IMG/VR virus record: IMGVR_UViG_3300049007_000012
Span: 1 to 52,348 of that record
Origin: a virus
Direction: 5' to 3' (one strand)
DNA: 52,348 nucleotides
Shown: piece after piece, positions 1 through 52,348 of the stretch
Position numbering within the stretch: the stretch's first letter is position 1
Layout of the letters: every line of letters begins with the position of its first letter
Translations under genes and position numbers: made by a program
Notes under the pieces: generated by a model
What the model was told of the DNA's origin: nothing
Databases searched by the model: none
The model's input: the letters and a program-made list of their open reading frames with translations, nothing else

Positions 1-54
1 GGGTGGGGGTGGGGCCTCGCGGCGCGCCGCCAGGGCTGGCACGATGGTCGGTCG

Positions 55-729
55 ATGAAGACCGATTGGAACCCGATCCTCCGTGACGAGTTCGCCAAGC
101 CGTACTGGGCCGAGCTGCAGCAGTTCGTGCTCGGCGAGCGGCAGCAGGGGACCGTCTACCCGCCGCACGACGAGGTGTTCGCGGCGCTGCACCTGACGCC
201 GTACTCGGACGTCAAGGCGGTGATCCTCGGCCAGGATCCGTACCACGGCCCGAACCAGGCCCACGGCCTGTGCTTCTCGGTCCGGCGGGGCGTGGCGCTG
301 CCGCCGTCGCTGCAGAACATCTACAAGGAGCTCGAGCAGGACCTCGGCTTCCCGCCGGCGCCCCACGGCAACCTCGACCACTGGGCGCGCCAGGGCGTGC
401 TGCTCCTGAACGCGTCGCTGACGGTCCGGGCCGGGCGGGCGGCGTCGCACCAGGGCAAGGGCTGGGAGACGTTCACCGACGAGGTCCTGCGGGCGGTCGA
501 CGCCAAGCGGGAGCGGGTCGTGTTCATCCTGTGGGGGGCGTCGGCCCGCAAGAAGAAGGCCCTGGTGGATCGCAGCCGGCACGTCATCATCGAGTCGCCG
601 CACCCGTCGCCGCTGTCCGCGTCCAGCGGGTTCTTCGGCAGCCGGCCGTTCTCCCGGGCCAACGAGGCGCTCGTCGAGGCCGGGCGCGAGCCGATCGACT
701 GGCGGGTCCCCGAGGAGCCCGAGGGCTGA
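55..729 (+). CDS. ung: Uracil-DNA glycosylase (family 1)
   Basis: The product (224 aa) removes uracil from DNA as the first step of base excision repair. The family-1 water-activating motif GQDPYHGP is at residues 59-66, with catalytic Asp61. The C-terminal HPSPLSA motif begins near His183, and the intervening LLLNASLTV strand is also typical. Length is normal for the family. No clear Shine-Dalgarno precedes the ATG, but upstream alternatives are out of frame. It is a chromosomal housekeeping gene outside the prophage and converges on the next gene with only about 15 bp between stop codons. Confidence 0.97.
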   Translation: MKTDWNPILRDEFAKPYWAELQQFVLGERQQGTVYPPHDEVFAALHLTPYSDVKAVILGQDPYHGPNQAHGLCFSVRRGVALPPSLQNIYKELEQDLGFPPAPHGNLDHWARQGVLLLNASLTVRAGRAASHQGKGWETFTDEVLRAVDAKRERVVFILWGASARKKKALVDRSRHVIIESPHPSPLSASSGFFGSRPFSRANEALVEAGREPIDWRVPEEPEG

Positions 730-744
730 CGGGCTCTTGTCGAC

Positions 745-1443
745 CTAGGCGAGCGCCTCGGGCGTCTCGAACGTCCCCCGCATCCGCTCGGTCCACGTCG
801 TGAGCTGGGGCTCGGCGGGCAGCCCGAGCCCGGCCAGCTCCTTGGCGATCGGATGGTCGCCGAGGACGAGCTCGACGCCGTCGCCGCCCACGAGCACCTG
901 CGAGCCGGACCCGCCCTGGCCGAACGCCGTGGCGTGGGGGACGCCGCCGATCGTGGAATAGGTGGTCATGGGCATCGGCGGCATCTCGTCGTCGCCGCCC
1001 CGGGGCAGCGTGAGGCGCAGGACGAGCTGGCCGTCCATGTGCAGGCTCGCGGTCAGGCGGTCGTCGGCGTAGTCGAAGCCGATCCGCTCGACGGACTTGG
1101 GGAACCCCCAGATCGTCCGCCCCGCCTCGCACGTGAACTCCTGGTCGACGGGCAGGTGGATGATGTAGGTCCCCGCCCGGTCGGCCGGCGCCCCCCGGGG
1201 CACGACGAACAGCGCGATGCCGACCTCGAGGTAGTCGCCGAGGTCGTTGTCCCGGTAGTCGATGACGGCGATCGCCAGCTGGCACCGCCCCGGCGCCGTC
1301 TCCACCACCTCGAACGCCCCCGGCACCAGCGCCCGCGCCGCCGCGGCGTCGACCTCGAACATCGCCGTCCCGGCGGACGCGTCCCGCACCTCGCACGGCA
1401 TCGTCACGGTCCGCCCGGCGACCTCGTAGCTGCTCGCGCTCAT
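745..1443 (-). CDS. Acetoacetate decarboxylase-family protein
   Basis: The 232-aa product resembles the acetoacetate decarboxylase (ADC) fold family: an N-terminal YLEVGIALF strand and a central motif IWGFPKS. In true ADC the Schiff-base lysine follows this GFP-type motif and a second lysine comes next. Here Lys116 is present but Ser replaces the second lysine, so plain acetoacetate decarboxylation is uncertain. The start at 1443 is preferred because GGAG lies 6 nt before it; the upstream in-frame ATG at 1455 has its purine-rich stretch directly abutting the codon. Substrate cannot be inferred from context. Confidence 0.75.
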   Translation of the reverse strand: MSASSYEVAGRTVTMPCEVRDASAGTAMFEVDAAAARALVPGAFEVVETAPGRCQLAIAVIDYRDNDLGDYLEVGIALFVVPRGAPADRAGTYIIHLPVDQEFTCEAGRTIWGFPKSVERIGFDYADDRLTASLHMDGQLVLRLTLPRGGDDEMPPMPMTTYSTIGGVPHATAFGQGGSGSQVLVGGDGVELVLGDHPIAKELAGLGLPAEPQLTTWTERMRGTFETPEALA

Positions 1444-1462
1444 GTCGGTCTCCATCTCCCAC

Positions 1463-1491
1463 TCGAACGTTCGATTGGGGACAGAATCCTA
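1463..1491 (-). promoter_or_regulatory. Promoter -10 and palindromic operator of the ADC-family gene
   Basis: On the minus strand a TAGGAT box (1491-1486) fits the actinobacterial TANNNT -10 element. Between it and the start codon lies a perfect 12-bp palindrome, TCGAACGTTCGA (1463-1474). It could be the operator of a dimeric repressor. The half-sites equal those of the actinobacterial LexA box, but the usual 4-nt spacer is missing. Confidence 0.4.
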
Positions 1492-1526
1492 GGCCTTTCC
1501 GTTTCCGGACGGGCCCTCCGTGCGGC

Positions 1527-1532
1527 TAGAGT
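1527..1532 (+). promoter_or_regulatory. Candidate -10 box of tRNA-Glu
   Basis: TAGAGT matches the TANNNT -10 consensus and lies 16 bp before the mature tRNA 5' end. No convincing -35 was identified. Confidence 0.35.
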
Positions 1533-1548
1533 GACTCGTCCTTGCGAT

Positions 1549-1624
1549 GCCCCCATCGTCTAGTGGCCTAGGACACCACCCTCTCAAGGTGGCGACACGG
1601 GTTCGAATCCCGTTGGGGGTGCCA
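1549..1624 (+). tRNA. tRNA-Glu(CUC), carrying attL
   Basis: A 76-nt cloverleaf can be drawn. Acceptor GCCCCCA pairs with UGGGGGU (G-U at 1:72), the D-arm has a 3-bp stem, and the anticodon stem CCACC/GGUGG closes loop CUCUCAA, so the anticodon is CUC. The T-arm has GUUCGAAUC, and the discriminator G is followed by an encoded CCA. From the first base of the anticodon loop to the CCA (1581-1624) the gene is repeated perfectly at 44138-44181, so the prophage inserted here and restored the 3' half. Confidence 0.97.
1581..1624 (+). repeat. attL core (44 bp, inside tRNA-Glu)
   Basis: This 44-bp block is identical to 44138-44181. The flanking bases differ (C at 1580 versus G at 44137; G at 1625 versus C at 44182). 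A tyrosine integrase gene starts about 110 bp inside it. Together these define the left prophage boundary. Confidence 0.93.
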
Positions 1625-1682
1625 GAACAACCAGCAGGTCAGAGGCCCCGGCAAGCCCGGGGCCTCGCCGCGTCCGGGCGGG

Positions 1683-1707
1683 CGTGGAGTCCGCCGTGGA
1701 GTCCACG
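1683..1707 (+). promoter_or_regulatory. Candidate arm-type sites near attL
   Basis: CGTGGAGTCC occurs twice, at 1683-1692 and 1695-1704. The second copy is part of the odd palindrome GTGGA-G-TCCAC (1697-1707). The same word recurs beside attR (44014-44023 direct, 44044-44053 inverted). Presence at both prophage ends suggests integrase or excisionase arm-type binding sites (inference). Confidence 0.45.
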
Positions 1708-1732
1708 GCCCGGCGGGCCTACCGTGGCCGGC

Positions 1733-3052
1733 ATGGCGGGAGCGGAGCAACTGCCCTCGGGGCGCTGGCGACTGATCGTGCACAGGGGCCGGGACCCCCT
1801 CACCGGCAAGAAGATGTACGACCGCCAGGTGGTCGACGCCACCGGGAAGCGGGACGCCCAGCGGCAGGCCGACGAGTGGGAGGTGGACCTCCGCCGCGGC
1901 GAGGTCACCCACAAGGCCGGCACGTTCGCCCAGCTCACTGAGCAGTGGATCGAGACCCGGGGCCGCCGCTGGTCCCCCACCACCCAGCGCGAGAACCCCC
2001 GCATCGTCGACCGCTACCTCACCAAGTCGCTCGGCGAGCTCGACGTCTCCGACATCGGCACCCACACCATCGACCGGTTGTACGGCGCGCTGCTCGAGCG
2101 GGGCGGGAAGTGCCGCAACCGGCCGTGCCCCCGCCAGCCGTGCAAGGACCACGGACCCCGGTGCGAGCGCAAGAAGTGCACCCGGCCGCCGTGCAAGGCG
2201 CACGAGGGGAAGTGCGCCGGCCTGGTGCCATGCGACCGCGCGCCGTGCCCCCACGGCGGGCCGCTCACCCCGGCGACCGTGCAACGCATCCACACCGTGG
2301 TCCGCTCGGCGCTCGAGCAGGCGGTCAAGTGGGGGTGGATCAGGCGCAACCCGGCGGAGCACGCCGAGCGCGGCGAGGTCATCGAGCAAGAGGTCGACCC
2401 GCCGGCGGCTCCCGACGTGGTGCTGCTGCTCGCCGAGGCCGAGGCGATCGACAAGCGGCTCGCCGTCTACCTGCTGGTGGCGATCGAGGCGGGCGCCCGC
2501 CGGGGCGCGGTGCACGCGCTGCGCTGGTCGCACCTCGACCTCGCCACCGGCACCGCCCGGTTCCCGAACGTGGTCGTGATCGGACCCAAGGGCACCGGGG
2601 TGGTCGAGCGGCCGGCCACGAAGTCGAAGCGCACCGCCCGCAACCCCATCGCTATCTCGCCGTGGCTGGTCGCCGCGCTGGTGGCCCACCATGACGACAT
2701 GTTCGAGCGGGCCCGGGCGGCCGACGGCGTGCTGCCCTCGGACGCCCTGGTGTTCTCCGACGACCCGCTCGGCGCCCGCCCGTGGCGCCCGGACTCGACG
2801 AGCCGGAAGTTCCGGACGCTCCGGTGGGCCGCTGGCCTGGACGAGACCCGCCTGCACGACCTGCGCCACTTCATGGCCACCGTGCTCCTCGGGAACCAGA
2901 TCGACCCGAAGGTCGTCGCCGGTCGGGGCGGCTGGTCGAAGGTGGCCACGATGCTCGACCGGTACGCGCACGTCATCCCAGCGAACGACCGGGCCGCCGC
3001 CGACGTGATGGGCCGAGCACTCCGGCCCGCCGAGGATCAGCCCTCGGGGTAG
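1733..3052 (+). CDS. Phage tyrosine integrase with Cys/His-rich insert
   Basis: This 439-aa site-specific recombinase catalyses prophage integration and excision at tRNA-Glu. An arm-binding-like N-terminus precedes a core-binding domain. The catalytic domain has Arg256/257 in EAGARRGAVHALRW, His375 and Arg378 in LHDLRHF, and the nucleophile Tyr411 in DRYAHV; Trp replaces the usual second His in GGWSK. Residues 127-174 form an insert with three C-x4/5-C-x4-C-x1-2-H modules between the core-binding domain helices. The ATG at 1733 is chosen because TACCGT, a TANNNT box, lies 7 nt upstream and suggests a leaderless mRNA. Longer in-frame extensions would run into the tRNA. Confidence 0.93.
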   Translation: MAGAEQLPSGRWRLIVHRGRDPLTGKKMYDRQVVDATGKRDAQRQADEWEVDLRRGEVTHKAGTFAQLTEQWIETRGRRWSPTTQRENPRIVDRYLTKSLGELDVSDIGTHTIDRLYGALLERGGKCRNRPCPRQPCKDHGPRCERKKCTRPPCKAHEGKCAGLVPCDRAPCPHGGPLTPATVQRIHTVVRSALEQAVKWGWIRRNPAEHAERGEVIEQEVDPPAAPDVVLLLAEAEAIDKRLAVYLLVAIEAGARRGAVHALRWSHLDLATGTARFPNVVVIGPKGTGVVERPATKSKRTARNPIAISPWLVAALVAHHDDMFERARAADGVLPSDALVFSDDPLGARPWRPDSTSRKFRTLRWAAGLDETRLHDLRHFMATVLLGNQIDPKVVAGRGGWSKVATMLDRYAHVIPANDRAAADVMGRALRPAEDQPSG

Positions 3053-3585
3053 TTGATCGCAACCACCGTGTCGATCATCGACACGTGCTGCGGGCACAAG
3101 ACCTGAGCGCCCGTCTCCAGGATGGCGGCGGTCACCCCGTCGGGGGTGCCGCCGGCGGCCGACGCGCCCCAGACCTGCGTCAGCCCGGTGATGGCGATCG
3201 AGCGACCCATCTCCGGCGAGTCTGAGAGGGCGTCGACCGTGTCCAGGGCGTCGCACCCGCCGGCGGCGACCTCGAGCGACGCCTGGAACCACTGCGGGGT
3301 CGGCGGGGCCCCGTTCGAGTCGACCCGGCCCGCGATCTCGGTGACCCACGCGGCCGCCTGCTCCGGCGTGTAGCCGGGCGGCGGGGTGACGGCGGGCAGC
3401 GTGGTGGTCGTGGTCGTGGCGACGATGGGCTCCGTGTCGTCGCCGCCCTGGCCGACGAGCGCCACCACTCCGACCGTGGCGCCGGCGACCACCAGGACGA
3501 GCGCCAGCCAGATGCCGTTCCGGGTGTACCACGGCCTGCGCCGGGGCGCGTGCGCCGGGGGCGCGCCGTAGGGGTCGTAGCTCAT
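3037..3585 (-). CDS. Membrane-anchored exported protein, DUF732-like
   Basis: The 182-aa product has a Pro-rich, positively charged N-terminus, one transmembrane helix (about residues 22-43), a Thr-rich linker and a C-terminal domain outside the membrane with two cysteines, one in a final LCPQH motif. The domain pattern recalls actinobacterial DUF732 proteins; this is a weak resemblance. It overlaps the integrase stop by 16 bp in convergent orientation. Its position beside the integrase and away from the lytic operons suggests expression in the lysogen, for example as a surface or superinfection-exclusion protein (inference). Confidence 0.6.
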   Translation of the reverse strand: MSYDPYGAPPAHAPRRRPWYTRNGIWLALVLVVAGATVGVVALVGQGGDDTEPIVATTTTTTLPAVTPPPGYTPEQAAAWVTEIAGRVDSNGAPPTPQWFQASLEVAAGGCDALDTVDALSDSPEMGRSIAITGLTQVWGASAAGGTPDGVTAAILETGAQVLCPQHVSMIDTVVAINYPEG

Positions 3586-3674
3586 CGTCCCGCCTGCTCC
3601 CTGTCCGCCGTGGACCTGTCCTGCCGGCCGACACCGTAGTCGGCCCAGCACGCGGGGTCTGGTCGGTGGTGCAG

Positions 3675-3875
3675 CTAGCGGCGCGATCGGCGGTCCCGGT
3701 CGATGTCCCGGGCCCGCTCCACGGCGTCGTCGGGCACCCAGGTCTCGCCCTCGGCGGCAAGCTGCCCGAGCGCTTCGAGGAGCGCGGTGAGGGTGACGCC
3801 TCGGCGGGTGCAGAGGCGGTCCCATGCCTGGGCGGATGCGTCCGTGAGGCGGACGTTTCGGTGCTGCCAGGCCAT
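3675..3875 (-). CDS. Small ribbon-helix-helix-like DNA-binding protein
   Basis: The 66-aa product has a short beta-strand-like start (RNVRLTD), two amphipathic helices (SAQAWDRLC and TLTALLEALG) and a basic tail, as in Arc/CopG-type repressors. A GTG at 3884 is an alternative start; neither has a good Shine-Dalgarno. Dyads lie directly upstream at 3908-3952 and could be its operators. It could act in lysogeny control or excision. Confidence 0.55.
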   Translation of the reverse strand: MAWQHRNVRLTDASAQAWDRLCTRRGVTLTALLEALGQLAAEGETWVPDDAVERARDIDRDRRSRR

Positions 3876-3884
3876 ACCCGCCAC

Positions 3885-4138
3885 GGTGTCTCGCCCGGCG
3901 AGGTGCCCGGTGGTACGCCACTGTGCACCACCGACCAGGTGTTCTGACCTGGCCGTCGCGCGGTGGCGTTAGCCGAGCGCTACTCAACGAAGTGGCAAGA
4001 ATTACTATTCGTGAGGGCTTGACGCCACTGTAGGTGAGCCAGTACTACGGGTGGTGGCGGGGTTCGCATAGGCGAACCAGGTAGAGGGACAGGCGCCCGG
4101 GGCCGGTCGGCCGCGGGGGCGGGAGGGAGGCGGGACGC
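3885..4138. promoter_or_regulatory. Regulatory intergenic region with three dyads and a promoter
   Basis: This non-coding stretch is less GC-rich than its surroundings. It holds CGGTGGT/ACCACCG (3908-3914 and 3927-3933), CCAGGT/ACCTGG (3935-3940 and 3947-3952) and GGTTCGC/GCGAACC (4061-4067 and 4072-4078). A promoter TTGACG-N18-TACTAC (4019-4048) reads rightward towards the next gene. The first two dyads lie in front of the minus-strand RHH-like gene. Confidence 0.5.
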
Positions 4139-4531
4139 ATGGCCGTCATCGCGGACGGGATCAGGGTCGGGGTAACGGAGGCGCTCACGTCTCGGAGGTG
4201 CCTGGCCGCCGTCGTCATCGGCGTGCTGTGGATCGTCCTCGGCGTGCTCGGCGACGGCAAGTGGTGGGCCTGGGCCATGCTCATCAGCGGCAACGTGTCC
4301 GTCACCCTGGGCGTGTTCGTGCCGGTCCTCGGCTACCAGATGTCGCGCAGCCCCCAGGACGCCGCCCCCGACCCGTCGCTCGAGCCCGAGGTGCTGGCCC
4401 TGGTCCACGACCGCATCGCCCGCCTGGACGGGCGAATAACCCGGATCGTCGTAGCGCAAGACCAGTGCTTCGCCGGCCAGATCCGAACCGTCCGGTCCGA
4501 ACTGTCCGAGGTGCTCGCTCAGCTGCGCTGA
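4139..4531 (+). CDS. Two-TM membrane protein with cytoplasmic coiled tail
   Basis: The 130-aa product has two predicted transmembrane helices (about residues 21-39 and 44-67) followed by a charged, helical C-terminal half rich in Ile, Arg and Glu that could be a coiled coil. A strong purine-rich GGGAGG ribosome site precedes the ATG. It has its own candidate promoter at 4019-4048 and converges on the repressor gene, overlapping it by 13 bp. No family recognised. A lysogeny-expressed membrane protein, possibly for exclusion, is one option. Confidence 0.6.
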   Translation: MAVIADGIRVGVTEALTSRRCLAAVVIGVLWIVLGVLGDGKWWAWAMLISGNVSVTLGVFVPVLGYQMSRSPQDAAPDPSLEPEVLALVHDRIARLDGRITRIVVAQDQCFAGQIRTVRSELSEVLAQLR

Positions 4532-4911
4532 GCGGTCCGTTCCTCGAGCAGCCGGCGTAGCTCGGCGATCTCGGCCCGCATGGCGGACACCTCCGCATGC
4601 GTGGCCGGGGTCAGGTCGGCCGCCGCAGTGTGCGCGGCCTCGGCGGGCTCGCCGCCGGCGAGGATGCGCTCGATGCTGTCGTGGGTCCACCCGAGGGCCA
4701 GGGACAGCGAGGCGAGCTTGCTCTGTAGGTAGCTGGTCTGCCGGGCGTTCTCGATGAGGCTGAGCAGGCTGAGCGAGATCGCCCCGTTGGCGCGCTCGAC
4801 CAGCTCGGCGGCCCTGAGCCCGCCCGGTGCGAGGGCGAGTCGGCGCGCCGCAACAGCGTCGGCGACGCGGCCCCAGGCCTCCTCGTCGCCCGTGACCCTG
4901 CGAGCGGGCAT
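4519..4911 (-). CDS. XRE-like repressor (leftward immunity regulator)
   Basis: The 130-aa protein has an N-terminal helix-turn-helix region: WGRVADAVAARR helix, AAELVERANG, then LSLIENARQTS, an XRE-like recognition region. A C-terminal acidic coiled-coil segment (AEVSAMRAEIAELRRLLEER) may dimerise it. The start at 4911 is chosen because the sequence upstream in frame is poor coding. It is divergent from another XRE gene, and the two share the operator region at 4942-5012. This is the usual layout of a repressor/Cro switch, but which one keeps lysogeny is not decidable here. Confidence 0.7.
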   Translation of the reverse strand: MPARRVTGDEEAWGRVADAVAARRLALAPGGLRAAELVERANGAISLSLLSLIENARQTSYLQSKLASLSLALGWTHDSIERILAGGEPAEAAHTAAADLTPATHAEVSAMRAEIAELRRLLEERTAQRS

Positions 4912-4941
4912 GTGCACATGATGCACGACCGCGGGAGGTCC

Positions 4942-5012
4942 GGCAACACCTAGCAACACCTTGCCTGATCCTGGCCTACGTGTAGCTGGGTGTTGCTAGA
5001 TGTGACAACACG
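4942..5012. promoter_or_regulatory. Symmetric operator/promoter of the immunity switch
   Basis: CTAGCAACACC (4950-4960) and its reverse complement GGTGTTGCTAG (4989-4999) form a perfect pair of 11-bp inverted elements. Extra half-sites GCAACACC at 4943-4950 and GACAACAC at 5004-5011 flank them. Read outward, each side carries GGTGTTGCTAGRTGT, and the embedded TAGGTG or TAGATG is a plausible -10 box. Bound repressor would cover both promoters. Confidence 0.65.
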
Positions 5013-5019
5013 TGGCAGG

Positions 5020-5244
5020 ATGCGGGACGTGCAGATCAACCCCGCAGCCCTCCGAGCGATCCGTGAGCGCTCCGGCATGTCCGTCACCCGGCTGGCCGAG
5101 GCCGCCGGCGTCGACCGGTCGCACCTCTCTCTGATCGAGGCCGGGCGCCGCAAGGCCAGCGAGGAGACGACCGTCGCTCTGGCCCGGGCGCTCAAGGTCG
5201 AGCTGCCGGCGATCCTCACGGACCCCGCCGAGGTGCCGGCGTGA
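5020..5244 (+). CDS. XRE-family regulator (Cro/CI-like)
   Basis: The 74-aa product is almost only an XRE helix-turn-helix domain: INPAALRAIRERSGMSVTRL, then AEAAGVDRSHLSLIEAGRRK and a closing helix TTVALARALKV. The start at 5020 lies 17 nt after the TAGATG box, so the leader is very short. It is the first gene of the rightward early operon and its GTGA end overlaps the next start. Small size and position are Cro-like. Confidence 0.8.
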   Translation: MRDVQINPAALRAIRERSGMSVTRLAEAAGVDRSHLSLIEAGRRKASEETTVALARALKVELPAILTDPAEVPA

Positions 5245-5465
5245 CGGCCGACGCCCTGACCGTCTCGGTGCCCGAGGCCGCCGTGCTGCTCGGCTACTCG
5301 GACACCGCCATCTACGACTTGCTCGACAAGGGCGTGCTGCCCGAGCTGCCGAGGGTCAACCGGCGCCGGCTCATCCCCCGTCGGGCCATCGACCAGATGG
5401 TCGACCACGCCATGGCCGGGTTCGACCCCGCCGCAGCGTTCGACCGCCTCAAGGCGGCGTCGTGA
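5241..5465 (+). CDS. Excisionase-like MerR-type helix-turn-helix protein
   Basis: The 74-aa protein starts with a winged helix-turn-helix of the HTH_17/Xis type: LTVSVPEAAVLLGYSDTAIY, DLLDKGVLPEL, and a basic RVNRRRLIPRRAID wing leading to a final helix. Such proteins bend attachment-site DNA to direct excision, or act as small regulators. It is translationally coupled to the Cro-like gene (GTGA overlap), so it would be made on induction. Confidence 0.7.
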   Translation: MTADALTVSVPEAAVLLGYSDTAIYDLLDKGVLPELPRVNRRRLIPRRAIDQMVDHAMAGFDPAAAFDRLKAAS

Positions 5466-5809
5466 CGCCGACCGGCGGCGTGTGGGAGCCGGGCGGCTGG
5501 CGCTACGCCGTCGGCACCTTCCTGCTCATCGCCGCCATGTGCGGCGCCCTGGCCTCTGGCGGGTTCGCCCGTCGGGCCGATGTCGCTCCGGCCGGCTCGC
5601 TGCCGGTCGTCGTGCTCAACGACGTCACGTTCGTGCCGGCCCAGCCCGGCCGCCCTGCGCCCGCCAGGGGCGGCGGCCTGGTCGCTGGCACTGCGTCGGA
5701 GGCGGCCGGCCCCGTCTCCGGCGCCCCCTCTCACAACGGAAGCGACCCCGATCCATCGCCCGGCAAGGAGCGGATCGGGGCCACCAACCACCAGGAGCGT
5801 AACCCATGA
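5462..5809 (+). CDS. Small single-pass membrane protein
   Basis: The 115-aa product has a short N-terminus, a transmembrane helix at about residues 15-35 (AVGTFLLIAAMCGALASGGF) and a long Pro/Gly/Ala-rich tail with low complexity. No family recognised. GTGA overlap with the upstream gene and ATGA overlap with the downstream gene show that it belongs to the early operon. Confidence 0.6.
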   Translation: MTPTGGVWEPGGWRYAVGTFLLIAAMCGALASGGFARRADVAPAGSLPVVVLNDVTFVPAQPGRPAPARGGGLVAGTASEAAGPVSGAPSHNGSDPDPSPGKERIGATNHQERNP

Positions 5810-6153
5810 CCACCACCGACCATCGGCCGCGGTCCACCAGGCTCGCCCTCTTCGGCATCGTGCCGGAGGACATCGTCGCCGAGGAGTACGACCCCGAGGG
5901 CGGCGGCATCGGGCTGCGGCTCGCGCCGTACCCGCAGAACGTCGAGGTGCACGACACCCTCGCCGGGCTCCAGTCGATCGTCACCGCCTGCCAGGCGCAG
6001 CTCGACAAGATCCGGGTCGCTCGGGACCTGGCCGCCGAGGCCGCCGACCAGGACGCGGCCGAGTGCGACCGCCTCGGTGCTGAGGCCGATGCCCAGCAGT
6101 CCTCCGAGGCGTACGCCGCCTGGGCGACCAACGCCGACGGGACGCCGTTCTGA
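5806..6153 (+). CDS. Hypothetical early protein
   Basis: The 115-aa protein is acidic. It has a beta-rich first half (LFGIVPEDIVAEEYDPEGG) and a helical, Ala/Asp-rich second half (about residues 55-105) that may be a coiled coil. No known family is recognised. Coupled by ATGA to the gene before and TGATG to the gene after. Its place just upstream of the Gam-like and ATPase genes suggests early DNA metabolism or host takeover, without direct evidence. Confidence 0.6.
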   Translation: MTTTDHRPRSTRLALFGIVPEDIVAEEYDPEGGGIGLRLAPYPQNVEVHDTLAGLQSIVTACQAQLDKIRVARDLAAEAADQDAAECDRLGAEADAQQSSEAYAAWATNADGTPF

Positions 6154-6677
6154 TGGCCGCCACCCTCACCCCGCTCCCGGTCCGCCGGCCCGGCTACTGG
6201 CTCCACGCCGTCGCCCTCGCCCGGACCGCCGAGGAGATCTTCACCGGCCCCGACGGCACCGTCGCCCTCGACCGGCTCCACAAGGTCACCGACCACGGGT
6301 GGGAGCGCATCGCCGCCCGGGCCGCGGTGCACCGCCCGGACGCCGTGACCACCCGGCTGGCCATCTCGCTCGTCGAGCACCGGGCCGCTGTCCCGTGGTG
6401 CGAGGGCGGGATCACCGGCCACGTCCCCGAGTCGCAGGTCGACGGCCACGGCGTCACCAACTGCCCCGAGTGCGGGCGCTACGTGCTCGCCACCGCCTGC
6501 TCCGAGGACGACGGCCGCACCTGGTCACCCGACATGCACCGGGCACCCCGGCAGGACCGCTGGCGCGACGCCGTCTACCAGCTGCCCCGCCAGACCCTCG
6601 ACGGCGACCTCGCCGCGCTGGACCGCATGGCCCGCGACGAGGGCATCGCCTCCCTCGCCGGGGAGCTGGACGGATGA
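6153..6677 (+). CDS. Hypothetical early protein with CxxC motif
   Basis: The 174-aa protein contains CPECGRY, a further Cys about seven residues later (ATACSED) and a Cys in PWCEGG. This resembles a small zinc-binding site around residues 115-140. The rest is mainly helical. No family recognised. It sits in the early operon directly before the Gam-like gene with an ATGA overlap. Confidence 0.6.
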   Translation: MAATLTPLPVRRPGYWLHAVALARTAEEIFTGPDGTVALDRLHKVTDHGWERIAARAAVHRPDAVTTRLAISLVEHRAAVPWCEGGITGHVPESQVDGHGVTNCPECGRYVLATACSEDDGRTWSPDMHRAPRQDRWRDAVYQLPRQTLDGDLAALDRMARDEGIASLAGELDG

Positions 6678-7270
6678 CCGGCCTCGACTCCACGGCGCTC
6701 GACGTCCAGCTCGACGAGCTGGTCGACCGCCTCCAGAACGACCCCGAGTCGGTCGCCCCCGACGCCCTCCTGATCCGCGATCTGGACTGGGCCGGCCGAG
6801 CGCTCCGCCGCATCGCCCGCCTCAACCAGCGCATGGCCGAGATCGAGGCCCTGCACGAGGACCGGCTCAACGAGCTGGCGGCGTGGTTCGAGGCCGAGAA
6901 GGCGCGCGACGGGCACGCCCGCACGTACCTGGTCGCCCGGCTGCGCCAGTTCCACGAGGCCCGCCTTGCCGACGACCCCAAGGCCAAGACCATCCGGCTG
7001 CCCGAGGGCGACCTCAAGGCCCGCGCCGGGCAGCCCCGCTGGCAGATCAACGACGAGGCGTTCATCGCCTGGGCCACCGACGTCATGGACGACCTACTCC
7101 ACCGCGAGCCCCGGGTCGACCGGAAGGCACTCAAGGCGGCGTTCGCCGACCAGGTGGCCGACGACGGCCGGGTCGTCACCGCCGCTGGCGAGATCGTCCC
7201 CGGCGTCGTCGTGCTGCCCCCCGAGACCACCTACACGCCCGCCCCCAACCCGATCGGCGGTACCCGGTGA
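6674..7270 (+). CDS. Gam-like host-nuclease inhibitor family protein
   Basis: The 198-aa protein shows the architecture of phage Gam-like proteins. A long helical N-terminus (about residues 1-100) contains LAAWFEAEKARDGHART and FHEARLADDPKAKTIRLPEG, followed by the conserved KARAGQPRWQINDEAFIAW segment and a C-terminal GEIVPGVVV strand. Mu Gam binds double-stranded DNA ends and shields them from RecBCD-type nucleases. It lies directly before a Sak4-like recombination ATPase, which supports a role in phage recombination and replication. The ATG overlaps the previous stop. Confidence 0.7.
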   Translation: MTGLDSTALDVQLDELVDRLQNDPESVAPDALLIRDLDWAGRALRRIARLNQRMAEIEALHEDRLNELAAWFEAEKARDGHARTYLVARLRQFHEARLADDPKAKTIRLPEGDLKARAGQPRWQINDEAFIAWATDVMDDLLHREPRVDRKALKAAFADQVADDGRVVTAAGEIVPGVVVLPPETTYTPAPNPIGGTR

Positions 7271-8640
7271 GCCGGCTCGACGCCATCCGCACCGCGGCCC
7301 GCCCGAAGATGCACGGGCGGGCCCTGATCTCCGGCCCGTCGGGCGCCGGCAAGACCTGGACCTCGCTGTCGATGGCCAGCGTGCTGGCCGAGGGCGACAT
7401 GACCCGGGTGCTCATGATCGACACCGAGCGCGAGTCGGCGCTCACCTACGCCGACGTGTTCCCCGGGTTCGCCCACCTGCCGTGGCGCCCGCCGTTCGAC
7501 CCCACCGAGCTGTGCGACACCCTCGACAAGCTCGGCGACCAGTTCGCCGTCGTCGACATCGACTCGCTGTCGCACTTCTGGCGCAGCCAGGGCGGCACCC
7601 TCGACATCGCCGACGGGAAGATCGGCGGTTGGAAGACCGCCCGCCCCGTGCAGGAACGGCTCGTCCAGTCGCTGCTCGGCGTGAACGCCCACCTCCTGCT
7701 GTGCGTGCGCTCGAAGATGGAGTACCTCATCGAGGGCGGCCGGACTAACCAGACGGTCACCAAGCTGGGCATGGCCCCGATCCAGGACGACACCCTGGTT
7801 TACGAGGTCAACATCGCCCTCGACATCGACCTGGAGCACCGGATCACGGTGACCAAGTCGCGGACCCCGGCGGTGCCGGTCGGGCGCATGTACCCGGCCG
7901 GGCTCGAGCGCAAAGCGGCCGAGGACTACGCCGGGTGGCTGGCCGGCGGGGTGCCCCCGGCCTCCCGGGACGACGTCGACTCGGTGGTCGCCCAGTTCGG
8001 CGAGATCGTCGACGCCGAGGCCCGGGCCCGGGCCAAGACGATGTTCGTCGAGCTGTTCGGGATGCCGCACAGCCTCACGGCTGAGATGGTCGCCGAGGCC
8101 CGCGCCTGGCTGACCGAGCACCTGGCGACCGCCGCGGCGCAGGGGACGGAGCCCGCACCGGCCCCCGCGAGCGACGGGGCGGGGGAGGAGCCGGCGCCGC
8201 CCGGCCCCTCCCCCGATCCCATCCCCGACGAGCCCGAGTTCCACGACGGCAACCCCGACGACGAGCCCGCTCGGCCGCCGCTCGAGCCCGACGACGAGCG
8301 CCCCCGCTCGCTGCGGGATGTCGCCACCCGGTCGGACCTCGCGTTCCACCGGGCCGGCGAGGAGCAGCGCGCCAACCGGGCCAAGACCACGACCCTCGAG
8401 CGGCTGCGCCACGCCCTGATCCTCCTGGTGACCGGCGGGCAGACGGCGTCCCTCACCGAGTGCGACGCCACCCAGCTCGCCGCCGTGTGGGCCCGCCTCG
8501 GCGACATCTGCGAGGGCCGCACCACGTACCGGTACGACGCCGACGACAACGGATACGTCACCTTCGAGGAGGCGACCGGCGGGTCGGAGACCATCACCTG
8601 GGCCGACCTCGACGCCCAGCCCGAGGCGGTGCCGGCATGA
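7267..8640 (+). CDS. AAA ATPase, Sak4-like phage recombinase, with long C-terminal extension
   Basis: The 457-aa protein begins with a RecA/AAA-type ATPase domain. Walker A is GPSGAGKT (residues 23-30), a Walker-B-like strand is AVVDIDSL, and LLLCVRSKMEYL is followed by KSRTPAVPVGRM typical of the phage AAA_24/Sak4 group. These proteins promote single-strand annealing recombination with phage SSBs. After about residue 230 there is a Pro/Glu/Asp-rich linker and a helical C-terminal region containing DADDNGYVTFEE (residues 424-435), which matches an EF-hand loop. GTG start, coupled to the Gam-like gene. Confidence 0.75.
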   Translation: MSRLDAIRTAARPKMHGRALISGPSGAGKTWTSLSMASVLAEGDMTRVLMIDTERESALTYADVFPGFAHLPWRPPFDPTELCDTLDKLGDQFAVVDIDSLSHFWRSQGGTLDIADGKIGGWKTARPVQERLVQSLLGVNAHLLLCVRSKMEYLIEGGRTNQTVTKLGMAPIQDDTLVYEVNIALDIDLEHRITVTKSRTPAVPVGRMYPAGLERKAAEDYAGWLAGGVPPASRDDVDSVVAQFGEIVDAEARARAKTMFVELFGMPHSLTAEMVAEARAWLTEHLATAAAQGTEPAPAPASDGAGEEPAPPGPSPDPIPDEPEFHDGNPDDEPARPPLEPDDERPRSLRDVATRSDLAFHRAGEEQRANRAKTTTLERLRHALILLVTGGQTASLTECDATQLAAVWARLGDICEGRTTYRYDADDNGYVTFEEATGGSETITWADLDAQPEAVPA

Positions 8641-8927
8641 GGGCGCCCCGGTTCGTCCGCCGGCGCCGGCTCGCCCGGGCCACCGCCCGCCGCATCCAGC
8701 GCGTCGCCGCCCTCGTCGGCCAGGCCGCCGACCCCGGGCCCGTGCCCTGCCTCGGCTCCGAGCGGCCCGCAGGCAACCGCGGCTCCGCCCGCTGCCCCGT
8801 GTGCGGCGGCACCGTCCCGGTCGTCCCCGACGGGGCCGGCTGGGGCGGCGCCGTGCTCGCTGTCCACCCCGTCGCTGAGGCCGACCGCCGGGAGCTGGGG
8901 CCCGACGGCCCGGCGGTGACCCCGTGA
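8637..8927 (+). CDS. Small basic protein with Zn-ribbon half
   Basis: The 96-aa product has a strongly basic N-terminus (RRRRLARATARRIQR) followed by a possible zinc site: Cys in PVPCLG and RCPVCGG. No family recognised. It is coupled at both ends (ATGA before, GTGA after) in the early operon. Nucleic-acid binding is plausible from charge and Cys spacing only. Confidence 0.55.
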   Translation: MRAPRFVRRRRLARATARRIQRVAALVGQAADPGPVPCLGSERPAGNRGSARCPVCGGTVPVVPDGAGWGGAVLAVHPVAEADRRELGPDGPAVTP

Positions 8928-9031
8928 TCGCTACCTCCGTCCAGGCCACCCTCTACACGGCGTCCGGCTGCCTCATCGCTCTGGCCATGGCCGGCGCCGC
9001 CGCCCTCGGCCGCCGCCGGGGAGGCCGCTGA
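8924..9031 (+). CDS. Tiny membrane protein (35 aa)
   Basis: A GTG overlapping the previous stop opens a 35-aa frame with one transmembrane helix (ASGCLIALAMAGAAALG) and a basic C-terminus, ending in TGATG that couples it to the next gene. Without this and the next small frame there would be a 216-bp hole in an otherwise gapless operon. No known family. Confidence 0.6.
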   Translation: MIATSVQATLYTASGCLIALAMAGAAALGRRRGGR

Positions 9032-9147
9032 TGCCCCGCGACCTCCTGCTGTTCCTCGGCATCTGCGCCCTCTGGGCCGTCCCCACGGTGCTGCTCGTCA
9101 TCTGGGCCGCCGTCGACGGCGGCCGCCCCCTCGGCGGTGACCAGTGA
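9031..9147 (+). CDS. Tiny membrane protein (38 aa)
   Basis: The 38-aa product is almost all one transmembrane helix (LLLFLGICALWAVPTVLLVI) with a short polar tail. TGATG and GTGA overlaps on both sides support translation. Together with the gene before it, it forms a pair of mini-membrane proteins in the early operon; function unknown. Confidence 0.6.
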   Translation: MPRDLLLFLGICALWAVPTVLLVIWAAVDGGRPLGGDQ

Positions 9148-9407
9148 CCGGCCCCCGCCCGTGGACGCCCGACGAGCGCATCCAGCGCGACGACGGCACG
9201 ACGGCCAGGCGCATCGTCGTCAAGCAGTGCTGCAACGGCTGCGGCGTCAAGCTCGGCGACACCACCGAGGCCGAGATCGTGGCATCCATCGTCGGCGACC
9301 CGATCGACGTCCGGGCCGAGTGCCCCTACTGCGGGCTGGGCTCGGTCTGGGCGCTCTGCCGTCACTGGGACGACATCGCCAACGACACCGCCGGCGGTGC
9401 CCGATGA
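9144..9407 (+). CDS. Zn-ribbon hypothetical protein
   Basis: The 87-aa product has a four-Cys zinc ribbon: CCNGCGVKLGD followed about 30 residues later by CPYCGLG, plus a late Cys-His pair (ALCRHW). Such ribbons are common in small phage DNA-binding or regulatory proteins. GTG start overlapping the previous stop, and ATGA overlap to the nuclease gene that follows. Confidence 0.6.
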   Translation: MTGPRPWTPDERIQRDDGTTARRIVVKQCCNGCGVKLGDTTEAEIVASIVGDPIDVRAECPYCGLGSVWALCRHWDDIANDTAGGAR

Positions 9408-9748
9408 CCCGCACCGCGCTCGCTCAGACCGAGGCCGAGTTCCAGGCCCAGGTCATCGACCTCGCCCGCATCACCGGATGGAAGGCCAACCACACCCGCC
9501 GCTCCATCGGCAAGGGCCGCCAGTGGACCACCGCCACCAGCGTCACCGGCTGGCCCGACCTCACCCTCTGGCGCCCGGGCCGCGGCGGCGTCATCTTCGC
9601 CGAGCTCAAGACCGACACCGGCAAGGTGTCCCTCGACCAGCAGACGATCCTCGCGTCGCTGCGGTCGGCCGGCGCCGAGGTCTACGTGTGGCGCCCCCGC
9701 GACTGGGACGAGATCGTCGCCCGCCTTCAGCGCCGGGAGGCATCGTGA
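9404..9748 (+). CDS. VRR-NUC domain nuclease
   Basis: The 114-aa protein is a stand-alone VRR-NUC (PD-(D/E)XK superfamily) domain: Glu in the first helix (TEAEFQAQVIDLAR), GWPDLTLWRP carrying the metal-binding Asp, then VIFAELKTD with the E-x-K pair and a Gln helix SLDQQTILASL. Single-domain members in phages are structure-specific nucleases used in recombination or Holliday-junction resolution. ATG overlaps the previous stop. Confidence 0.85.
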   Translation: MTRTALAQTEAEFQAQVIDLARITGWKANHTRRSIGKGRQWTTATSVTGWPDLTLWRPGRGGVIFAELKTDTGKVSLDQQTILASLRSAGAEVYVWRPRDWDEIVARLQRREAS

Positions 9749-10353
9749 TGTTCCTCGCGACCGCCTCCGGCCCGACCGTCCGCCACGCCATCGCCGGCGG
9801 CCAGCTCGGCCAGATGGTCACCCCGGACGCCGGCAACCGGGTGGTCAACGGTGCCCGCTGGGCGCTCGACAACGGGTGCTTCTCCGACCGGTGGACGCCT
9901 GAGCGGTGGCTCGCCACGCTCGACCGCCACCAGAACGCGCCCGACTGCCTGTACGCCGTCGTGCCGGACGTGGTCGCCGACGCCCGAGCGACGAACGAGC
10001 GGTGGGCACGCTGGCATGGCGCCGCCCGCAACCGCGGCTACCGGTGCGCCTACGTCTTGCAGAACGGCTGCCGGTCCATCCCCGCGTCGGCCGGTGCCGT
10101 GTTCGTCGGCGGTGATGACCGGTTCAAGCTCGGTCCCGAGGTCCGAGCGCTCGTTGCCCTGGCCAAGCGCCGCCGCCTGTGGGTCCACATGGGCCGGGTC
10201 AACAGCCTCCGCCGCCTCCGGTACGCCGCCTGGCTCGGCTGCGACTCCGTCGACGGCACGTTCCTCGCCTTCGGACCTGACCGCAACCTGCCCCAGCTGC
10301 TCCGCTGGCTCCGGCTGGCCGCCGAGCCGACCCTGTTCGGAGGTGCGGCGTGA
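9748..10353 (+). CDS. TGT/DpdA-like TIM-barrel protein (possible DNA base modification)
   Basis: The 201-aa protein resembles a short phage family related to tRNA-guanine transglycosylases and DpdA. Signatures are RWALDNGCF near residue 33, YAVVPDVVADA, AYVLQNG, and the C-terminal HMGRVNSLRRLRYAAWLGCD followed by SVDGT, where an Asp could act as nucleophile. TGT/DpdA enzymes swap guanine for 7-deazaguanine. No preQ0 synthesis genes are visible, so any substrate would come from the host. Two DNA methyltransferases follow directly. A GTG at 9745 is an alternative start. Family assignment is from memory of motifs and is tentative. Confidence 0.5.
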   Translation: MFLATASGPTVRHAIAGGQLGQMVTPDAGNRVVNGARWALDNGCFSDRWTPERWLATLDRHQNAPDCLYAVVPDVVADARATNERWARWHGAARNRGYRCAYVLQNGCRSIPASAGAVFVGGDDRFKLGPEVRALVALAKRRRLWVHMGRVNSLRRLRYAAWLGCDSVDGTFLAFGPDRNLPQLLRWLRLAAEPTLFGGAA

Positions 10354-11867
10354 CGGCCACGGCGACAGACCTGTTCTGCGGGGGCGGCGGCACCAGCCTC
10401 GGCGCCGAGGCCGCCGGGCTGCAGCTCGTCATGGCTGCCAACCACTGGCAGACAGCGATCGACGTCCACCAGGCCCACTTCCCCGAGGCCGGCCACGACT
10501 GCGCCGACATCAGCCAGGCCGACCCGCGCCGCTACCCGGTCACCGACGTCCTGCTCGCCTCCCCCGAGTGCACGAACCACAGCCAGGCCCGCGGCGTGTC
10601 ACGCAAGCGGCAGGACCCGACCCTGTGGGACGCACCGGACCCGGCCGCCGAGCGCAGCAGGGCGACCATGTGGGACGTCGTCCGGTTCGCCGAGCAGATC
10701 CGGTACGCCGCCATCGTCGTCGAGAACGTCGTCGAGGCCACCCGCTGGGCGCTCTGGCCGGCGTGGCTCCAGGCGATGACCGCGCTCGGATACGAGCACC
10801 GGGTCCTCTCGCACAACTCCATGCACCACGGCGTCCCCCAGTCCCGGGACCGCATCTACGTGGTGTTCTGGCGCAAGGGCCTGCGGATCGACCTCGACCT
10901 CGAGCTGCAGGCGTGGTGCCCGCGCTGCGACGCCGCCCGGACCGTGCGCCAGGCGTGGAAGCCCGACCGGTGGGTCGGCCGCTACCGCCAGCAGTGGACC
11001 TGGGCGTGCGGTAGCTGCGGGGTCCGGTGCGAGCCCGGGACCAGCCCGGCCGCCGAGATCATCGACTGGGGCCTGCCGTGCCCGCGGATCGGTGACCGGC
11101 GAACGAAGAAGGGCAAGCCCAAGCCGCTCGCCGACGCCACCCGCGCCCGCATCCTCGCCGGCCTGCAGCGGTACGGCTGGGCTCCGGTCGTCACCGCCGG
11201 CGCCGGCCACGTCTACGAGACCACCCCGGGGAACCGGGCCCGGCCGCTGACCGACCCGCTGTCCGTGCAGGGCGGGACATCGCAGCACGCCCTCGCCACC
11301 CCGCCCGAGGGGATGATCGTGCCGCTGCGCCGCAACGGCCAGGCCCAGGGCGCCGATGAGGTGCTGTCCACCGTGACCGCCGGCGGCAACCACCACGCCC
11401 TCGTCATCACGAACGACCACGCCAACCGGGCCCGCTCGGTCGGCGAGCCGCTGCCGACCGCCACGACCGGCAACCGGCACGGCCTCCTCATGCGGAACAA
11501 CGGCGGCGGCGCCGAGATGGTCACCCCGCTCGACGAGCCCGCCCGCACGGTCACCACCAAGGGCCACCAAAGCCTGCTCGTGCCGTACAACGGCACCGGC
11601 CAGGCCCGCCCCGCCGACCGGCCGCTCGGCGCCCAGCCCGCCACCGACCGGTGGTCGCTCGTCGACATCGAGGCCCTGGTCGACGACTGCGGGTTCCGGA
11701 TGCTCGAGCCCCACGAGATCGCCGCCGCCATGGCGTTCCCCGCTGGCTATATCCCCTCGGCGCTGACCAAGCGCGACCGGGTCAGGCTGGCCGGCAACGC
11801 CGTCACGCCGCCCGTCATGCAGTGGATCACCGGCCGGATCCTCCAAGCGCTCGAGGCGGCAGCGTGA
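10350..11867 (+). CDS. DNA (cytosine-5) methyltransferase with repeated recognition domain
   Basis: The 505-aa enzyme carries the C5-methyltransferase motifs: I (DLFCGGGGTSLG), IV with catalytic Cys74 in SPECTNHS, VI (VVENVVEA) and VIII (QSRDRIYVVF), with motifs IX-X near the end (LAGNAVTPPVMQW). Between VIII and IX are an embedded four-Cys ribbon (CPRCDA ... CGSCG, residues about 190-230) and about five imperfect 25-residue repeats of the pattern ARPLTDPLSTVTAGGNHHAL. These make an enlarged target-recognition region, as in other phage Dcm-like enzymes. No restriction endonuclease gene is adjacent, so self-protection against host restriction is likely. GTG start. Confidence 0.9.
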   Translation: MTATATDLFCGGGGTSLGAEAAGLQLVMAANHWQTAIDVHQAHFPEAGHDCADISQADPRRYPVTDVLLASPECTNHSQARGVSRKRQDPTLWDAPDPAAERSRATMWDVVRFAEQIRYAAIVVENVVEATRWALWPAWLQAMTALGYEHRVLSHNSMHHGVPQSRDRIYVVFWRKGLRIDLDLELQAWCPRCDAARTVRQAWKPDRWVGRYRQQWTWACGSCGVRCEPGTSPAAEIIDWGLPCPRIGDRRTKKGKPKPLADATRARILAGLQRYGWAPVVTAGAGHVYETTPGNRARPLTDPLSVQGGTSQHALATPPEGMIVPLRRNGQAQGADEVLSTVTAGGNHHALVITNDHANRARSVGEPLPTATTGNRHGLLMRNNGGGAEMVTPLDEPARTVTTKGHQSLLVPYNGTGQARPADRPLGAQPATDRWSLVDIEALVDDCGFRMLEPHEIAAAMAFPAGYIPSALTKRDRVRLAGNAVTPPVMQWITGRILQALEAAA

Positions 11868-12919
11868 CGGCCCGGCTCCTCGTGGGCGACGTGTGGGACC
11901 GCCTGGGCGAGCTGCCCGACGGGTCGGTGCACAGCGTCATCACCTCGCCGCCGTACTGGCGGAAGCGCCGCTACCTCCCGCCGGACCACCCGCTCGCCGA
12001 CCGTGAGATCGGACAGGAGCCGTCGCCCGGCGACTTCCTCGCCACGATGCTGCGCCTCACCGATGAGCTGTGGCGGGTCGTCAGGGACGACGGGACCATC
12101 TGGATCAACCTCGGTGACACAGCCGCGGTCTCCGGTGGCGCCGGCGGCGACTACGACCCCGGCGGCCGCCGGGAGGGCCAGAACCGCTACGAGGGTTCGG
12201 GGCGAGCAAGCCGGCGCCGCGACAAGACCCCGGTCGCTGCCGTGGCGCGAGCAGCCGGGCTGGGTGTCCCGCTCGCCAAGTCGGTGTGCTGGATCCCTGA
12301 GCTGTTCGGCGCGTCGCTCGCCTACGGGCGCAACCTTCTGACCGGTGAGCCCTGCCGGCAGTGGATCACCCGCCCCAAGGTCACGTGGTGCAAGCCGACG
12401 ATCACCCCCGGCAGGTGCGACGACCGGTTCCGGGTCGCGACCGAGCTGTTCGTGTGGGCGTCCAAGCAGCCGGTCTACTACTGGGACCGGGCTTCGATCC
12501 TTGAGCCGCTGGCGGCCTCGCCTGGCAATCGGTACACGCGGCGCATCACGTCGGCCGACCGGGCCATGCGGGACCAGGGCGAGCAGACGGCGAACACGTT
12601 CACCGCTGAGTACGACCCGACGCAGGCTGATGGCGCGCCGCCGATGGACTGGTGGGTGGTCAACACCTCCGGCTATGCCGGCGCCCACTTCGCGACGTTC
12701 CCGCCGGAGTTGATCGTCCGGCCGGTGCTGGCCTCGTGCCCGCCCGGCGGGACGATCCTCGATCCGTTCGGCGGATCCGGCACGACCGCCGTGGTCGCCA
12801 CCGGTCACGGCCGGAACTGCGTCCTGATCGACTTCGATGAGCGCAACGCCGTGCTCGCCGCCGAGCGGGTCGGCATGTTCCTCGAGGTCGACCACCCGAT
12901 CACGGAGGCGGCGTCGTGA
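11864..12919 (+). CDS. DNA N4-cytosine/N6-adenine methyltransferase (beta class)
   Basis: The 351-aa protein has the catalytic motif IV TSPPYW at residues 27-32, near the N-terminus, and the SAM-binding motif I DPFGGSGTT near the C-terminus. This order is the beta class. TSPPY occurs in both N4-cytosine and N6-adenine enzymes, so the target base is open. The middle (about 120-270) holds the recognition region. GTG start overlapping the stop of the C5 enzyme, so the two are translated together. No cognate nuclease is seen. Confidence 0.9.
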   Translation: MTARLLVGDVWDRLGELPDGSVHSVITSPPYWRKRRYLPPDHPLADREIGQEPSPGDFLATMLRLTDELWRVVRDDGTIWINLGDTAAVSGGAGGDYDPGGRREGQNRYEGSGRASRRRDKTPVAAVARAAGLGVPLAKSVCWIPELFGASLAYGRNLLTGEPCRQWITRPKVTWCKPTITPGRCDDRFRVATELFVWASKQPVYYWDRASILEPLAASPGNRYTRRITSADRAMRDQGEQTANTFTAEYDPTQADGAPPMDWWVVNTSGYAGAHFATFPPELIVRPVLASCPPGGTILDPFGGSGTTAVVATGHGRNCVLIDFDERNAVLAAERVGMFLEVDHPITEAAS

Positions 12920-13200
12920 CCGGTCTCGTCGTGCTGGTCGTCGCTGCGTGGGCCGGGCTGACGCTCGACGCCTGGTACCGGGAGCACCCGGACCCGGCGC
13001 CGCCGGACCGGAACCTGGGGTGGGTGCTGGAGCGGGCCACCGGCCGCCGCCACCCCGGTATCCCCGCGCCGCCGCGGCCCCGGCCCATCGCGCTCATCGC
13101 CGACCCCATGGCACGACGCGAGGCCGCCGCCGCGCACTGCCGCCGCCGCCACGCCATCGCCAAGACCGACCACCACCCCGACCCGATCGGAGCCTCGTGA
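12916..13200 (+). CDS. Small membrane-anchored protein
   Basis: The 94-aa product starts with a hydrophobic segment (TGLVVLVVAAWAGLTLDAW) that could be a signal anchor, followed by a Pro-rich basic tail. No family recognised. GTGA overlaps on both sides in the early operon. Confidence 0.55.
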   Translation: MTGLVVLVVAAWAGLTLDAWYREHPDPAPPDRNLGWVLERATGRRHPGIPAPPRPRPIALIADPMARREAAAAHCRRRHAIAKTDHHPDPIGAS

Positions 13201-14000
13201 TCTTCGACGCTCGCACCATCGCCCGCGGCTGGCTCGCCGCCGCCCTCGCCTCCGGCAAGGACAGCGGCCGCCCCTCCCTCGACCGCACCGTCTACATCGA
13301 GTCCTACGCCGAGGGCGTCCGCTTCGTCGCGACCGACAGCATCACCCTGCTGCACGTCTGGGTCCCGGACATCGAGCACGAGCTCGACCCCGGTCCCACC
13401 CTCGACGAGGCACCGATCAAGACCGCCATCGCGATCGACACCCACGGCCGTGCCAAGGGGTTCCTGCAGCACCTCCTCAAGCTCGCCATCACGGCCCAGG
13501 AGGAGGACCGGGACGCGGTCGAGGTGCGCCTGCGCCTCGACGTGGCGGACCGCCCCGCCGTCCAGGGTCAGGCCACGTTCGAGGGGCTGGAGGCCCGGTT
13601 CGTCGTGCTCGAGCAGCCCGACGTCGGCGACGAGGCCGAGCGCATCAAGCTCGTCACCTGCGAGGGCGTCTACCCGACCTGGCGCACGCTGCTCGAGCAG
13701 TTCACGCCGGAGCTGACGACCCAGCTCGCGCTCGCTCCGAAGGTCGTCGGCCAGCTGGCCAAGATCGGCCAGTGGTACCCCCGGGCCCGGCTCGGCTGGT
13801 CGTTCGGCGGGGAGAACAAGGCCGCCCGGCTCACGGTCATCGACTCCGAGCCGTACGTCGAGGGCGTCGTCATGCCGGTCCGGTGGGACATCGACGCCAA
13901 CGCCCCTCGGGTCGATGACGTAGTCGCTGAGGCCGAGGGCATCGCCCGCGACGCCGCCGACGCCGGGGGAGACGACGAGGAGGGCAGCGCAGATGCCTGA
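13197..14000 (+). CDS. Sliding-clamp-like protein (DnaN-like)
   Basis: The 267-aa acidic protein is beta-strand rich, with segments resembling DNA polymerase III beta-subunit folds: YIESYAEGVRFVATDSITLL in the first part, and RLGWSFGGENKAARLTVID with VEGVVMPVRW near the end, where bacterial clamps have the GFN...L/I...P-[MV]-R pattern. The C-terminus adds an acidic tail (DDEEGSADA). Phage-encoded clamps can redirect host polymerase. No phage polymerase is visible in this prophage, so it would have to work with host enzymes. Homology is remote; treat as probable. Confidence 0.55.
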   Translation: MIFDARTIARGWLAAALASGKDSGRPSLDRTVYIESYAEGVRFVATDSITLLHVWVPDIEHELDPGPTLDEAPIKTAIAIDTHGRAKGFLQHLLKLAITAQEEDRDAVEVRLRLDVADRPAVQGQATFEGLEARFVVLEQPDVGDEAERIKLVTCEGVYPTWRTLLEQFTPELTTQLALAPKVVGQLAKIGQWYPRARLGWSFGGENKAARLTVIDSEPYVEGVVMPVRWDIDANAPRVDDVVAEAEGIARDAADAGGDDEEGSADA

Positions 14001-14400
14001 GACCCTCGCCTACACGGGCCAACTCGTGATCGTCACGTGCTGGTGCGGCATCAACCACGCGATCCCCAGCGACCTCAACGCCTGGGCCAACGCGAGCGCC
14101 AAGAACGCCGTGCACTGCCCCCTCGGCCACGAGTGGGTCCGGCGCGAGTCGGAGGCCGCCAAGGTCCGACGGCAGCTCGAGCGTGAGCGCGAGCGGGCCA
14201 CGTTGCTGCGGAGCCGGGTCGACCAGGAGCGTGCCCGTGGCGACCACGAGGCCGCCCGGGCACGCGGGTACAAGGGCGCGCTGACCAAGGTCAAGAAGCG
14301 GGTGGGGAACGGCGTGTGCCCGTGCTGCCAGCGGTCGTTCCCCGACCTGGCCGCCCACATGGCCGGCCAGCATCCCGACTACGCCGACGGCGCCGCCTGA
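13993..14400 (+). CDS. Double Zn-binding protein with central coiled coil
   Basis: The 135-aa protein has an N-terminal Cys cluster (VTCWCGINH, then AVHCPLGHEW), a long basic coiled coil (about residues 55-95; VRRQLERERERATLLRSRV) and a C-terminal C2H2-like finger CPCCQRSF...HMAGQH. This architecture recurs in actinophage early regions. It overlaps the clamp-like gene by 8 bp. A DNA-binding regulator or replication accessory is plausible. Confidence 0.65.
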   Translation: MPETLAYTGQLVIVTCWCGINHAIPSDLNAWANASAKNAVHCPLGHEWVRRESEAAKVRRQLERERERATLLRSRVDQERARGDHEAARARGYKGALTKVKKRVGNGVCPCCQRSFPDLAAHMAGQHPDYADGAA

Positions 14401-14564
14401 TGGCGCAGGTCAGCTATGACGCCGACTACCTGGCCGACGACCTCGCCGGCTGCCTCCTCTGGTTCTGGCCGCCGTACTGGGTCCGGGCCGGCATCCGCCG
14501 GTTCCGGGCCCGGCGGGCGCGCCATGACCCCGCGTGGGTCGACCCCACCACCGGGACCCTGTGA
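14400..14564 (+). CDS. Small hypothetical protein (54 aa)
   Basis: The 54-aa product has a short aromatic, hydrophobic centre (CLLWFWPPYW) and a basic tail. TGATG junctions on both sides support expression. No family recognised. Confidence 0.55.
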   Translation: MAQVSYDADYLADDLAGCLLWFWPPYWVRAGIRRFRARRARHDPAWVDPTTGTL

Positions 14565-15016
14565 TGCCGCGCCTGATGTCCGTCGCGCTCACCGAGGCCG
14601 CCGTCGTCGACCGCACGAAGACCGTCACCCGCCGCCTCGGCTGGCGGATGCTCAAGCCGGGCGACCGGCTCACCCTCTGCCGCAAGGTCATGGGCCGCCG
14701 CAAGGGCGAGCCGCTGGTGCGACTCGCCGAGGTCGAGGTCGTGTCCGTCCGCCGCGAACGTGTGTGGGACATCACCGACGGCGACATCGCCCGCGAGGGC
14801 GTGCCGGTCGATCTGTTCGACGAGTGGTGGACCAGCAACGGCCAGCCCACCCCCCGAGCGTGGGTCGCCTGGTTCTGCGATCAGATGCGCTGCCGGCCCG
14901 ACGACGACATCACGCGCATCGAGTGGCGCTACGTCATCGCAGACCCGGGCCGTCCCCAGCCCGCGGCCAGCATCGACCGCTCGCCCTCGTCGACCACCTG
15001 CGGGCGGTCGTCGTGA
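14564..15016 (+). CDS. ASCH-domain protein
   Basis: The 150-aa protein matches the phage ASCH-type pattern: an early KTVTRRLGW motif, LKPGDRLTLCRKVMGRR strand-loop, VRLAEVEVVSVRRERV, and a later IARE-GVP helix ahead of an acidic stretch. ASCH domains have a PUA-like RNA/nucleotide-binding fold; phage members are of uncertain role (RNA binding or modified-nucleoside processing). Its 3' end overlaps a minus-strand gene by 88 bp. It is the last gene before a new promoter pair at 15264-15334. Confidence 0.7.
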   Translation: MPRLMSVALTEAAVVDRTKTVTRRLGWRMLKPGDRLTLCRKVMGRRKGEPLVRLAEVEVVSVRRERVWDITDGDIAREGVPVDLFDEWWTSNGQPTPRAWVAWFCDQMRCRPDDDITRIEWRYVIADPGRPQPAASIDRSPSSTTCGRSS

Positions 15017-15264
15017 GCCTCGCGGGGCGGGTGCACATCGAGGTGGGCGACCACGTACCGGTCGGCCGCATCCGTCGCATCCTCCGCCGTCGCGTACACC
15101 GTGCCGCCACCCAGCCACAGGCCCCCGGCGTGCGGGCAGCCCCGAGGTTCGATGTACAGGCCGAACCGGCCGGAGCCCTCGGTCACGACGGCGTAGCGGT
15201 GCCCGTCGACGCCGTGGCCGACCCACTCCCGGCCCGGGGTGACCTCGCTCCACTGCAGCCCCAC
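14929..15264 (-). CDS. Antisense-oriented hypothetical protein
   Basis: The 111-aa product (MGLQWSEVTPGREW...) is beta-rich with Gly-bearing turns (FGLYIEPRGCPHAGGLWLGG) and a helix (AEDATDAADRYVVAHL). It looks like a genuine folded protein, not an antisense shadow. The GTG start at 15264 is preceded by TATGTT (minus strand) 6 nt upstream, a good TANNNT box for a leaderless message. It is the only minus-strand gene in the early operon and ends inside the ASCH gene. Function unknown. Confidence 0.6.
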   Translation of the reverse strand: MGLQWSEVTPGREWVGHGVDGHRYAVVTEGSGRFGLYIEPRGCPHAGGLWLGGGTVYATAEDATDAADRYVVAHLDVHPPREAHDDRPQVVDEGERSMLAAGWGRPGSAMT

Positions 15265-15333
15265 GACACGAACATACGTCCGCCTGTCGCCGACGTCGAG
15301 CGAGCACCCAGTCGACCCAGTAATCTGGGTCCG
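15264..15333. promoter_or_regulatory. Divergent leaderless promoter pair
   Basis: Rightward, TAATCT (15321-15326) is followed by 7 nt and then ATG at 15334. Leftward, TATGTT is followed by 6 nt and then GTG at 15264. Both fit -10 boxes with transcription starting at or next to the start codon. This gives the second half of the early operon its own promoter. Confidence 0.55.
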
Positions 15334-15510
15334 ATGGGGAATGCGACCACGGTGGTCGACAGCCGGGACCCCGGCGCGCTCGACACCCCGGCCGACGGCA
15401 CCCTCCGCGTCGTCGTCCACCCCCTCTGCAACGCCTGCGGCGACCCCATCGCGGCCCCGACCGCTGGCGATGGCCGCTGCGCCGCCTGCCGGGCGACCGG
15501 GCGGACCTGA
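15334..15510 (+). CDS. Small Zn-ribbon protein (58 aa)
   Basis: The 58-aa product ends in a C-x2-C ... C-x2-C ribbon: LCNACGDPI and CAACRATGR. The start is set by the TAATCT -10 box 7 nt upstream. TGATG couples it to the next frame. Probably a nucleic-acid-binding accessory; no family recognised. Confidence 0.6.
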   Translation: MGNATTVVDSRDPGALDTPADGTLRVVVHPLCNACGDPIAAPTAGDGRCAACRATGRT

Positions 15511-15784
15511 TGCCCGGCGACGCCGCATCCCACCGCTACGGCCGCCGAGGCGGGGGCTGGCTCCCCGCGGCCCCCGCCGAGCTGCCGCCCGGCCACTGCT
15601 GGACCTGCCGCCGCCGCCCCGCCCGCTGCGAGGCCGTCGCCATCACCCGCCGCCGAGACGGCATGACCGAGACCGACGCCTGGCCCGTCTGCGACGGCTG
15701 CCGGGCCCAGGGCGAGCGCACCCGCGCCGCCTCCGCTACCGGGCGCTCATCGAGCCCCACGAACCCACGGAGACCGCAGCCTGA
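15510..15784 (+). pseudogene. Zn-ribbon protein with apparent -1 frameshift
   Basis: The frame opening at the ATG (TGATG junction) reads well to about residue 72: a Cys ribbon HCWTCRRRP...C and VCDGCRAQGERTR. It then becomes low-quality and has no stop before 16550. Shifting by -1 near 15720-15727 restores RLRYRALIEPHEPTETAA and a TGA at 15782-15784 that again forms a TGATG junction with the next gene. The simplest reading is a 91-aa protein interrupted by an indel or a base-call error. No canonical slippery heptamer is present. Confidence 0.55.
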
Positions 15785-16209
15785 TGGCCAGCTGGTCCTA
15801 TGCCACTCACCGCGAGGAGGCCATGGCCGCCGCCCGAGCCGAGCGCACCGAGCTCGACCCGCCGCCCGCCGCCGCCCTCGACAAACCCCAGCCCGCCGCC
15901 CGGTGGGTCATCAACGCGCACTGCGCCCGCTGCGGCGGACCGCTCGAGCACCAGGCCCAGAGCGTCACCAACGGGGTGACCGCCCAGGCCACCGGCCGGT
16001 GCGTCCCCTGCCGGCGCACCTACAGCGTCGTCGTCCGCCTCCACGACGTCACGAAGGACATCAACCACCGGCCGGCCAAGGTCGCCGGCTCCACCCACGG
16101 CACGTACAGCTGCTACGCCGCCGGCTGCCGGCGCCCCGAGTGCCGCGCCGCCGCTGCCGCCTACCAGCGCGACCGGCGGGCCAGCCAGCGCGCCCAGGTG
16201 CCCGCGTGA
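15784..16209 (+). CDS. Cys-rich hypothetical protein
   Basis: The 141-aa protein has two Cys clusters: HCARCGGPL with CVPCRRTYS (a zinc ribbon, about residues 45-80) and a C-terminal HGTYSCYAAGCRRPECR. The latter is a motif seen in many actinophage small proteins. Coupled at both ends. A DNA-binding function is plausible but unproven. Confidence 0.6.
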   Translation: MASWSYATHREEAMAAARAERTELDPPPAAALDKPQPAARWVINAHCARCGGPLEHQAQSVTNGVTAQATGRCVPCRRTYSVVVRLHDVTKDINHRPAKVAGSTHGTYSCYAAGCRRPECRAAAAAYQRDRRASQRAQVPA

Positions 16210-16550
16210 GCAGCCACGGCGTCTACGACGACGGCCGCCCGTACGAACCCCCCGAGCCCGCCGGCGAGCTGGTCCCCGTGGCGGTCCAGCCCGACCAGGT
16301 GGTCACCGGCACCGGCGAAGTCATCCCCGCCGGCGACACCCCCACCTGCCCCCGCTGCGGGCTCCACGACCGGGCCAGCCGGATCAACCACCCCCACGGC
16401 CGCTACTACTGCAGCTGCGGCCACCTGTTCGAGGGCACCCAGGCCGAGTGGCACCGCCTCGCCAAGACCCGCCGGGCCGCCATCGCGCTCCGCAACGGCG
16501 ACGTCGCCCCGATCAAACCCGAGCCCCGCGTCATCCGGAGAGGCACCTGA
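16206..16550 (+). CDS. Zn-ribbon hypothetical protein
   Basis: The 114-aa protein has a four-Cys ribbon in its middle, CPRCGLHDRAS followed by YYCSCGHLF, and a helical C-terminus (AEWHRLAKTRRAAIALRNG). GTG start coupled to the previous gene; TGATG to the replication gene. No family assigned. Confidence 0.6.
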   Translation: MSSHGVYDDGRPYEPPEPAGELVPVAVQPDQVVTGTGEVIPAGDTPTCPRCGLHDRASRINHPHGRYYCSCGHLFEGTQAEWHRLAKTRRAAIALRNGDVAPIKPEPRVIRRGT

Positions 16551-17272
16551 TGCCCCGCCCGCAGCGCCCCTGGTTCCGGTTCTACGTCGAGGCCCTGTCC
16601 GACCGGAAGCTGCGCCGCCTCACCCCCGCCCAACGCTGGCTCTGGGTCGCCGTGCTCGGCGCCGCCCGCCAGTCCCCCGTCCCGGGCGTGCTGCTCGTCT
16701 CCGACGACGAGCCGATGGACCCCGACGACCTGGCCGACATCGCCGGCATGACCCGACGCGAGGTCGTCAAGGCGCTCCCGCTGTTCGAGCGGGCCGGGAT
16801 GATCGACCGCGACGACGACCTCGACGCCTGGCGGGTGACGAACTGGGGGACCCGCCAGTGGGAGAGCGACGACACGACCGAACGGACCCGGAAGCACCGT
16901 CGTAGGAACGTTCCAACAACGGCCGTAGGAACGCCTCCAGAGACAGAGGCAGATACAGATCCCTCCCCCCAGCCCCCCGGACCCTCACCCGAGCCGACGC
17001 CCACGCCGGCCGGAGGGATCATCGAGCAAGCCGTCGAGCTCGCCGCCAAGCGCTACGGCCAGCACGAGCAGACCCAGGGCCGAGGCCGGGCCGCCGAAGG
17101 GCTCGCCAGCTACTGGCTCCAGCAGAACGCCACCGGCGCCCGAGAGCGTGCCCGAGCCCTGCTCGCCGACTACGACCTCGGACTCACCCAGCTCGCCGAC
17201 GCCCTCACCCAGCCCAACCCCCGCTGGCTGGAGTCGTTCCGCCGTCGCACCCCCGCCGGCGCCGCATCGTGA
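16550..17272 (+). CDS. Phage replication initiator / DnaD-like winged-helix protein
   Basis: The 240-aa protein begins WFRFYVEALSDRKLRRLTP and has a winged-helix domain typical of phage replisome organisers (residues 5-100; DLADIAGMTRREVVKALP is the recognition region). A disordered Pro/Thr-rich linker (about 120-160) leads to a C-terminal helical domain (SYWLQQNATGARERARALL). It probably binds the phage origin and recruits host helicase loader or helicase. No phage helicase or polymerase is visible. The origin may lie within or near this gene, but I see no clear iterons. Confidence 0.65.
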   Translation: MPRPQRPWFRFYVEALSDRKLRRLTPAQRWLWVAVLGAARQSPVPGVLLVSDDEPMDPDDLADIAGMTRREVVKALPLFERAGMIDRDDDLDAWRVTNWGTRQWESDDTTERTRKHRRRNVPTTAVGTPPETEADTDPSPQPPGPSPEPTPTPAGGIIEQAVELAAKRYGQHEQTQGRGRAAEGLASYWLQQNATGARERARALLADYDLGLTQLADALTQPNPRWLESFRRRTPAGAAS

Positions 17273-17703
17273 CCGGGCACCGCTGGCCGCTCGAGCCGCT
17301 GGCTCGCGCCATGGGCATCACCCTCGGCCGGGTCGGTGGCCAGCAGCCCGGCCAGCTACCCGAGGGCCTGGCCGACATCGCCGACCGCCTCGGCGTCTCC
17401 CACCGCACCGCCCGACGCTGGCACCAGCACGGCCTCTCCGAGACCCTGGCCGACCGCCACGCCGTCGCCGCCAGCCACCTCCCCCGAGACATCTGGCCCG
17501 ACTGGGACGACCCCGTACCCCCCGAAGACCTGGCCGGGACCGCCGCAGCGAACTGGGCCAAGACCACCTGCCCCGCCGGCCATGCCTACGACGGCGTGGA
17601 CGGCCGGGGCTGGCGGACCTGCACCCCGTGCATCGCCGAGCGAGTCCGCCGACATCGCGCAAAGACCCAGGTCGCAACACTCGTTACGGAGACCGCCGCA
17701 TGA
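17269..17703 (+). CDS. HTH plus Zn-ribbon protein
   Basis: The 144-aa protein has a central helix-turn-helix (LADIADRLGVSHRTARRWHQ) and a C-terminal zinc ribbon CPAGHAYDG...CTPC followed by a basic helix. Two DNA-binding modules in one small protein suggest a late regulator or a replication accessory. GTG start coupled to the replication gene. Confidence 0.65.
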   Translation: MTGHRWPLEPLARAMGITLGRVGGQQPGQLPEGLADIADRLGVSHRTARRWHQHGLSETLADRHAVAASHLPRDIWPDWDDPVPPEDLAGTAAANWAKTTCPAGHAYDGVDGRGWRTCTPCIAERVRRHRAKTQVATLVTETAA

Positions 17704-17900
17704 TCCGAGACGGCTACACCACCATCGTCGGCGGCGGCCTCTGGCTCGCCGGCGCCAGCCTCGGCGTGGCCACCATCCTCGCACCCCTCACCGCCACCCT
17801 CGTGGCAGCCCGCCGCGCCTGGCTCCGCCACGGACGCTGGTGGACCACCCGAACCCGCCTCACCCTCCAGCGCATCCGGCCCAGCCGGACCCCACGATGA
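17700..17900 (+). CDS. Small membrane protein
   Basis: The 66-aa product has one or two hydrophobic segments (TIVGGGLWLAGASLGVATI and LTATLVAA) and a basic C-terminus with many Arg and Trp. ATGA overlap with the gene before; 4 bp before the terminase gene. No family recognised. Confidence 0.55.
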   Translation: MIRDGYTTIVGGGLWLAGASLGVATILAPLTATLVAARRAWLRHGRWWTTRTRLTLQRIRPSRTPR

Positions 17901-17904
17901 CCCC

Positions 17905-18381
17905 ATGCCGGCCCCGATCACCGACGAGCAACGACAGCAGGTCATCGACCTCTGCCACGCCGGCAAGAGCCGCAACGCCATCGCCGCCGAGGCCGGCGTC
18001 AGCCCCAGCACCGTCACCAAAGTCGCCAAAGAGATCGGCCACCGGTTCGCCCAGTCGAACCTGGCGCACGCGCATGAGGCTCGGTCGGCGTACTCGGCGG
18101 AGCGGCGGGCGGAGATCGCTGCTCGGCTCACCGTGGAGGTCGAGCAGCTGCTCGACCAGCTGCACGGCGAGTACCTGGTGTTCAACTTCGGCGGGCGGGA
18201 CAACACGTACGAGGAGCACGAGCTGGTCGAGCCGCCGGTCGAGGCCAAGCGCATGCTGATCCAGGCCGCCCGGGAGGGGATGCGCACGGTGCTCGACATC
18301 GACCGGCACGACAACCGCAACGACGAGGGCCTGGCCGCCGTGGACCGGTGGCTGCAGGACATCGTCGGAGGAGCAGCATGA
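17905..18381 (+). CDS. Terminase small subunit (HTH)
   Basis: The 158-aa protein starts with a Hin/homeodomain-like HTH (ITDEQRQQVIDLCHAGKSRN then AIAAEAGVSPSTVTKVAKEI), as in phage small terminases that recognise pac DNA. The C-terminal half is helical and probably oligomerises. It lies about 1.1 kb before the large terminase, separated by three small genes. Confidence 0.65.
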   Translation: MPAPITDEQRQQVIDLCHAGKSRNAIAAEAGVSPSTVTKVAKEIGHRFAQSNLAHAHEARSAYSAERRAEIAARLTVEVEQLLDQLHGEYLVFNFGGRDNTYEEHELVEPPVEAKRMLIQAAREGMRTVLDIDRHDNRNDEGLAAVDRWLQDIVGGAA

Positions 18382-18947
18382 CCACCCCCGACCCCAACGA
18401 CGTCCTCGACCGGTACGACCGCTACATGCAGGACCCCGACGCCCTCGGCCCCACCGGCCAGAGCGTGCTCATCCGGGACCTGGGTCGTGCCCTCCGCTGC
18501 GCCATCGACACCGACCCGCCGACGTGGTTCGACCAGCAGGAGCCGTGCCCGCGGTGCGGCCACTTCTGCGTGGACCACGCCGCCTGCGCCCCGACGCGCT
18601 ACAGCCCGATCGTGGACTGCGGGTGCACCCACCCGGCGCACTTCGAGGGCGACCTCACGGCCGACGTCGAGCCGCCGGGGACCGGCGTGAGCGGCATCTA
18701 CCCGCGCCTCGAGGTGTTCGAGCGCATCCGCACCGACCACCCCGTCCGCATCCGCCCCACCGACTGGGCCTGCTCAACCTGCCACTTCGAGGTGCTGGTC
18801 TCGCTCATAGCCCCGGACGGCCGCCTCCCGTGCGGCCACGACCTCGGATGCCCACCCCAGGCGTTCCGGGTGCGGGTCGACCAGTGGACCGCCCGCTACC
18901 TCATGGCCAAGGCCACCGTCGCCACGCTCACCGCAGGCCGCTGGTGA
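18378..18947 (+). CDS. Cys-rich hypothetical protein near terminase
   Basis: The 189-aa protein contains several metal-ligand motifs: CPRCGHFCVDHAAC, a CGCTHPAHF segment, CSTCHFE and CGHDLGC. These suggest two zinc-binding sites over residues about 55-150. The N-terminal region is helical. No known family. Coupled to the small terminase and the following gene by 4-bp overlaps. Confidence 0.6.
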   Translation: MTTPDPNDVLDRYDRYMQDPDALGPTGQSVLIRDLGRALRCAIDTDPPTWFDQQEPCPRCGHFCVDHAACAPTRYSPIVDCGCTHPAHFEGDLTADVEPPGTGVSGIYPRLEVFERIRTDHPVRIRPTDWACSTCHFEVLVSLIAPDGRLPCGHDLGCPPQAFRVRVDQWTARYLMAKATVATLTAGRW

Positions 18948-19105
18948 CCGACCACGCCGCCACGCCGCCCGACCCGCCGCGCAACGAGTGGGCCGAGGCC
19001 CAGGCGCGGCTCGACCAGCTGTGGGCGGACCTCGCCGCCGAGGCCAGGGCCGAGGCCGAGGTCGAGCTGCGGGCGGCGATCACCGGCGAGCCGCCGCCCG
19101 GCTGA
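18944..19105 (+). CDS. Small helical acidic protein (53 aa)
   Basis: The 53-aa product is one Ala/Glu-rich amphipathic helix (EAQARLDQLWADLAAEARAE). GTG start overlapping the previous stop. No family recognised. It is the last gene before the first late CCTACCCG motif. Confidence 0.5.
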   Translation: MTDHAATPPDPPRNEWAEAQARLDQLWADLAAEARAEAEVELRAAITGEPPPG

Positions 19106-19108
19106 CGG

Positions 19109-19116
19109 CCTACCCG
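19109..19116 (+). promoter_or_regulatory. CCTACCCG motif upstream of the terminase module
   Basis: CCTACCCG lies 9 nt before the ATG at 19126, just after the stop of the previous gene. The same octamer recurs at 20898, 21049, 21100, 24674 and 37219 at other module borders, with a CCTACCGT variant at 1718. A phage promoter box (TACCCG as a -10-like element, near-leaderless message) or an operator is likely. Confidence 0.5.
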
Positions 19117-19125
19117 CGGCCGATC

Positions 19126-19497
19126 ATGGCCGCCATGAGCGCCGCCGAGCCCGAGCTGCCGCCGCCCGGGGACCGGGTCTGCCGCAAGGTGTTCGAGCAC
19201 GGCTGGGCGCTGTTCGACCGCGAGACCGGTGCTCGGGTCGGCCCGTGGTCGTTCCGCCGGAAGGTGGTCCTCGCCCGGCGTGGCCGTTGCGCGGTCTACG
19301 TGCCGTCGCCGTCCGGCGACTACGGCGAGTCCGGGGTATGCCCCGGCGAGGCGGTGGTGGCCTGCCCGGTCCGGGTCGACCCGGCCACCGGCGAGGACCG
19401 CATCGACGACCTGTGCCAGCACCACTACGACCGCTGGCTCGCGCACCGCCGCCGTCCCCGGCGTCCGATGCAGCTCACCCTCGCCCTGGCATCGTGA
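19126..19497 (+). CDS. Hypothetical protein upstream of terminase
   Basis: The 123-aa protein has a beta-rich centre (WALFDRETGARVGPWSFRRK) and late Cys/His residues (VCPGEAVVACPVR, LCQHHYDRWL). ATG at 19135 is an alternative start. GTGA overlap with the large terminase suggests co-translation. An HNH nuclease often sits here in other phages, but no HNH motif is visible. Confidence 0.6.
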   Translation: MAAMSAAEPELPPPGDRVCRKVFEHGWALFDRETGARVGPWSFRRKVVLARRGRCAVYVPSPSGDYGESGVCPGEAVVACPVRVDPATGEDRIDDLCQHHYDRWLAHRRRPRRPMQLTLALAS

Positions 19498-20897
19498 CCG
19501 CGACGGTCACGCCGCTCGTCGGCAAGCAGCGCCGGTCCGTCGAGCTCGCCACCGCCCGCCTCAACATCTGGGAGGGCAGCGTCCGCTCGTCCAAGACCGT
19601 GTGCTCGCTGCTGCGCTGGCTGCTCTACGTCCGCCAGGGCCCGCCCGGGAACCTGGTCATGATCGGCAAGACCGAGCGCACGCTCAAGCGGAACATCATC
19701 GACCCGCTCGTCGAGATGATCGGGCAGAAGCGGTGCCGGGCGAAGTGGGGCGACGGCGAGCTGATGCTGCTCGGCCGGCGGATCTACCTGGCGGGGGCGA
19801 ACGACGCCAAGGCCGAGGACAAGATCCGGGGCCTCACGTTGGCCGGCGCCTACGTCGACGAGGTCTCGCTGCTGCCGCACGGGTTCTGGTCCATGCTCCT
19901 CACCCGCCTCTCGGTCGAGGGCGCTCAGCTGTTCGGGACCACCAACCCCGACAACCCGCAGCACTGGCTCATGCGGGACGTGCTCAAGAAGGCCCGCACG
20001 TGGCTACGCCACGACGGCCGCCTCGTCCGCTCGGACGCGCCGGGCCGCCTCGACCTCGCCCGGTTCTCGTTCCGGCTGGCCGACAACCCCACGCTCAGCG
20101 CTGCGTACCTCGCCGCGCTCGCCGCCGAGTTCCAAGGCCTCTACCGGCTCCGGTTCATCGAAGGGCTGTGGGTGCTCGCCGAGGGCGCCATCTTCGACAC
20201 CCTCGACGTCGAACCCGGCGGCGCGCACGTCGTCGCCGACGTGCCCCGCTCAGCCAACGGCGCGCCGCTGGCCCGGGAGTGGGTGCTGGCGATCGACTAC
20301 GGCACGGCGAACCCGTTCGTCGCCTTGCTGATCGGCCTGTTCGATGACGTCGACGAGAAGGGCCAGCCGTTCGAGCGCATGTACGTGGCCCGGGAATGGC
20401 GCTGGGACAGCCGGGCCGAGCACGGCCAGAAGACCGACGCCCAGTACAGCAAGGCGCTGGGCACCTGGCTCGACGGGCTCGCCCCGGAGCTGGGCCGGGT
20501 CGAGCTCGACCGCATCATCGTCGACCCCTCGGCCGCGTCGTTCATCGCTCAGCTGTGGGCCGACGGCTGGCACGGCGTGCGCGGCGCCGACAACAGCGTC
20601 ACCGACGGCATCCGGTCCACGGCCACCCTGCTGGCCGCCGACCGGCTGCGCATCCACGAGTCGTGCGCCACCGAACACCGCGCCGCCCGAGCGTCCGAGA
20701 ACGACCTGCTCGGCGAGCTGGCCGGCTACGTCTGGGACCCCACGGCGGCGGCCAAGGGCGAGGAGCGCCCGGTCAAGGACGCGGACCACGGCCCCGACGC
20801 GCTGCGCTACGGCGTGATGGGCACCAGGTTGTGGTGGCGGCACTGGCTGACGATCGACCCGACGGCGGCCGGCGACGGGATGGCCGAGGCGGCCTGA
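19494..20897 (+). CDS. Terminase large subunit (PBSX-like)
   Basis: The 467-aa protein is the packaging motor. The ATPase has Walker A GSVRSSKT (residues 28-35) and Walker B in GAYVDEVSL. The nuclease domain starts at LAIDYGTANPF and continues with IIVDPSAASFI and a late DADHGPDALRYG, a typical terminase RNase-H-like triad. The GSxRSSKT P-loop is characteristic of the PBSX/SPP1-like group. It ends directly before a second CCTACCCG motif. Confidence 0.95.
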   Translation: MTATVTPLVGKQRRSVELATARLNIWEGSVRSSKTVCSLLRWLLYVRQGPPGNLVMIGKTERTLKRNIIDPLVEMIGQKRCRAKWGDGELMLLGRRIYLAGANDAKAEDKIRGLTLAGAYVDEVSLLPHGFWSMLLTRLSVEGAQLFGTTNPDNPQHWLMRDVLKKARTWLRHDGRLVRSDAPGRLDLARFSFRLADNPTLSAAYLAALAAEFQGLYRLRFIEGLWVLAEGAIFDTLDVEPGGAHVVADVPRSANGAPLAREWVLAIDYGTANPFVALLIGLFDDVDEKGQPFERMYVAREWRWDSRAEHGQKTDAQYSKALGTWLDGLAPELGRVELDRIIVDPSAASFIAQLWADGWHGVRGADNSVTDGIRSTATLLAADRLRIHESCATEHRAARASENDLLGELAGYVWDPTAAAKGEERPVKDADHGPDALRYGVMGTRLWWRHWLTIDPTAAGDGMAEAA

Positions 20898-21124
20898 CCT
20901 ACCCGCCGCCGATGGTGGTGGACGTGGGGACGGCCCGTCCTCCGCCGGCTCCCCGGAGGCGGCCCAACCCACGTGTCGGGGTGGAGCAGTTGGTCAGCTC
21001 GCCGGTTTCATAGGCCGGAGGTCGCAGGTTCAAATCCTGCCCCCGCCACCTACCCGCATCGCCGCCCCTGGCTCCGGCTGGGGGCGGCGCCGCGCCTGGC
21101 CTACCCGGGGCGGACCGTGGACCG
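20898..21124 (+). other. Terminase-portal intergenic region with three CCTACCCG motifs
   Basis: The 227-bp gap holds CCTACCCG at 20898-20905, 21049-21056 and 21100-21107, with a tRNA-Met gene between the first two. No credible protein gene is seen. The third copy lies 18 nt ahead of the portal start, so the region probably holds promoters for the tRNA and the head operon. Confidence 0.55.
20975..21050 (+). tRNA. Prophage tRNA-Met(CAU)
   Basis: A cloverleaf is evident: D-stem GAGC/GCUC, anticodon stem CCGGU/GCCGG with loop UUCAUAG (anticodon CAU), variable loop AGGUC and T-stem GCAGG/CCUGC with loop UUCAAAU. The acceptor GUCGGGG... aligned to CCCCGCC (G1 at 20975) has one mismatch at 2:71, and the 3' end reads ACC-U instead of a full encoded CCA. 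The CAU could be elongator Met, initiator or, if lysidinylated, Ile. A single tRNA between terminase and portal may adjust decoding or be a decaying copy. Confidence 0.75.
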
Positions 21125-22768
21125 GTGCCGCTCCCCGACAACCCGAACGAGCCGTGGCCCCCGCCGCACTGGGCGCCGATCGCCCGGGACCAGGCCGAGG
21201 CCGCCGTCTGGTACAGCGGCGACCAGGACGCACTCGCCCGCTTCTACGGCGCCCAGACCAACGGCCAGGACCGCCGCCCCTCCGACGGCCTGCGCTCCGT
21301 CGCCGGCAAGGTCTCGGCATGGTTCTGGGGCCGCCGCTACGGCGACGAGCACACCGACCGCCAGCGCATCCACGTCCCCGCCGCCAGCGACGTCGCCGCC
21401 ACGTCGGCCGACCTCCTGTTCGGTGAGCCCCCGTCGCTCGTCATCCCCGAGGCCCACGAGGCCAACGCACCCAGCGACGCCAAGGACGCCGAGGACCGCC
21501 TCAACACGCTGGTCGAGGAGGACGGCATCGCCTCCACGCTCCTCGAGGCCGCCGAGATCTGCGCCGCCATCGGCGACGTCTACCTCCGCCCCCTCTGGGA
21601 CCGCGACGTCGCCCCCGACCACCCGCTACTGACCGTCGTCCACGGCGACCGCGCCCTCCCCGAGTTCCGATGGGGCCACCTCGTCGCCGTCACGTTCTGG
21701 CGGGAGGTGATGCGCAAGGGCGCCGAGGTCTGGCGCCACCTCGAGCGCCACGAGCCCGGCCTCATCCTCCACGGCCTCTACGTCGGCCGCGACAACGTGC
21801 TCGGCGCCAAGGTCGACCTGGCCCGCCACGACGCCACCGCCGGCTTCGACGTCGACGAGCTCGGCGCGATCAACACCCGCGACCTGCTGGGCGTCGACGG
21901 GCTGATCGTCCGGCACGTCCCCAACGTCAAACCGAACCGCCGCCACCGCGGCTACCCGATCGGACGCCACGACACCACCGGGCAAGAGGGACTGATGGAC
22001 GCCCTCGACGAGACGTTCACGTCGTGGATGCGCGACATCAGGCTCGGCAAGGCCCGCCTGGTCGTCCCGAACGAGTTCCTGGTCAGGGCCGGGCGCGGGG
22101 CCGGGGCGCGGTTCGACACCGACCAGGAGGTGTTCTCACCGCTCGACATCGACCCGTCGTCGGCGGAGAAGGCCGGCATCACCCCGGTCCAGTTCCAGAT
22201 CAGGGTCGCCGAGCACGAGCGCACCGCCATGGCGCTGTTCGAGCGGATCGTGTCCGGCGCCGGCTACAGCCCCCAATCGTTCGGCCTAGAGGGCGACGGC
22301 GCCACCCAGACCGCTACCGAGGTCGACGCCCGACAGGACCGCTCGGCCCGCACGAACGGGCGCAAGCAGCGGTACTGGCGGCGCCCGTTCGAGGACGTCG
22401 CCGAGCTGCTGCTCGTCATCGACAACAAGGTGTTCGGCTCCGGCGTGGAGCCGTACCGGCCGCGCCTGGACTTCCCCGACGCCAGCGAGGCCGGCACCCG
22501 GGACATGGCCGAGACGCTGAACCTGCTCACCATGGCCGCGTCGGCGTCGATCGAGACGCGGGTGCGGATGTTCCACCCGGAGTGGGACGAGACCCAGGTG
22601 CAGGAAGAGGTCGAGCGGATCAAGGACGAGCAGCCGGGCGGCGGCGGGTTCTCACCGGACCCGACCGGCCTCCCCCCGGCCGGCGGCGAGCCCGAGCCCG
22701 ACGCCACCAGCGGCGAGCCTGATCCGGCGGACGACCAGCCGCAGGGCGACACCGGCCCGCCGTCGTGA
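21125..22768 (+). CDS. Portal protein (SPP1 Gp6-like)
   Basis: The 547-aa protein forms the dodecameric DNA gate of the capsid. The SPP1-like pattern is seen in RIHVPAASDVAATSADLLFG, GDVYLRPLWD, the long stem/wing middle, and the C-terminal helix with RTNGRKQRYWRRPFEDVAEL. The Pro/Asp-rich tail (from about residue 505) is disordered. GTG at 21125 is the start in this frame; another GTG at 21117 is out of frame. Preceded by a CCTACCCG motif. Confidence 0.9.
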   Translation: MPLPDNPNEPWPPPHWAPIARDQAEAAVWYSGDQDALARFYGAQTNGQDRRPSDGLRSVAGKVSAWFWGRRYGDEHTDRQRIHVPAASDVAATSADLLFGEPPSLVIPEAHEANAPSDAKDAEDRLNTLVEEDGIASTLLEAAEICAAIGDVYLRPLWDRDVAPDHPLLTVVHGDRALPEFRWGHLVAVTFWREVMRKGAEVWRHLERHEPGLILHGLYVGRDNVLGAKVDLARHDATAGFDVDELGAINTRDLLGVDGLIVRHVPNVKPNRRHRGYPIGRHDTTGQEGLMDALDETFTSWMRDIRLGKARLVVPNEFLVRAGRGAGARFDTDQEVFSPLDIDPSSAEKAGITPVQFQIRVAEHERTAMALFERIVSGAGYSPQSFGLEGDGATQTATEVDARQDRSARTNGRKQRYWRRPFEDVAELLLVIDNKVFGSGVEPYRPRLDFPDASEAGTRDMAETLNLLTMAASASIETRVRMFHPEWDETQVQEEVERIKDEQPGGGGFSPDPTGLPPAGGEPEPDATSGEPDPADDQPQGDTGPPS

Positions 22769-23028
22769 GGCCCCGCACCAACCAGCACCCCGACACCGGC
22801 TACGTCACCCGCAGCAAGGTCACCCGGAACTGCCGGGGCTGCGGCAAGGTCGCCTACTCGTCCCGGAAGCTCGCCGCGGCGGCGGTCGCCCGCATCCGCC
22901 GCCAGACCGGCGACCAGGCGCTCGAGGTGTACCACGACTACGGGTGCCACGCCCTCCACATCGGACACCGGCCGGTGTTCGACCCCGAGAAGGCCCGCGG
23001 CACCGCCCGGGTCAGAGAGGCCAGCTGA
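22765..23028 (+). CDS. Small Zn-binding protein downstream of portal
   Basis: The 87-aa protein has NCRGCGKVAYSSRKLAAAAV and a later YGCHALHIGH, a C-x2-C ... C-x3-H-x2-H-like pattern. It resembles small phage proteins that bind DNA or RNA. GTG start coupled to the portal. Odd within a structural cluster; function unknown. Confidence 0.6.
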   Translation: MRPRTNQHPDTGYVTRSKVTRNCRGCGKVAYSSRKLAAAAVARIRRQTGDQALEVYHDYGCHALHIGHRPVFDPEKARGTARVREAS

Positions 23029-23300
23029 TGCGCCCTGTACCGATCCCCGACGGCGTGGCCGAGGCCATGGGCGGCCGCCGCGTCGTCATCGGCGAGCCCG
23101 GCGACCCCACCCGCACCGACGTGCGCCCGTGCGAGTACGTCGCCACGCTGTCCGAGCTCTACCCCGGCCGGCCGTGCGTGACCGCTCTGGTCGAGCTCGA
23201 CGACGACGACCGAGCGGCCATCGCCGACGGCGCCCGGCTGTCGCTCACCCTCGACGGCGGCGAACTGCCGTGGAGCCTGGCCGTGGAGCCCCGGACGTGA
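23028..23300 (+). CDS. Hypothetical head-region protein, paralogue A
   Basis: The 90-aa protein starts MRPVPIPD and has a beta-rich pattern (RRVVIGEPGDPTRTDVRPCE, then VTALVELDDDDRAAIADGAR). The next gene begins with the same eight residues and follows the same layout, so the two look like diverged tandem duplicates. No known family. Confidence 0.6.
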   Translation: MRPVPIPDGVAEAMGGRRVVIGEPGDPTRTDVRPCEYVATLSELYPGRPCVTALVELDDDDRAAIADGARLSLTLDGGELPWSLAVEPRT

Positions 23301-23584
23301 GGCCGGTCCCGATCCCCGACGACCTCGTGCCCGCAGGGTGCAAGCGGTTCATCATCTCCGCCCCCGACGGCGACCTGACGAGCGACCAGATCCGCCCCGT
23401 CGAGGCCGTGGCCGGCGTCGTCGACGGTCAGGTGCTCATGTCCATGCTCCTGGCCATGGAGCCCGGCGACCTCGACCGGCTCCGCGCCATGGAGACCGAG
23501 CTGGGCGTGGCCGGCGTGTGGCTCACGATGATGACGAACCAGATCCCGGCGTTCTCGGTCGACATCGCCGACGCCGGAGCCTGA
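23297..23584 (+). CDS. Hypothetical head-region protein, paralogue B
   Basis: The 95-aa protein starts MRPVPIPD. It continues with KRFIISAPDGDLTSDQIRPV, equivalent to the pattern in the preceding gene, then a Met-rich helix (LMSMLLAMEPGDLDRLRAME) and a late strand (IPAFSVDIAD). GTGA overlap with paralogue A. It lies between portal and minor capsid genes, so a head-associated role is possible. Confidence 0.6.
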   Translation: MRPVPIPDDLVPAGCKRFIISAPDGDLTSDQIRPVEAVAGVVDGQVLMSMLLAMEPGDLDRLRAMETELGVAGVWLTMMTNQIPAFSVDIADAGA

Positions 23585-23587
23585 CCC

Positions 23588-24673
23588 GTGCCGGCCACGC
23601 CGGACCCCGACCTCGCCCTCCGCCTGGCCAAGACGACCGCCGACATCTACGGCGACGCCGCCGCCCAGATGCTCGACCTCGTCGCGCGCCGCCTCGCCAC
23701 CGGCATCGACCGGCCCGGCTGGGCCGAGGCCAAGCTCGTCGAGCAGATCCGCCTACGCGGCGACCTGCAGGCGATCGTCGACCGGCTCGCCGTGCTCGGC
23801 CCCGACGCCATCGGCGAAGCCCTGGCCGACGCATGGTCCGCCGGCCTCGACGACGCGCTCGAGGACCTGACCGAAGGCGAGGCCCGCGGCGGGTTCGGGC
23901 GGACCAACACGAGGGCGGTCGACGCCCTCGTCACAGAGACCGTCACCGCCGTGCAGTCCACGCACGGCCAGATCATCCGCTCCACCATGGACGCCTACCG
24001 CGCCGTGATCGCCGAGACCAGCGCGCCCGGCGTCGTCACCGGCACCGCCACCCGCCGCCAGGCCGCACAGCGCGCCCTCGACCGCTTCGCAGTCGAGGGG
24101 ATCACCGGGTTCCGCGACCGCGCGGGGCGCCGGTGGGAGCTGGAGTCCTACACCGAGATGGCCGTCCGCACCTCGGCCGGGCGGGCGCAGGTGGCCGGGA
24201 CGCTCGACCGGTTCGTCATCGCGGGCCGCGACCTCGTCATCGTCTCCGACCACGGCCAAGAGTGCCGGGTGTGCCGCCCCTGGGAGCGCAGGGTCCTCTC
24301 CATCTCCGGGCGCACACCGAAGGGCACCGTGCTGTCCGACGGCGTCCGCGTGGCCGGCACGGTCGCCGAGGCCCGAGGCGACGGGCTGCTCCACGCCAAC
24401 TGCCGCCACCGACTCACGGCCTACACCCCCGGCCTGACCCGCCCCGGCCGCCCCCAGTCCGACCCCGAAGGCGACCAGGCCCGCCAGCGGCAGCGGGCGC
24501 TCGAGCGGCAGGTGCGGGCGTGGCGCCGCCGCGAGGCCACCGCGCTCGACGACCCGGCACGGGCACGAGCGCGGACGGGCCTGCGGGACGCACGGGCGCG
24601 GCTACGGGCACACATCGCCGAGCACGACCTCCAGCGTCAGCCCGCCCGGGAGCAGGTCGGCCGGGCCCGTTGA
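23588..24673 (+). CDS. Phage minor capsid protein 2-like (MuF-like)
   Basis: The 361-aa protein matches phage minor capsid protein 2: a helical N-terminal half, then the conserved RRWELESYTEMAVRTSAGRA and the Cys/His site SDHGQECRVCRPWE ... LLHANCRHRLTAYTPG (about residues 220-285). The tail is a highly basic Arg/Ala coiled coil. Such proteins are injected or sit inside the head near the portal. GTG start 3 nt after the previous stop. Confidence 0.85.
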   Translation: MPATPDPDLALRLAKTTADIYGDAAAQMLDLVARRLATGIDRPGWAEAKLVEQIRLRGDLQAIVDRLAVLGPDAIGEALADAWSAGLDDALEDLTEGEARGGFGRTNTRAVDALVTETVTAVQSTHGQIIRSTMDAYRAVIAETSAPGVVTGTATRRQAAQRALDRFAVEGITGFRDRAGRRWELESYTEMAVRTSAGRAQVAGTLDRFVIAGRDLVIVSDHGQECRVCRPWERRVLSISGRTPKGTVLSDGVRVAGTVAEARGDGLLHANCRHRLTAYTPGLTRPGRPQSDPEGDQARQRQRALERQVRAWRRREATALDDPARARARTGLRDARARLRAHIAEHDLQRQPAREQVGRAR

Positions 24674-24681
24674 CCTACCCG
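24674..24681 (+). promoter_or_regulatory. CCTACCCG motif upstream of the scaffold gene
   Basis: CCTACCCG follows the previous stop immediately (TGACCTACCCG) and lies 9 nt before the ATG at 24691. The spacing equals that of the 19109 copy. It is a candidate promoter for the scaffold-capsid unit. Confidence 0.5.
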
Positions 24682-24690
24682 GTCGGGACG

Positions 24691-25437
24691 ATGACCCCGA
24701 TGCGAATCGACACCGCCCCCGGGGGCAACGATGACGATCTGACGTTCGACACGGTGCTGGTCGACGGCCGGCGCCTGGTCCACCTGTGGTCCGACGGCAC
24801 CGTGCTGCCCGTGGTCCGCGGCGGCGAGGGCCCCAACGATCCTCCCGCGGATCCGCCCGCTGACCCCCCGGCCGACCCGCCCGCCGATCCCCCCGCGGAT
24901 CCGCCCGCCGACCAGGCCAAGGGCGGCAAGGGCGACCAGCCCGTCAACATGACCCAGGCCGAGCTCGACGACATGATCGAGAAGCGCCTCGCCAAGGCCA
25001 AGGGCAGCTGGGAGTCCGACTCCAAGAAGGCGGCCGACCGGGCCAAGCTCGACGAGACCGAGCGGTTGAAGGTCGAGAAGGCCGACGCCGAGAAGGCCGC
25101 CACCGCAGCGACCGAGGCCGCCGCCTCGCGCATCGTCCGCTCCGACGCCCGCATCGCCGCCGTCGAGGCCAAGGTCAAGGCCGACCGCGCCGTCGCGTTC
25201 GTGAAGCTGCTCGACCTCTCCGACGTGACGGTCAACGACGCCGGCGACGCCGACGCCAAGGCACTCAAGAAGGCCATCGACGCCGGCCTCAAGGACTACC
25301 CCGAGTTCAAGGCCGCCGACGCCGGCAACGGCAACGGCAGGGGCGGCTCGAGCGGCGGGGACATGAACGGCGGCGCCGGCCAGGGCCGCGCCACCAAGAT
25401 CGAAGACGCCGTGGCGGCCCGCCTCAAGGCCGGCTGA
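24691..25437 (+). CDS. Capsid scaffold protein (GP20-like)
   Basis: The 248-aa protein has the features of a phage scaffold: a long charged coiled coil (about residues 85-165; AELDDMIEKRLAKAKGSWES), a helical C-terminus and a Gly/Asn-rich flexible tail ending in a basic helix (AVAARLKAG). Before the coil are six near-perfect copies of a Asp-Pro-Pro-Ala unit (nt 24838-24912) forming a rigid polyproline-like linker. It precedes the major capsid gene, as expected. Start fixed by the CCTACCCG motif and the beginning of good coding. Confidence 0.8.
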   Translation: MTPMRIDTAPGGNDDDLTFDTVLVDGRRLVHLWSDGTVLPVVRGGEGPNDPPADPPADPPADPPADPPADPPADQAKGGKGDQPVNMTQAELDDMIEKRLAKAKGSWESDSKKAADRAKLDETERLKVEKADAEKAATAATEAAASRIVRSDARIAAVEAKVKADRAVAFVKLLDLSDVTVNDAGDADAKALKKAIDAGLKDYPEFKAADAGNGNGRGGSSGGDMNGGAGQGRATKIEDAVAARLKAG

Positions 25438-25447
25438 CCACAGCACC

Positions 25448-25568
25448 CCTCCGACGGGAGGCGAAACACGGGCCCCACGGGGCAGGGGACAGCGCCGGCA
25501 CCCACCGGCCTCCGACGGGAGAGAAACGGGGCCCTCCGGGCCAGGGGAGAACGCTCGCACCCACGAGC
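25448..25568 (+). ncRNA. Tandem structured RNA element upstream of the major capsid gene
   Basis: Two adjacent units (25448-25509 and 25510-25568) share CTCCGACGGGAG, GAAAC, a GC-rich hairpin, AGGGGA and a final hairpin. The final hairpins are GCCGG-CACCCA-CCGGC (25494-25509) and GCTCG-CACCCA-CGAGC (25553-25568): two stem pairs change with compensation while the six-base loop is constant. The first hairpin is CCTCC-GACG-GGAGG or CTCC-GACG-GGAG. The second is GCCC/GGGC in unit 1 and GGCCC/GGGCC in unit 2. The AGGGGA segment could pair with the CACCCA loop as a pseudoknot. It lies in the 5' leader of the capsid gene; function unknown. Confidence 0.65.
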
Positions 25569-25594
25569 AGGACACCAGACGCACGGAGGCAACC

Positions 25595-26902
25595 ATGCCC
25601 GTCACCCTTGCCCAGGCCGCCCTCAACACGCAGGACGACCTCGACGCCCTCATCATCGACGAGTTCCGCAAGAGCTCGGCGATCCTCGACGCCCTCCCGT
25701 TCCACGACACCGTCAACCCCATGGGCGGCGGGACGACCCTGACGTACGGCTACCACCGGCTGGTCACCCAGCGGTCGGCCGCCTTCCGTCCGATCAACAG
25801 CGAGTACACGGCGGAGGAGGTGACCAAGGAGCGGTTCACGGTCGACCTCAAGCCCCTCGGCGGCTCGTTCCGCATCGATCGTGTGCTCAACGACATCGCC
25901 CGCTCGAGCGAGACGGCACTGCAGCTCCAGCAGCTCATCAAGGCCACCCGCACCCGGTTCCAGGACGAGGTCATCAACGGTGACGTGGCCGTCGACGCCA
26001 ACGGTTTCGACGGTCTCGACAAGGCCCTGACCGGCTCGACGACCGAGGTCAACGCCGCCGGCACCGACGCCCGCGCGGACTGGGTCGACCTGGACGCCGC
26101 GACCTACACGTCGCAGCGGGCCTACGACCTGCTCGACGAGCTGTTCGGTGTGCTCGACGGGCCCCCGTCGCTGCTCATCTCCAACGACCTGGTGGCGGCC
26201 AAGCTGCGGGCGATCGCCCGCCGGGCCAACGTCTACGTCGAGCGCCCGGTCGAGGGCCTGCGCGACAGCTTCGGCAACCCGATCAACCGGCAGATGGTCG
26301 GCAACGCCGTGCTGGTCGACGCCGGCGAGAAGGCCGGCAGCTCGCAGCGGATCGTCCCCGTCTACGACCCCGACAACTCGTCGTACACGATCACGCACTC
26401 GACCGGCACCGACGGCGGCACCTTCCGGGTGCGGGTCGACGTCAACGGCGACGTGGACGAGACCGACGAGCTGGCGTGGAACATCTCCACGGCCGACCTC
26501 GACACCGCGCTCGAGGGCCTGTCCAACGTCCCCGCCGGTGCCGTCACGGTGACGGGCTCGGCCGGCGTCAACTACACCGTCACGTTCGCCGGTGGCCTGG
26601 CCGGCCTCGACGTCGTGCTGTCCGTGGTCGACGACGAGCTGCTGGACACTCCGGTGCTCGAGCCCACCGTCGTGGCCGAGGCCGCCACGACCGGCGGCTA
26701 CTCCGACCTGTACACGGTGCGGATCGACATGGCCGACGGGTTCCACGGCGTCTCGACCACGGGCTCGCTGGTGCGCACCTGGCTGCCCGACTTCACCACG
26801 TCCGGCGCGGTCAAGGACGGCGAGTGCGAGATGGGCCCCGTGGCCGTCGCGCTCAAGTCGACCAAGGCCGCCGCCGTGCTCCGCCGGATCAAGGTCCGCT
26901 GA
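25595..26902 (+). CDS. Major capsid protein (HK97-like) with inserted domain
   Basis: The 435-aa protein has the HK97-fold pattern: an N-terminal helix with LDALIIDEFRKSSAILDALP, E-loop-like TYGYHRLVTQRSAAFRPIN, a long spine helix (TALQLQQLIKATRTRFQDEV) and LLISNDLVAAKLRAIARR. Residues about 273-368 are an insert with NISTADLDTALEGL, GAVTVTG and YTVTFAGGLAG motifs, a beta-bead domain known from other phage structural proteins. The fold resumes at DLYTVRIDMADGFHG. Shine-Dalgarno GGAGG (25585-25589) is 5 nt before the ATG, and a tandem RNA element precedes it. Confidence 0.92.
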   Translation: MPVTLAQAALNTQDDLDALIIDEFRKSSAILDALPFHDTVNPMGGGTTLTYGYHRLVTQRSAAFRPINSEYTAEEVTKERFTVDLKPLGGSFRIDRVLNDIARSSETALQLQQLIKATRTRFQDEVINGDVAVDANGFDGLDKALTGSTTEVNAAGTDARADWVDLDAATYTSQRAYDLLDELFGVLDGPPSLLISNDLVAAKLRAIARRANVYVERPVEGLRDSFGNPINRQMVGNAVLVDAGEKAGSSQRIVPVYDPDNSSYTITHSTGTDGGTFRVRVDVNGDVDETDELAWNISTADLDTALEGLSNVPAGAVTVTGSAGVNYTVTFAGGLAGLDVVLSVVDDELLDTPVLEPTVVAEAATTGGYSDLYTVRIDMADGFHGVSTTGSLVRTWLPDFTTSGAVKDGECEMGPVAVALKSTKAAAVLRRIKVR

Positions 26903-26904
26903 GC

Positions 26905-27285
26905 ATGCCGGCCGAGACGGTGCGCACCGACCTCGGGATCACCAAGGTCGGCGCGCCCCTCCACGACGCCGCACAGGACCCGGCCGCCCAGGTGGCCGGG
27001 TACCTGGCGGTCATCGCAGACCTGCCGAAGCGGCTCAACCCGGCCCACGCCGACTACGCCACCGCGCTGGCGGCGTGGTCGACCGGGCTCACCTCGCTGG
27101 CCGATGAGGTCGGCGAGATCGACGCCGAGGGCTACGTGGCCCTGGCGCTCGCCGAGCTGCCCGTCGGCGCGGACGAGGACGACTACGGCGCCCTCGTGCA
27201 GCAGATCGTCGATGCCACGTCGGGCATCGACGTCGCGATGGCCACCGAGCTGCGGGCCATCGCCGACGTCCTGGACCCGCCGTGA
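26905..27285 (+). CDS. Hypothetical protein after capsid
   Basis: The 126-aa protein is mostly helical and acidic (DYATALAAWSTGLTSLADEV; DDYGALVQQIVDATSGIDVA). No Cys, no recognisable family. It directly follows the capsid gene and overlaps the next by GTGA, so it is likely a virion or assembly protein. Confidence 0.6.
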   Translation: MPAETVRTDLGITKVGAPLHDAAQDPAAQVAGYLAVIADLPKRLNPAHADYATALAAWSTGLTSLADEVGEIDAEGYVALALAELPVGADEDDYGALVQQIVDATSGIDVAMATELRAIADVLDPP

Positions 27286-27764
27286 GCGTCGATCTCCCCG
27301 GCTGGCTGGTCGTGGCCCCGGTTGCGGGGTTCTCCGGCACCGTGGTGGGCGTCGTCTTCGTGGATGGCGCCGCCCGGGTCGACCCCCGCAACCAGGCCGC
27401 GCTCGGCTACTTCCGGCGGCACGGCTACCACGTCGAGCGCCACGACCTCGTCATCGAGGCGACGAACGTGGTGGTCGAGGAGACGGTCACGACCACGATC
27501 GAGGTGGTCGACCTGCCCGAGCCGGGCCCGGTCCTGGTGACCGGTGACGGCACGGTGGGCGACCTGCTCGCCGGCCAGGGCCACGACGGGCACACGATCG
27601 ACCTCGGCCCCCCGGCGCCCGCCGGCGGCTGGCCGGGCGTGCGGGCGTCCAAGGCCGACCTCATCGCCTACGGCATCACCCAGGGCGGCGACCCCGACGA
27701 CGTGGCCGCCATGTCCAAGGCCGAGCTCGTCGACCGCTACCGGCCCGCCGAGAGCGAGGGCTGA
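27282..27764 (+). CDS. Head-region protein with C-terminal SAP/Rho-N-like motif
   Basis: The 160-aa protein has a beta-rich N-terminal region (WLVVAPVAGFSGTVVGVVFV) and a C-terminal helical motif ASKADLIAYGITQGGDPDDV followed by MSKAELVDRYRP. The latter resembles the short SAP or Rho-N helix-extended-helix units often found at the ends of phage head-connector proteins. GTG start coupled to the previous gene. Confidence 0.6.
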   Translation: MSVDLPGWLVVAPVAGFSGTVVGVVFVDGAARVDPRNQAALGYFRRHGYHVERHDLVIEATNVVVEETVTTTIEVVDLPEPGPVLVTGDGTVGDLLAGQGHDGHTIDLGPPAPAGGWPGVRASKADLIAYGITQGGDPDDVAAMSKAELVDRYRPAESEG

Positions 27765-27767
27765 CCC

Positions 27768-28082
27768 GTGCCCTGGTACCGCCTGCGGTCCGGTCAGCCC
27801 TTCCACGTCCACGGCTCTCTCCCCCTGGGCGCCGTGGAGATCCCCGCGCCCGACCAGCCCGAGCCGAAGCCGAAGCGCCGGCGCCGGCGGTCACCCTCGA
27901 GCGCGGGCGTGAGCGATCAGGGCGTCGAGACGCGCGAGAGCGGCGGCGAGGTGGGGGCCGACGTACCGGTCCCTCAGCTCGCCGCGGATCAGCTCGAGGT
28001 CATCGACGGAGAGGCCGGGCCCCAGCTCGTCGATGAGCGTGACGACGTCGTGGTCGGTCAGGACCCCAAGGCTACGCCGTGA
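27768..28082 (+). CDS. Hypothetical short head protein, questionable 3' half
   Basis: The first 40 residues (MPWYRLRSGQPFHVHGSLPL, then a basic KPKRRRRR run) look coding and follow the previous stop by 3 bp. The second half (from about 27900) is rich in Glu, Val and Gly and reads like the reverse side of the minus-strand frame at 27891-28115. The GTGA overlap with the next gene supports the full 104-aa length. Either one strand is a shadow or the segment codes on both. Confidence 0.45.
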   Translation: MPWYRLRSGQPFHVHGSLPLGAVEIPAPDQPEPKPKRRRRRSPSSAGVSDQGVETRESGGEVGADVPVPQLAADQLEVIDGEAGPQLVDERDDVVVGQDPKATP

Positions 28083-28115
28083 CCCCGTACGCGGGCGACG
28101 CAGACCTCGTGGCAT
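27891..28115 (-). CDS. Possible antisense small helical protein
   Basis: The minus-strand frame gives a well-formed helical protein from about the second third onward (LTDHDVVTLIDELGPG, then VDDLELIRGELRDRYVG and AALARLDALIAHARARG). The ATG at 28115 is the only ATG; its first 18 codons overlap the next plus-strand gene and look weak. A TAGCCT box on the minus strand lies 7 nt before a CTG opening the good part. Coding is uncertain. Confidence 0.35.
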   Translation of the reverse strand: MPRGLRRPRTGSRRSLGVLTDHDVVTLIDELGPGLSVDDLELIRGELRDRYVGPHLAAALARLDALIAHARARG

Positions 28116-28474
28116 TCCTCCCCGACGGCGTGGCCGTCGAGGGCGACGCCGCGCGGCTGCTCACCCGCTCCAGCGAGCTGCTGGACGGCTGGGTGCGCCG
28201 CCCGTTCGCTGTCACCGCCGGCGGCCTGCCCGCCGACGCCGACATCGCCGAGGCGATGCGGGACGCCTGCTGTGCACAGGTCGAGTTCTGGCTGCTCGGC
28301 CCCGGCGAAGAGCACGACGTCGAGGGCCTGGCCAACCGGCAGGTGTCCATCGGGCACCTGTCGATGGCAGCGCTCCCCCCGGAGCTGGCCCCCCGGGCCC
28401 GGCGCATCCTGTCCCTGCACGGGCTGCTCCAGATCGGCGACCCCGTGGCGACGCTGCCGGAGGCGTGGACGTGA
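28079..28474 (+). CDS. Head-tail connector protein
   Basis: The 131-aa protein resembles gp6/gp15-type connectors: YAGDADLVAFLPDGVAVEGD, a helix with ARLLTRSSELLDGWVRRPF, and the helix AMRDACCAQVEFWLLGPGEE. Such proteins form the ring below the portal. Position between capsid and neck genes agrees. GTG start overlapping the previous stop. Confidence 0.7.
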   Translation: MTPYAGDADLVAFLPDGVAVEGDAARLLTRSSELLDGWVRRPFAVTAGGLPADADIAEAMRDACCAQVEFWLLGPGEEHDVEGLANRQVSIGHLSMAALPPELAPRARRILSLHGLLQIGDPVATLPEAWT

Positions 28475-28800
28475 CGATGCGCGTCCCCCGGTCGCTGCTG
28501 CGTCAGCGGATCGTCGTCGAGGACTACGTCGGCGAGGGCGCACACGGGCCCCTGTTCGACCCCGGGCGCACGGTGCGCGCTCGTGTGGAGGGCGCCCGCC
28601 GGACCGTCCGCCGAGTGCAGGGCGGGTCCGACGTCGGCACCGACATCATCACCTCGGCGGTCGCCTACGTGCGCCCCGAGGTCACCCCGCCCCCCAACCT
28701 CAGCCGGGTCACCCACGCGGGCCGCAGCTACACCGTCGTGGACGTGATCGACGGCGAGGGCCAGGCCCGCCCGTCCCACCGGGAGCTGCTGCTCTCGTGA
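28471..28800 (+). CDS. Head closure / neck protein
   Basis: The 109-aa protein is beta-rich (RQRIVVEDYVGEGAHG; GTDIITSAVAYVRPEV; YTVVDVIDGEG), as expected for the stopper/closure ring of siphoviruses. ATG at 28477 is an alternative start two codons in. It stands between the connector and the HK97-gp10-like gene, the canonical position. Confidence 0.65.
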   Translation: MTMRVPRSLLRQRIVVEDYVGEGAHGPLFDPGRTVRARVEGARRTVRRVQGGSDVGTDIITSAVAYVRPEVTPPPNLSRVTHAGRSYTVVDVIDGEGQARPSHRELLLS

Positions 28801-29159
28801 CCACCCACGCCGGCGGGTTCACGTTCCGAGTCGACAACAGGGGCATCCTCGGCCGCAAGGTCCGCGAGGCCGCCGCCCGCGGCCTGTCCGACGCCGCCGA
28901 GATGCTGCTCGACGAGGCCAACCAGATCGTCCCCCACCAGGAGGGGACCCTGGAGGGCTCGGGCACCGCGAGCGTCGACGCCACCAACCTGCGGGCCGCC
29001 GTCTCCTACGACACCCCGTACGCCCTCCGGCAGCACGAGGACACTCGCCTCTCCCACCCGGGTGGCCGGCAGGCCAAGTACCTCGAGCGCACGTTCCAGC
29101 AGCACGGTCCCAAGGCGGCCGAGCACATCGCCGCCGAGATGCGCAAGGCGCTCGACTGA
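28797..29159 (+). CDS. HK97 gp10-like neck/tail completion protein
   Basis: The 120-aa protein has the gp10-like pattern: a helical N-terminus (GLSDAAEMLLDEANQIVPH) followed by EGTLEGSGTASVD, AVSYDTPYALRQHEDTRL, and the end motif AKYLERTFQQHGPKAAEHIA. It joins head and tail in the mature virion. GTG start coupled to the closure gene. Confidence 0.8.
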   Translation: MTTHAGGFTFRVDNRGILGRKVREAAARGLSDAAEMLLDEANQIVPHQEGTLEGSGTASVDATNLRAAVSYDTPYALRQHEDTRLSHPGGRQAKYLERTFQQHGPKAAEHIAAEMRKALD

Positions 29160-29605
29160 TGCTCGCCACAGCGATCGCCAAGCGCCTCGCCGTCGTGGTC
29201 GACGACCTCGTCTACAGCGAGGACGAGCCGGGCGGGAACCTGTTCGTCGCGCACATGCCCGCCGCCCCCGACGTCGCCGTGATGGTGATGCCGACCGGCG
29301 GCCCGGCCCAGCTCACCAAGGCGGCGACCGACACGCCCACGGTGCAGCTGATGGCCCGGGGCGCGCCGACCGACGCCCGCACCCCGTACGCCCTGCTCCG
29401 CCAGGCGTACGACGCCCTCACCTGCCTCGACCTGGTGACGCTCGACGAGGGCGGCCCTGACGAGGTCCACGTCATCACCTGCACCGCCATGCAGTCCGAC
29501 CCGGTGCCGATCGGCCGGGACGAGAACGACCGCCCCGAGTTCTCGCAGAACTACCAGTTCCGCACGCACGCGCCCACCGCGCACCGCCCACAGATCACCG
29601 CCTGA
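29159..29605 (+). CDS. Tail terminator-like protein
   Basis: The 148-aa protein (LATAIAKRLAVVVDDLVYSE ... VAVMVMPTGG ... VQLMARG ... ALLRQAYDALTCLD ... FSQNYQF) fits the phage tail terminator / minor capsid group, with strands and a helix in the expected order. It precedes the tail tube gene, the standard position. TGATG junction with the gp10-like gene. Confidence 0.7.
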   Translation: MLATAIAKRLAVVVDDLVYSEDEPGGNLFVAHMPAAPDVAVMVMPTGGPAQLTKAATDTPTVQLMARGAPTDARTPYALLRQAYDALTCLDLVTLDEGGPDEVHVITCTAMQSDPVPIGRDENDRPEFSQNYQFRTHAPTAHRPQITA

Positions 29606-29618
29606 GGAGGCACCCATC

Positions 29619-30371
29619 ATGGCCGTCGACGAGATCACCGAGATCCCCGCCAGAGAGTTCACGTTCGAGCTCAACACCGGCAGCGTGTCCGTCCCCGTGT
29701 GGGTCGAGGTCGAGGGCATCGACACCCTCGGCCACAGCCCCACGACGAACCGGGCCGACACCCGCCACTTCACCGACGGCGGCCGGCACAAGCACTGGGT
29801 CGCCAGCCGCGGCGACAGCTTCACCATGGCGGGCAAGCGGCAGGAGAACCCCGCCACCGGCGCCCGCGCCCCCGGCCAGGAGGCGTGCGAGACCTGGGCC
29901 GGCCTCGTCGGCCCCGACTCGCTCAAGCAGTTCCGCATCACGTCGCCCGCCGAGGCCGGCGCCGAGGTGCTGACCTTCCTCGCCAGCGTCGAGGCGACGA
30001 AGTTCGGCGGCGGCAACGACGACCCGTCGGCCTGGTCGATCGCGATCGAGGTCACCGGCCCGATCACCGGCGGCTCGACCGACGACCTCCCCGACGCCCC
30101 CACCGCGGTCGCCGGGTCGAACGGCAACACGTTCACGCTCGTCACCTGGACCGGCCCCACCGAGGGCAGCCCGTACCTGCTGTACGAGGTGACCGCCTAC
30201 GACATGGACGACAGCGGCGCGCTGCACGCGACCGTCACGTCGTCGAGCGAGCCGATCCACGTCCCTGGCCTCGTCAACGGCACCGACTACACGGTGCGGG
30301 TCCGGGCGCTGAACGCCGTCGGCTGGGGCCCGATGTCGGCCGCCTCGTCGACCATCACGCCCTCGGCCTGA
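29619..30371 (+). CDS. Major tail tube protein with C-terminal fibronectin III domain
   Basis: The 250-aa protein has an N-terminal tube domain (FTFELNTGSVSVPVWVEVEG; FRITSPAEAGAEVLTFLASV) up to about residue 150. A C-terminal fibronectin type III domain follows (PDAPTAVAGSN; LVTWTGP; YEVTAYD; YTVRVRALNAVGWGP, residues about 158-250). The added domain should project from the tail surface, perhaps for loose carbohydrate binding. A strong GAGGAGG site precedes the ATG, as expected for an abundant protein. Confidence 0.85.
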   Translation: MAVDEITEIPAREFTFELNTGSVSVPVWVEVEGIDTLGHSPTTNRADTRHFTDGGRHKHWVASRGDSFTMAGKRQENPATGARAPGQEACETWAGLVGPDSLKQFRITSPAEAGAEVLTFLASVEATKFGGGNDDPSAWSIAIEVTGPITGGSTDDLPDAPTAVAGSNGNTFTLVTWTGPTEGSPYLLYEVTAYDMDDSGALHATVTSSSEPIHVPGLVNGTDYTVRVRALNAVGWGPMSAASSTITPSA

Positions 30372-30372
30372 C

Positions 30373-30738
30373 GTGGCCGACGTGCTCGACCTCGACGCTG
30401 TCCTGGCCGCCCGCAACGGCGGCCAGGGCACACCGTCGACCCCGGTCACGGCCAAGCTGTTCGGCCAGGACTGGGAGCTGTACGCCTCCCTGCCGGTCGC
30501 CACCTACCGGCGCACCATGGCGTGGGAGCGCGAGGGCGTCACCGACCTCGCCATCCGCCACCTCGCCGAGCTCGTGTTCGACATGGTCCCGGCGCCGGTG
30601 CTCGACGAGTGGACCGCCCGCGGCCTCACCATCGATGACCTGTGGGAGATCGTGCCGCCGATCCTGCAGGCGTACCAGGAGCGAGGCACCGAGGGCACGC
30701 AGGACGTCTGGTCCGCCATACAGCCACCGGCCGGCTGA
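30373..30738 (+). CDS. Tail assembly chaperone (short form)
   Basis: The 121-aa acidic helical protein (LDLDAVLAARNGGQ; WELYASLPVATYRRTMAWER; DEWTARGLTIDDLWEIVPP) lies between tail tube and tape measure, where G-type chaperones are encoded. The following gene has a similar first half, so the two look paralogous. No slippery heptamer is seen near the stop. Confidence 0.7.
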   Translation: MADVLDLDAVLAARNGGQGTPSTPVTAKLFGQDWELYASLPVATYRRTMAWEREGVTDLAIRHLAELVFDMVPAPVLDEWTARGLTIDDLWEIVPPILQAYQERGTEGTQDVWSAIQPPAG

Positions 30739-30740
30739 CC

Positions 30741-31364
30741 GTGGCCACCTTCGCCGACTTCGACGCCGCATGGACCGAGCGCGCCTCGGCCCAGAACGGC
30801 GGCGCCACGGTGGAGGTGACCGTCGCCGGCCAGCACTGGGCGATCCCCACCGTCACCGCCGCCGTGATGCTCCGGGCGCTCCGGTCGCTCGTCGCCAGCG
30901 ACGACGGCGTCACCGGCCAGGAGATGTACCGCATCGCCCTGACCCTCATCCCCGAGCGCACGATCGAGCAGTGGCTCACCGCCGGCCTCGACCCCGGCGA
31001 GCTACGCCAGGCCGTCGCCGACGTGCTCGTCGCCCAGATCACCACCGCGAACCACGACGAGCCTGGCGGACGCGGGCAGGGGTCGGCGACCGAGCCGTCG
31101 TTCGTGCGCACCGTGCTCGTCCGCTGGCGGCTGCTCGAGGCCGACTTCACCCGCGAGTACCGGCTCGACATCAACGAGGCCATCCACGACATGACGTGGC
31201 GCCGGTTCGCCGCCCTCGTCGCCGGCCTGTCGGCGGCGTCGCGGTGGGCCGGGCACCTCCGATCGAAGGCGCCCAAGAGGCCCGTGCGCCGGCTCACCGA
31301 GCCGAAGGCGATCGGGTCGTTCATGCGGTCGCTCCGCACCCCCGTGAGACGTAAGGGGGGCTGA
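30741..31364 (+). CDS. Tail assembly chaperone (long form)
   Basis: The 207-aa protein repeats the layout of the preceding chaperone in its first 105 residues (ATFADFDAAWTERASAQNGG; QHWAIPTVTAAVMLRALRSL; IEQWLTAGLDPGELRQAVAD). It adds a T-like extension (VLVRWRLLEADFTREYRLDI; MTWRRFAALVAGL) and a basic tail. Many phages make this fusion by -1 frameshift; here a GTG 3 nt after the first stop provides a separate start. It should bind the tape measure during tail assembly. Confidence 0.65.
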   Translation: MATFADFDAAWTERASAQNGGATVEVTVAGQHWAIPTVTAAVMLRALRSLVASDDGVTGQEMYRIALTLIPERTIEQWLTAGLDPGELRQAVADVLVAQITTANHDEPGGRGQGSATEPSFVRTVLVRWRLLEADFTREYRLDINEAIHDMTWRRFAALVAGLSAASRWAGHLRSKAPKRPVRRLTEPKAIGSFMRSLRTPVRRKGG

Positions 31365-31365
31365 C

Positions 31366-33906
31366 GTGGGCCTCGACATCGGCACCGTCGCCGGGTTCCT
31401 CGACCTCGACACCGGCCCGTTCGACAAGGCCCTGGCCGGGGCCGAGGGCAAGTTCGGTGGCATCTCCGCCGGCGCCGTCGCCGCGGGCGCGATGGCTGGG
31501 GCGCTGCTCGCCAAGGGGATCTCGGACACCCTCAACATCGAGCAGGCCAACGACAAGCTCGCCGCCCAACTCGGCCTCACCGCCCAGGAGTCCGAGCGGT
31601 ACGGCAACATCGCCGGCTCCCTCTACGCCGACGCCTACGGGTCGTCGATCGAGGAGGTCAACACGGCGCTCGGCGCGGTGTCGTCGTCGCTCGGCGACAG
31701 CCTCGGCGGCAGCGACGCCGCGCTGCAAGAGGCCACCGGCCACGCGATGGATCTCGCCCAGGCGTTCGGTATCGACGTCGCCGACGCCGCCGCCATGGCC
31801 GGCTTCGCGATCCGCACGGGCCTGGCGGACAACAGCGAGCAAGCGTTCGATTTGATCACCGCGTCGATGCAGCAGATGCCCGCTGCGATGCGCGGCGAGC
31901 TGATACCGATGATCGAGGAGTACGGCGTCCACCTCGCCGCCGTCGGCATCACCGGAGAGGACGCGTTCGGGCTGCTCGTGGCGGCCAGCCAAGAGGGCTC
32001 CTACGCCATCGACAAGACCGCCGACTCGCTCAAAGAGTTCGCCATCCGCGCGACCGACGGCAGCGTCACGACCCGCGAGGCCTACCGGGCGATCGGCGTC
32101 GACGCCGACGAGATGGCCGCCCGGATCGTCGAGGGCGGCGACTCCGCCCGCGGCGCGCTCAACCAGATCATCGAGGGCCTGCTGGCGATGGAGGACCCCG
32201 TCGCCCGCCAGCAGGAAGCGATCAAGCTGTTCGGCGCCCCGCTCGAGGACCTGTCGGTCACCCAGGTGCCCCAGTTCCTCCAGTCGATCCTCGACGCCGG
32301 CGAGGGCATGCAGGACACCGAGGGCGCCGCCGACTCCCTGGGCGCCACCCTGGCCGACAACCTCGGCACCAAGCTGACCGCGGTCAAACGCAAGGCCGAG
32401 ATGTTCCTCGTCGACTTCCTGTCGTCGCCGTTCGGGCCCTGGGTGCTCGGCGCCGCCGCGCTGGTCGGCGGGCTGGTGGCCCTCGGCGGGATCGCGACCA
32501 CCGCGGCCGACAAGCTGCGGGGCATCAAGGACTCGTGGTCCGACATGGGGTCCTTCGGCAAGATCAGCGTCGCGACCACGGCCGTGGCCGGGTTCGTCGG
32601 CGCGCTCATCGCCTGGGACGCGGCCAAGGGCGAGGAGCAGGCCAAGGAGACCGCCGAGTCGTTCGTCGCCATGGGCACGGACATCGAGGCCAGCTTCATC
32701 CAGTTCATGAGCACGTGGGGCGGGCAGGCCGCCGGCGGGCAGATCTTCGACCAGCTGATCGAGTCGAACATCGAGGCCGCCACCCGGTTCGTCGACACCG
32801 CCGAGCAGGCCGGCTGGGCGAGCGACGAAATCGCTTCGATGCGCGACCGGATCGAGCAGAAGAGCACCGCGGACGCGCAGGGCCGCAACGACGCCGACGC
32901 CTACAACGCAGCGGTCGACGACCAGGCCGCCGCCATGGAAGGCGCCGCCGGGGCAACCGAGCTGTCCACGGAGGCGATCAAGGAGCAGGCCGACGCGATG
33001 CGGGCGGCGTCGGACCCGCTGTTCGCGCTGAACGACGCCATCCGCTCCCACGAGGAGGCACAGACCGGCGTAGCCGAGGCCGAGCAGGCTGCCGCCGACG
33101 CCCGCAGCGCGCACGGCGCCGGGTCGCTCGAGGCCATGGCCGCCGAGCGCGACCTCGCCGACGCCCGCATCGCCGCCGGCGAGTCGGCGTTCGGGCTCCG
33201 GGACGCCGAGATGCAGCTCGCCGCCGCGATCGCTGAGAACCCGTCGCTGCTGGGCGACGTGAACGACATGCTCGCCGAGTTCGTGGCGACGGGCGCGATC
33301 ACGATGGAGGAGGCGGGCGTGCTGGCCGAGCGGTTCGGGCTGCTCGGCGAGCGCGTCGAGGGCGTCCCCGACGAGCAGAGCACGGACGTGTCGGCCCCTG
33401 GCGCCGACGGCGTCATCACGCACATGGACTGGCTGCGCGGGAAGGTGCTCGCCGTCCCCGACAGCAGCCGCACCAACACGTCGGCCCCGGGGGCGCGCAC
33501 CGCCAGTGACCAGCTGGACGGCGTGGCCAGGGCGGTCGGTCGGATCGACAAGGACGTGCAGATCAACGTCCGCACCAAGCAGTGGGGGCCGATCGTCGGG
33601 AAGATGCACGACGGCGGCCTCGTCGAGGGCCCGCTCGGTGCCGAGGTCCCGAAGATCCTGCAGGCGGGCGAGCGCGTGCTCGCGATCGACGACCCGCTCA
33701 ACAAGGCCATCGCCGCGGCCGAGGCGGGCGTCGACCCTCGTGTCGACGCAGCGTCGATCACCGGGTTCGGTGGCGCCAGCCGTGGGGGAGCGGGCGGTGG
33801 GCGCATCAGGATCGACGTGGCCGGCGGGGACGACATGTTCATGCGCTGGCTCCGCGACCGGATCACCGTGGAGGGCGGCGACGTGCAGCAGGTGCTCGGC
33901 CGATGA
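31366..33906 (+). CDS. Tape measure protein
   Basis: The 846-aa Ala/Glu-rich helical protein sets tail length; by the usual rule of about 0.15 nm per residue the tail would be near 125 nm (inference). Features: an early Gly/Ala segment (ISAGAVAAGAMAGALLAKGI), TP901-type region with ATGHAMDLAQAFGI, a hydrophobic segment at about 355-380 (LGAAALVGGLVALGGIATTA), a second one at 405-420, and long coiled coils to about residue 620. GTG start 1 nt after the previous stop. Confidence 0.93.
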   Translation: MGLDIGTVAGFLDLDTGPFDKALAGAEGKFGGISAGAVAAGAMAGALLAKGISDTLNIEQANDKLAAQLGLTAQESERYGNIAGSLYADAYGSSIEEVNTALGAVSSSLGDSLGGSDAALQEATGHAMDLAQAFGIDVADAAAMAGFAIRTGLADNSEQAFDLITASMQQMPAAMRGELIPMIEEYGVHLAAVGITGEDAFGLLVAASQEGSYAIDKTADSLKEFAIRATDGSVTTREAYRAIGVDADEMAARIVEGGDSARGALNQIIEGLLAMEDPVARQQEAIKLFGAPLEDLSVTQVPQFLQSILDAGEGMQDTEGAADSLGATLADNLGTKLTAVKRKAEMFLVDFLSSPFGPWVLGAAALVGGLVALGGIATTAADKLRGIKDSWSDMGSFGKISVATTAVAGFVGALIAWDAAKGEEQAKETAESFVAMGTDIEASFIQFMSTWGGQAAGGQIFDQLIESNIEAATRFVDTAEQAGWASDEIASMRDRIEQKSTADAQGRNDADAYNAAVDDQAAAMEGAAGATELSTEAIKEQADAMRAASDPLFALNDAIRSHEEAQTGVAEAEQAAADARSAHGAGSLEAMAAERDLADARIAAGESAFGLRDAEMQLAAAIAENPSLLGDVNDMLAEFVATGAITMEEAGVLAERFGLLGERVEGVPDEQSTDVSAPGADGVITHMDWLRGKVLAVPDSSRTNTSAPGARTASDQLDGVARAVGRIDKDVQINVRTKQWGPIVGKMHDGGLVEGPLGAEVPKILQAGERVLAIDDPLNKAIAAAEAGVDPRVDAASITGFGGASRGGAGGGRIRIDVAGGDDMFMRWLRDRITVEGGDVQQVLGR

Positions 33907-36746
33907 CGACGCTCGCCTGGCCGCATCGGGCCCGGGTCCTCGCGGCCCTGGGTGCCGATCTGACCGCCCGGCCGATGACGTGGGAGTGGACCGACATCGG
34001 CGGCGAGATCCCCGACGACACCGGCGACCACCGGCTCGTCTACCAGGGCATCCCGATCAAGCGGGGCCGCGCCGACATGGCATCCCGCTCGGCGCCGGCG
34101 ATCGCCACTGTGGTGCTCGACAACCGCGACGGGGCCGTCACCCCCCGCAACCCGCGGTCCCTCTGGTACCCGCACCTCGGCCGCGGCACCCCCGTGCGCA
34201 TCGACGCCCAGGGTCCGCCCGGGCTGCTGCTCGACGGCACCACCGCCGGCAACGCTTCGACCCCCGACGCCGCCGCGCTGGAGATCACCGGCGACTTCGA
34301 TCTGCGGTGGGAGGGCGAGATCGCCGAGTGGGTCCGCGGCGACGACTGGTGGGGCGAGTGGCCCGCACTGGTCGGGAGGTGGAAGCCCGCCGGCAACAAC
34401 CGGGCCTACATGATGTGGGTCTCCGGCGACATCCTCGCCGTGTCGTGGTCGACCGACGGCACCGACGCCAACGCGCGGTCGTACGCCGCCGGCATCCTCC
34501 CGGTGACGACCGGCCGGTTCGCCGTCCGCGGGGTGCTCGACGTCAACGACGGCGGCGCCCACACCGTCCGCGGCTACTGGGCCCCCAGCCTGGCCGGGCC
34601 GTGGGAGCAGATCGGCGAGCAGACCGAGGCCGGCACCACCTCGGTCTACGGGGGCGGCACCGCGCCGCTCGAGGTCGGCGTCATCACCGGCGAGATCACC
34701 GTGCCGTTCTACGGCCGCTGCTACGCCGCCGAGGTCCGCAACGCGGTCGGGTCCGTCGTCGCCAACCCGGACTTCGAGGACCAGCAGCCGGGGGCGACGT
34801 CGTTCACGGACGCGGCCGGGCGCACGTGGACGCTCAACGGCACGGCCGAGCTCGACGACTGGCACACCCGCCACACAGGCCAGATCGCCGACGTCCGCCC
34901 GGTCTGGCCGGAGGGCGACATCACCGACGGCACCGACCCCGACGCCCCCGGCCTCGCCCGGGTCACGATGACCGTGGCCGGCCTGATCCGCCGGCTCGAC
35001 GCCGGGGCCCCGACGCTCAAGTCGACCCTCACCCGCGTGGTCACCTCCCCCGTCAACGAGGGCGCCGTGATGGCGGCGTGGCCCATGGAGGACGGCCGCG
35101 ACGCCGTGCAGGCCGCGTCTGCGGTCCCGGGCGCCGGGCCGATGCAGGTCGGTGGCGCCTGGTCGTTCGGCTCGGACAGCACCCTCCCCGCTGCCGACTC
35201 GCTCCCCAGCGTCTCGGCGAACCAGTCCGCCGGCTGGTCCGCCCCCGTGCCCCCGCCCGTCCAGGCCGCCGACAACTGGCGGGTCGAGATCTTCGTCAAG
35301 ATCGACGACCCCCACGTCGACCCCGCCTCACAATCGATCTTCGTGGTCCGCACCGACGGCACCGTGCGCACGTGGAACATCGCGTGCAACGACCAGTTCA
35401 TCGCCCTCGCCGGGTTCGCCGACGACGGCGCCTTCCTCATCCTGGAGGACGCGGCCTCAACCGAGTTCTTCGGGAACGGCTGGGTGCGGGTGTGGCTGGC
35501 CGCCGAGCAGTCGGGCGGGAACATCTCCTACACGGTCGGGTGGGGCGTCGTCGGCGGCAACACCTTCGGGTGGACCGACACCGTGGCCGGCACGGTCGGG
35601 AAGGTGACCAGGGTCGACAACCTGTTCACGGCCCCGCCGAGCGGCGTGTCGTTCGGGCACCTGATCGTGTCGCACGACCGGCCCGACTCGTGGCTCGCCT
35701 CCCCCGGGGCGTTCACCGGCGGCGCCGACACCGCCTACGTCGGAGAGACCGCCAAGGCGCGGTTCCGTCGGCTGGCCACCGAGGAGGGCATCACTCACGG
35801 CGTCATCTCGACCCTGGACGACCCCGGCACCCCGATGGGCCCCCAGCGCCCCGCCAAGCTCCTGACGCTGTTCCAGGAGTGTGCCGACGCCGAGCAGGGC
35901 CACCTCACCGAGATGCGCGACGAGCTCGGCCTGATCCTCCGCACGCGGGCGTCGCTGTACAACCAGGAGCCCCGGGAGGTGGCGGCCGACGCCGGGCTCG
36001 TGAACCCGTTCGAGCCGGCGTACGACGACAGCAACCTGCGCAACCACGTCACCGCCAGCCGGCCCAACGGCTCGTCGGCCAGCGTGCGCCGGCGCCCCAA
36101 CATCATCGTCGAGGGCGAGTATCAGGAGAGCGTCACCGTCCCGGTGGCGACCGACGCCCAGCTGCCCGATCAGGCTGGCTGGCGGGTGCATCAGGGCACC
36201 TGGCCCGAGATGCGCTACCCCTCGCTGGCGGTCGATCTGTCGACCGGCTCGCAGGAGGACGTCGACCTGTTCGACCGGTGGCTGGCTGCCCGCGAGGGCG
36301 ACCGCTGGGACGTGACCGGCCTGCCCGGCCAGCACCCCCCGGGCCCGGTGCGGTCGATGATCGAGGGCAGCGTCGAGACCATCTCGCCGGAGCGGTGGAC
36401 CGTCGGGCTGAACTGCTCGCCGGCCGGGCCGTGGGAGGTCGCCGTCCGCGAGGACACCGTGAGCGGCCGCCGCGACATCGGCGTGTGCGAGCTCACCGGC
36501 GACGTCGACGAGGACGACACGGTGCTCGAGGTCGAGACCCTGCTCGGCCCCCGGTGGACGACCAACGCCGCGGACCTGCCGTTCGACATCGACCTGGCCG
36601 GCGAGCAGATCACCGTGACCGGCGTGGCCGACGTGTCCGGCCAGGTGCAAGAGCTGACCGTCACCCGCTCGGTCAACGACATCGTCAAGGCCCACCCGGC
36701 CGAGACGGACCTCGCCCTCTGGCATCCCCCCATCCGCGCGCTCTGA
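33903..36746 (+). CDS. Large tail/baseplate protein with lectin-like domain
   Basis: The 947-aa protein is encoded where distal tail or tail-associated proteins lie. The N-terminus (RMTW-like TARPMTWEWTDIGGEIPDD; IPIKRGRADMASRSAPA) resembles distal-tail domains. The middle has concanavalin/LamG-like beta segments (GDFDLRWEGEI; YMMWVSGDILAVSWS; VEIFVKIDD; VRVWLAAEQSG). The C-terminal third (FRRLATEEGITHG; LTLFQECADAEQGHLTEMRD; WTVGLNCSPAG) matches actinophage minor tail proteins. It probably forms the tail tip and host contact. ATGA overlap with the tape measure gene. Confidence 0.75.
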   Translation: MTTLAWPHRARVLAALGADLTARPMTWEWTDIGGEIPDDTGDHRLVYQGIPIKRGRADMASRSAPAIATVVLDNRDGAVTPRNPRSLWYPHLGRGTPVRIDAQGPPGLLLDGTTAGNASTPDAAALEITGDFDLRWEGEIAEWVRGDDWWGEWPALVGRWKPAGNNRAYMMWVSGDILAVSWSTDGTDANARSYAAGILPVTTGRFAVRGVLDVNDGGAHTVRGYWAPSLAGPWEQIGEQTEAGTTSVYGGGTAPLEVGVITGEITVPFYGRCYAAEVRNAVGSVVANPDFEDQQPGATSFTDAAGRTWTLNGTAELDDWHTRHTGQIADVRPVWPEGDITDGTDPDAPGLARVTMTVAGLIRRLDAGAPTLKSTLTRVVTSPVNEGAVMAAWPMEDGRDAVQAASAVPGAGPMQVGGAWSFGSDSTLPAADSLPSVSANQSAGWSAPVPPPVQAADNWRVEIFVKIDDPHVDPASQSIFVVRTDGTVRTWNIACNDQFIALAGFADDGAFLILEDAASTEFFGNGWVRVWLAAEQSGGNISYTVGWGVVGGNTFGWTDTVAGTVGKVTRVDNLFTAPPSGVSFGHLIVSHDRPDSWLASPGAFTGGADTAYVGETAKARFRRLATEEGITHGVISTLDDPGTPMGPQRPAKLLTLFQECADAEQGHLTEMRDELGLILRTRASLYNQEPREVAADAGLVNPFEPAYDDSNLRNHVTASRPNGSSASVRRRPNIIVEGEYQESVTVPVATDAQLPDQAGWRVHQGTWPEMRYPSLAVDLSTGSQEDVDLFDRWLAAREGDRWDVTGLPGQHPPGPVRSMIEGSVETISPERWTVGLNCSPAGPWEVAVREDTVSGRRDIGVCELTGDVDEDDTVLEVETLLGPRWTTNAADLPFDIDLAGEQITVTGVADVSGQVQELTVTRSVNDIVKAHPAETDLALWHPPIRAL

Positions 36747-36762
36747 GGAGGCACACCCCGCC

Positions 36763-37218
36763 ATGTCCGACCTGACCGCCGGCTCGTTGATCCGAGCGCT
36801 CGACACCCCACCCACCGTCACCAGCGAGGTACCCGACACCTTCAACTTCACCAACACCGCCTACGCCACAACAGGGCAGGCCGGCGGCAACTGCGGCGTC
36901 GCGTTCATGGCCCCCACCACGGGCCGGGTCCTGCTCAAATACGGGGCCCAGATCATCAATGGCGCCACCCCGTCGTCGATCGTCGCGCCGGTGATCCGTG
37001 AGGGCGGCACGGTCGGTTCGGGGACGTCGGTGCTCGCCGCCGCGGACGACAACGCGGTGAGCGCGGTGGGCGCGACCGGGGGGAGCCGGTTCCGGGAGAA
37101 GCTCGTCACCGGCCTGACGCCCGGGGCGACGTACAACGTGCGGCTCGAGCACCGGGTGTCGTCGGCGAGCACGGGCTCGGTGCTGCGCCGCGTCGTGATC
37201 GTCGCCCCCTCGACCTGA
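36763..37218 (+). CDS. Minor tail / fibre protein
   Basis: The 151-aa protein begins MSDLTAGSLIRALDTPPTVT and contains GVAFMAPTTGRVLLKYG and TPGATYNVRLEHRV, a pattern seen in actinophage minor tail proteins. The beta-rich C-terminus may trimerise. It has a strong GAGGAGG site about 10 nt before the ATG and its own 16-bp gap from the large tail gene. Confidence 0.65.
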   Translation: MSDLTAGSLIRALDTPPTVTSEVPDTFNFTNTAYATTGQAGGNCGVAFMAPTTGRVLLKYGAQIINGATPSSIVAPVIREGGTVGSGTSVLAAADDNAVSAVGATGGSRFREKLVTGLTPGATYNVRLEHRVSSASTGSVLRRVVIVAPST

Positions 37219-37226
37219 CCTACCCG
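37219..37226 (+). promoter_or_regulatory. CCTACCCG motif upstream of the lysis genes
   Basis: CCTACCCG directly follows a TGA and lies 18 nt before the endolysin ATG (37245), double the spacing of the 19109 and 24674 copies. It marks the start of the lysis module. Confidence 0.45.
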
Positions 37227-37244
37227 GCCCGCACGATCGGGGCC

Positions 37245-38135
37245 ATGGTGCTCACCGGGCCGGACGTCTCCCACTGGCAGAGCCGTGTCGACTGGGCCGC
37301 GGTGGCCGCGGCGGGCCACGACTTCGCGTGGTGCAAGGCCACCCAGGGCGTGGCCCGGGTCGACCCCCAGTTCGAGCGCAACGTCGAAGGCATACGGGCC
37401 GTCGGCCTGGCGCGCGGGGTGTACCACTTCCTCGACGCCGAGCACGACGCCCGAGCGCAGGCCCGCCACCTCGTCGACACCGCCCGGATGGCCGACTGCA
37501 TGTACGCGCTCGACGTCGAGACCGAGGGCACCAGCAACCCGACGATCGCCCAGGCGGAGGCGTTCGCCGCCGAGTTCCGCGAGCTGATGCCCGGCCGGCC
37601 CCTCGTCATCTACACGTCCTGGGGCTGGTGGTCCGGCCGCGACCCGTCAGGCCGAGGGGCCCGCATCTCGCCGCACCTGTGGCACGCCCGCTACCGGCCG
37701 GTCGGCCAGGGGCCCGGGGCGATGTACGGCGGCTGGGACGCCCCCACGTTCTGGCAGCACACCAGCTCCGGCAACTGCCCGGGCATCGACGGCGGCTGCG
37801 ACCTCAACCAGTTCTACGGGACCGTCTCCGACCTCCGGCACCTCGCCGGCGGCCGGGCGCCCGCCCCCAGCCCGCACCCGTCCGAGGAGGACGACGACAT
37901 GCCCGCACCCCGCAAGGTCACCATCGCCAGCACGACCCCGCAGCGGTTCGCCTACGTGCTGCCCGACGGCCTCGTCGTCGACACCGACCACCAGGGCAAG
38001 CACCTCGTCAAGGGCGCCGCGAGCGTCGACGCGTTCGATGCCGTCTACGGCGGCGGCTCGCCCAACGCCGTGCAGGTCGACATCGTGCAGCAGGCGATCG
38101 GGCGCGAGCGCGCCCGCATGCTCCACGCCGGCTGA
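37245..38135 (+). CDS. Endolysin, GH25 muramidase
   Basis: The 296-aa protein has a GH25 lysozyme domain at residues about 3-200: GPDVSHWQSRVDW with the first Asp, GVYHFLDAEHDARAQA, YALDVETEG containing the D-x-E pair, PLVIYTSWGWW and PTFWQHTSSG. It cleaves the MurNAc-GlcNAc bond. After a Pro/Glu-rich linker (about 210-220) a C-terminal segment (TPQRFAYVLPDGLVVDTDHQ ... RARMLHAG) may bind the cell wall. No signal peptide is visible, so export depends on a holin. Confidence 0.92.
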   Translation: MVLTGPDVSHWQSRVDWAAVAAAGHDFAWCKATQGVARVDPQFERNVEGIRAVGLARGVYHFLDAEHDARAQARHLVDTARMADCMYALDVETEGTSNPTIAQAEAFAAEFRELMPGRPLVIYTSWGWWSGRDPSGRGARISPHLWHARYRPVGQGPGAMYGGWDAPTFWQHTSSGNCPGIDGGCDLNQFYGTVSDLRHLAGGRAPAPSPHPSEEDDDMPAPRKVTIASTTPQRFAYVLPDGLVVDTDHQGKHLVKGAASVDAFDAVYGGGSPNAVQVDIVQQAIGRERARMLHAG

Positions 38136-38137
38136 CG

Positions 38138-38392
38138 GTGCCGCCTCGTGAGCGGTCGCCGGAGGAGCTGGCCGAGGACATCGCCGGCGTCCGCTCCGAG
38201 GTCCAGCGCCTCGCCGACAGGTTCGATAGCGCCCCGTACGTGCGCTCCGACCTCCACACCGAGCAGATCGGCCGACTCCGCGACGATGTCGGCGCCGTAC
38301 GCGCCCTGTCGATGTGGACCCTCGGCCTGATGTGCTCGTCCATCGTCGGGGCGATCATCGTCCTCGTCATCTCCGTGGGACGCGGCGCATGA
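38138..38392 (+). CDS. XhlA-like membrane-associated lysis protein
   Basis: The 84-aa protein has a charged coiled N-terminal part ([20 protein letters not shown]) and one C-terminal transmembrane helix ([19 protein letters not shown]). This is the XhlA/hemolysin-type arrangement found next to phage endolysins. GTG start 2 nt after the endolysin stop, ATGA overlap with the next gene. It may assist the holin. Confidence 0.65.
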
Positions 38393-39048
38393 CCAGCCGC
38401 CTCCGCCGCCTGCTCCACGCCCGGCCGGTGCACATCGCAGCCTTCGCCGGTGGCGTGCTCGCGTTCGGCGGCCTCATCGGCACCGTGGTCGTGTCCGGCA
38501 TCGACACCTCCGACGAGCTCGACGGGCTCCGCTCGGAGAACGCGGACCTCCGCGAGAACGACTCCCTGATGCGCGACCAGCTCGAGGCGCTGGGCATCGA
38601 GCCTGCAGCCCCGGAGCCCCCGCCGCCCGGAGAGCGGGGAGAGCCGGGCGAACGAGGCCCCGCTGGCCCCGAGGGCGAGCGAGGCCCCGCCGGCGCCGAC
38701 GGCAGCGCCGGTCCGCTGGGCGCCGCCGGGTCACCGGGCAGTCCCGGTGAGGAGGGCGGCCCGGGCGGCGAGGGCCCGCCCGGCGCTGAGGGCACACCAG
38801 GCGCGGACGGGAGTCCCGGTGCTGACGGCTCGGGTGGCCCGCCCGGCCCGGCCGGTGAGTCGGTCGTCGGACCGCAGGGCCCTGCCGGGCCGGCCGGACC
38901 TGCTGGCCCACCCGGCGCCCAAGGTGAGTCCGGCCCCACTGGCCCGCCCGGCCCCGGCCCGGCGTCGTTCACGTTCACCTACCTGCTGGTCACGTACACG
39001 TGCTCGGACCCCGAGGGGGACCTGACGTACACGTGCCAGCCAGCCTGA
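38389..39048 (+). CDS. Membrane-anchored collagen-like protein
   Basis: The 219-aa protein has a basic start, a transmembrane helix (about 15-37; [19 protein letters not shown]), a short heptad segment ([20 protein letters not shown]) and then about 110 residues of Gly-x-y repeats (about 82-192) rich in Pro and Glu, ending in a small beta segment with two Cys. A membrane anchor plus a collagen triple helix within the lysis module is unusual; most phage collagen-like stretches are in tail fibres. It might be spanin-like or a surface-exposed lysogen protein. Confidence 0.75.
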
Positions 39049-39062
39049 CCAGGAGACACACC

Positions 39063-39374
39063 ATGCTGGAGAAGGTCCGCACCCTGTGGGAGAAGGCCAA
39101 GGTTCTCGGCCGCTCCATGCCCGCCCGCGTCGTGGCGGCCTCGACGATCGTGGTGGCCTGCGCCGACCAGATCGCCGCGGTCATCCCGGCCGAGGCGGCC
39201 GAGACCCCGGTCGCCGTGGCGATCCAGGCGCTCGCGTTCGTGGCCGCTGCCATCCAGATCGTCCGCAATGTGGTCCTCGTCCCGGACCGGGCCAAGGGGC
39301 TGACGCTCCCGGCGGGCAAGCAGATGGTCGTCGACGTGGTGGGCCCTCCCCACCGCACGAGCCCCCCGGCCTGA
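39063..39374 (+). CDS. Holin-like two-TM protein
   Basis: The 103-aa protein has a basic amphipathic N-terminus (EKVRTLWEKAKVLGRS), two hydrophobic segments (VVAASTIVVACADQIAAVI and VAVAIQALAFVAAAIQIV) and a polar tail. This suits a class II holin or holin-like protein that releases the endolysin. A Shine-Dalgarno AGGAG is well placed before the ATG. Confidence 0.6.
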   Translation: MLEKVRTLWEKAKVLGRSMPARVVAASTIVVACADQIAAVIPAEAAETPVAVAIQALAFVAAAIQIVRNVVLVPDRAKGLTLPAGKQMVVDVVGPPHRTSPPA

Positions 39375-39377
39375 CCC

Positions 39378-39821
39378 ATGGCCGGCGCAGACATCGCGTT
39401 CAACGTGGCCAAGGGTCGCCACGCCCACTACGGCTCCCTCCCCGGGACGAACGACGCCCTCATCCTCGTGTTCCTCGAGGCGGACGCCCTCGTGGGTGAC
39501 GCCACGATGGAGGACTACGACACGCTCGCCGCCGTCCTCGCCGGGGCCAGCAACGAGCAGTCCACCCTCGGACGCCAGACCCTCACCGGGGCCAGCGTCA
39601 CGGTGAACGACACCGACGACCAGGTCGAGGTCGACGCCGCCGACGTCGTGATCGACCCGGCGAGCGGCGACCCGACCGGCGCGGCGCTCGTCTGCTACGA
39701 CCCGGACACCACCGGGGGCGACGACACCACCATCATCCCGCTGACCAAGCACAGCTACGACATCACCCCGGACGGGTCCGAGCTCACCGTCACGGTCAGC
39801 AACTTCGTCGTCTGCACCTGA
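39378..39821 (+). CDS. Phage structural protein (fibre/decoration type)
   Basis: The 147-aa protein has the pattern of an actinophage family found near tail fibres: AFNVAKGRHAHYGSLPG, ALILVFLEADALVGDATMED, then DAADVVIDPASGD and LVCYDPDTTGGDDTTIIPLT. It is beta-rich and acidic. It follows the holin-like gene by 3 nt and precedes the repeat-rich fibre gene. Confidence 0.65.
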   Translation: MAGADIAFNVAKGRHAHYGSLPGTNDALILVFLEADALVGDATMEDYDTLAAVLAGASNEQSTLGRQTLTGASVTVNDTDDQVEVDAADVVIDPASGDPTGAALVCYDPDTTGGDDTTIIPLTKHSYDITPDGSELTVTVSNFVVCT

Positions 39822-39837
39822 CCGCCAGGGCTGACCG

Positions 39838-41565
39838 GTGGCCCTCGCCAACACCCCGAACGCCCAGCTGCTCCGCAACGCGATCGGAGCGCCGCCGTTC
39901 TTCTCGTGGTGCTGCTGGACGCGGCTCGACCAGGAGCGCGGCGAGGAGTTCACCATCGTCCGCTACGCCGCCGGCAACAGCGTCGGCGGCGGCGGCATGC
40001 AGCCCACCCTCCTCGAAGACAATCAGCTCATCATCTTCGAGGCCAAGGGCGACTTCCCGGACATCTTGGGCGGCGCCGGGCCGACCTGGGACCTGGGCGA
40101 CTGGTGGTTCCTCGGCCTCACCACGATCCTGGCCGACATCGCCGACAACGTGGAGGTCTACTGGGGCCGCCGCGGCGACAGCAGCCTGACGCAGCTCACC
40201 TGCTCATACGACGGCGCCTACCAGCTCCAGAACTGGTACGTCGGCGGCCGGCCCGGCAACGACGGCCAGGACGGCGGCTACCGCCTCCACGGCTCCGTCG
40301 CCCACGACCGCATGTGGCACAGCACCACCCTGACCCCGACGGAGATGCTGGCCGAGTTCCTGTCCCCGACGCCGGTCAAGGCCGGGGCGTGGTCCACCTG
40401 GGCGATGGCCGACAGCGCCACCGCCGGCAATGACACCTCGGGCAACTCCCGGCCGCTCACCGCCCAGGCGGGCACGGGCACGATCACCACGACCGACGGC
40501 CCGTTCGATGGCGGCGGGATCGCCGAGCCGATCGCCCCCGCCACGCAGGCCACCCTCGCCCAGCCCCTCGGCGCCCGGAAGCGACTCGCCCTCGGCACCG
40601 TGGTGGTCGGCTCAGCCGCCAGCGAGCTGACCGCAGCCAAGCGGCTCGCCCTCGGCCCGGCGACCGCCGGCGCCACCCCTGGCACCCTGGCGGCCGGGAA
40701 GCGCCTCGCCCTCGGCGCCGTCACGGCCGGATCGGCCGCCGGTCAGCTCGAGGCGGCGAAGCGCCGTGCGCTCGGCCCGGTCACTGCGGGCGCCACCGCG
40801 GGCGCGCTGGCCGCCCGGAAGCGGCGCGCCCTCGGGACCGCGGCCACCGGCACGGCCGCCGGGCCGACCGGTGCGGCCAAGGCCCGTGCCCTCGCACCGG
40901 TCACCGCGCCGGCCGCCGCCCAGCCGCTCGGGTCGGCGAAGCGGCGCGCGCTCGGCACCGTGGCCGTGGCCGCCGTCGCTGGGGCGCTGGGCCGGGCTAA
41001 GCGTCTCGCCCTCGGCTCGGTCACCGCGGGCACGCACGCGGGCCCGCTCGGCCAGGAGGGCGCCACCACGCAGCCCCTCGGCTCGGTCACGCAGCACACC
41101 GTCGCCCGGCCCCTGGGCGCCCGCAAGAGGCGGCCCCTCGGCACCGCCACCACCGGGACCGGCGCCGGCCCGCTCGGCCGCCGCAAGGCCCGCCCCCTGG
41201 GCACGGCGACAGCGGCCACGTCCGCCAGGCCCGCCGGCCGACGCAAGGCCCGAGGGATCGGCACCGTCACCGTCTCGACGACCGCCGGCACTGCCGGGCG
41301 CCGGAAGGCCCGGTCGCTCGGCTCCGTCGTCACCGGCACGGTGGCCGGCCTGGTCGCCACCGTCCGCCGCCGCAAGGCGATCGGCACCGTCACCGTGCTG
41401 ACGACCGGCCGACCGATCGGGGCCAGCACGCCGCCGGTCGTCACCGACGCCATCGCCACACCGCTCGCCCGCCGCATCGCCGCCAGCCCCCTCACCCGCC
41501 GCAACGCAGGGACGCCGCTGGCCCGCCGCATCGCCGCCACCCGCCTCCGGAGGACACCGCCGTGA
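39838..41565 (+). CDS. Tail fibre with LamG-like domain and 20-residue repeats
   Basis: The 575-aa protein has an N-terminal LamG/concanavalin-like domain (residues about 1-240; PPFFSWCCWTRLDQERGEEF, WWFLGLTTI, WYVGGRPGN, VAHDRMWHSTTLTPTEMLAE). It is followed by about 14 imperfect 20-residue repeats (residues about 242-528) of consensus A-x-PLG-x-x-KRRALGTVTAGT. The repeats are basic and regularly spaced, fitting a beta-helix or extended fibre. The tail ends in Arg/Ala-rich segments. GTG start; GTGA overlap with the next gene. Confidence 0.75.
   Translation: MALANTPNAQLLRNAIGAPPFFSWCCWTRLDQERGEEFTIVRYAAGNSVGGGGMQPTLLEDNQLIIFEAKGDFPDILGGAGPTWDLGDWWFLGLTTILADIADNVEVYWGRRGDSSLTQLTCSYDGAYQLQNWYVGGRPGNDGQDGGYRLHGSVAHDRMWHSTTLTPTEMLAEFLSPTPVKAGAWSTWAMADSATAGNDTSGNSRPLTAQAGTGTITTTDGPFDGGGIAEPIAPATQATLAQPLGARKRLALGTVVVGSAASELTAAKRLALGPATAGATPGTLAAGKRLALGAVTAGSAAGQLEAAKRRALGPVTAGATAGALAARKRRALGTAATGTAAGPTGAAKARALAPVTAPAAAQPLGSAKRRALGTVAVAAVAGALGRAKRLALGSVTAGTHAGPLGQEGATTQPLGSVTQHTVARPLGARKRRPLGTATTGTGAGPLGRRKARPLGTATAATSARPAGRRKARGIGTVTVSTTAGTAGRRKARSLGSVVTGTVAGLVATVRRRKAIGTVTVLTTGRPIGASTPPVVTDAIATPLARRIAASPLTRRNAGTPLARRIAATRLRRTPP
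40561..41424 (+). repeat. Coding tandem repeat array, about 60-bp units
   Basis: About fourteen diverged 60-bp units encode the fibre repeats; unit 9 is slightly longer and degenerate. The conserved core of each unit encodes Lys-Arg-x-x-Leu-Gly. Length variation by recombination or slippage is likely here. Confidence 0.8.
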
Positions 41566-41879
41566 ACGAGACCATCTCCGCCGAGACCGTCGAGCAGCTC
41601 GACACCACGCTCACGATCACCGCCACCGCCGACCCCACCGGTCTCGCCGTCGAGTGGCGGTTCACGTCGGACGACGTCGTCACCGCCTGGGAGGCGGGGG
41701 AGTGGGCCGGCCCGGCTACGGCGGCGCCCGGTGGCCGCTGGCGTGCCCGAGCGCTCACGCCGACGGTCGGCAGCGAGGACGCCGACGTGCCCCTCGACCG
41801 TGGCGTCTGGGCCGCGCACGCCCGGGTCGGCGACGTGATCGTCGGCCCGTCCGACCTCGGCTACATCACGGTCGTGTAG
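41562..41879 (+). CDS. Small tail-associated beta-rich protein
   Basis: The 105-aa protein is Thr-rich and beta-rich (VEQLDTTLTITATADPTGLA; AVEWRFTSDD; VWAAHARVGDVIVGPSD), like an Ig-type fold. It overlaps the fibre gene by GTGA and is the last rightward late gene. Probably a fibre cap or accessory. Confidence 0.6.
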   Translation: MNETISAETVEQLDTTLTITATADPTGLAVEWRFTSDDVVTAWEAGEWAGPATAAPGGRWRARALTPTVGSEDADVPLDRGVWAAHARVGDVIVGPSDLGYITVV

Positions 41880-41944
41880 GGCGGGGCCCCGCCACTCGGA
41901 GGACGGGAGGCGGGACCCCGCCGGCACGCCCCGGGGGCGCCGGC
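41880..41944. terminator. GC-rich hairpins between convergent transcription units
   Basis: Directly after the last late gene comes the perfect palindrome GGCGGGGCCCCGCC (41880-41893), then the strong hairpin 41920-41944 with arms GCCGGC-x2-GCCCC and GGGGC-GCCGGC. Minus-strand genes end 30 bp further right. No U-tract follows, but the place suits a bidirectional terminator of a high-GC genome. Confidence 0.45.
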
Positions 41945-41975
41945 TTGGCGGCAGGCCCAGACCCCCGGGGCGCGA

Positions 41976-42167
41976 TCACTCGTCGCCGAGCGGGCCGACG
42001 GCGTCGGCGACGCCCATGCACGACCCGAACGTCTCGGCGCCCTCGTCGCTCATCGCTCGCTCGACCCGGGCGAGCGCGACCTTGCCCAGCTCCTCGGCGG
42101 CCTCCTCGCCGCCGTCGTGGGCGACGTCGACCCCGACCCAGATCCTCGACAGCCGACGGACGGTCAT
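41976..42167 (-). CDS. Small hypothetical protein (63 aa)
   Basis: The 63-aa product (MTVRRLSRIWVGVDVAHDGG) is helical in the middle (EEAAEELGKVALARVERAM). It is the last gene of a four-gene minus-strand operon and overlaps the gene before it by ATGA. No family recognised. Confidence 0.55.
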   Translation of the reverse strand: MTVRRLSRIWVGVDVAHDGGEEAAEELGKVALARVERAMSDEGAETFGSCMGVADAVGPLGDE

Positions 42168-42304
42168 GACCAGCGGCCGTCTCGCAGCTGCTCCTCGAGC
42201 TGGCGCTCCTGCCGGGCCACGACGTGACGGCACGCCCAGTCCCACAGAGCGAACGCCCCGCCCGACGCCAGCAGCGCCGACCCGATCACCAGGACCGCCG
42301 TCAC
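42164..42304 (-). CDS. Tiny single-TM protein (46 aa)
   Basis: The frame from GTG gives a hydrophobic helix (TAVLVIGSALLASGGAFALW) followed by a charged helix (RQERQLEEQLRDG). It overlaps both neighbours by 4 bp (GTGA and ATGA), strong support for translation. Small size and topology resemble phage exclusion or regulatory peptides; function unknown. Confidence 0.6.
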   Translation of the reverse strand: MTAVLVIGSALLASGGAFALWDWACRHVVARQERQLEEQLRDGRWS

Positions 42305-42453
42305 CGCCCCGCCTCCACGGCAGCGAGCGCATCCTCGGCCCGCCGGCGGGCCCGGAAGAGCCGGGACTGGTTCGGCATCGTCGGCCCCTCCAGCCGGTTC
42401 GCCTCCTCGGCGTCGAGCAGCTCCCGCACGACCGCGGCCTCGTCGGGCGTCAT
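42301..42453 (-). CDS. Small helical protein (50 aa)
   Basis: The 50-aa protein is helical and charged (TPDEAAVVRELLDAEEANRL; RARRRAEDALAAVEAG). A good GGGAGGG ribosome site precedes the ATG. Part of the minus-strand cluster near attR. No family recognised. Confidence 0.55.
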   Translation of the reverse strand: MTPDEAAVVRELLDAEEANRLEGPTMPNQSRLFRARRRAEDALAAVEAGR

Positions 42454-42638
42454 GCGCTGTTCCCTCCCTTGTCCAAAGCCGGGGTGCCGTCGGGCAGCGT
42501 CCCGCTCCCGCAGATCACCAGCCGGCCCGGCGCCCCCGGGCTCAGCGGCGGGTCGCAGTGCTCGACCTCGGCCGGCGGCCCGTCGTCGGCGCTCGATGTC
42601 TCCTCGACCTTCAGCGGTAGGTCGTCGGCGGCGGTCAT
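42450..42638 (-). CDS. Small acidic hypothetical protein (62 aa)
   Basis: The 62-aa acidic protein (TAADDLPLKVEETSSADDGP) contains two Cys, one in LVICGSG. It is the first gene of the minus-strand cluster, divergent from the XRE-TPR regulator, and overlaps the next by 4 bp. Confidence 0.5.
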   Translation of the reverse strand: MTAADDLPLKVEETSSADDGPPAEVEHCDPPLSPGAPGRLVICGSGTLPDGTPALDKGGNSA

Positions 42639-42773
42639 GCCCGGGAGTGAACGACGTCACGGGGTGCCGGAGCGAGAGCGGTCCTTGCGCGGCCTGCGCG
42701 GTGACTGGGCGTTCGCTGCGCGTCGGCATCGCTACGCTGGGCGGACGCACCGCCGCGAAACCGTGGGGACGGG
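42639..42773. promoter_or_regulatory. Divergent promoter region near attR
   Basis: The 135-bp gap separates the minus-strand cluster from the XRE-TPR gene. A TACGCT -10 box (42733-42738) reads rightward and would give a leader of about 30 nt with GGGGACGGG before the start. No clear -35 or dyad was identified. A leftward promoter should also lie here. Confidence 0.4.
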
Positions 42774-44003
42774 ATGGCACGTGACGGCCTCGTAGCACGC
42801 AGACGGCAGCTCGGTCTCAGCCAGGCCGACCTCGCCGCCAGGATCAACGTCGCGGTGTCGACCGTCGCCCGGGTCGAGCGGGGCGAGCAGACCCCGCAGG
42901 CGTACAACCGGCGCCGCTGGGCCGAGGCCCTTGAAGCCAGCCTCGGTGAGCTCGACCGGTTGCTCGCCGGCGATGAGGCCGTCGCTGGGCGGTGGGGGTG
43001 GACCACCGTCGAGGCTCCCGACCTCGGCGACGTCGAGGCCATCGAGCTGATCCGTCGGGTCGAGGCGTCCGACGCCGGTCGGGCCACTCTCGACGCGCTC
43101 GAGCGCGGCGTCGACCGACTGTGCCGCTCGTACACGAACACCCCGCCCGCCGATCTCCTCGAACCCCTGCGGGCGTACCGCTCGTATGTCGTCCAGCTGC
43201 TCGACGGGCATGTCACCCTCGCTCAACGCCGCGACCTGATGGTCCTGGCGGGGTGGCTCTCGCTCATGACGGCGATCTGCGCCATCGACGTGCACCGGTA
43301 CCGGACCGCCGCCTCCAACCTCGACGCCGCCCGCGCGCTCGGCCATGAGGCCGGCTATCCCACGCTCGCCGCCTGGGCCGCCGAGACCGAGGCGTGGCAG
43401 GCGGTCACCGACGGCCGTCACGACGTCGCCGCTCGGCTCTGCCGGGCCGGCCGGGACCTGGCGCCGGCGGACACCTCGGTGCACGTGCAGCTGAGCGTGC
43501 AGGAGGCCAGGGCGTCAGCCCGGCTCGGCCTCACCGCCGAGACACACCAGCTGCTCGACGACGCCGCCACGGCGCTCGACCGGATGCCCGCGCCCGAGCA
43601 TCCCGAGCACCACTTCGTGTTCGATCCCCGCAAGCTGATCGGCTACACCGCCACCACGCTGGCGTGGCTCGACGACGACAAGGCGCTCGCCGAGGACTAC
43701 GCCCGCCAGGCGGTCGCTCAGTACGACGTCGGCGCCGCCGATGGCCGGTGGCTGCGACGGCTGGCGGCTGCGCGGGTCGATCTGGCGCTCGTGCTCGCTC
43801 GTGGCGACCAGCCGGCCGAGGCTGGCCAGCTCGGTGGTCTGGCGATCGCCTCCGGGCGCATGGTCCCGTCGAACCTGTGGCGCCTCGACGAGCTCGACCG
43901 GGAGATGACGGGGCGCTACGGCCGCACGGCCGAGGTCGACGAGTTCCACGACGTCTACCTCGACGCTCGCCAGGCGATGGTCGCGCTGCCCCGCGGCAGC
44001 TGA
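42774..44003 (+). CDS. XRE-family regulator with TPR-like C-terminal region
   Basis: The 409-aa protein has an N-terminal XRE HTH (LVARRRQLGLSQADLAARIN, VAVSTVARVERGEQTP; residues 5-60). A long helical region follows with TPR-like pairs (YRTAASNLDAARALGHEAGY; AAWAAETEAWQAVTDGRHDV; ARLCRAGRDLAPADTSVHVQ). This plan is common in actinobacterial chromosomal regulators of development. It sits inside the prophage next to attR, with its own promoter, so it is a candidate lysogenic-conversion or cargo gene, not part of the phage switch. Confidence 0.8.
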   Translation: MARDGLVARRRQLGLSQADLAARINVAVSTVARVERGEQTPQAYNRRRWAEALEASLGELDRLLAGDEAVAGRWGWTTVEAPDLGDVEAIELIRRVEASDAGRATLDALERGVDRLCRSYTNTPPADLLEPLRAYRSYVVQLLDGHVTLAQRRDLMVLAGWLSLMTAICAIDVHRYRTAASNLDAARALGHEAGYPTLAAWAAETEAWQAVTDGRHDVAARLCRAGRDLAPADTSVHVQLSVQEARASARLGLTAETHQLLDDAATALDRMPAPEHPEHHFVFDPRKLIGYTATTLAWLDDDKALAEDYARQAVAQYDVGAADGRWLRRLAAARVDLALVLARGDQPAEAGQLGGLAIASGRMVPSNLWRLDELDREMTGRYGRTAEVDEFHDVYLDARQAMVALPRGS

Positions 44004-44013
44004 CCGGACTCCG

Positions 44014-44053
44014 CGTGGAGTCCCGCGTGGTGTCTACTCCACGGGACTCCACG
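44014..44053. promoter_or_regulatory. Candidate arm-type sites near attR
   Basis: CGTGGAGTCC (44014-44023) and its inverse GGACTCCACG (44044-44053) flank a further ACTCCACG (44036-44043). The same word is present twice beside attL. Their distance to the core (85-125 bp) suits integrase arm sites. Confidence 0.45.
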
Positions 44054-44137
44054 GGAACCACGGGCGGAGCGGGAACGGACACCCTCTCTGACCTGGGCCG
44101 GAGGGCACCACGGGCGCCACGGGGAGCGGTCACCAGG

Positions 44138-44181
44138 CTCTCAAGGTGGCGACACGGGTTCGAATCCCGTTGGGGGTGCCA
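44138..44181 (+). repeat. attR core (44 bp)
   Basis: Perfect copy of 1581-1624, i.e. the tRNA-Glu 3' half from the anticodon loop through CCA. It marks the right prophage end. The stop codon of the minus-strand serine recombinase lies within it (44141-44143). Confidence 0.93.
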
Positions 44182-46000
44182 CGAACAAGGGAACGGGTGG
44201 CCCTTGTGGTGCTACGGCCTGGTCGATGGTCGTGCGGATCGCCGGGATGCGGTCTGCTCGGACGGTCACGCGCACGATGACCGAGTGGCTGGCTGCCTGG
44301 TAGCGCAGTTCGAGGTTGAAGCTGTCGTAGAGGTCGCGCAGCAGTTGCTCGGGCAGGTCGTCGAGGTCCGTTGGCCTGAGCGTCGGTAGCTCGTCGAGGA
44401 GGGTGGGGTCGTCGGGAGGGCCTTCTTGGCGCGTCGTCAGGGCAGCGAGCTGTTCGGTCTTCGTCTTGTGGTCTCGGGCGAGGCGGACGTAGCGGTCTCC
44501 GAGGCGGCTTCGGAGGTCGCGGTCGATCTCCTCGTCGCCGGTCGACTCGTGCATTTCGATCTGGTCGAGCACGTTCTGGCGCCGCTTGTCGAGGTCTGCC
44601 AACTCGGCGTGCAAACGTGCGACCACGGCGTCCGGCACGGGCGGCGAGTCGTCATCCGCGGGGGCGCGGAGTGCGGCTTCTCGCCGTGGGCCGAGGACGT
44701 GCTCGGCGAAGAACTGGTTGGTGAGGCCGAACAGGTCGTCTTCGCGGATCCACATGGTCTTGGGGTGGGTCTCGTACCAGGCGCGGCGCTGGCTGTGGTG
44801 GCGCATGTCGGGCCGGCAGACGTAGTACGAGGTACTGCGACGGGCCTTCCCGTACATCCGCCGGTCGCAGAGCTCGCAGAACACGTACCCGCGGAGGGCG
44901 TAGCTGCGCTGGGCCTGCCGGTGGCTGTTGGGGCCGGATCCGTTGCGGGATCCCTGCCGGGCTCGACCCATCTCGCTGACCGTCTGGTAGTGCTCCTTGG
45001 TCACTAGCGGTTCGTGGGTGGGACGCGGCGACCAGACCCACTGGCTCGGCGGGTTGACCTTGCCGCCCCTCGAGCTGGTGGCACGCCGGTTCCACACCAT
45101 GTAGCCGGTGTGCTTGGGGTTCACCAGGACCTCCCGCACCGCCGAGCCGCTCCATCGACGCAGCGCCCGCTCGGGGTCCACCGGGGTCGGGGGTGGGTGA
45201 GCCTCGGGATCGGCGTTGAGGATGTCGGCGATCGTGCGGTAGCCGAGGCGTTGCACCGCTCGGAGGCTGAAGATCCGGGTCACCGTCGGTCCCTCGACGG
45301 GATGAGGGACGAGACGAGACTTGGTGCGGCCTTCGGCGCGCTTGGCGGCGACCGGATGTGGGATCTTCTCGGCGCGGTAGCCGTAGCAGGGCTTGCCGAT
45401 GTTCCAGCCTTGCTCCGTGTGCTCCGCCGTGCCGTCCCAGGACAGCTCCAGCATCTGGAGCACATACCACTCGGCGACTGCCTGCTTGACCCGCCGGGTG
45501 AGGATCGGGGTCGCTCGCTTGGGAGCCCGCCCTCCACGCGGCCGGGCGAGGTCGGGGAGGGGCTCGTCGGCGGCCAGGAGCATGACCCCTGCCTGTTCGA
45601 GCTCGTGTTCGACCTTGGTGCCGAAGTAGGTGCGCCGGGCGACGCGCTCGACGGATTCGCAGACGACGGCGACGAACCGGCGGTCGGGACGCTGGGCCTC
45701 GGCGAGCAGGTCCTGGATGCCGCCGTCCCGGGGGATGCGGATGTCGAATGCCTCGTGGGCGTGTCCCTTGCCGCGTTCTGCGAGGTCCATGCGCCCGGAC
45801 TCGACGTCGTAGAAGTGGCCGACGATGGCATAGGGGGCCGGCAGAGCGTCCCTGCAGCTCCGCAGCTGCCGTGGCAACGACAGCGTCGGGTCCTGCTGGT
45901 CTTCGTCCGACGTTCGCCCCCACCAGGCCACCGGGATCTGACCGGCGGCCTCGATCGCGGTCGTGACCTTCTCGTCGGCGTCCTGCCAGGGAAACGTCAC
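44141..46000 (-). CDS. Large serine recombinase
   Basis: The 619-aa protein has a resolvase catalytic domain (VAWWGRTSDEDQQDPTLSLP, with the nucleophilic Ser in GRTS; then RQL and a later ESVERVARR), a recombinase domain (GYRTIADILN; VREVLVNPKHTGYMVWNRR), a zinc ribbon (CELCDRRMYGK...YYVC) and a C-terminal coiled coil. GTG at 46000 is preferred because it overlaps the previous stop. The last dozen residues (PPTGFEPVSPP) are encoded by the antisense of the tRNA-derived attR core. It probably mobilises the neighbouring conjugative element. Confidence 0.9.
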   Translation of the reverse strand: MTFPWQDADEKVTTAIEAAGQIPVAWWGRTSDEDQQDPTLSLPRQLRSCRDALPAPYAIVGHFYDVESGRMDLAERGKGHAHEAFDIRIPRDGGIQDLLAEAQRPDRRFVAVVCESVERVARRTYFGTKVEHELEQAGVMLLAADEPLPDLARPRGGRAPKRATPILTRRVKQAVAEWYVLQMLELSWDGTAEHTEQGWNIGKPCYGYRAEKIPHPVAAKRAEGRTKSRLVPHPVEGPTVTRIFSLRAVQRLGYRTIADILNADPEAHPPPTPVDPERALRRWSGSAVREVLVNPKHTGYMVWNRRATSSRGGKVNPPSQWVWSPRPTHEPLVTKEHYQTVSEMGRARQGSRNGSGPNSHRQAQRSYALRGYVFCELCDRRMYGKARRSTSYYVCRPDMRHHSQRRAWYETHPKTMWIREDDLFGLTNQFFAEHVLGPRREAALRAPADDDSPPVPDAVVARLHAELADLDKRRQNVLDQIEMHESTGDEEIDRDLRSRLGDRYVRLARDHKTKTEQLAALTTRQEGPPDDPTLLDELPTLRPTDLDDLPEQLLRDLYDSFNLELRYQAASHSVIVRVTVRADRIPAIRTTIDQAVAPQGPPVPLFVAPPTGFEPVSPP

Positions 46001-46203
46001 GTGCGCCCCATGCGCTCCTGCCGTTGTAGCCACTGGATGATCTCCTTGATCGTGGCGTTCTGGCGGGCCTCAAGTTCGTCGCCTTCCGCCCCGGCCGCCG
46101 GGGTGAACTCGATGCGAGCGACCCGCAGGCGCTCGCGGCGAACTCCCGCCCGGCCGCCCTCAGCTGCGTCGGCATCCGGGAGCGTCTGACGCTGGCCGGT
46201 CAC
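45997..46203 (-). CDS. Small protein coupled to the serine recombinase
   Basis: The 68-aa protein has a helical C-terminus (ARQNATIKEIIQWLQRQERM) and a beta/basic start (RRERLRVARIEFTPA). Its stop overlaps the recombinase GTG, so the two are co-translated. It may be a recombination directionality factor or accessory; no family recognised. Confidence 0.55.
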   Translation of the reverse strand: MTGQRQTLPDADAAEGGRAGVRRERLRVARIEFTPAAGAEGDELEARQNATIKEIIQWLQRQERMGRT

Positions 46204-46738
46204 CGATCCGCCCTGACGTCGGGCGCCTGGCGAGCCTTGAGATTCCGCTCAATCTGACACGTAATTATATCAAATAATTGGAAACGTGTCAAAAGACCTC
46301 ACTCCAGATGTAGGACCGTCCTGGCCGATCGCCAAAGCGGTGCGCTGCTGCGCCAGGCTGGGTGCCTTTCATCTGGGTAAGTCCGCTACGACCCCCATTT
46401 GTCACGCTTGGACAGCGGGGTCTTTAAGGTGGAGTGAGCGTCAGTCGCGTGCTGTGGGACTCCCTCGTGTGCGCCTTCACACGCATACGTGTGAAGGCGC
46501 ACACGGGAACGTGTGAACGCCAGACATCCAGGTAGATGGTCTGACGCGGCGTCCCTCAGGGATGTGCCATGTCCGGCGGTTGCACAGTCGTTTCACACCC
46601 ATACCGCGCGACCACGTATGAGTTCTCCTACGCCATCGTCGTCAAGTCGAAACGACGTGTGTCGGTTCGTATGCCGGTATTGGTGCGGCCAGAATCTCAA
46701 CGTGCTTCTCGTCAATCGCGATCCACGAGGAGCAATAG
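46204..46738. promoter_or_regulatory. Intergenic control region with large inverted repeats
   Basis: This 535-bp non-coding stretch is less GC-rich than the rest. It contains TGACACG/CGTGTCA arms (46255-46261 and 46285-46291) around an AT-rich spacer with AATTAT/ATAATT. It also has a 17-bp perfect inverted repeat (46467-46483 and 46488-46504) with a 4-bp spacer and an extra CGTGTGAA at 46510-46517. It separates the recombinase from the conjugation operon, so it may hold operators, oriT or the element's attachment site. A possible 76-aa frame at 46286-46516 looks non-coding. Confidence 0.55.
46467..46504. repeat. 38-bp palindrome
   Basis: Left arm GTGTGCGCCTTCACACG (46467-46483) and right arm CGTGTGAAGGCGCACAC (46488-46504) are perfectly complementary with spacer CATA. 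The inner half TTCACACG/CGTGTGAA is repeated once more at 46510. Confidence 0.85.
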
Positions 46739-47440
46739 ATGGTTCGGGACAATGCACCGTCTCGGTTGGAAGCGGAACTGCGCGTGCAGTCGGGCCGGCG
46801 TGGTCGGCGTGTTCTCGAACAGTGGGGCGATCAGTGCCCGCTGTTGGCAGACGCCGGCCTCGGCTCACCGGGCGAGGTGCCGGCCTGGGTGTGGTCTCTG
46901 GCATCGGCCGACGCCGACGCCGTGCTCCGGGTGCTGGTGGAGCAGGCCCAGGCGGGTGACGCACTGGCGGCCGCTGCCGTGCTGGCGTGCCTGCGGCCGG
47001 GCATGTGTGCGCTCGCCGTCGGTACGCGCCTGCCGGTTGACGAGATCGTGTCGGAGGCCGCGTTCGCCGTGCTGCGGTTCCCCGTGGCGCGCCGGGCGAG
47101 CGTGGCCGGCCAGATCCTCTTGGATGTCCGGCGGGCCGTCCGCCGTCAGCGGGAGCGGCAGCGGGACGTCCTCGACGGCGACACCCGGGTAGCGCTCGAG
47201 GAGACCGAGGCATCGGGTGAACTGGGCGTCGAGCCGTCGACGCCGGAGACGCTGGTTGCGCTGGTGGCCCAGGCGTGGCGGGCCGGGGAGATCGGCGACG
47301 ACGACGCCCGCCTGATCCTGGAGACCCGGGTCGCAGGTGATGCCATGACGGCTGCCGCGGCCCGCCGGTCCGTGAGCCGCACGGCGGCGTACCAGCGCCG
47401 CCAACGTGCCGAGGTCCGGCTCGCCCGGTGGCTGCGGTGA
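46739..47440 (+). CDS. Sigma-region-4-like regulator of a conjugative element
   Basis: The 233-aa protein has a C-terminal helix-turn-helix like sigma-70 region 4 (DDARLILETRVAGDAMTAAA then ARRSVSRTAAYQRRQRAEVR) and a helical N-terminal part. Related proteins open conjugation operons of actinobacterial ICEs. AGGAG is well spaced before the ATG. It faces away from the recombinase across the palindrome-rich gap and could bind there. Confidence 0.6.
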   Translation: MVRDNAPSRLEAELRVQSGRRGRRVLEQWGDQCPLLADAGLGSPGEVPAWVWSLASADADAVLRVLVEQAQAGDALAAAAVLACLRPGMCALAVGTRLPVDEIVSEAAFAVLRFPVARRASVAGQILLDVRRAVRRQRERQRDVLDGDTRVALEETEASGELGVEPSTPETLVALVAQAWRAGEIGDDDARLILETRVAGDAMTAAAARRSVSRTAAYQRRQRAEVRLARWLR

Positions 47441-47447
47441 TTGCCGC

Positions 47448-47597
47448 GTGGCTGGTCACGGGGCCTGTTGCGCGTGCGGCGTCGAATCCTGTGAGCCGAT
47501 CGGCCTTTACCCGGGTGCAGGGGTCGGGCCGACGCCCGGCCCGCACGACGGCACCGGCCAGGTCCGCTGGCCGACGCGTTCGGAGGACTTGCCGTGA
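47448..47597 (+). CDS. Small Cys-rich protein (49 aa)
   Basis: A GTG-started frame gives a 49-aa product with four Cys near the start (ACCACGVESCEP) and a Gly/Pro-rich rest. Its TGA overlaps the next gene's GTG, the usual coupling here. No family recognised; moderate confidence that it is coding. Confidence 0.45.
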   Translation: MAGHGACCACGVESCEPIGLYPGAGVGPTPGPHDGTGQVRWPTRSEDLP

Positions 47598-48490
47598 GAC
47601 GACCTGATCGTGTTGGGCGAGCCGTCGCCGGTCGGCTAGCAAGCCGGCGGGCTCGGCTGAAGCTGCCGGACGAGACGCGAGTACGGATCGCAGCGACGAC
47701 GTTGTGGCTGCTGGTCGGACTCGCGGCGCTGGGTGGTCTTGTTGGGCTGGTCCGGCCGGCACCGGCGGCACCCCGCCAGGCGGCGCAGACCGAGGCGCCG
47801 TACTCGATCGTCAGCGACGCTTGGGCGGCCGCCGGGTTCGGATCACGGACGGTGGCCGCCTATCTCGGCACCGACGACCGCGGCGAGGGCGGCGGGGACT
47901 TCGCTGGCTTCCTCGGGGATGGCTCCGCTCCGCCGGGTCGTCTTGCCGACGGGGTGCCACAGGTCGCCGTGGTCGCAGTCGAGCGGGCCGGCGAGCACTA
48001 CTGGGCGGTCACCACGGCCGCTCGGGGCGCCGGCGGCGAGGAGTTCTGGCAGGTGGGCGTCGCCAACCGCCGGGGCCGCCTCGTCGCCACCGGCCTGCCG
48101 ACGCCTATCGGGGCACCGCCGGTGGCAGACCGACCCGAGCTGGCGGTGGCTCCGTCGGAGACGCCGCCGGCAGACGACCCGGTGGTCGAGACCGTCAGGG
48201 GCTGGGTCGAGGCGTACGCCTGCGGACAAGGCGACGTGTCGCCGTGGCTGGCCCCGGGCGTGCACATGAGTGGTGTGACGCCACCCCTGTGCTCGGGCGT
48301 TCGTCTGGACCGATGGGGCACGCAGTCCCACGGCGAGCACCGGTTGGTGGTGGTGACCGAGGCGACCCTCGACCGGGCCGCGCCGGAGCGGCGAGTCGCT
48401 TTCGCACTGTCGCTGGCCCGGCGGGATGGCCGCTGGGAGGTCGCCGAGCTGCTACCCGCCCTGCCGCTGAGCGAGGAGGTGGAGGGGTGA
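47594..48490 (+). CDS. Conjugal transfer protein, TcpC/VirB8-like
   Basis: The 298-aa protein has a cytoplasmic basic N-terminus, one transmembrane helix (about 33-53; AATTLWLLVGLAALGGLVGL) and an outer region with two NTF2-like parts (AVVAVERAGEHYWAVTTAAR; VETVRGWVEAYACGQGDVSP ... VAFALSLARRDGRWEVAELL). This is the TcpC layout of Gram-positive conjugation channels. GTG start, first structural gene of the transfer operon. Confidence 0.75.
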   Translation: MRRPDRVGRAVAGRLASRRARLKLPDETRVRIAATTLWLLVGLAALGGLVGLVRPAPAAPRQAAQTEAPYSIVSDAWAAAGFGSRTVAAYLGTDDRGEGGGDFAGFLGDGSAPPGRLADGVPQVAVVAVERAGEHYWAVTTAARGAGGEEFWQVGVANRRGRLVATGLPTPIGAPPVADRPELAVAPSETPPADDPVVETVRGWVEAYACGQGDVSPWLAPGVHMSGVTPPLCSGVRLDRWGTQSHGEHRLVVVTEATLDRAAPERRVAFALSLARRDGRWEVAELLPALPLSEEVEG

Positions 48491-48777
48491 TCGACTGGAC
48501 CAACGACAAGATCAGCGAGCTGATCGCCCTGGTGCGGGGAGCGGCCGTGCTCGGCGCCGTGGCGATGGTGGTCTACGCCTACCTCAAGACCCGCACCCTG
48601 ATCGCCGTGCTGGTGGCCGCGCTCACGGCCGGGATCTTCTTGTGGGCGATCAACAACACCGATTGGTGGGAGCGACGCGTGGGCGAGGAGTCCGGGGCTC
48701 CCGCGCCGGTTGTCCGCCTCGCTCGGCTCGAGCACCCGTCGGTGGTGCTGATCGACGCGACGAGGGCGACCGCATGA
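48487..48777 (+). CDS. Two-TM conjugation-operon membrane protein
   Basis: The 96-aa protein has two transmembrane helices (GAAVLGAVAMVVYAYL and LIAVLVAALTAGIFLWAI) and a polar C-terminal tail. Position between TcpC-like and TcpE-like genes suggests a small channel component such as a pilin-like or TcpD-like protein. Coupled by GTGA and ATGA. Confidence 0.6.
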   Translation: MIDWTNDKISELIALVRGAAVLGAVAMVVYAYLKTRTLIAVLVAALTAGIFLWAINNTDWWERRVGEESGAPAPVVRLARLEHPSVVLIDATRATA

Positions 48778-49271
48778 GCGGCCCCCAGGAGTGGGGCGTG
48801 GACCGGCCCGAGCCGTTGCTGTGCCGCTTCTACACGCACGGGCGGCGTCATCCCATCGTCATCGGGAACATCCAGGGCCTGCGCATCCCGCCGGTCACGC
48901 CGGCCCAGCTGGGGATCGGTGTCGGGACGCTGGTGCTGCTCGCCATGACCCGGGCGCTGTGGGCGCACTTCGGCGCGGCAGCCAACGGCTTCGTCCTGGT
49001 CGCGTTGCCGGTCGGCCTGGCGTGGGCCGCTCGTGCCGTGCGGATGGAGGGCCGAGCTCCCTGGCGGGCCGGGCTGGGCTGGCTGCAACTGGTCGCCGGC
49101 CCCCGCGAGGGCGTCTGTCTGGGGCGCCGAGACCGACCGATGCGCCCAGCCCGCTACCGAGGCCCGGCGTGGATCGTGGGGCTCGACGGCGACCGGCCAA
49201 CCACACGGCGGATGGCACCGACCACCATCCGGACGCGCCCTGGTACGACCCAGAGATCGGCAGCGCCATGA
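48774..49271 (+). CDS. TcpE-family conjugal transfer membrane protein
   Basis: The 165-aa protein has a polar start (CRFYTHGRRHPIVIGNIQGL), two adjacent transmembrane helices (LGIGVGTLVLLAMTRALW and FVLVALPVGLAWAARAV) and a basic tail. This order fits TcpE-like inner-membrane proteins next to VirB4-type ATPases. ATGA overlap with the gene before and after. Confidence 0.65.
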   Translation: MSGPQEWGVDRPEPLLCRFYTHGRRHPIVIGNIQGLRIPPVTPAQLGIGVGTLVLLAMTRALWAHFGAAANGFVLVALPVGLAWAARAVRMEGRAPWRAGLGWLQLVAGPREGVCLGRRDRPMRPARYRGPAWIVGLDGDRPTTRRMAPTTIRTRPGTTQRSAAP

Positions 49272-49570
49272 CACCGGCGCTGATCGACTGCACCGTTCGG
49301 TTCCGCGGCCCGGGCGACTACCGCTACAGCGCAACCTTCCGGATCGCCGGCCAGGACGTGCGGGTGCGCGCGTGCCGTGACGACGACCGCGGCACCGCGT
49401 TCGCCGTTGCCGAGTCGCTCGACGACGCGTTGCGGTGGCGGCAACTACTGCAGGCCGATCCCCCGGCGAGGCCACGCCAGCTGAGCGTCGTCGGCGAGCT
49501 CGAGCACTTCGCCCGGGAGCTGGCCGCCTGCGCTCACGCCGTCCCGCCTGGCGTCGAGGCAGCACGATGA
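49268..49570 (+). CDS. Hypothetical conjugation-operon protein (100 aa)
   Basis: The 100-aa soluble protein has a beta-rich first half (IDCTVRFRGPGDYRYSATFR) and a helical second half (AVAESLDDALRWRQLLQADP). Coupled by 4-bp overlaps to the TcpE-like gene and the ATPase. No family recognised. Confidence 0.6.
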   Translation: MTPALIDCTVRFRGPGDYRYSATFRIAGQDVRVRACRDDDRGTAFAVAESLDDALRWRQLLQADPPARPRQLSVVGELEHFARELAACAHAVPPGVEAAR

Positions 49571-52149
49571 GGCCGCCCGCCGTAGCGGTGGTCGGCAACC
49601 TGGTCTGGTCACGGACCGGGCGGGTGTGGACGATCTGGCGTGTCCCCACCAGCCCGTACCGGTGGCTGTCGGACCGCCAGAAGCACGCCGAGCACAGCCG
49701 GGTCCGAGCCCTGCTCGCCGCGCTGCCGCCCGAGTCATCGATCCTGTCGGTGTCGGCGCGGGTCGACCCGGGCGAGGTGGCGGAAGCGATGATGGCCGGC
49801 GTCGACCTGGACGCGCAGCCAGGGTGGGTCGACGTCGTGGACGCCGTGCTCGACGGCTTGGAAACGGTCGAGCTGTACCGGCGGCGCCACTACCTCTGTG
49901 TGCAGCTCCCCGAGCGTCGGGACGGCGGCCGGCTGCGGCGGCGGTGGCGAGCAGCCGCCGGGCCGGTGTTGTCCGGCTTCGCTCTGTCCGCACCACCGAT
50001 CCCGCTCGCCGAGGTGCGTGCCGCCCTCCGTCACGCGGACGACCTCCGGTCCCAGCTGCGCACGGTCCGCTTGGAGACTCCGGAACCAGGCGAGGTCGGG
50101 TGGTTGTACGCCCGCGCTGCCCGCCGTGGCCTGGCCGCGGAGCCGCCGTTGAGCGGTTGGCCCGAGCCGCGGCTGCGGTGGCTGCCCCGAAACGGTCGGG
50201 AGCCGGCAGTCGCCGCTCCGTCGCTCGCGCCGCTGATCGAGTCGAACATCCGCAACGGTGGCTCCGCCGGCGACGACGATCGGCCTTGGCATCGCCGCTA
50301 CCTGCGGGTCGAGACCGACGACGGTGTCTCCTACCAGTGCTTCGCCGCGGTCGCCGACGCTCCCGAGCAGTTCGGGTTCCCCGGCGGGTTGTCCGAATGG
50401 CTGCTCGTCGCCGACCAGCTCCCGTTCCCGGTCGACTGGTGCGCCCGCATCCGGGCCGTGCCCAACCAGGCCGCCGCTCGCTCCGCGACGCGCCAGCAAC
50501 GCGAGCTGGCCGGCCAGGTCGCCGAGTACGACGCCGAGCCGGCCGGACCGCCGCCCTCGCTCGCCGCGGCCATGGACGCCGTCGACGACGAACGCGCCCA
50601 GCTGGCGGCCAACCCGAGCGAGCCCGAACTGCACGTGGCGATGGTCTACGCCGTCTGGGCCGACTCCCTCCCGGAGCTGGAGCGCCGGGCCGGCTGGCTC
50701 ACAACGCTCTACCGAGGGTCCGAGTACCACCTCGCCCGACCAACCGGCGGCCAGCTCGACCTCTTCGAGGCCATGCTCCCCGGGGCCGGGACCCCACGGG
50801 TGTGCGACGACTACCGCCAGTACCTGCTTCCCCGCGACCTGGCCGCCGGCATGCCATTCGCGGGTGTCGCCCTCGGTGACACCGAAGGAATGCTGCTCGG
50901 GGCCAGCCGCGACGCGGGCTGCGCCGTCCCCGCGCTCCTCGACCCGGCGGCCGGTCCCCGCCACGACCGCGACGGCTCCGTCGCCGCTTTCGGAACCCTG
51001 GGGTCGGGCAAGAGCTACCTCGCCAAGCGCCTCGCCGCGACCGTGCTCCTGCGCGGCGGCCAGGTGCTCCTCCTCGACCGCACCCAGGCCGGGGAGTACG
51101 TCCGCTTCGCGCACGCCATGGCGAACCTCGGTGTGCGCACACAGGTCCTCGCCATCGACGAGAACGCGAACCTGCTGCTCGACCCGCTGCGCGTCTTCTC
51201 CGGTCCGACCGCGACGCAGACCGCAGCTGGCTACCTCGGCACGGTCTGCGGGACCGATCCCACCAGCCTCGAAGCGGCGACACTCACCCGGGCCGTCCAA
51301 CGCGTGCACGACGACGGCGGACGCCTCGCCGACGTGCTCGGTGTCCTCGACGGTCTCGCCGACGAGGGCACCGAGTACCGCCACGCCCGCGAACTGTCCC
51401 TGCGGTTGGCCTCGATCGCCCAGAACCGTTTCGGCGCCCCGGTGTGGGGCGACACCGGCGACAGCATCAGCACCGACGCCGACTGCACGGTCATCCACCT
51501 CCCGCACCTCGCGATCCCGAGCCGCGACGTCCTGCTGTCGGAGCACCTATCGCGCAAGCTGCTCGCCGAACAGGTGTGCTCGCTCGGGCTTCTGTACCTC
51601 ACCGTCGCGTTGGCGCAGCAGGTCGCCTACGCCCACCCCGGCCGGTTCGCCGCCCTCGGCCTCGACGAGGCATGGGCACTCACCTACACACTGCCCGGAC
51701 AACAACTGCTGCTCGACGTGCTGCGTGACGGCCGCAAGCACAACGCGGCGGCATGGGTGTTCTCGCAGCACCCCAACGACCTCCCCGGCGAAGCCCGTGA
51801 CCTGGTGTCGACCCGGTTCGTGTTCGGACTGACCGGCACGGCCGCCGCCGACGGGCTGCGCTGGCTCGGCGTCGAACCGTCCCGACCCAACCTCGACCTG
51901 CTCGAAGCCTGGGCCGCACGTCGCGGCGCCGACACCGTCGCGGGCGACGGCATCGAGCCGCCCGAGTGCCTCATGCGCGACGCCGCAGGGCGCATCGGCC
52001 GCGTGCAGATCGCGCCCGCCGAGACCCACGCGTTGCATCTCGGTTTCGAGTCCAACCCGGTTCGCCTCGCCGCGGCCGACGACCAGACGCCGCCGGGGGC
52101 CGCCTCGACCGACGGGCCCGCCGCCCTCGCTGAGGGAGCGCCGACGTGA
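49567..52149 (+). CDS. VirB4/TraC-class conjugation ATPase
   Basis: The 860-aa protein energises the transfer channel. A long N-terminal region (residues 1-460) contains QKHAEHSRVRALLAALPPES. The C-terminal ATPase has Walker A GTLGSGKS (residues 476-483), LLLDRTQAGEY, LAIDENANLLLDPL, and the Walker B ALGLDEAWAL followed by WVFSQHPNDLP. The pattern is that of VirB4/TcpF-like proteins in actinobacterial ICEs. ATG overlaps the previous stop. Confidence 0.9.
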   Translation: MRPPAVAVVGNLVWSRTGRVWTIWRVPTSPYRWLSDRQKHAEHSRVRALLAALPPESSILSVSARVDPGEVAEAMMAGVDLDAQPGWVDVVDAVLDGLETVELYRRRHYLCVQLPERRDGGRLRRRWRAAAGPVLSGFALSAPPIPLAEVRAALRHADDLRSQLRTVRLETPEPGEVGWLYARAARRGLAAEPPLSGWPEPRLRWLPRNGREPAVAAPSLAPLIESNIRNGGSAGDDDRPWHRRYLRVETDDGVSYQCFAAVADAPEQFGFPGGLSEWLLVADQLPFPVDWCARIRAVPNQAAARSATRQQRELAGQVAEYDAEPAGPPPSLAAAMDAVDDERAQLAANPSEPELHVAMVYAVWADSLPELERRAGWLTTLYRGSEYHLARPTGGQLDLFEAMLPGAGTPRVCDDYRQYLLPRDLAAGMPFAGVALGDTEGMLLGASRDAGCAVPALLDPAAGPRHDRDGSVAAFGTLGSGKSYLAKRLAATVLLRGGQVLLLDRTQAGEYVRFAHAMANLGVRTQVLAIDENANLLLDPLRVFSGPTATQTAAGYLGTVCGTDPTSLEAATLTRAVQRVHDDGGRLADVLGVLDGLADEGTEYRHARELSLRLASIAQNRFGAPVWGDTGDSISTDADCTVIHLPHLAIPSRDVLLSEHLSRKLLAEQVCSLGLLYLTVALAQQVAYAHPGRFAALGLDEAWALTYTLPGQQLLLDVLRDGRKHNAAAWVFSQHPNDLPGEARDLVSTRFVFGLTGTAAADGLRWLGVEPSRPNLDLLEAWAARRGADTVAGDGIEPPECLMRDAAGRIGRVQIAPAETHALHLGFESNPVRLAAADDQTPPGAASTDGPAALAEGAPT

Positions 52150-52348
52150 TGCGTGCGGCCGCTCGAACGGCCGGCGAGCGTCGTGTCCGCTGGTGGCTGG
52201 CCGCCGCGTGTGTCGCCGCCCTCGTCTTCCGGGCCGATGCGGCCGCAGCCCAGGAACCGCCACGCTCTGCCACCGAGCCGCCCGGCGGCTACCAGGTACC
52301 CGCCGGCTGCCCGGGCGGCCCGGCAGGCCCGCCCGCTCCGGGCACACA
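52149..52348 (+). CDS. Exported conjugation protein, N-terminal fragment
   Basis: Open to the window edge. The visible part has a basic start, a signal-peptide-like hydrophobic helix (WWLAAACVAALVF), an Ala-rich cleavage region (ADAAAAQEPP) and a Pro/Gly-rich continuation. It follows the VirB4-like ATPase, where ICEs encode the large membrane channel or a cell-wall hydrolase. GTG at 52146 is an alternative start. Function cannot be set from the fragment. Confidence 0.55.
   Translation, partial: MRAAARTAGERRVRWWLAAACVAALVFRADAAAAQEPPRSATEPPGGYQVPAGCPGGPAGPPAPGT

Follow-up and report, generated by a model that had tools for sequence, protein, structure and literature searches.

In the available portion of PMC3646895, the core-binding domain of tyrosine integrases is described as built from two helical hairpins in the manner of lambda Int. 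A term count of the accessible main text of the tyrosine integrase classification paper PMC8138268 finds neither zinc nor cysteine, and in the accessible part of PMC3218068 zinc is mentioned once, for another protein, and cysteine is absent. Our literature searches found no account of tyrosine integrases with zinc-type or Cys-rich inserts, although an earlier one may exist in subscription papers. For a metal-stabilised element that might work in a similar way, a comparison is offered by the large serine integrases, whose recombinase zinc ribbon is zinc-stabilised and contacts DNA; they belong to an unrelated enzyme class and fold.

The window analyzed here, the whole 52,348 bases of IMG/VR record IMGVR_UViG_3300049007_000012, contains a prophage integrated in a tRNA-Glu gene (the tRNA, att and integrase features given below are on the plus strand). 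ARAGORN places the intact copy of this attachment gene, tRNA-Glu (CTC), at 1549..1624; the terminal 44 bases of its 3' part form the attL core (1581..1624), which recurs as an exact direct repeat, the attR core, at 44138..44181. Between them lie genes for the integrase, a DNA methyltransferase, terminase, portal, major head protein, tape measure protein and endolysin; the repeats delimit an integrated prophage some 42.5 kb long. Recombination at these att sites is putative, with indirect evidence from the pair of 44-bp repeats, one of which lies in tRNA-Glu. The host probably falls within the actinobacterial group of Acidimicrobiaceae, since the uracil-DNA glycosylase flanking the prophage is 72% identical to that of an uncultured Acidimicrobiaceae bacterium (L007), an assignment based on one gene compared with ten genomes, three of which gave a match. 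A repressor-like regulator (42774-44003, plus strand) adjoins attR, at the opposite prophage end from the integrase, and a second small regulator is encoded at 4990-5244. Just beyond attR, on the minus strand, lies a large serine recombinase of 630 residues (44141-46033; Pfam Recombinase, Resolvase and zinc ribbon), whose final codons overlap the att repeat in antisense and which may derive from another element integrated at this tRNA.

The integrase open reading frame (1547-3052) opens upstream, overlapping tRNA-Glu; the ATG at 1733 is the likely start, giving a tyrosine integrase of 439 residues (1733..3052). Its N-terminal arm-binding-like domain (residues 1-60, 1733..1912) was compared with the layout given in the accessible part of PMC8138268. 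The AlphaFold2 model predicts strands at residues 2-6, 12-20 and 27-34 and a helix at 39-56, that is, the three-strand/one-helix arrangement of IntTn916-like complex integrases; for the beta-insertion between catalytic strands 2 and 3, another IntTn916-like trait, the model is of low confidence at 297-301 and allows no clear assignment. The catalytic domain matches Pfam Phage_integrase at residues 230-414 (2420..2974; E 1.9e-14) and contains the set R256, K297, H375, R378, W401 and Y411, and in overall predicted fold the protein resembles Tn1549/Tn916-type and lambda integrases, lambda Int and Tn1549 Int being the best Foldseek matches (1z1b, 6en2). Judged by its catalytic domain, these residues and the matches of the modelled fold, the protein is a tyrosine recombinase of the phage integrase type. 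W401 stands, near the catalytic Tyr, where at least 90% of aligned sequences have His; some recombinases have Trp in place of the second catalytic His.

Between the third (residues 110-123, 2060..2101) and fourth (residues 180-200, 2270..2332) helices of the core-binding domain, both taken from the AlphaFold2 model, lies a Cys/His-rich insert of residues 127-174 (2111..2254). The initial annotation, which had proposed three successive CCCH modules here, was exact in its coordinates (Cys127 begins at base 2111 and His174 finishes at base 2254), in its count of nine Cys (127, 132, 137, 144, 149, 154, 161, 167 and 172) and three His (140, 157 and 174), and in the spacings. C-x4-C-x4-C-x2-H occurs twice with a 17-residue period, in module 1 (C127-x4-C132-x4-C137-x2-H140, 2111..2152) and module 2 (C144-x4-C149-x4-C154-x2-H157, 2162..2203), and is followed by C-x5-C-x4-C-x-H in module 3 (C161-x5-C167-x4-C172-x-H174, 2213..2254). 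All the cysteines of the 439-residue protein are inside the insert, which is Pro/Arg/Lys-rich, almost devoid of hydrophobic residues and basic (12 Lys+Arg against 4 Asp+Glu, net charge +8). GC content at third codon positions is 0.96 in the insert, equal to the 0.96 of the remainder of the gene; the insert is thus coding in the integrase frame, and a frame or assembly artefact was rejected on the same ground.

The insertion is a discrete one, as had been proposed: the integrase is otherwise complete, the Cys/His pattern is periodic, and close kin are without the insert. Alignment with nine relatives shows it cleanly inserted at the turn from helix 3 to helix 4; in all nine these helices are joined directly by a short Cys-free loop, and the Pfam core-binding matches end at residue 115-117, just ahead of it. 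Given the two-hairpin description in the available text of PMC3646895, the insert would occupy the turn of the second hairpin. In a 45-row alignment, 41 rows contain at most one Cys in the loop region, the other four being plasmid integrases with the CxCC insert described below. The regularity was assessed by shuffling, for a motif picked after it had been seen: at least two strict modules arose in 9.5e-5 and three relaxed modules in 1.05e-4 of 200,000 shuffles of the 48 insert residues, and nine Cys fell within a 48-residue window in 0 of 20,000 whole-protein shuffles. The suggestion of internal duplication survives in part. Modules 1 and 2 agree in 30 of 51 bases, above the maximum of 29 in the lag-51 background of the gene (mean 18.3, sd 3.8), but module 3 agrees with them in only 21 and 22 of 51 bases, within one standard deviation of that background.

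Structure prediction and family searches gave little for the insert. AlphaFold2 without metal models it at pLDDT below 50 (block means 37-45), and the insert fragment modelled without an alignment reaches a mean of 59 with no confident fold. No Pfam family matches the fragment at E<=10, and no PDB sequence match to the insert was found. The CCHC zinc knuckle (C-x2-C-x4-H-x4-C) and the TTP-type CCCH zinc finger (C-x8-C-x5-C-x3-H) were both rejected, as the insert is spaced C-x4-C-x4-C-x2-H and neither has a Pfam match within that threshold; the recombinase zinc ribbon was rejected because Zn_ribbon_recom is unmatched. The original label "CCCH-like zinc knuckles" is qualified by a spacing that is that of neither the CCHC knuckle nor the CCCH finger. 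C-x4-C is not known as a classic zinc spacing.

Searches for the triple insert elsewhere used both DNA patterns and protein fragments. With DNA patterns, which fix codon spacing so that near variants may escape, the two-module form was found in none of 396 genomes from the phylum and in four viral contigs, none with an integrase-like frame; the module-plus-helix form in 0 of 394 Actinomycetes genomes and in one viral sequence that is not an integrase; and the first module, in a viral scan, once, in a frame of 35 residues. The insert fragment as a protein query matched 9 of 148, 11 of 397 and 1 of 286 genomes. Apart from two integrases (L147 and L148) among the 397 genomes of one order, these matches either cover the downstream helix and at most the last insert residues, or lie in segments without an integrase (L040, L047, L048 and L163) or, for L050, in an integrase fragment. 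Against phages and plasmids the fragment matched 3 and 1 records, by the downstream helix alone, and no relative was confirmed in viral scans for which the insert fragment, the L148 protein and a fragment of L094 served as queries. Within the genomes, viruses and plasmids searched, the exact triple CCCH insert is found only in this integrase.

The initial annotation had also held that tyrosine integrases normally have no metal site at this position. This is true of its closest relatives; elsewhere among actinobacterial integrases, Cys-rich inserts of other kinds occupy the same loop, and the helix 3-4 loop is a recurrent site of Cys/His-rich insertion in these proteins. Three further types were observed. 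The first, CxCC...CC...CC (L030-L033, L071-L082 and L086-L092, from Streptomyces, Nonomuraea and other Actinomycetes), differs from the insert of the window integrase in that seven Cys, with one Asp and one Arg, are invariant in 20 of 20 rows and no His is conserved. A query of this type matched 15 of 118 genomes (12 after removal of three weak non-integrase matches, L083-L085); L093 lacks the Cys. A plasmid search for the loop yielded 15 records, 14 from Streptomyces and one from Nonomuraea. At three annotated Streptomyces plasmid loci (L030-L032) the gene has as neighbours a helix-turn-helix gene and either a replication initiator or a DUF3631 gene, an arrangement that resembles integrating conjugative elements of actinomycetes.

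The second type, here called CysHis, is of variable length with the pattern C-x3-C...H-x-C (L094, L095-L097, L117, L135, L137, L138, L140, L142 and L146, all from Actinomycetes). These four ligands, together with a Tyr and two Arg, are invariant in 11 of 11 rows; the window insert instead starts with C-x4-C and ends with C-x-H. The long inserts of L094 and L135, however, end in C-x4-C-x4-C-x2-H-x-C, reproducing the module spacing of the window integrase. Searched with the window integrase, 40 Actinomycetes genomes gave 70 match rows, of which 40 were taken and 30 omitted (including five CxCC integrases already in the set); 37 of those taken had at least 330 residues and were aligned, and five of these (L094-L097 and L117) have a Cys/His insert. 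With an L094-type query, matches were found in 9 of 197 genomes. The third type is a mini-insert of 14 residues in L147 and L148, which shares its GG[K/R]C starting point with the triple insert and has a single C-x-H-x5-H-x4-C site, the C, H, H and C being common to both, in place of three CCCH modules. Retention of the ligands while the filler varies in these analogous inserts has, as far as sequences can tell, the look of metal sites.

In trees from which the insert columns were excluded, these types separate. The larger tree contains 102 rows (65 insertless, 20 CxCC, 11 CysHis, 5 with long non-Cys loops and the window integrase), many of them retrieved with Cys-bearing queries, so that row counts are not frequencies. 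In it the CysHis clade has a support of 100 and the CxCC rows are far off. In a 49-row tree the window integrase belongs to a set of five rows (98/94), together with two integrases that lack an insert (L041 and L155) and the two mini-insert rows. The CysHis rows form a separate clade (100/99). Forcing the window integrase together with the CysHis rows costs 30.95 log units (p-AU 0.031), which disfavours shared ancestry outside the insert; adding the mini-insert rows to this group costs 92.98 log units and is rejected (p-AU 5.9e-7). These p-values are indicative, the groups having been named by insert after the first tree and the rows of the smaller trees hand-picked. Grouping the window integrase with the mini-insert rows alone costs 6.71 log units (p-AU 0.077, to be read in the same way), and one insert gain common to these three is possible. 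A single gain of all Cys inserts was rejected, both because the types lie in separate clades and because the constrained trees are disfavoured. As the types fall apart in insert-free trees, at least three separate gains of Cys/His inserts at one loop are likely; repeated loss or loop exchange is a possible alternative. The branch of the window integrase is long (1.19 changes per column), which could reflect relaxed constraint.

Our preferred interpretation, held with moderate confidence, is that the insert is a metal-stabilised extension of the core-binding domain, the metal being likeliest zinc, that adds DNA or subunit contacts. Its parts differ in strength: the insert probably binds metal, rather less surely holds three metal sites, and a contact with DNA or a subunit, suggested by basic charge and position, has about an even chance of being its function. 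The twelve ligands would make three four-ligand sites, which would hold the shape of a short Pro/Arg/Lys-rich stretch in the second hairpin turn, and the basic (+8) extension, placed where the fourth helix begins, could then contact DNA flanking the core att site or a neighbouring subunit of the synaptic complex. The sites might be three tandem CCCH units; alternatively, C127/C132 and C172/H174 might form a base site beneath two inner CHCC sites (C137-H140-C144-C149 and C154-H157-C161-C167), a layout resembling the C-x3-C...H-x-C pattern invariant in the CysHis clade. The interpretation is favoured by the confinement of all Cys to the insert, their regular spacing, its exact position, its basic charge and the invariant ligands of analogous inserts, as well as by the presence of the catalytic residues and of att repeats flanking phage structural genes. 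The metal reading is weakened by the lack of a second copy of the triple insert, the poor AlphaFold2 models, the empty Pfam and PDB searches, the C-x4-C spacing and the long branch.

The best-surviving alternative, that the insert is an expanded surface-loop repeat tolerated as a mostly neutral spacer, with neither metal nor function, seems unlikely but deserves consideration. Loop length varies widely, and five of the 102 rows (L034, L107, L116, L118 and L128) have long inserts without the Cys-rich pattern, so the loop tolerates varied insertions; the orphan state of the triple insert on its long branch and the apparent duplication of modules 1-2 at the DNA level would also suit a spacer. The same non-Cys loops indicate, however, that length alone needs no nine cysteines, and neither the ligand regularity above that of shuffles nor the recurrence of Cys/His inserts with invariant ligands in separate clades fits neutrality well. 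Cys-rich zinc sites can in principle be oxidised, and a switch in which metal loss or Cys oxidation would alter integrase activity, as had been raised at the outset, is improbable: the sister integrases L041 and L155 lack Cys in the loop, and a structural role would be the simpler reading. Binding of a cofactor other than zinc is more improbable still. An iron-sulphur cluster could be held by the seven invariant Cys of the CxCC inserts, without conserved His, but the insert of the window integrase matches no Pfam family of that kind and a repeated CCCH pattern is more typical of zinc.

Returning to the metal-stabilised extension, the triple CCCH form is new among the sequences searched and belongs to a recurrent, apparently unnamed kind of insert. 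We tentatively propose, as a broader possibility that falls somewhat short of an even chance, that the second hairpin turn acts as a plug-in slot, at which separate actinobacterial lineages independently gained modular metal-stabilised mini-domains that grow and shrink by whole modules and retune which att DNA or partner subunit is held; the window integrase, with three CCCH modules, would be its most repetitive case. The helix 3-4 loop is easily deleted or swapped, which makes its role directly testable in a family of enzymes that are well studied and widely used as tools. Should the inserts prove to bind metal and contact DNA, a natural route to altered site specificity would be at hand, and their repeated and independent gain at a single loop, if true, would provide a clear example of convergent modular evolution.

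Follow-up and report, generated by a model that had tools for sequence, protein, structure and literature searches.

Very short stems, with an A-rich strand crossing the first of them, characterize the luteovirus frameshift pseudoknots and the preQ1-I aptamer. The compact module described here, called E, can be likened to these by description only: it shares the short stems and the crossing A-rich strand, but has no known frameshift context or ligand, and is mainly intergenic and in tandem.

In layout, the nearest described element is the STAXI motif (RF01728), in which two or three pseudoknots follow one another in tandem (PMC2864571). Tandem pseudoknot repeats are common to both, but STAXI occurs in Enterobacteria, near genes for DNA-handling proteins, and has UUCG loops. 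The present element is not a member; the RF01728 model had no match at an E-value of 10 in the five records tested. Like E, the pseudoknot of the T4/T2 gene 32 leader is an H-type fold in a phage mRNA leader, but it occurs only once, has an A+U-rich run that binds gp32 after it, and controls gp32 rather than a capsid protein (PMC3014915); according to a 2010 review, perhaps no viral pseudoknot other than the T4-type one of gene 32 serves in translational autoregulation (PMC3014915). The HK022 put RNA, compared by description, is likewise a structured RNA (about 70 nt) near a phage transcript start, but consists of two stem-loops, belongs to early operons, and is presented in the available part of the source with no mention of a pseudoknot (PMC9378689).

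Two tandem units ahead of a major capsid gene

The window (the whole 52,348-nt stretch analysed here) is a virus record with genes in the order terminase, SPP1-type portal, head-scaffold, and PHROG 212 capsid protein; a tRNA-Met lies in its structural operon before the portal gene (20975-21050). Two abutting units (unit 1, 25448-25509; unit 2, 25510-25568) stand between the scaffold and major capsid protein (MCP) genes, each composed of two modules, E and then X:

23338-25437, + strand: upstream ORF with a C-terminal head-scaffold domain; its stop codon is 10 nt 5′ of E1
25448-25471, + strand: predicted pseudoknot E1; S1 25448-25452/25457-25461, loop GACG 25453-25456
25462-25468, + strand: crossing strand L3 of E1 (A-rich); S2 pairs 25455-25456 with 25469-25470
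25472-25483, + strand: hairpin P2 of X1, GCCC-CACG-GGGC
25484-25509, + strand: module X1; AGGGG (25485-25487) predicted to pair with CCC (25501-25503) of the CACCCA loop
25494-25509, + strand: P3 hairpin of X1
25510-25529, + strand: predicted pseudoknot E2; S1 25510-25513/25518-25521, loop GACG 25514-25517
25522-25526, + strand: crossing strand L3 of E2; S2 pairs 25516-25517 with 25527-25528
25530-25542, + strand: hairpin P2 of X2, GGCCC-TCC-GGGCC
25543-25568, + strand: module X2; AGGGG (25544-25546) predicted to pair with CCC (25560-25562) of the CACCCA loop
25553-25568, + strand: P3 hairpin of X2
25585-25589, + strand: GGAGG, probable Shine-Dalgarno sequence of the capsid gene
25595-26902, + strand: MCP gene, PHROG 212 major head protein

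A first-pass annotation had reported tandem units at 25448-25568 in the MCP leader, sharing the blocks CTCCGACGGGAG, GAAAC, and AGGGGA, with a compensated last hairpin (GCCGG-CACCCA-CCGGC in unit 1, GCTCG-CACCCA-CGAGC in unit 2) and a middle hairpin differing in both arms. All of this is present as described, and the flanking genes, a scaffold-domain ORF ending at 25437 and the MCP gene, agree with the placement. Its interpretation as RNA structure stands as well, but it overlooked that the first hairpin and the following GAAAC..CGG are themselves a predicted pseudoknot, and the widespread part of the element. E reads as a compact H-type pseudoknot: its stem of 4-5 bp carries a GACG loop and is crossed by an A-rich strand, and the CG of the loop is predicted to pair with the downstream CGG (S2). 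X comprises two hairpins (P2 and P3), with an AGGNG before P3 predicted to pair with its xxNCCA loop; in window-type loci, X stands between and after the E elements. Elsewhere in the window, the P1-GAAAC pattern is absent. No promoter-like site was found in the window leader, so its RNA probably arises by read-through from the scaffold gene.

As the annotation had suspected, the element falls in no class with an Rfam model: Rfam 15 covariance models gave no match at an E-value of 10 in 25400-25620, and none that was credible at the element in eight related loci, a snoZ206 match (E-value 4.9) ending in an element being attributable to chance.

The window capsid protein itself has an insert of about 100 residues (26390-26690) with a weak PHROG 5042 match, absent from the related loci L016 and L045; in L159 and L055, the corresponding region matches a major tail protein PHROG.

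Comparative evidence for the folds

Folding energy is uninformative here (z of -0.79 for the whole leader, unremarkable, and thermodynamic z-scores near zero), so the case rests on homologues. The search patterns fixed only the two inner pairs of S1. Even so, at least four contiguous S1 pairs are present in 43 of 44 curated elements, with four or five pair types at positions 3-5, and the covariation score of the outer pairs was reached by none of 500 shuffles (ungapped alignments, 4-bp and 5-bp classes). When the structure is slid along the alignments, the paired fraction drops to 11-47%; the 100% figure in register is partly by construction, because the classes were chosen by stem length.

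A length rule points the same way. The strand from S1 to the CGG is 5 nt long in 19 of 21 elements with four-bp stems and 7-10 nt in all 19 with five-bp stems, and crossing-strand length follows stem length (rho 0.77, with L054a omitted for an insertion); the correlation between stem length and loop-to-CGG distance was reached in none of 5000 permutations. Such coupling is what an H-type fold requires, because the crossing strand must span S1. In the window, L016, and L053, the first units have GAAACACGG and the second GAAACGG, and L045 has CTAATCACGG followed by GAAACGG.

Almost every copy has an S2 of just 2 bp, with little variation; in four-bp elements it is invariant, and so neither supports nor opposes the pairing there. 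Co-changes do occur in L055, where GACA accompanies TGG (CA:TG) and ATCCG accompanies CGGA (TCCG:CGGA), and in L170, where a CGCG loop meets a CGCG tail, and each of these changes keeps the right geometry. Together with the length coupling, these suggest a loop that pairs downstream and a third loop that spans stem 1, as in H-type pseudoknots. Pseudoknots of E geometry number 46 in 24 leaders, against 4.1 in shuffled leaders; 38 of the 46 are canonical and were in part found by pattern, which leaves the eight variants as the less biased portion, and some of these (in L016, L166, and the last in L170) resemble chance fits. A scan for S2 variants, a weak test because its pattern contained one G too many, gave 27 matches, of which only 4 had stems of at least 4 bp and none represented a new capsid leader.

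For X, the guess that AGGGGA pairs with the CACCCA loop has gained support from relatives in which the third pair changes from G:C to C:G or T:A: GGG:CCC becomes GGC:GCC in L016a and L053a, and GGT:ACC in L054a. The third pair is broken in L171/L156. Overall, 15 of the 17 units have a complementary loop pairing (p about 1e-5 by permutation, ignoring relatedness), and P3 stems vary freely yet stay paired.

Distribution among phages

About 100 related capsid loci were retrieved from IMG/VR with the capsid protein and a profile built from four members. Among these other uncultivated phages, tandem units occupy the same place in L016/L017, L045, L053, and L054; L056 has one full and one partial unit, and L002 and L055 have shortened arrays. 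With their covarying stem pairs, these homologous units uphold the earlier proposal of a selected RNA structure with compensatory changes. Many related MCP genes are without the element; those of the type found in Streptomyces, Gordonia, and Rhodococcus phages, among others, have short plain leaders. No E was seen by eye in named phages with related MCPs (AP45, D6E, phiSASD1, Jace, AGM10, SV1, and others), and BLAST of the leaders against named phages gave no meaningful match. The scaffold leaders of AP45 and D6E, both thermophilic phages, have a different hairpin and an A-rich tail, possibly another H-type pseudoknot (L264 640-747; L265 700-781).

A covariance model of the unit, a check proposed with the annotation, scored relatives strongly. 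Its seven seed sequences match by construction, but it also found L148, L143, and L130 outside the seed (E-values 4e-8 to 3e-7). Patterns at the DNA level, covering the first hairpin and GAAAC, extended the family beyond PHROG 212. The element precedes PHROG 267 capsid genes in L130, L143, L148, L156, L171, L173, L166, and L170; it is carried by the PHROG 371 capsid phages L149 and L161, in which a scaffold-like gene comes first; and it lies before or inside the starts of scaffold genes in L254, L255, L169, L172, L160, and L155/L167. In L168, the first ORF is scaffold-like without a PHROG match. Arrays contain one to three E copies, always in the sense orientation, and precede or overlap scaffold or MCP starts across three MCP families (PHROG 212, 267, and 371). 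The MCP leader was correctly named as a site of the element, but its occurrence before or within scaffold genes of unrelated phages had been missed.

With one pattern, 16 of the 22 matching contigs in the collection had their match at a capsid or scaffold start, a few of the 16 being near-copies of one another, and the other six matched elsewhere, apparently in ordinary coding sequence. The pattern had two matches in 396 actinobacterial genomes, both apparently within coding sequence. As a separate observation, several capsid proteins have a hydrophobic, membrane-helix-like extension before the usual N-terminus (L159 663-800; L173 1700-1835, minus strand; L060, L118, L123).

Position on the mRNA and possible roles

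The RNA of L166 and L170 should begin at the pseudoknot, since a sigma70-like promoter there ends 7 nt short of E1; in L169 and L172, promoter-like sites lie a few tens of nt before E1 (all of these are consensus matches only). Elsewhere, E1 comes soon after an upstream stop codon or a tRNA. L016/L017 (L016 701-772) and L159/L195 (L159 466-540) have a tRNA-Met just ahead of the array and capsid gene, a likely processing point; an extra hairpin lies between tRNA and array in both pairs. It is plausible, from sequence, that E arrays mark 5′ boundaries of capsid mRNA, presumably primary or processed ends.

The element and the start codon are separated by anything between about 10 and more than 65 nt. 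In L149, L161, L254, and L255, the last pseudoknot adjoins a GGAGG ribosome site, and in L160, L172, and L155/L167 some copies fall within the beginning of the scaffold gene. These in-gene copies are all in one frame, giving a DG..NTG-like peptide (L160 4899-4975; L172 11304-11330; L155 5183-5207). A peptide-level motif was rejected, as most E copies are non-coding. Pseudoknot-driven stop-codon read-through or frameshifting was also rejected: the array follows the scaffold stop at 10 nt in the window but at about 95 nt in L016, where a tRNA intervenes, and the capsid gene starts in a different frame.

Our preferred explanation is a cis-acting leader RNA of tandem E pseudoknots, with X in the window, acting as a road-block to decay; we put this forward tentatively as a whole, at somewhat under an even chance. 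That the RNA class is real (how E and X fold, where they stand, and that they recur) seems highly probable from the comparisons above; the decay-blocking mechanism is the more doubtful part, and rather less likely than not. Gram-positive bacteria use a 5′-to-3′ nuclease, RNase J. Transcription would place the array at the head of the capsid or scaffold part of the mRNA, where, being stiff, it could block 5′-to-3′ and 5′-end-dependent decay by RNase J-type nucleases; capsid or scaffold mRNA would then outlive its neighbours, and its protein would be made in excess. Two things favour protection of the downstream mRNA: the stiff array borders, on the upstream side, the late gene in greatest demand, and some relatives infect Gram-positive bacteria, which have this nuclease. 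Against it, the intragenic copies would save a message lacking its start codon; S2 is short and nearly constant, and the third X pair fails in L171/L156; and there are the promoterless window leader and the many related MCP genes without the element to consider.

The intragenic copies also keep alive models in which the array acts through a bound protein, on translation, or on the polymerase. The main rival is a translational operator, in which the pseudoknots bind a phage or host protein that feeds back on capsid or scaffold translation, as gp32 does. Arrays directly before MCP and scaffold starts fit this, as do near-invariant loop and tail letters (GACG, CGG, AGGNG, NCCA) suggestive of a recognised surface, last pseudoknots adjoining GGAGG in four loci (L161, L149, L254, L255), and the T4 gene 32 precedent (PMC3014915); but a capsid-specific binder is improbable when three MCP families share the same letters, and with the variable start-codon distance and copies within genes we consider an operator unlikely, if a serious contender. 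The ribosome sites immediately 3′ of the last pseudoknot in the same four loci, and the restriction to capsid and scaffold genes, both highly expressed, could also reflect a translation enhancer, a folded array keeping the ribosome site open or recruiting ribosomes. In the window, however, the start codon lies about 65 nt beyond the last E, with a further X module in between, and an enhancer is given little credence.

A nascent-RNA antitermination element acting on RNA polymerase, as put does, would suit a structured RNA near a presumed transcript 5′ end with a promoter-like site upstream in four loci, and might also be placed within genes, like the copies in L160, L172, and L155. The array sits in the middle of a late operon, though, not at an operon start, and put is described, in the available part of its source, as two stem-loops with no pseudoknot mentioned (PMC9378689), leaving this role improbable. 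Tandem arrangement, a compact H-type fold, and strict loop letters also recall small pseudoknot aptamers and tandem riboswitches; a pocket would have scant space in a loop of four nucleotides, however, the genes are structural with no metabolic theme, and no Rfam riboswitch matched, so that a ligand-binding role is very unlikely. Least probable by far are functionless GC-rich inverted repeats, arising by chance or coding similarity. The ordinary folding energy would agree with these, but they are already disfavoured by the covariation, the length rule, the 16 of 22 collection matches at capsid or scaffold starts, and the scarcity of longer stems (4 of 27) among S2-variant matches.

A literature search, with many subscription papers outside its coverage, found no report of the E/X element. 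Leader motifs of GP20, a scaffold-type protein, have reportedly been published; these might overlap the scaffold-leader members, and are the main doubt on novelty. We hold it possible, though unlikely, that this is a widespread and undescribed class of tandem pseudoknot arrays in unrelated tailed phages, dedicated to capsid and scaffold mRNA and working against host RNase J as bacterial equivalents of the exonuclease-resistant RNAs of viruses.

Phages need far more capsid and scaffold protein than other products of the neighbouring operon genes. The consensus given here is precise and testable, and the small fold, with its clear stem and loop length rule, may be a portable part for tuning mRNA levels. 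If used by phages with unrelated capsid families, it would represent a general solution to the demand for capsid and scaffold protein.
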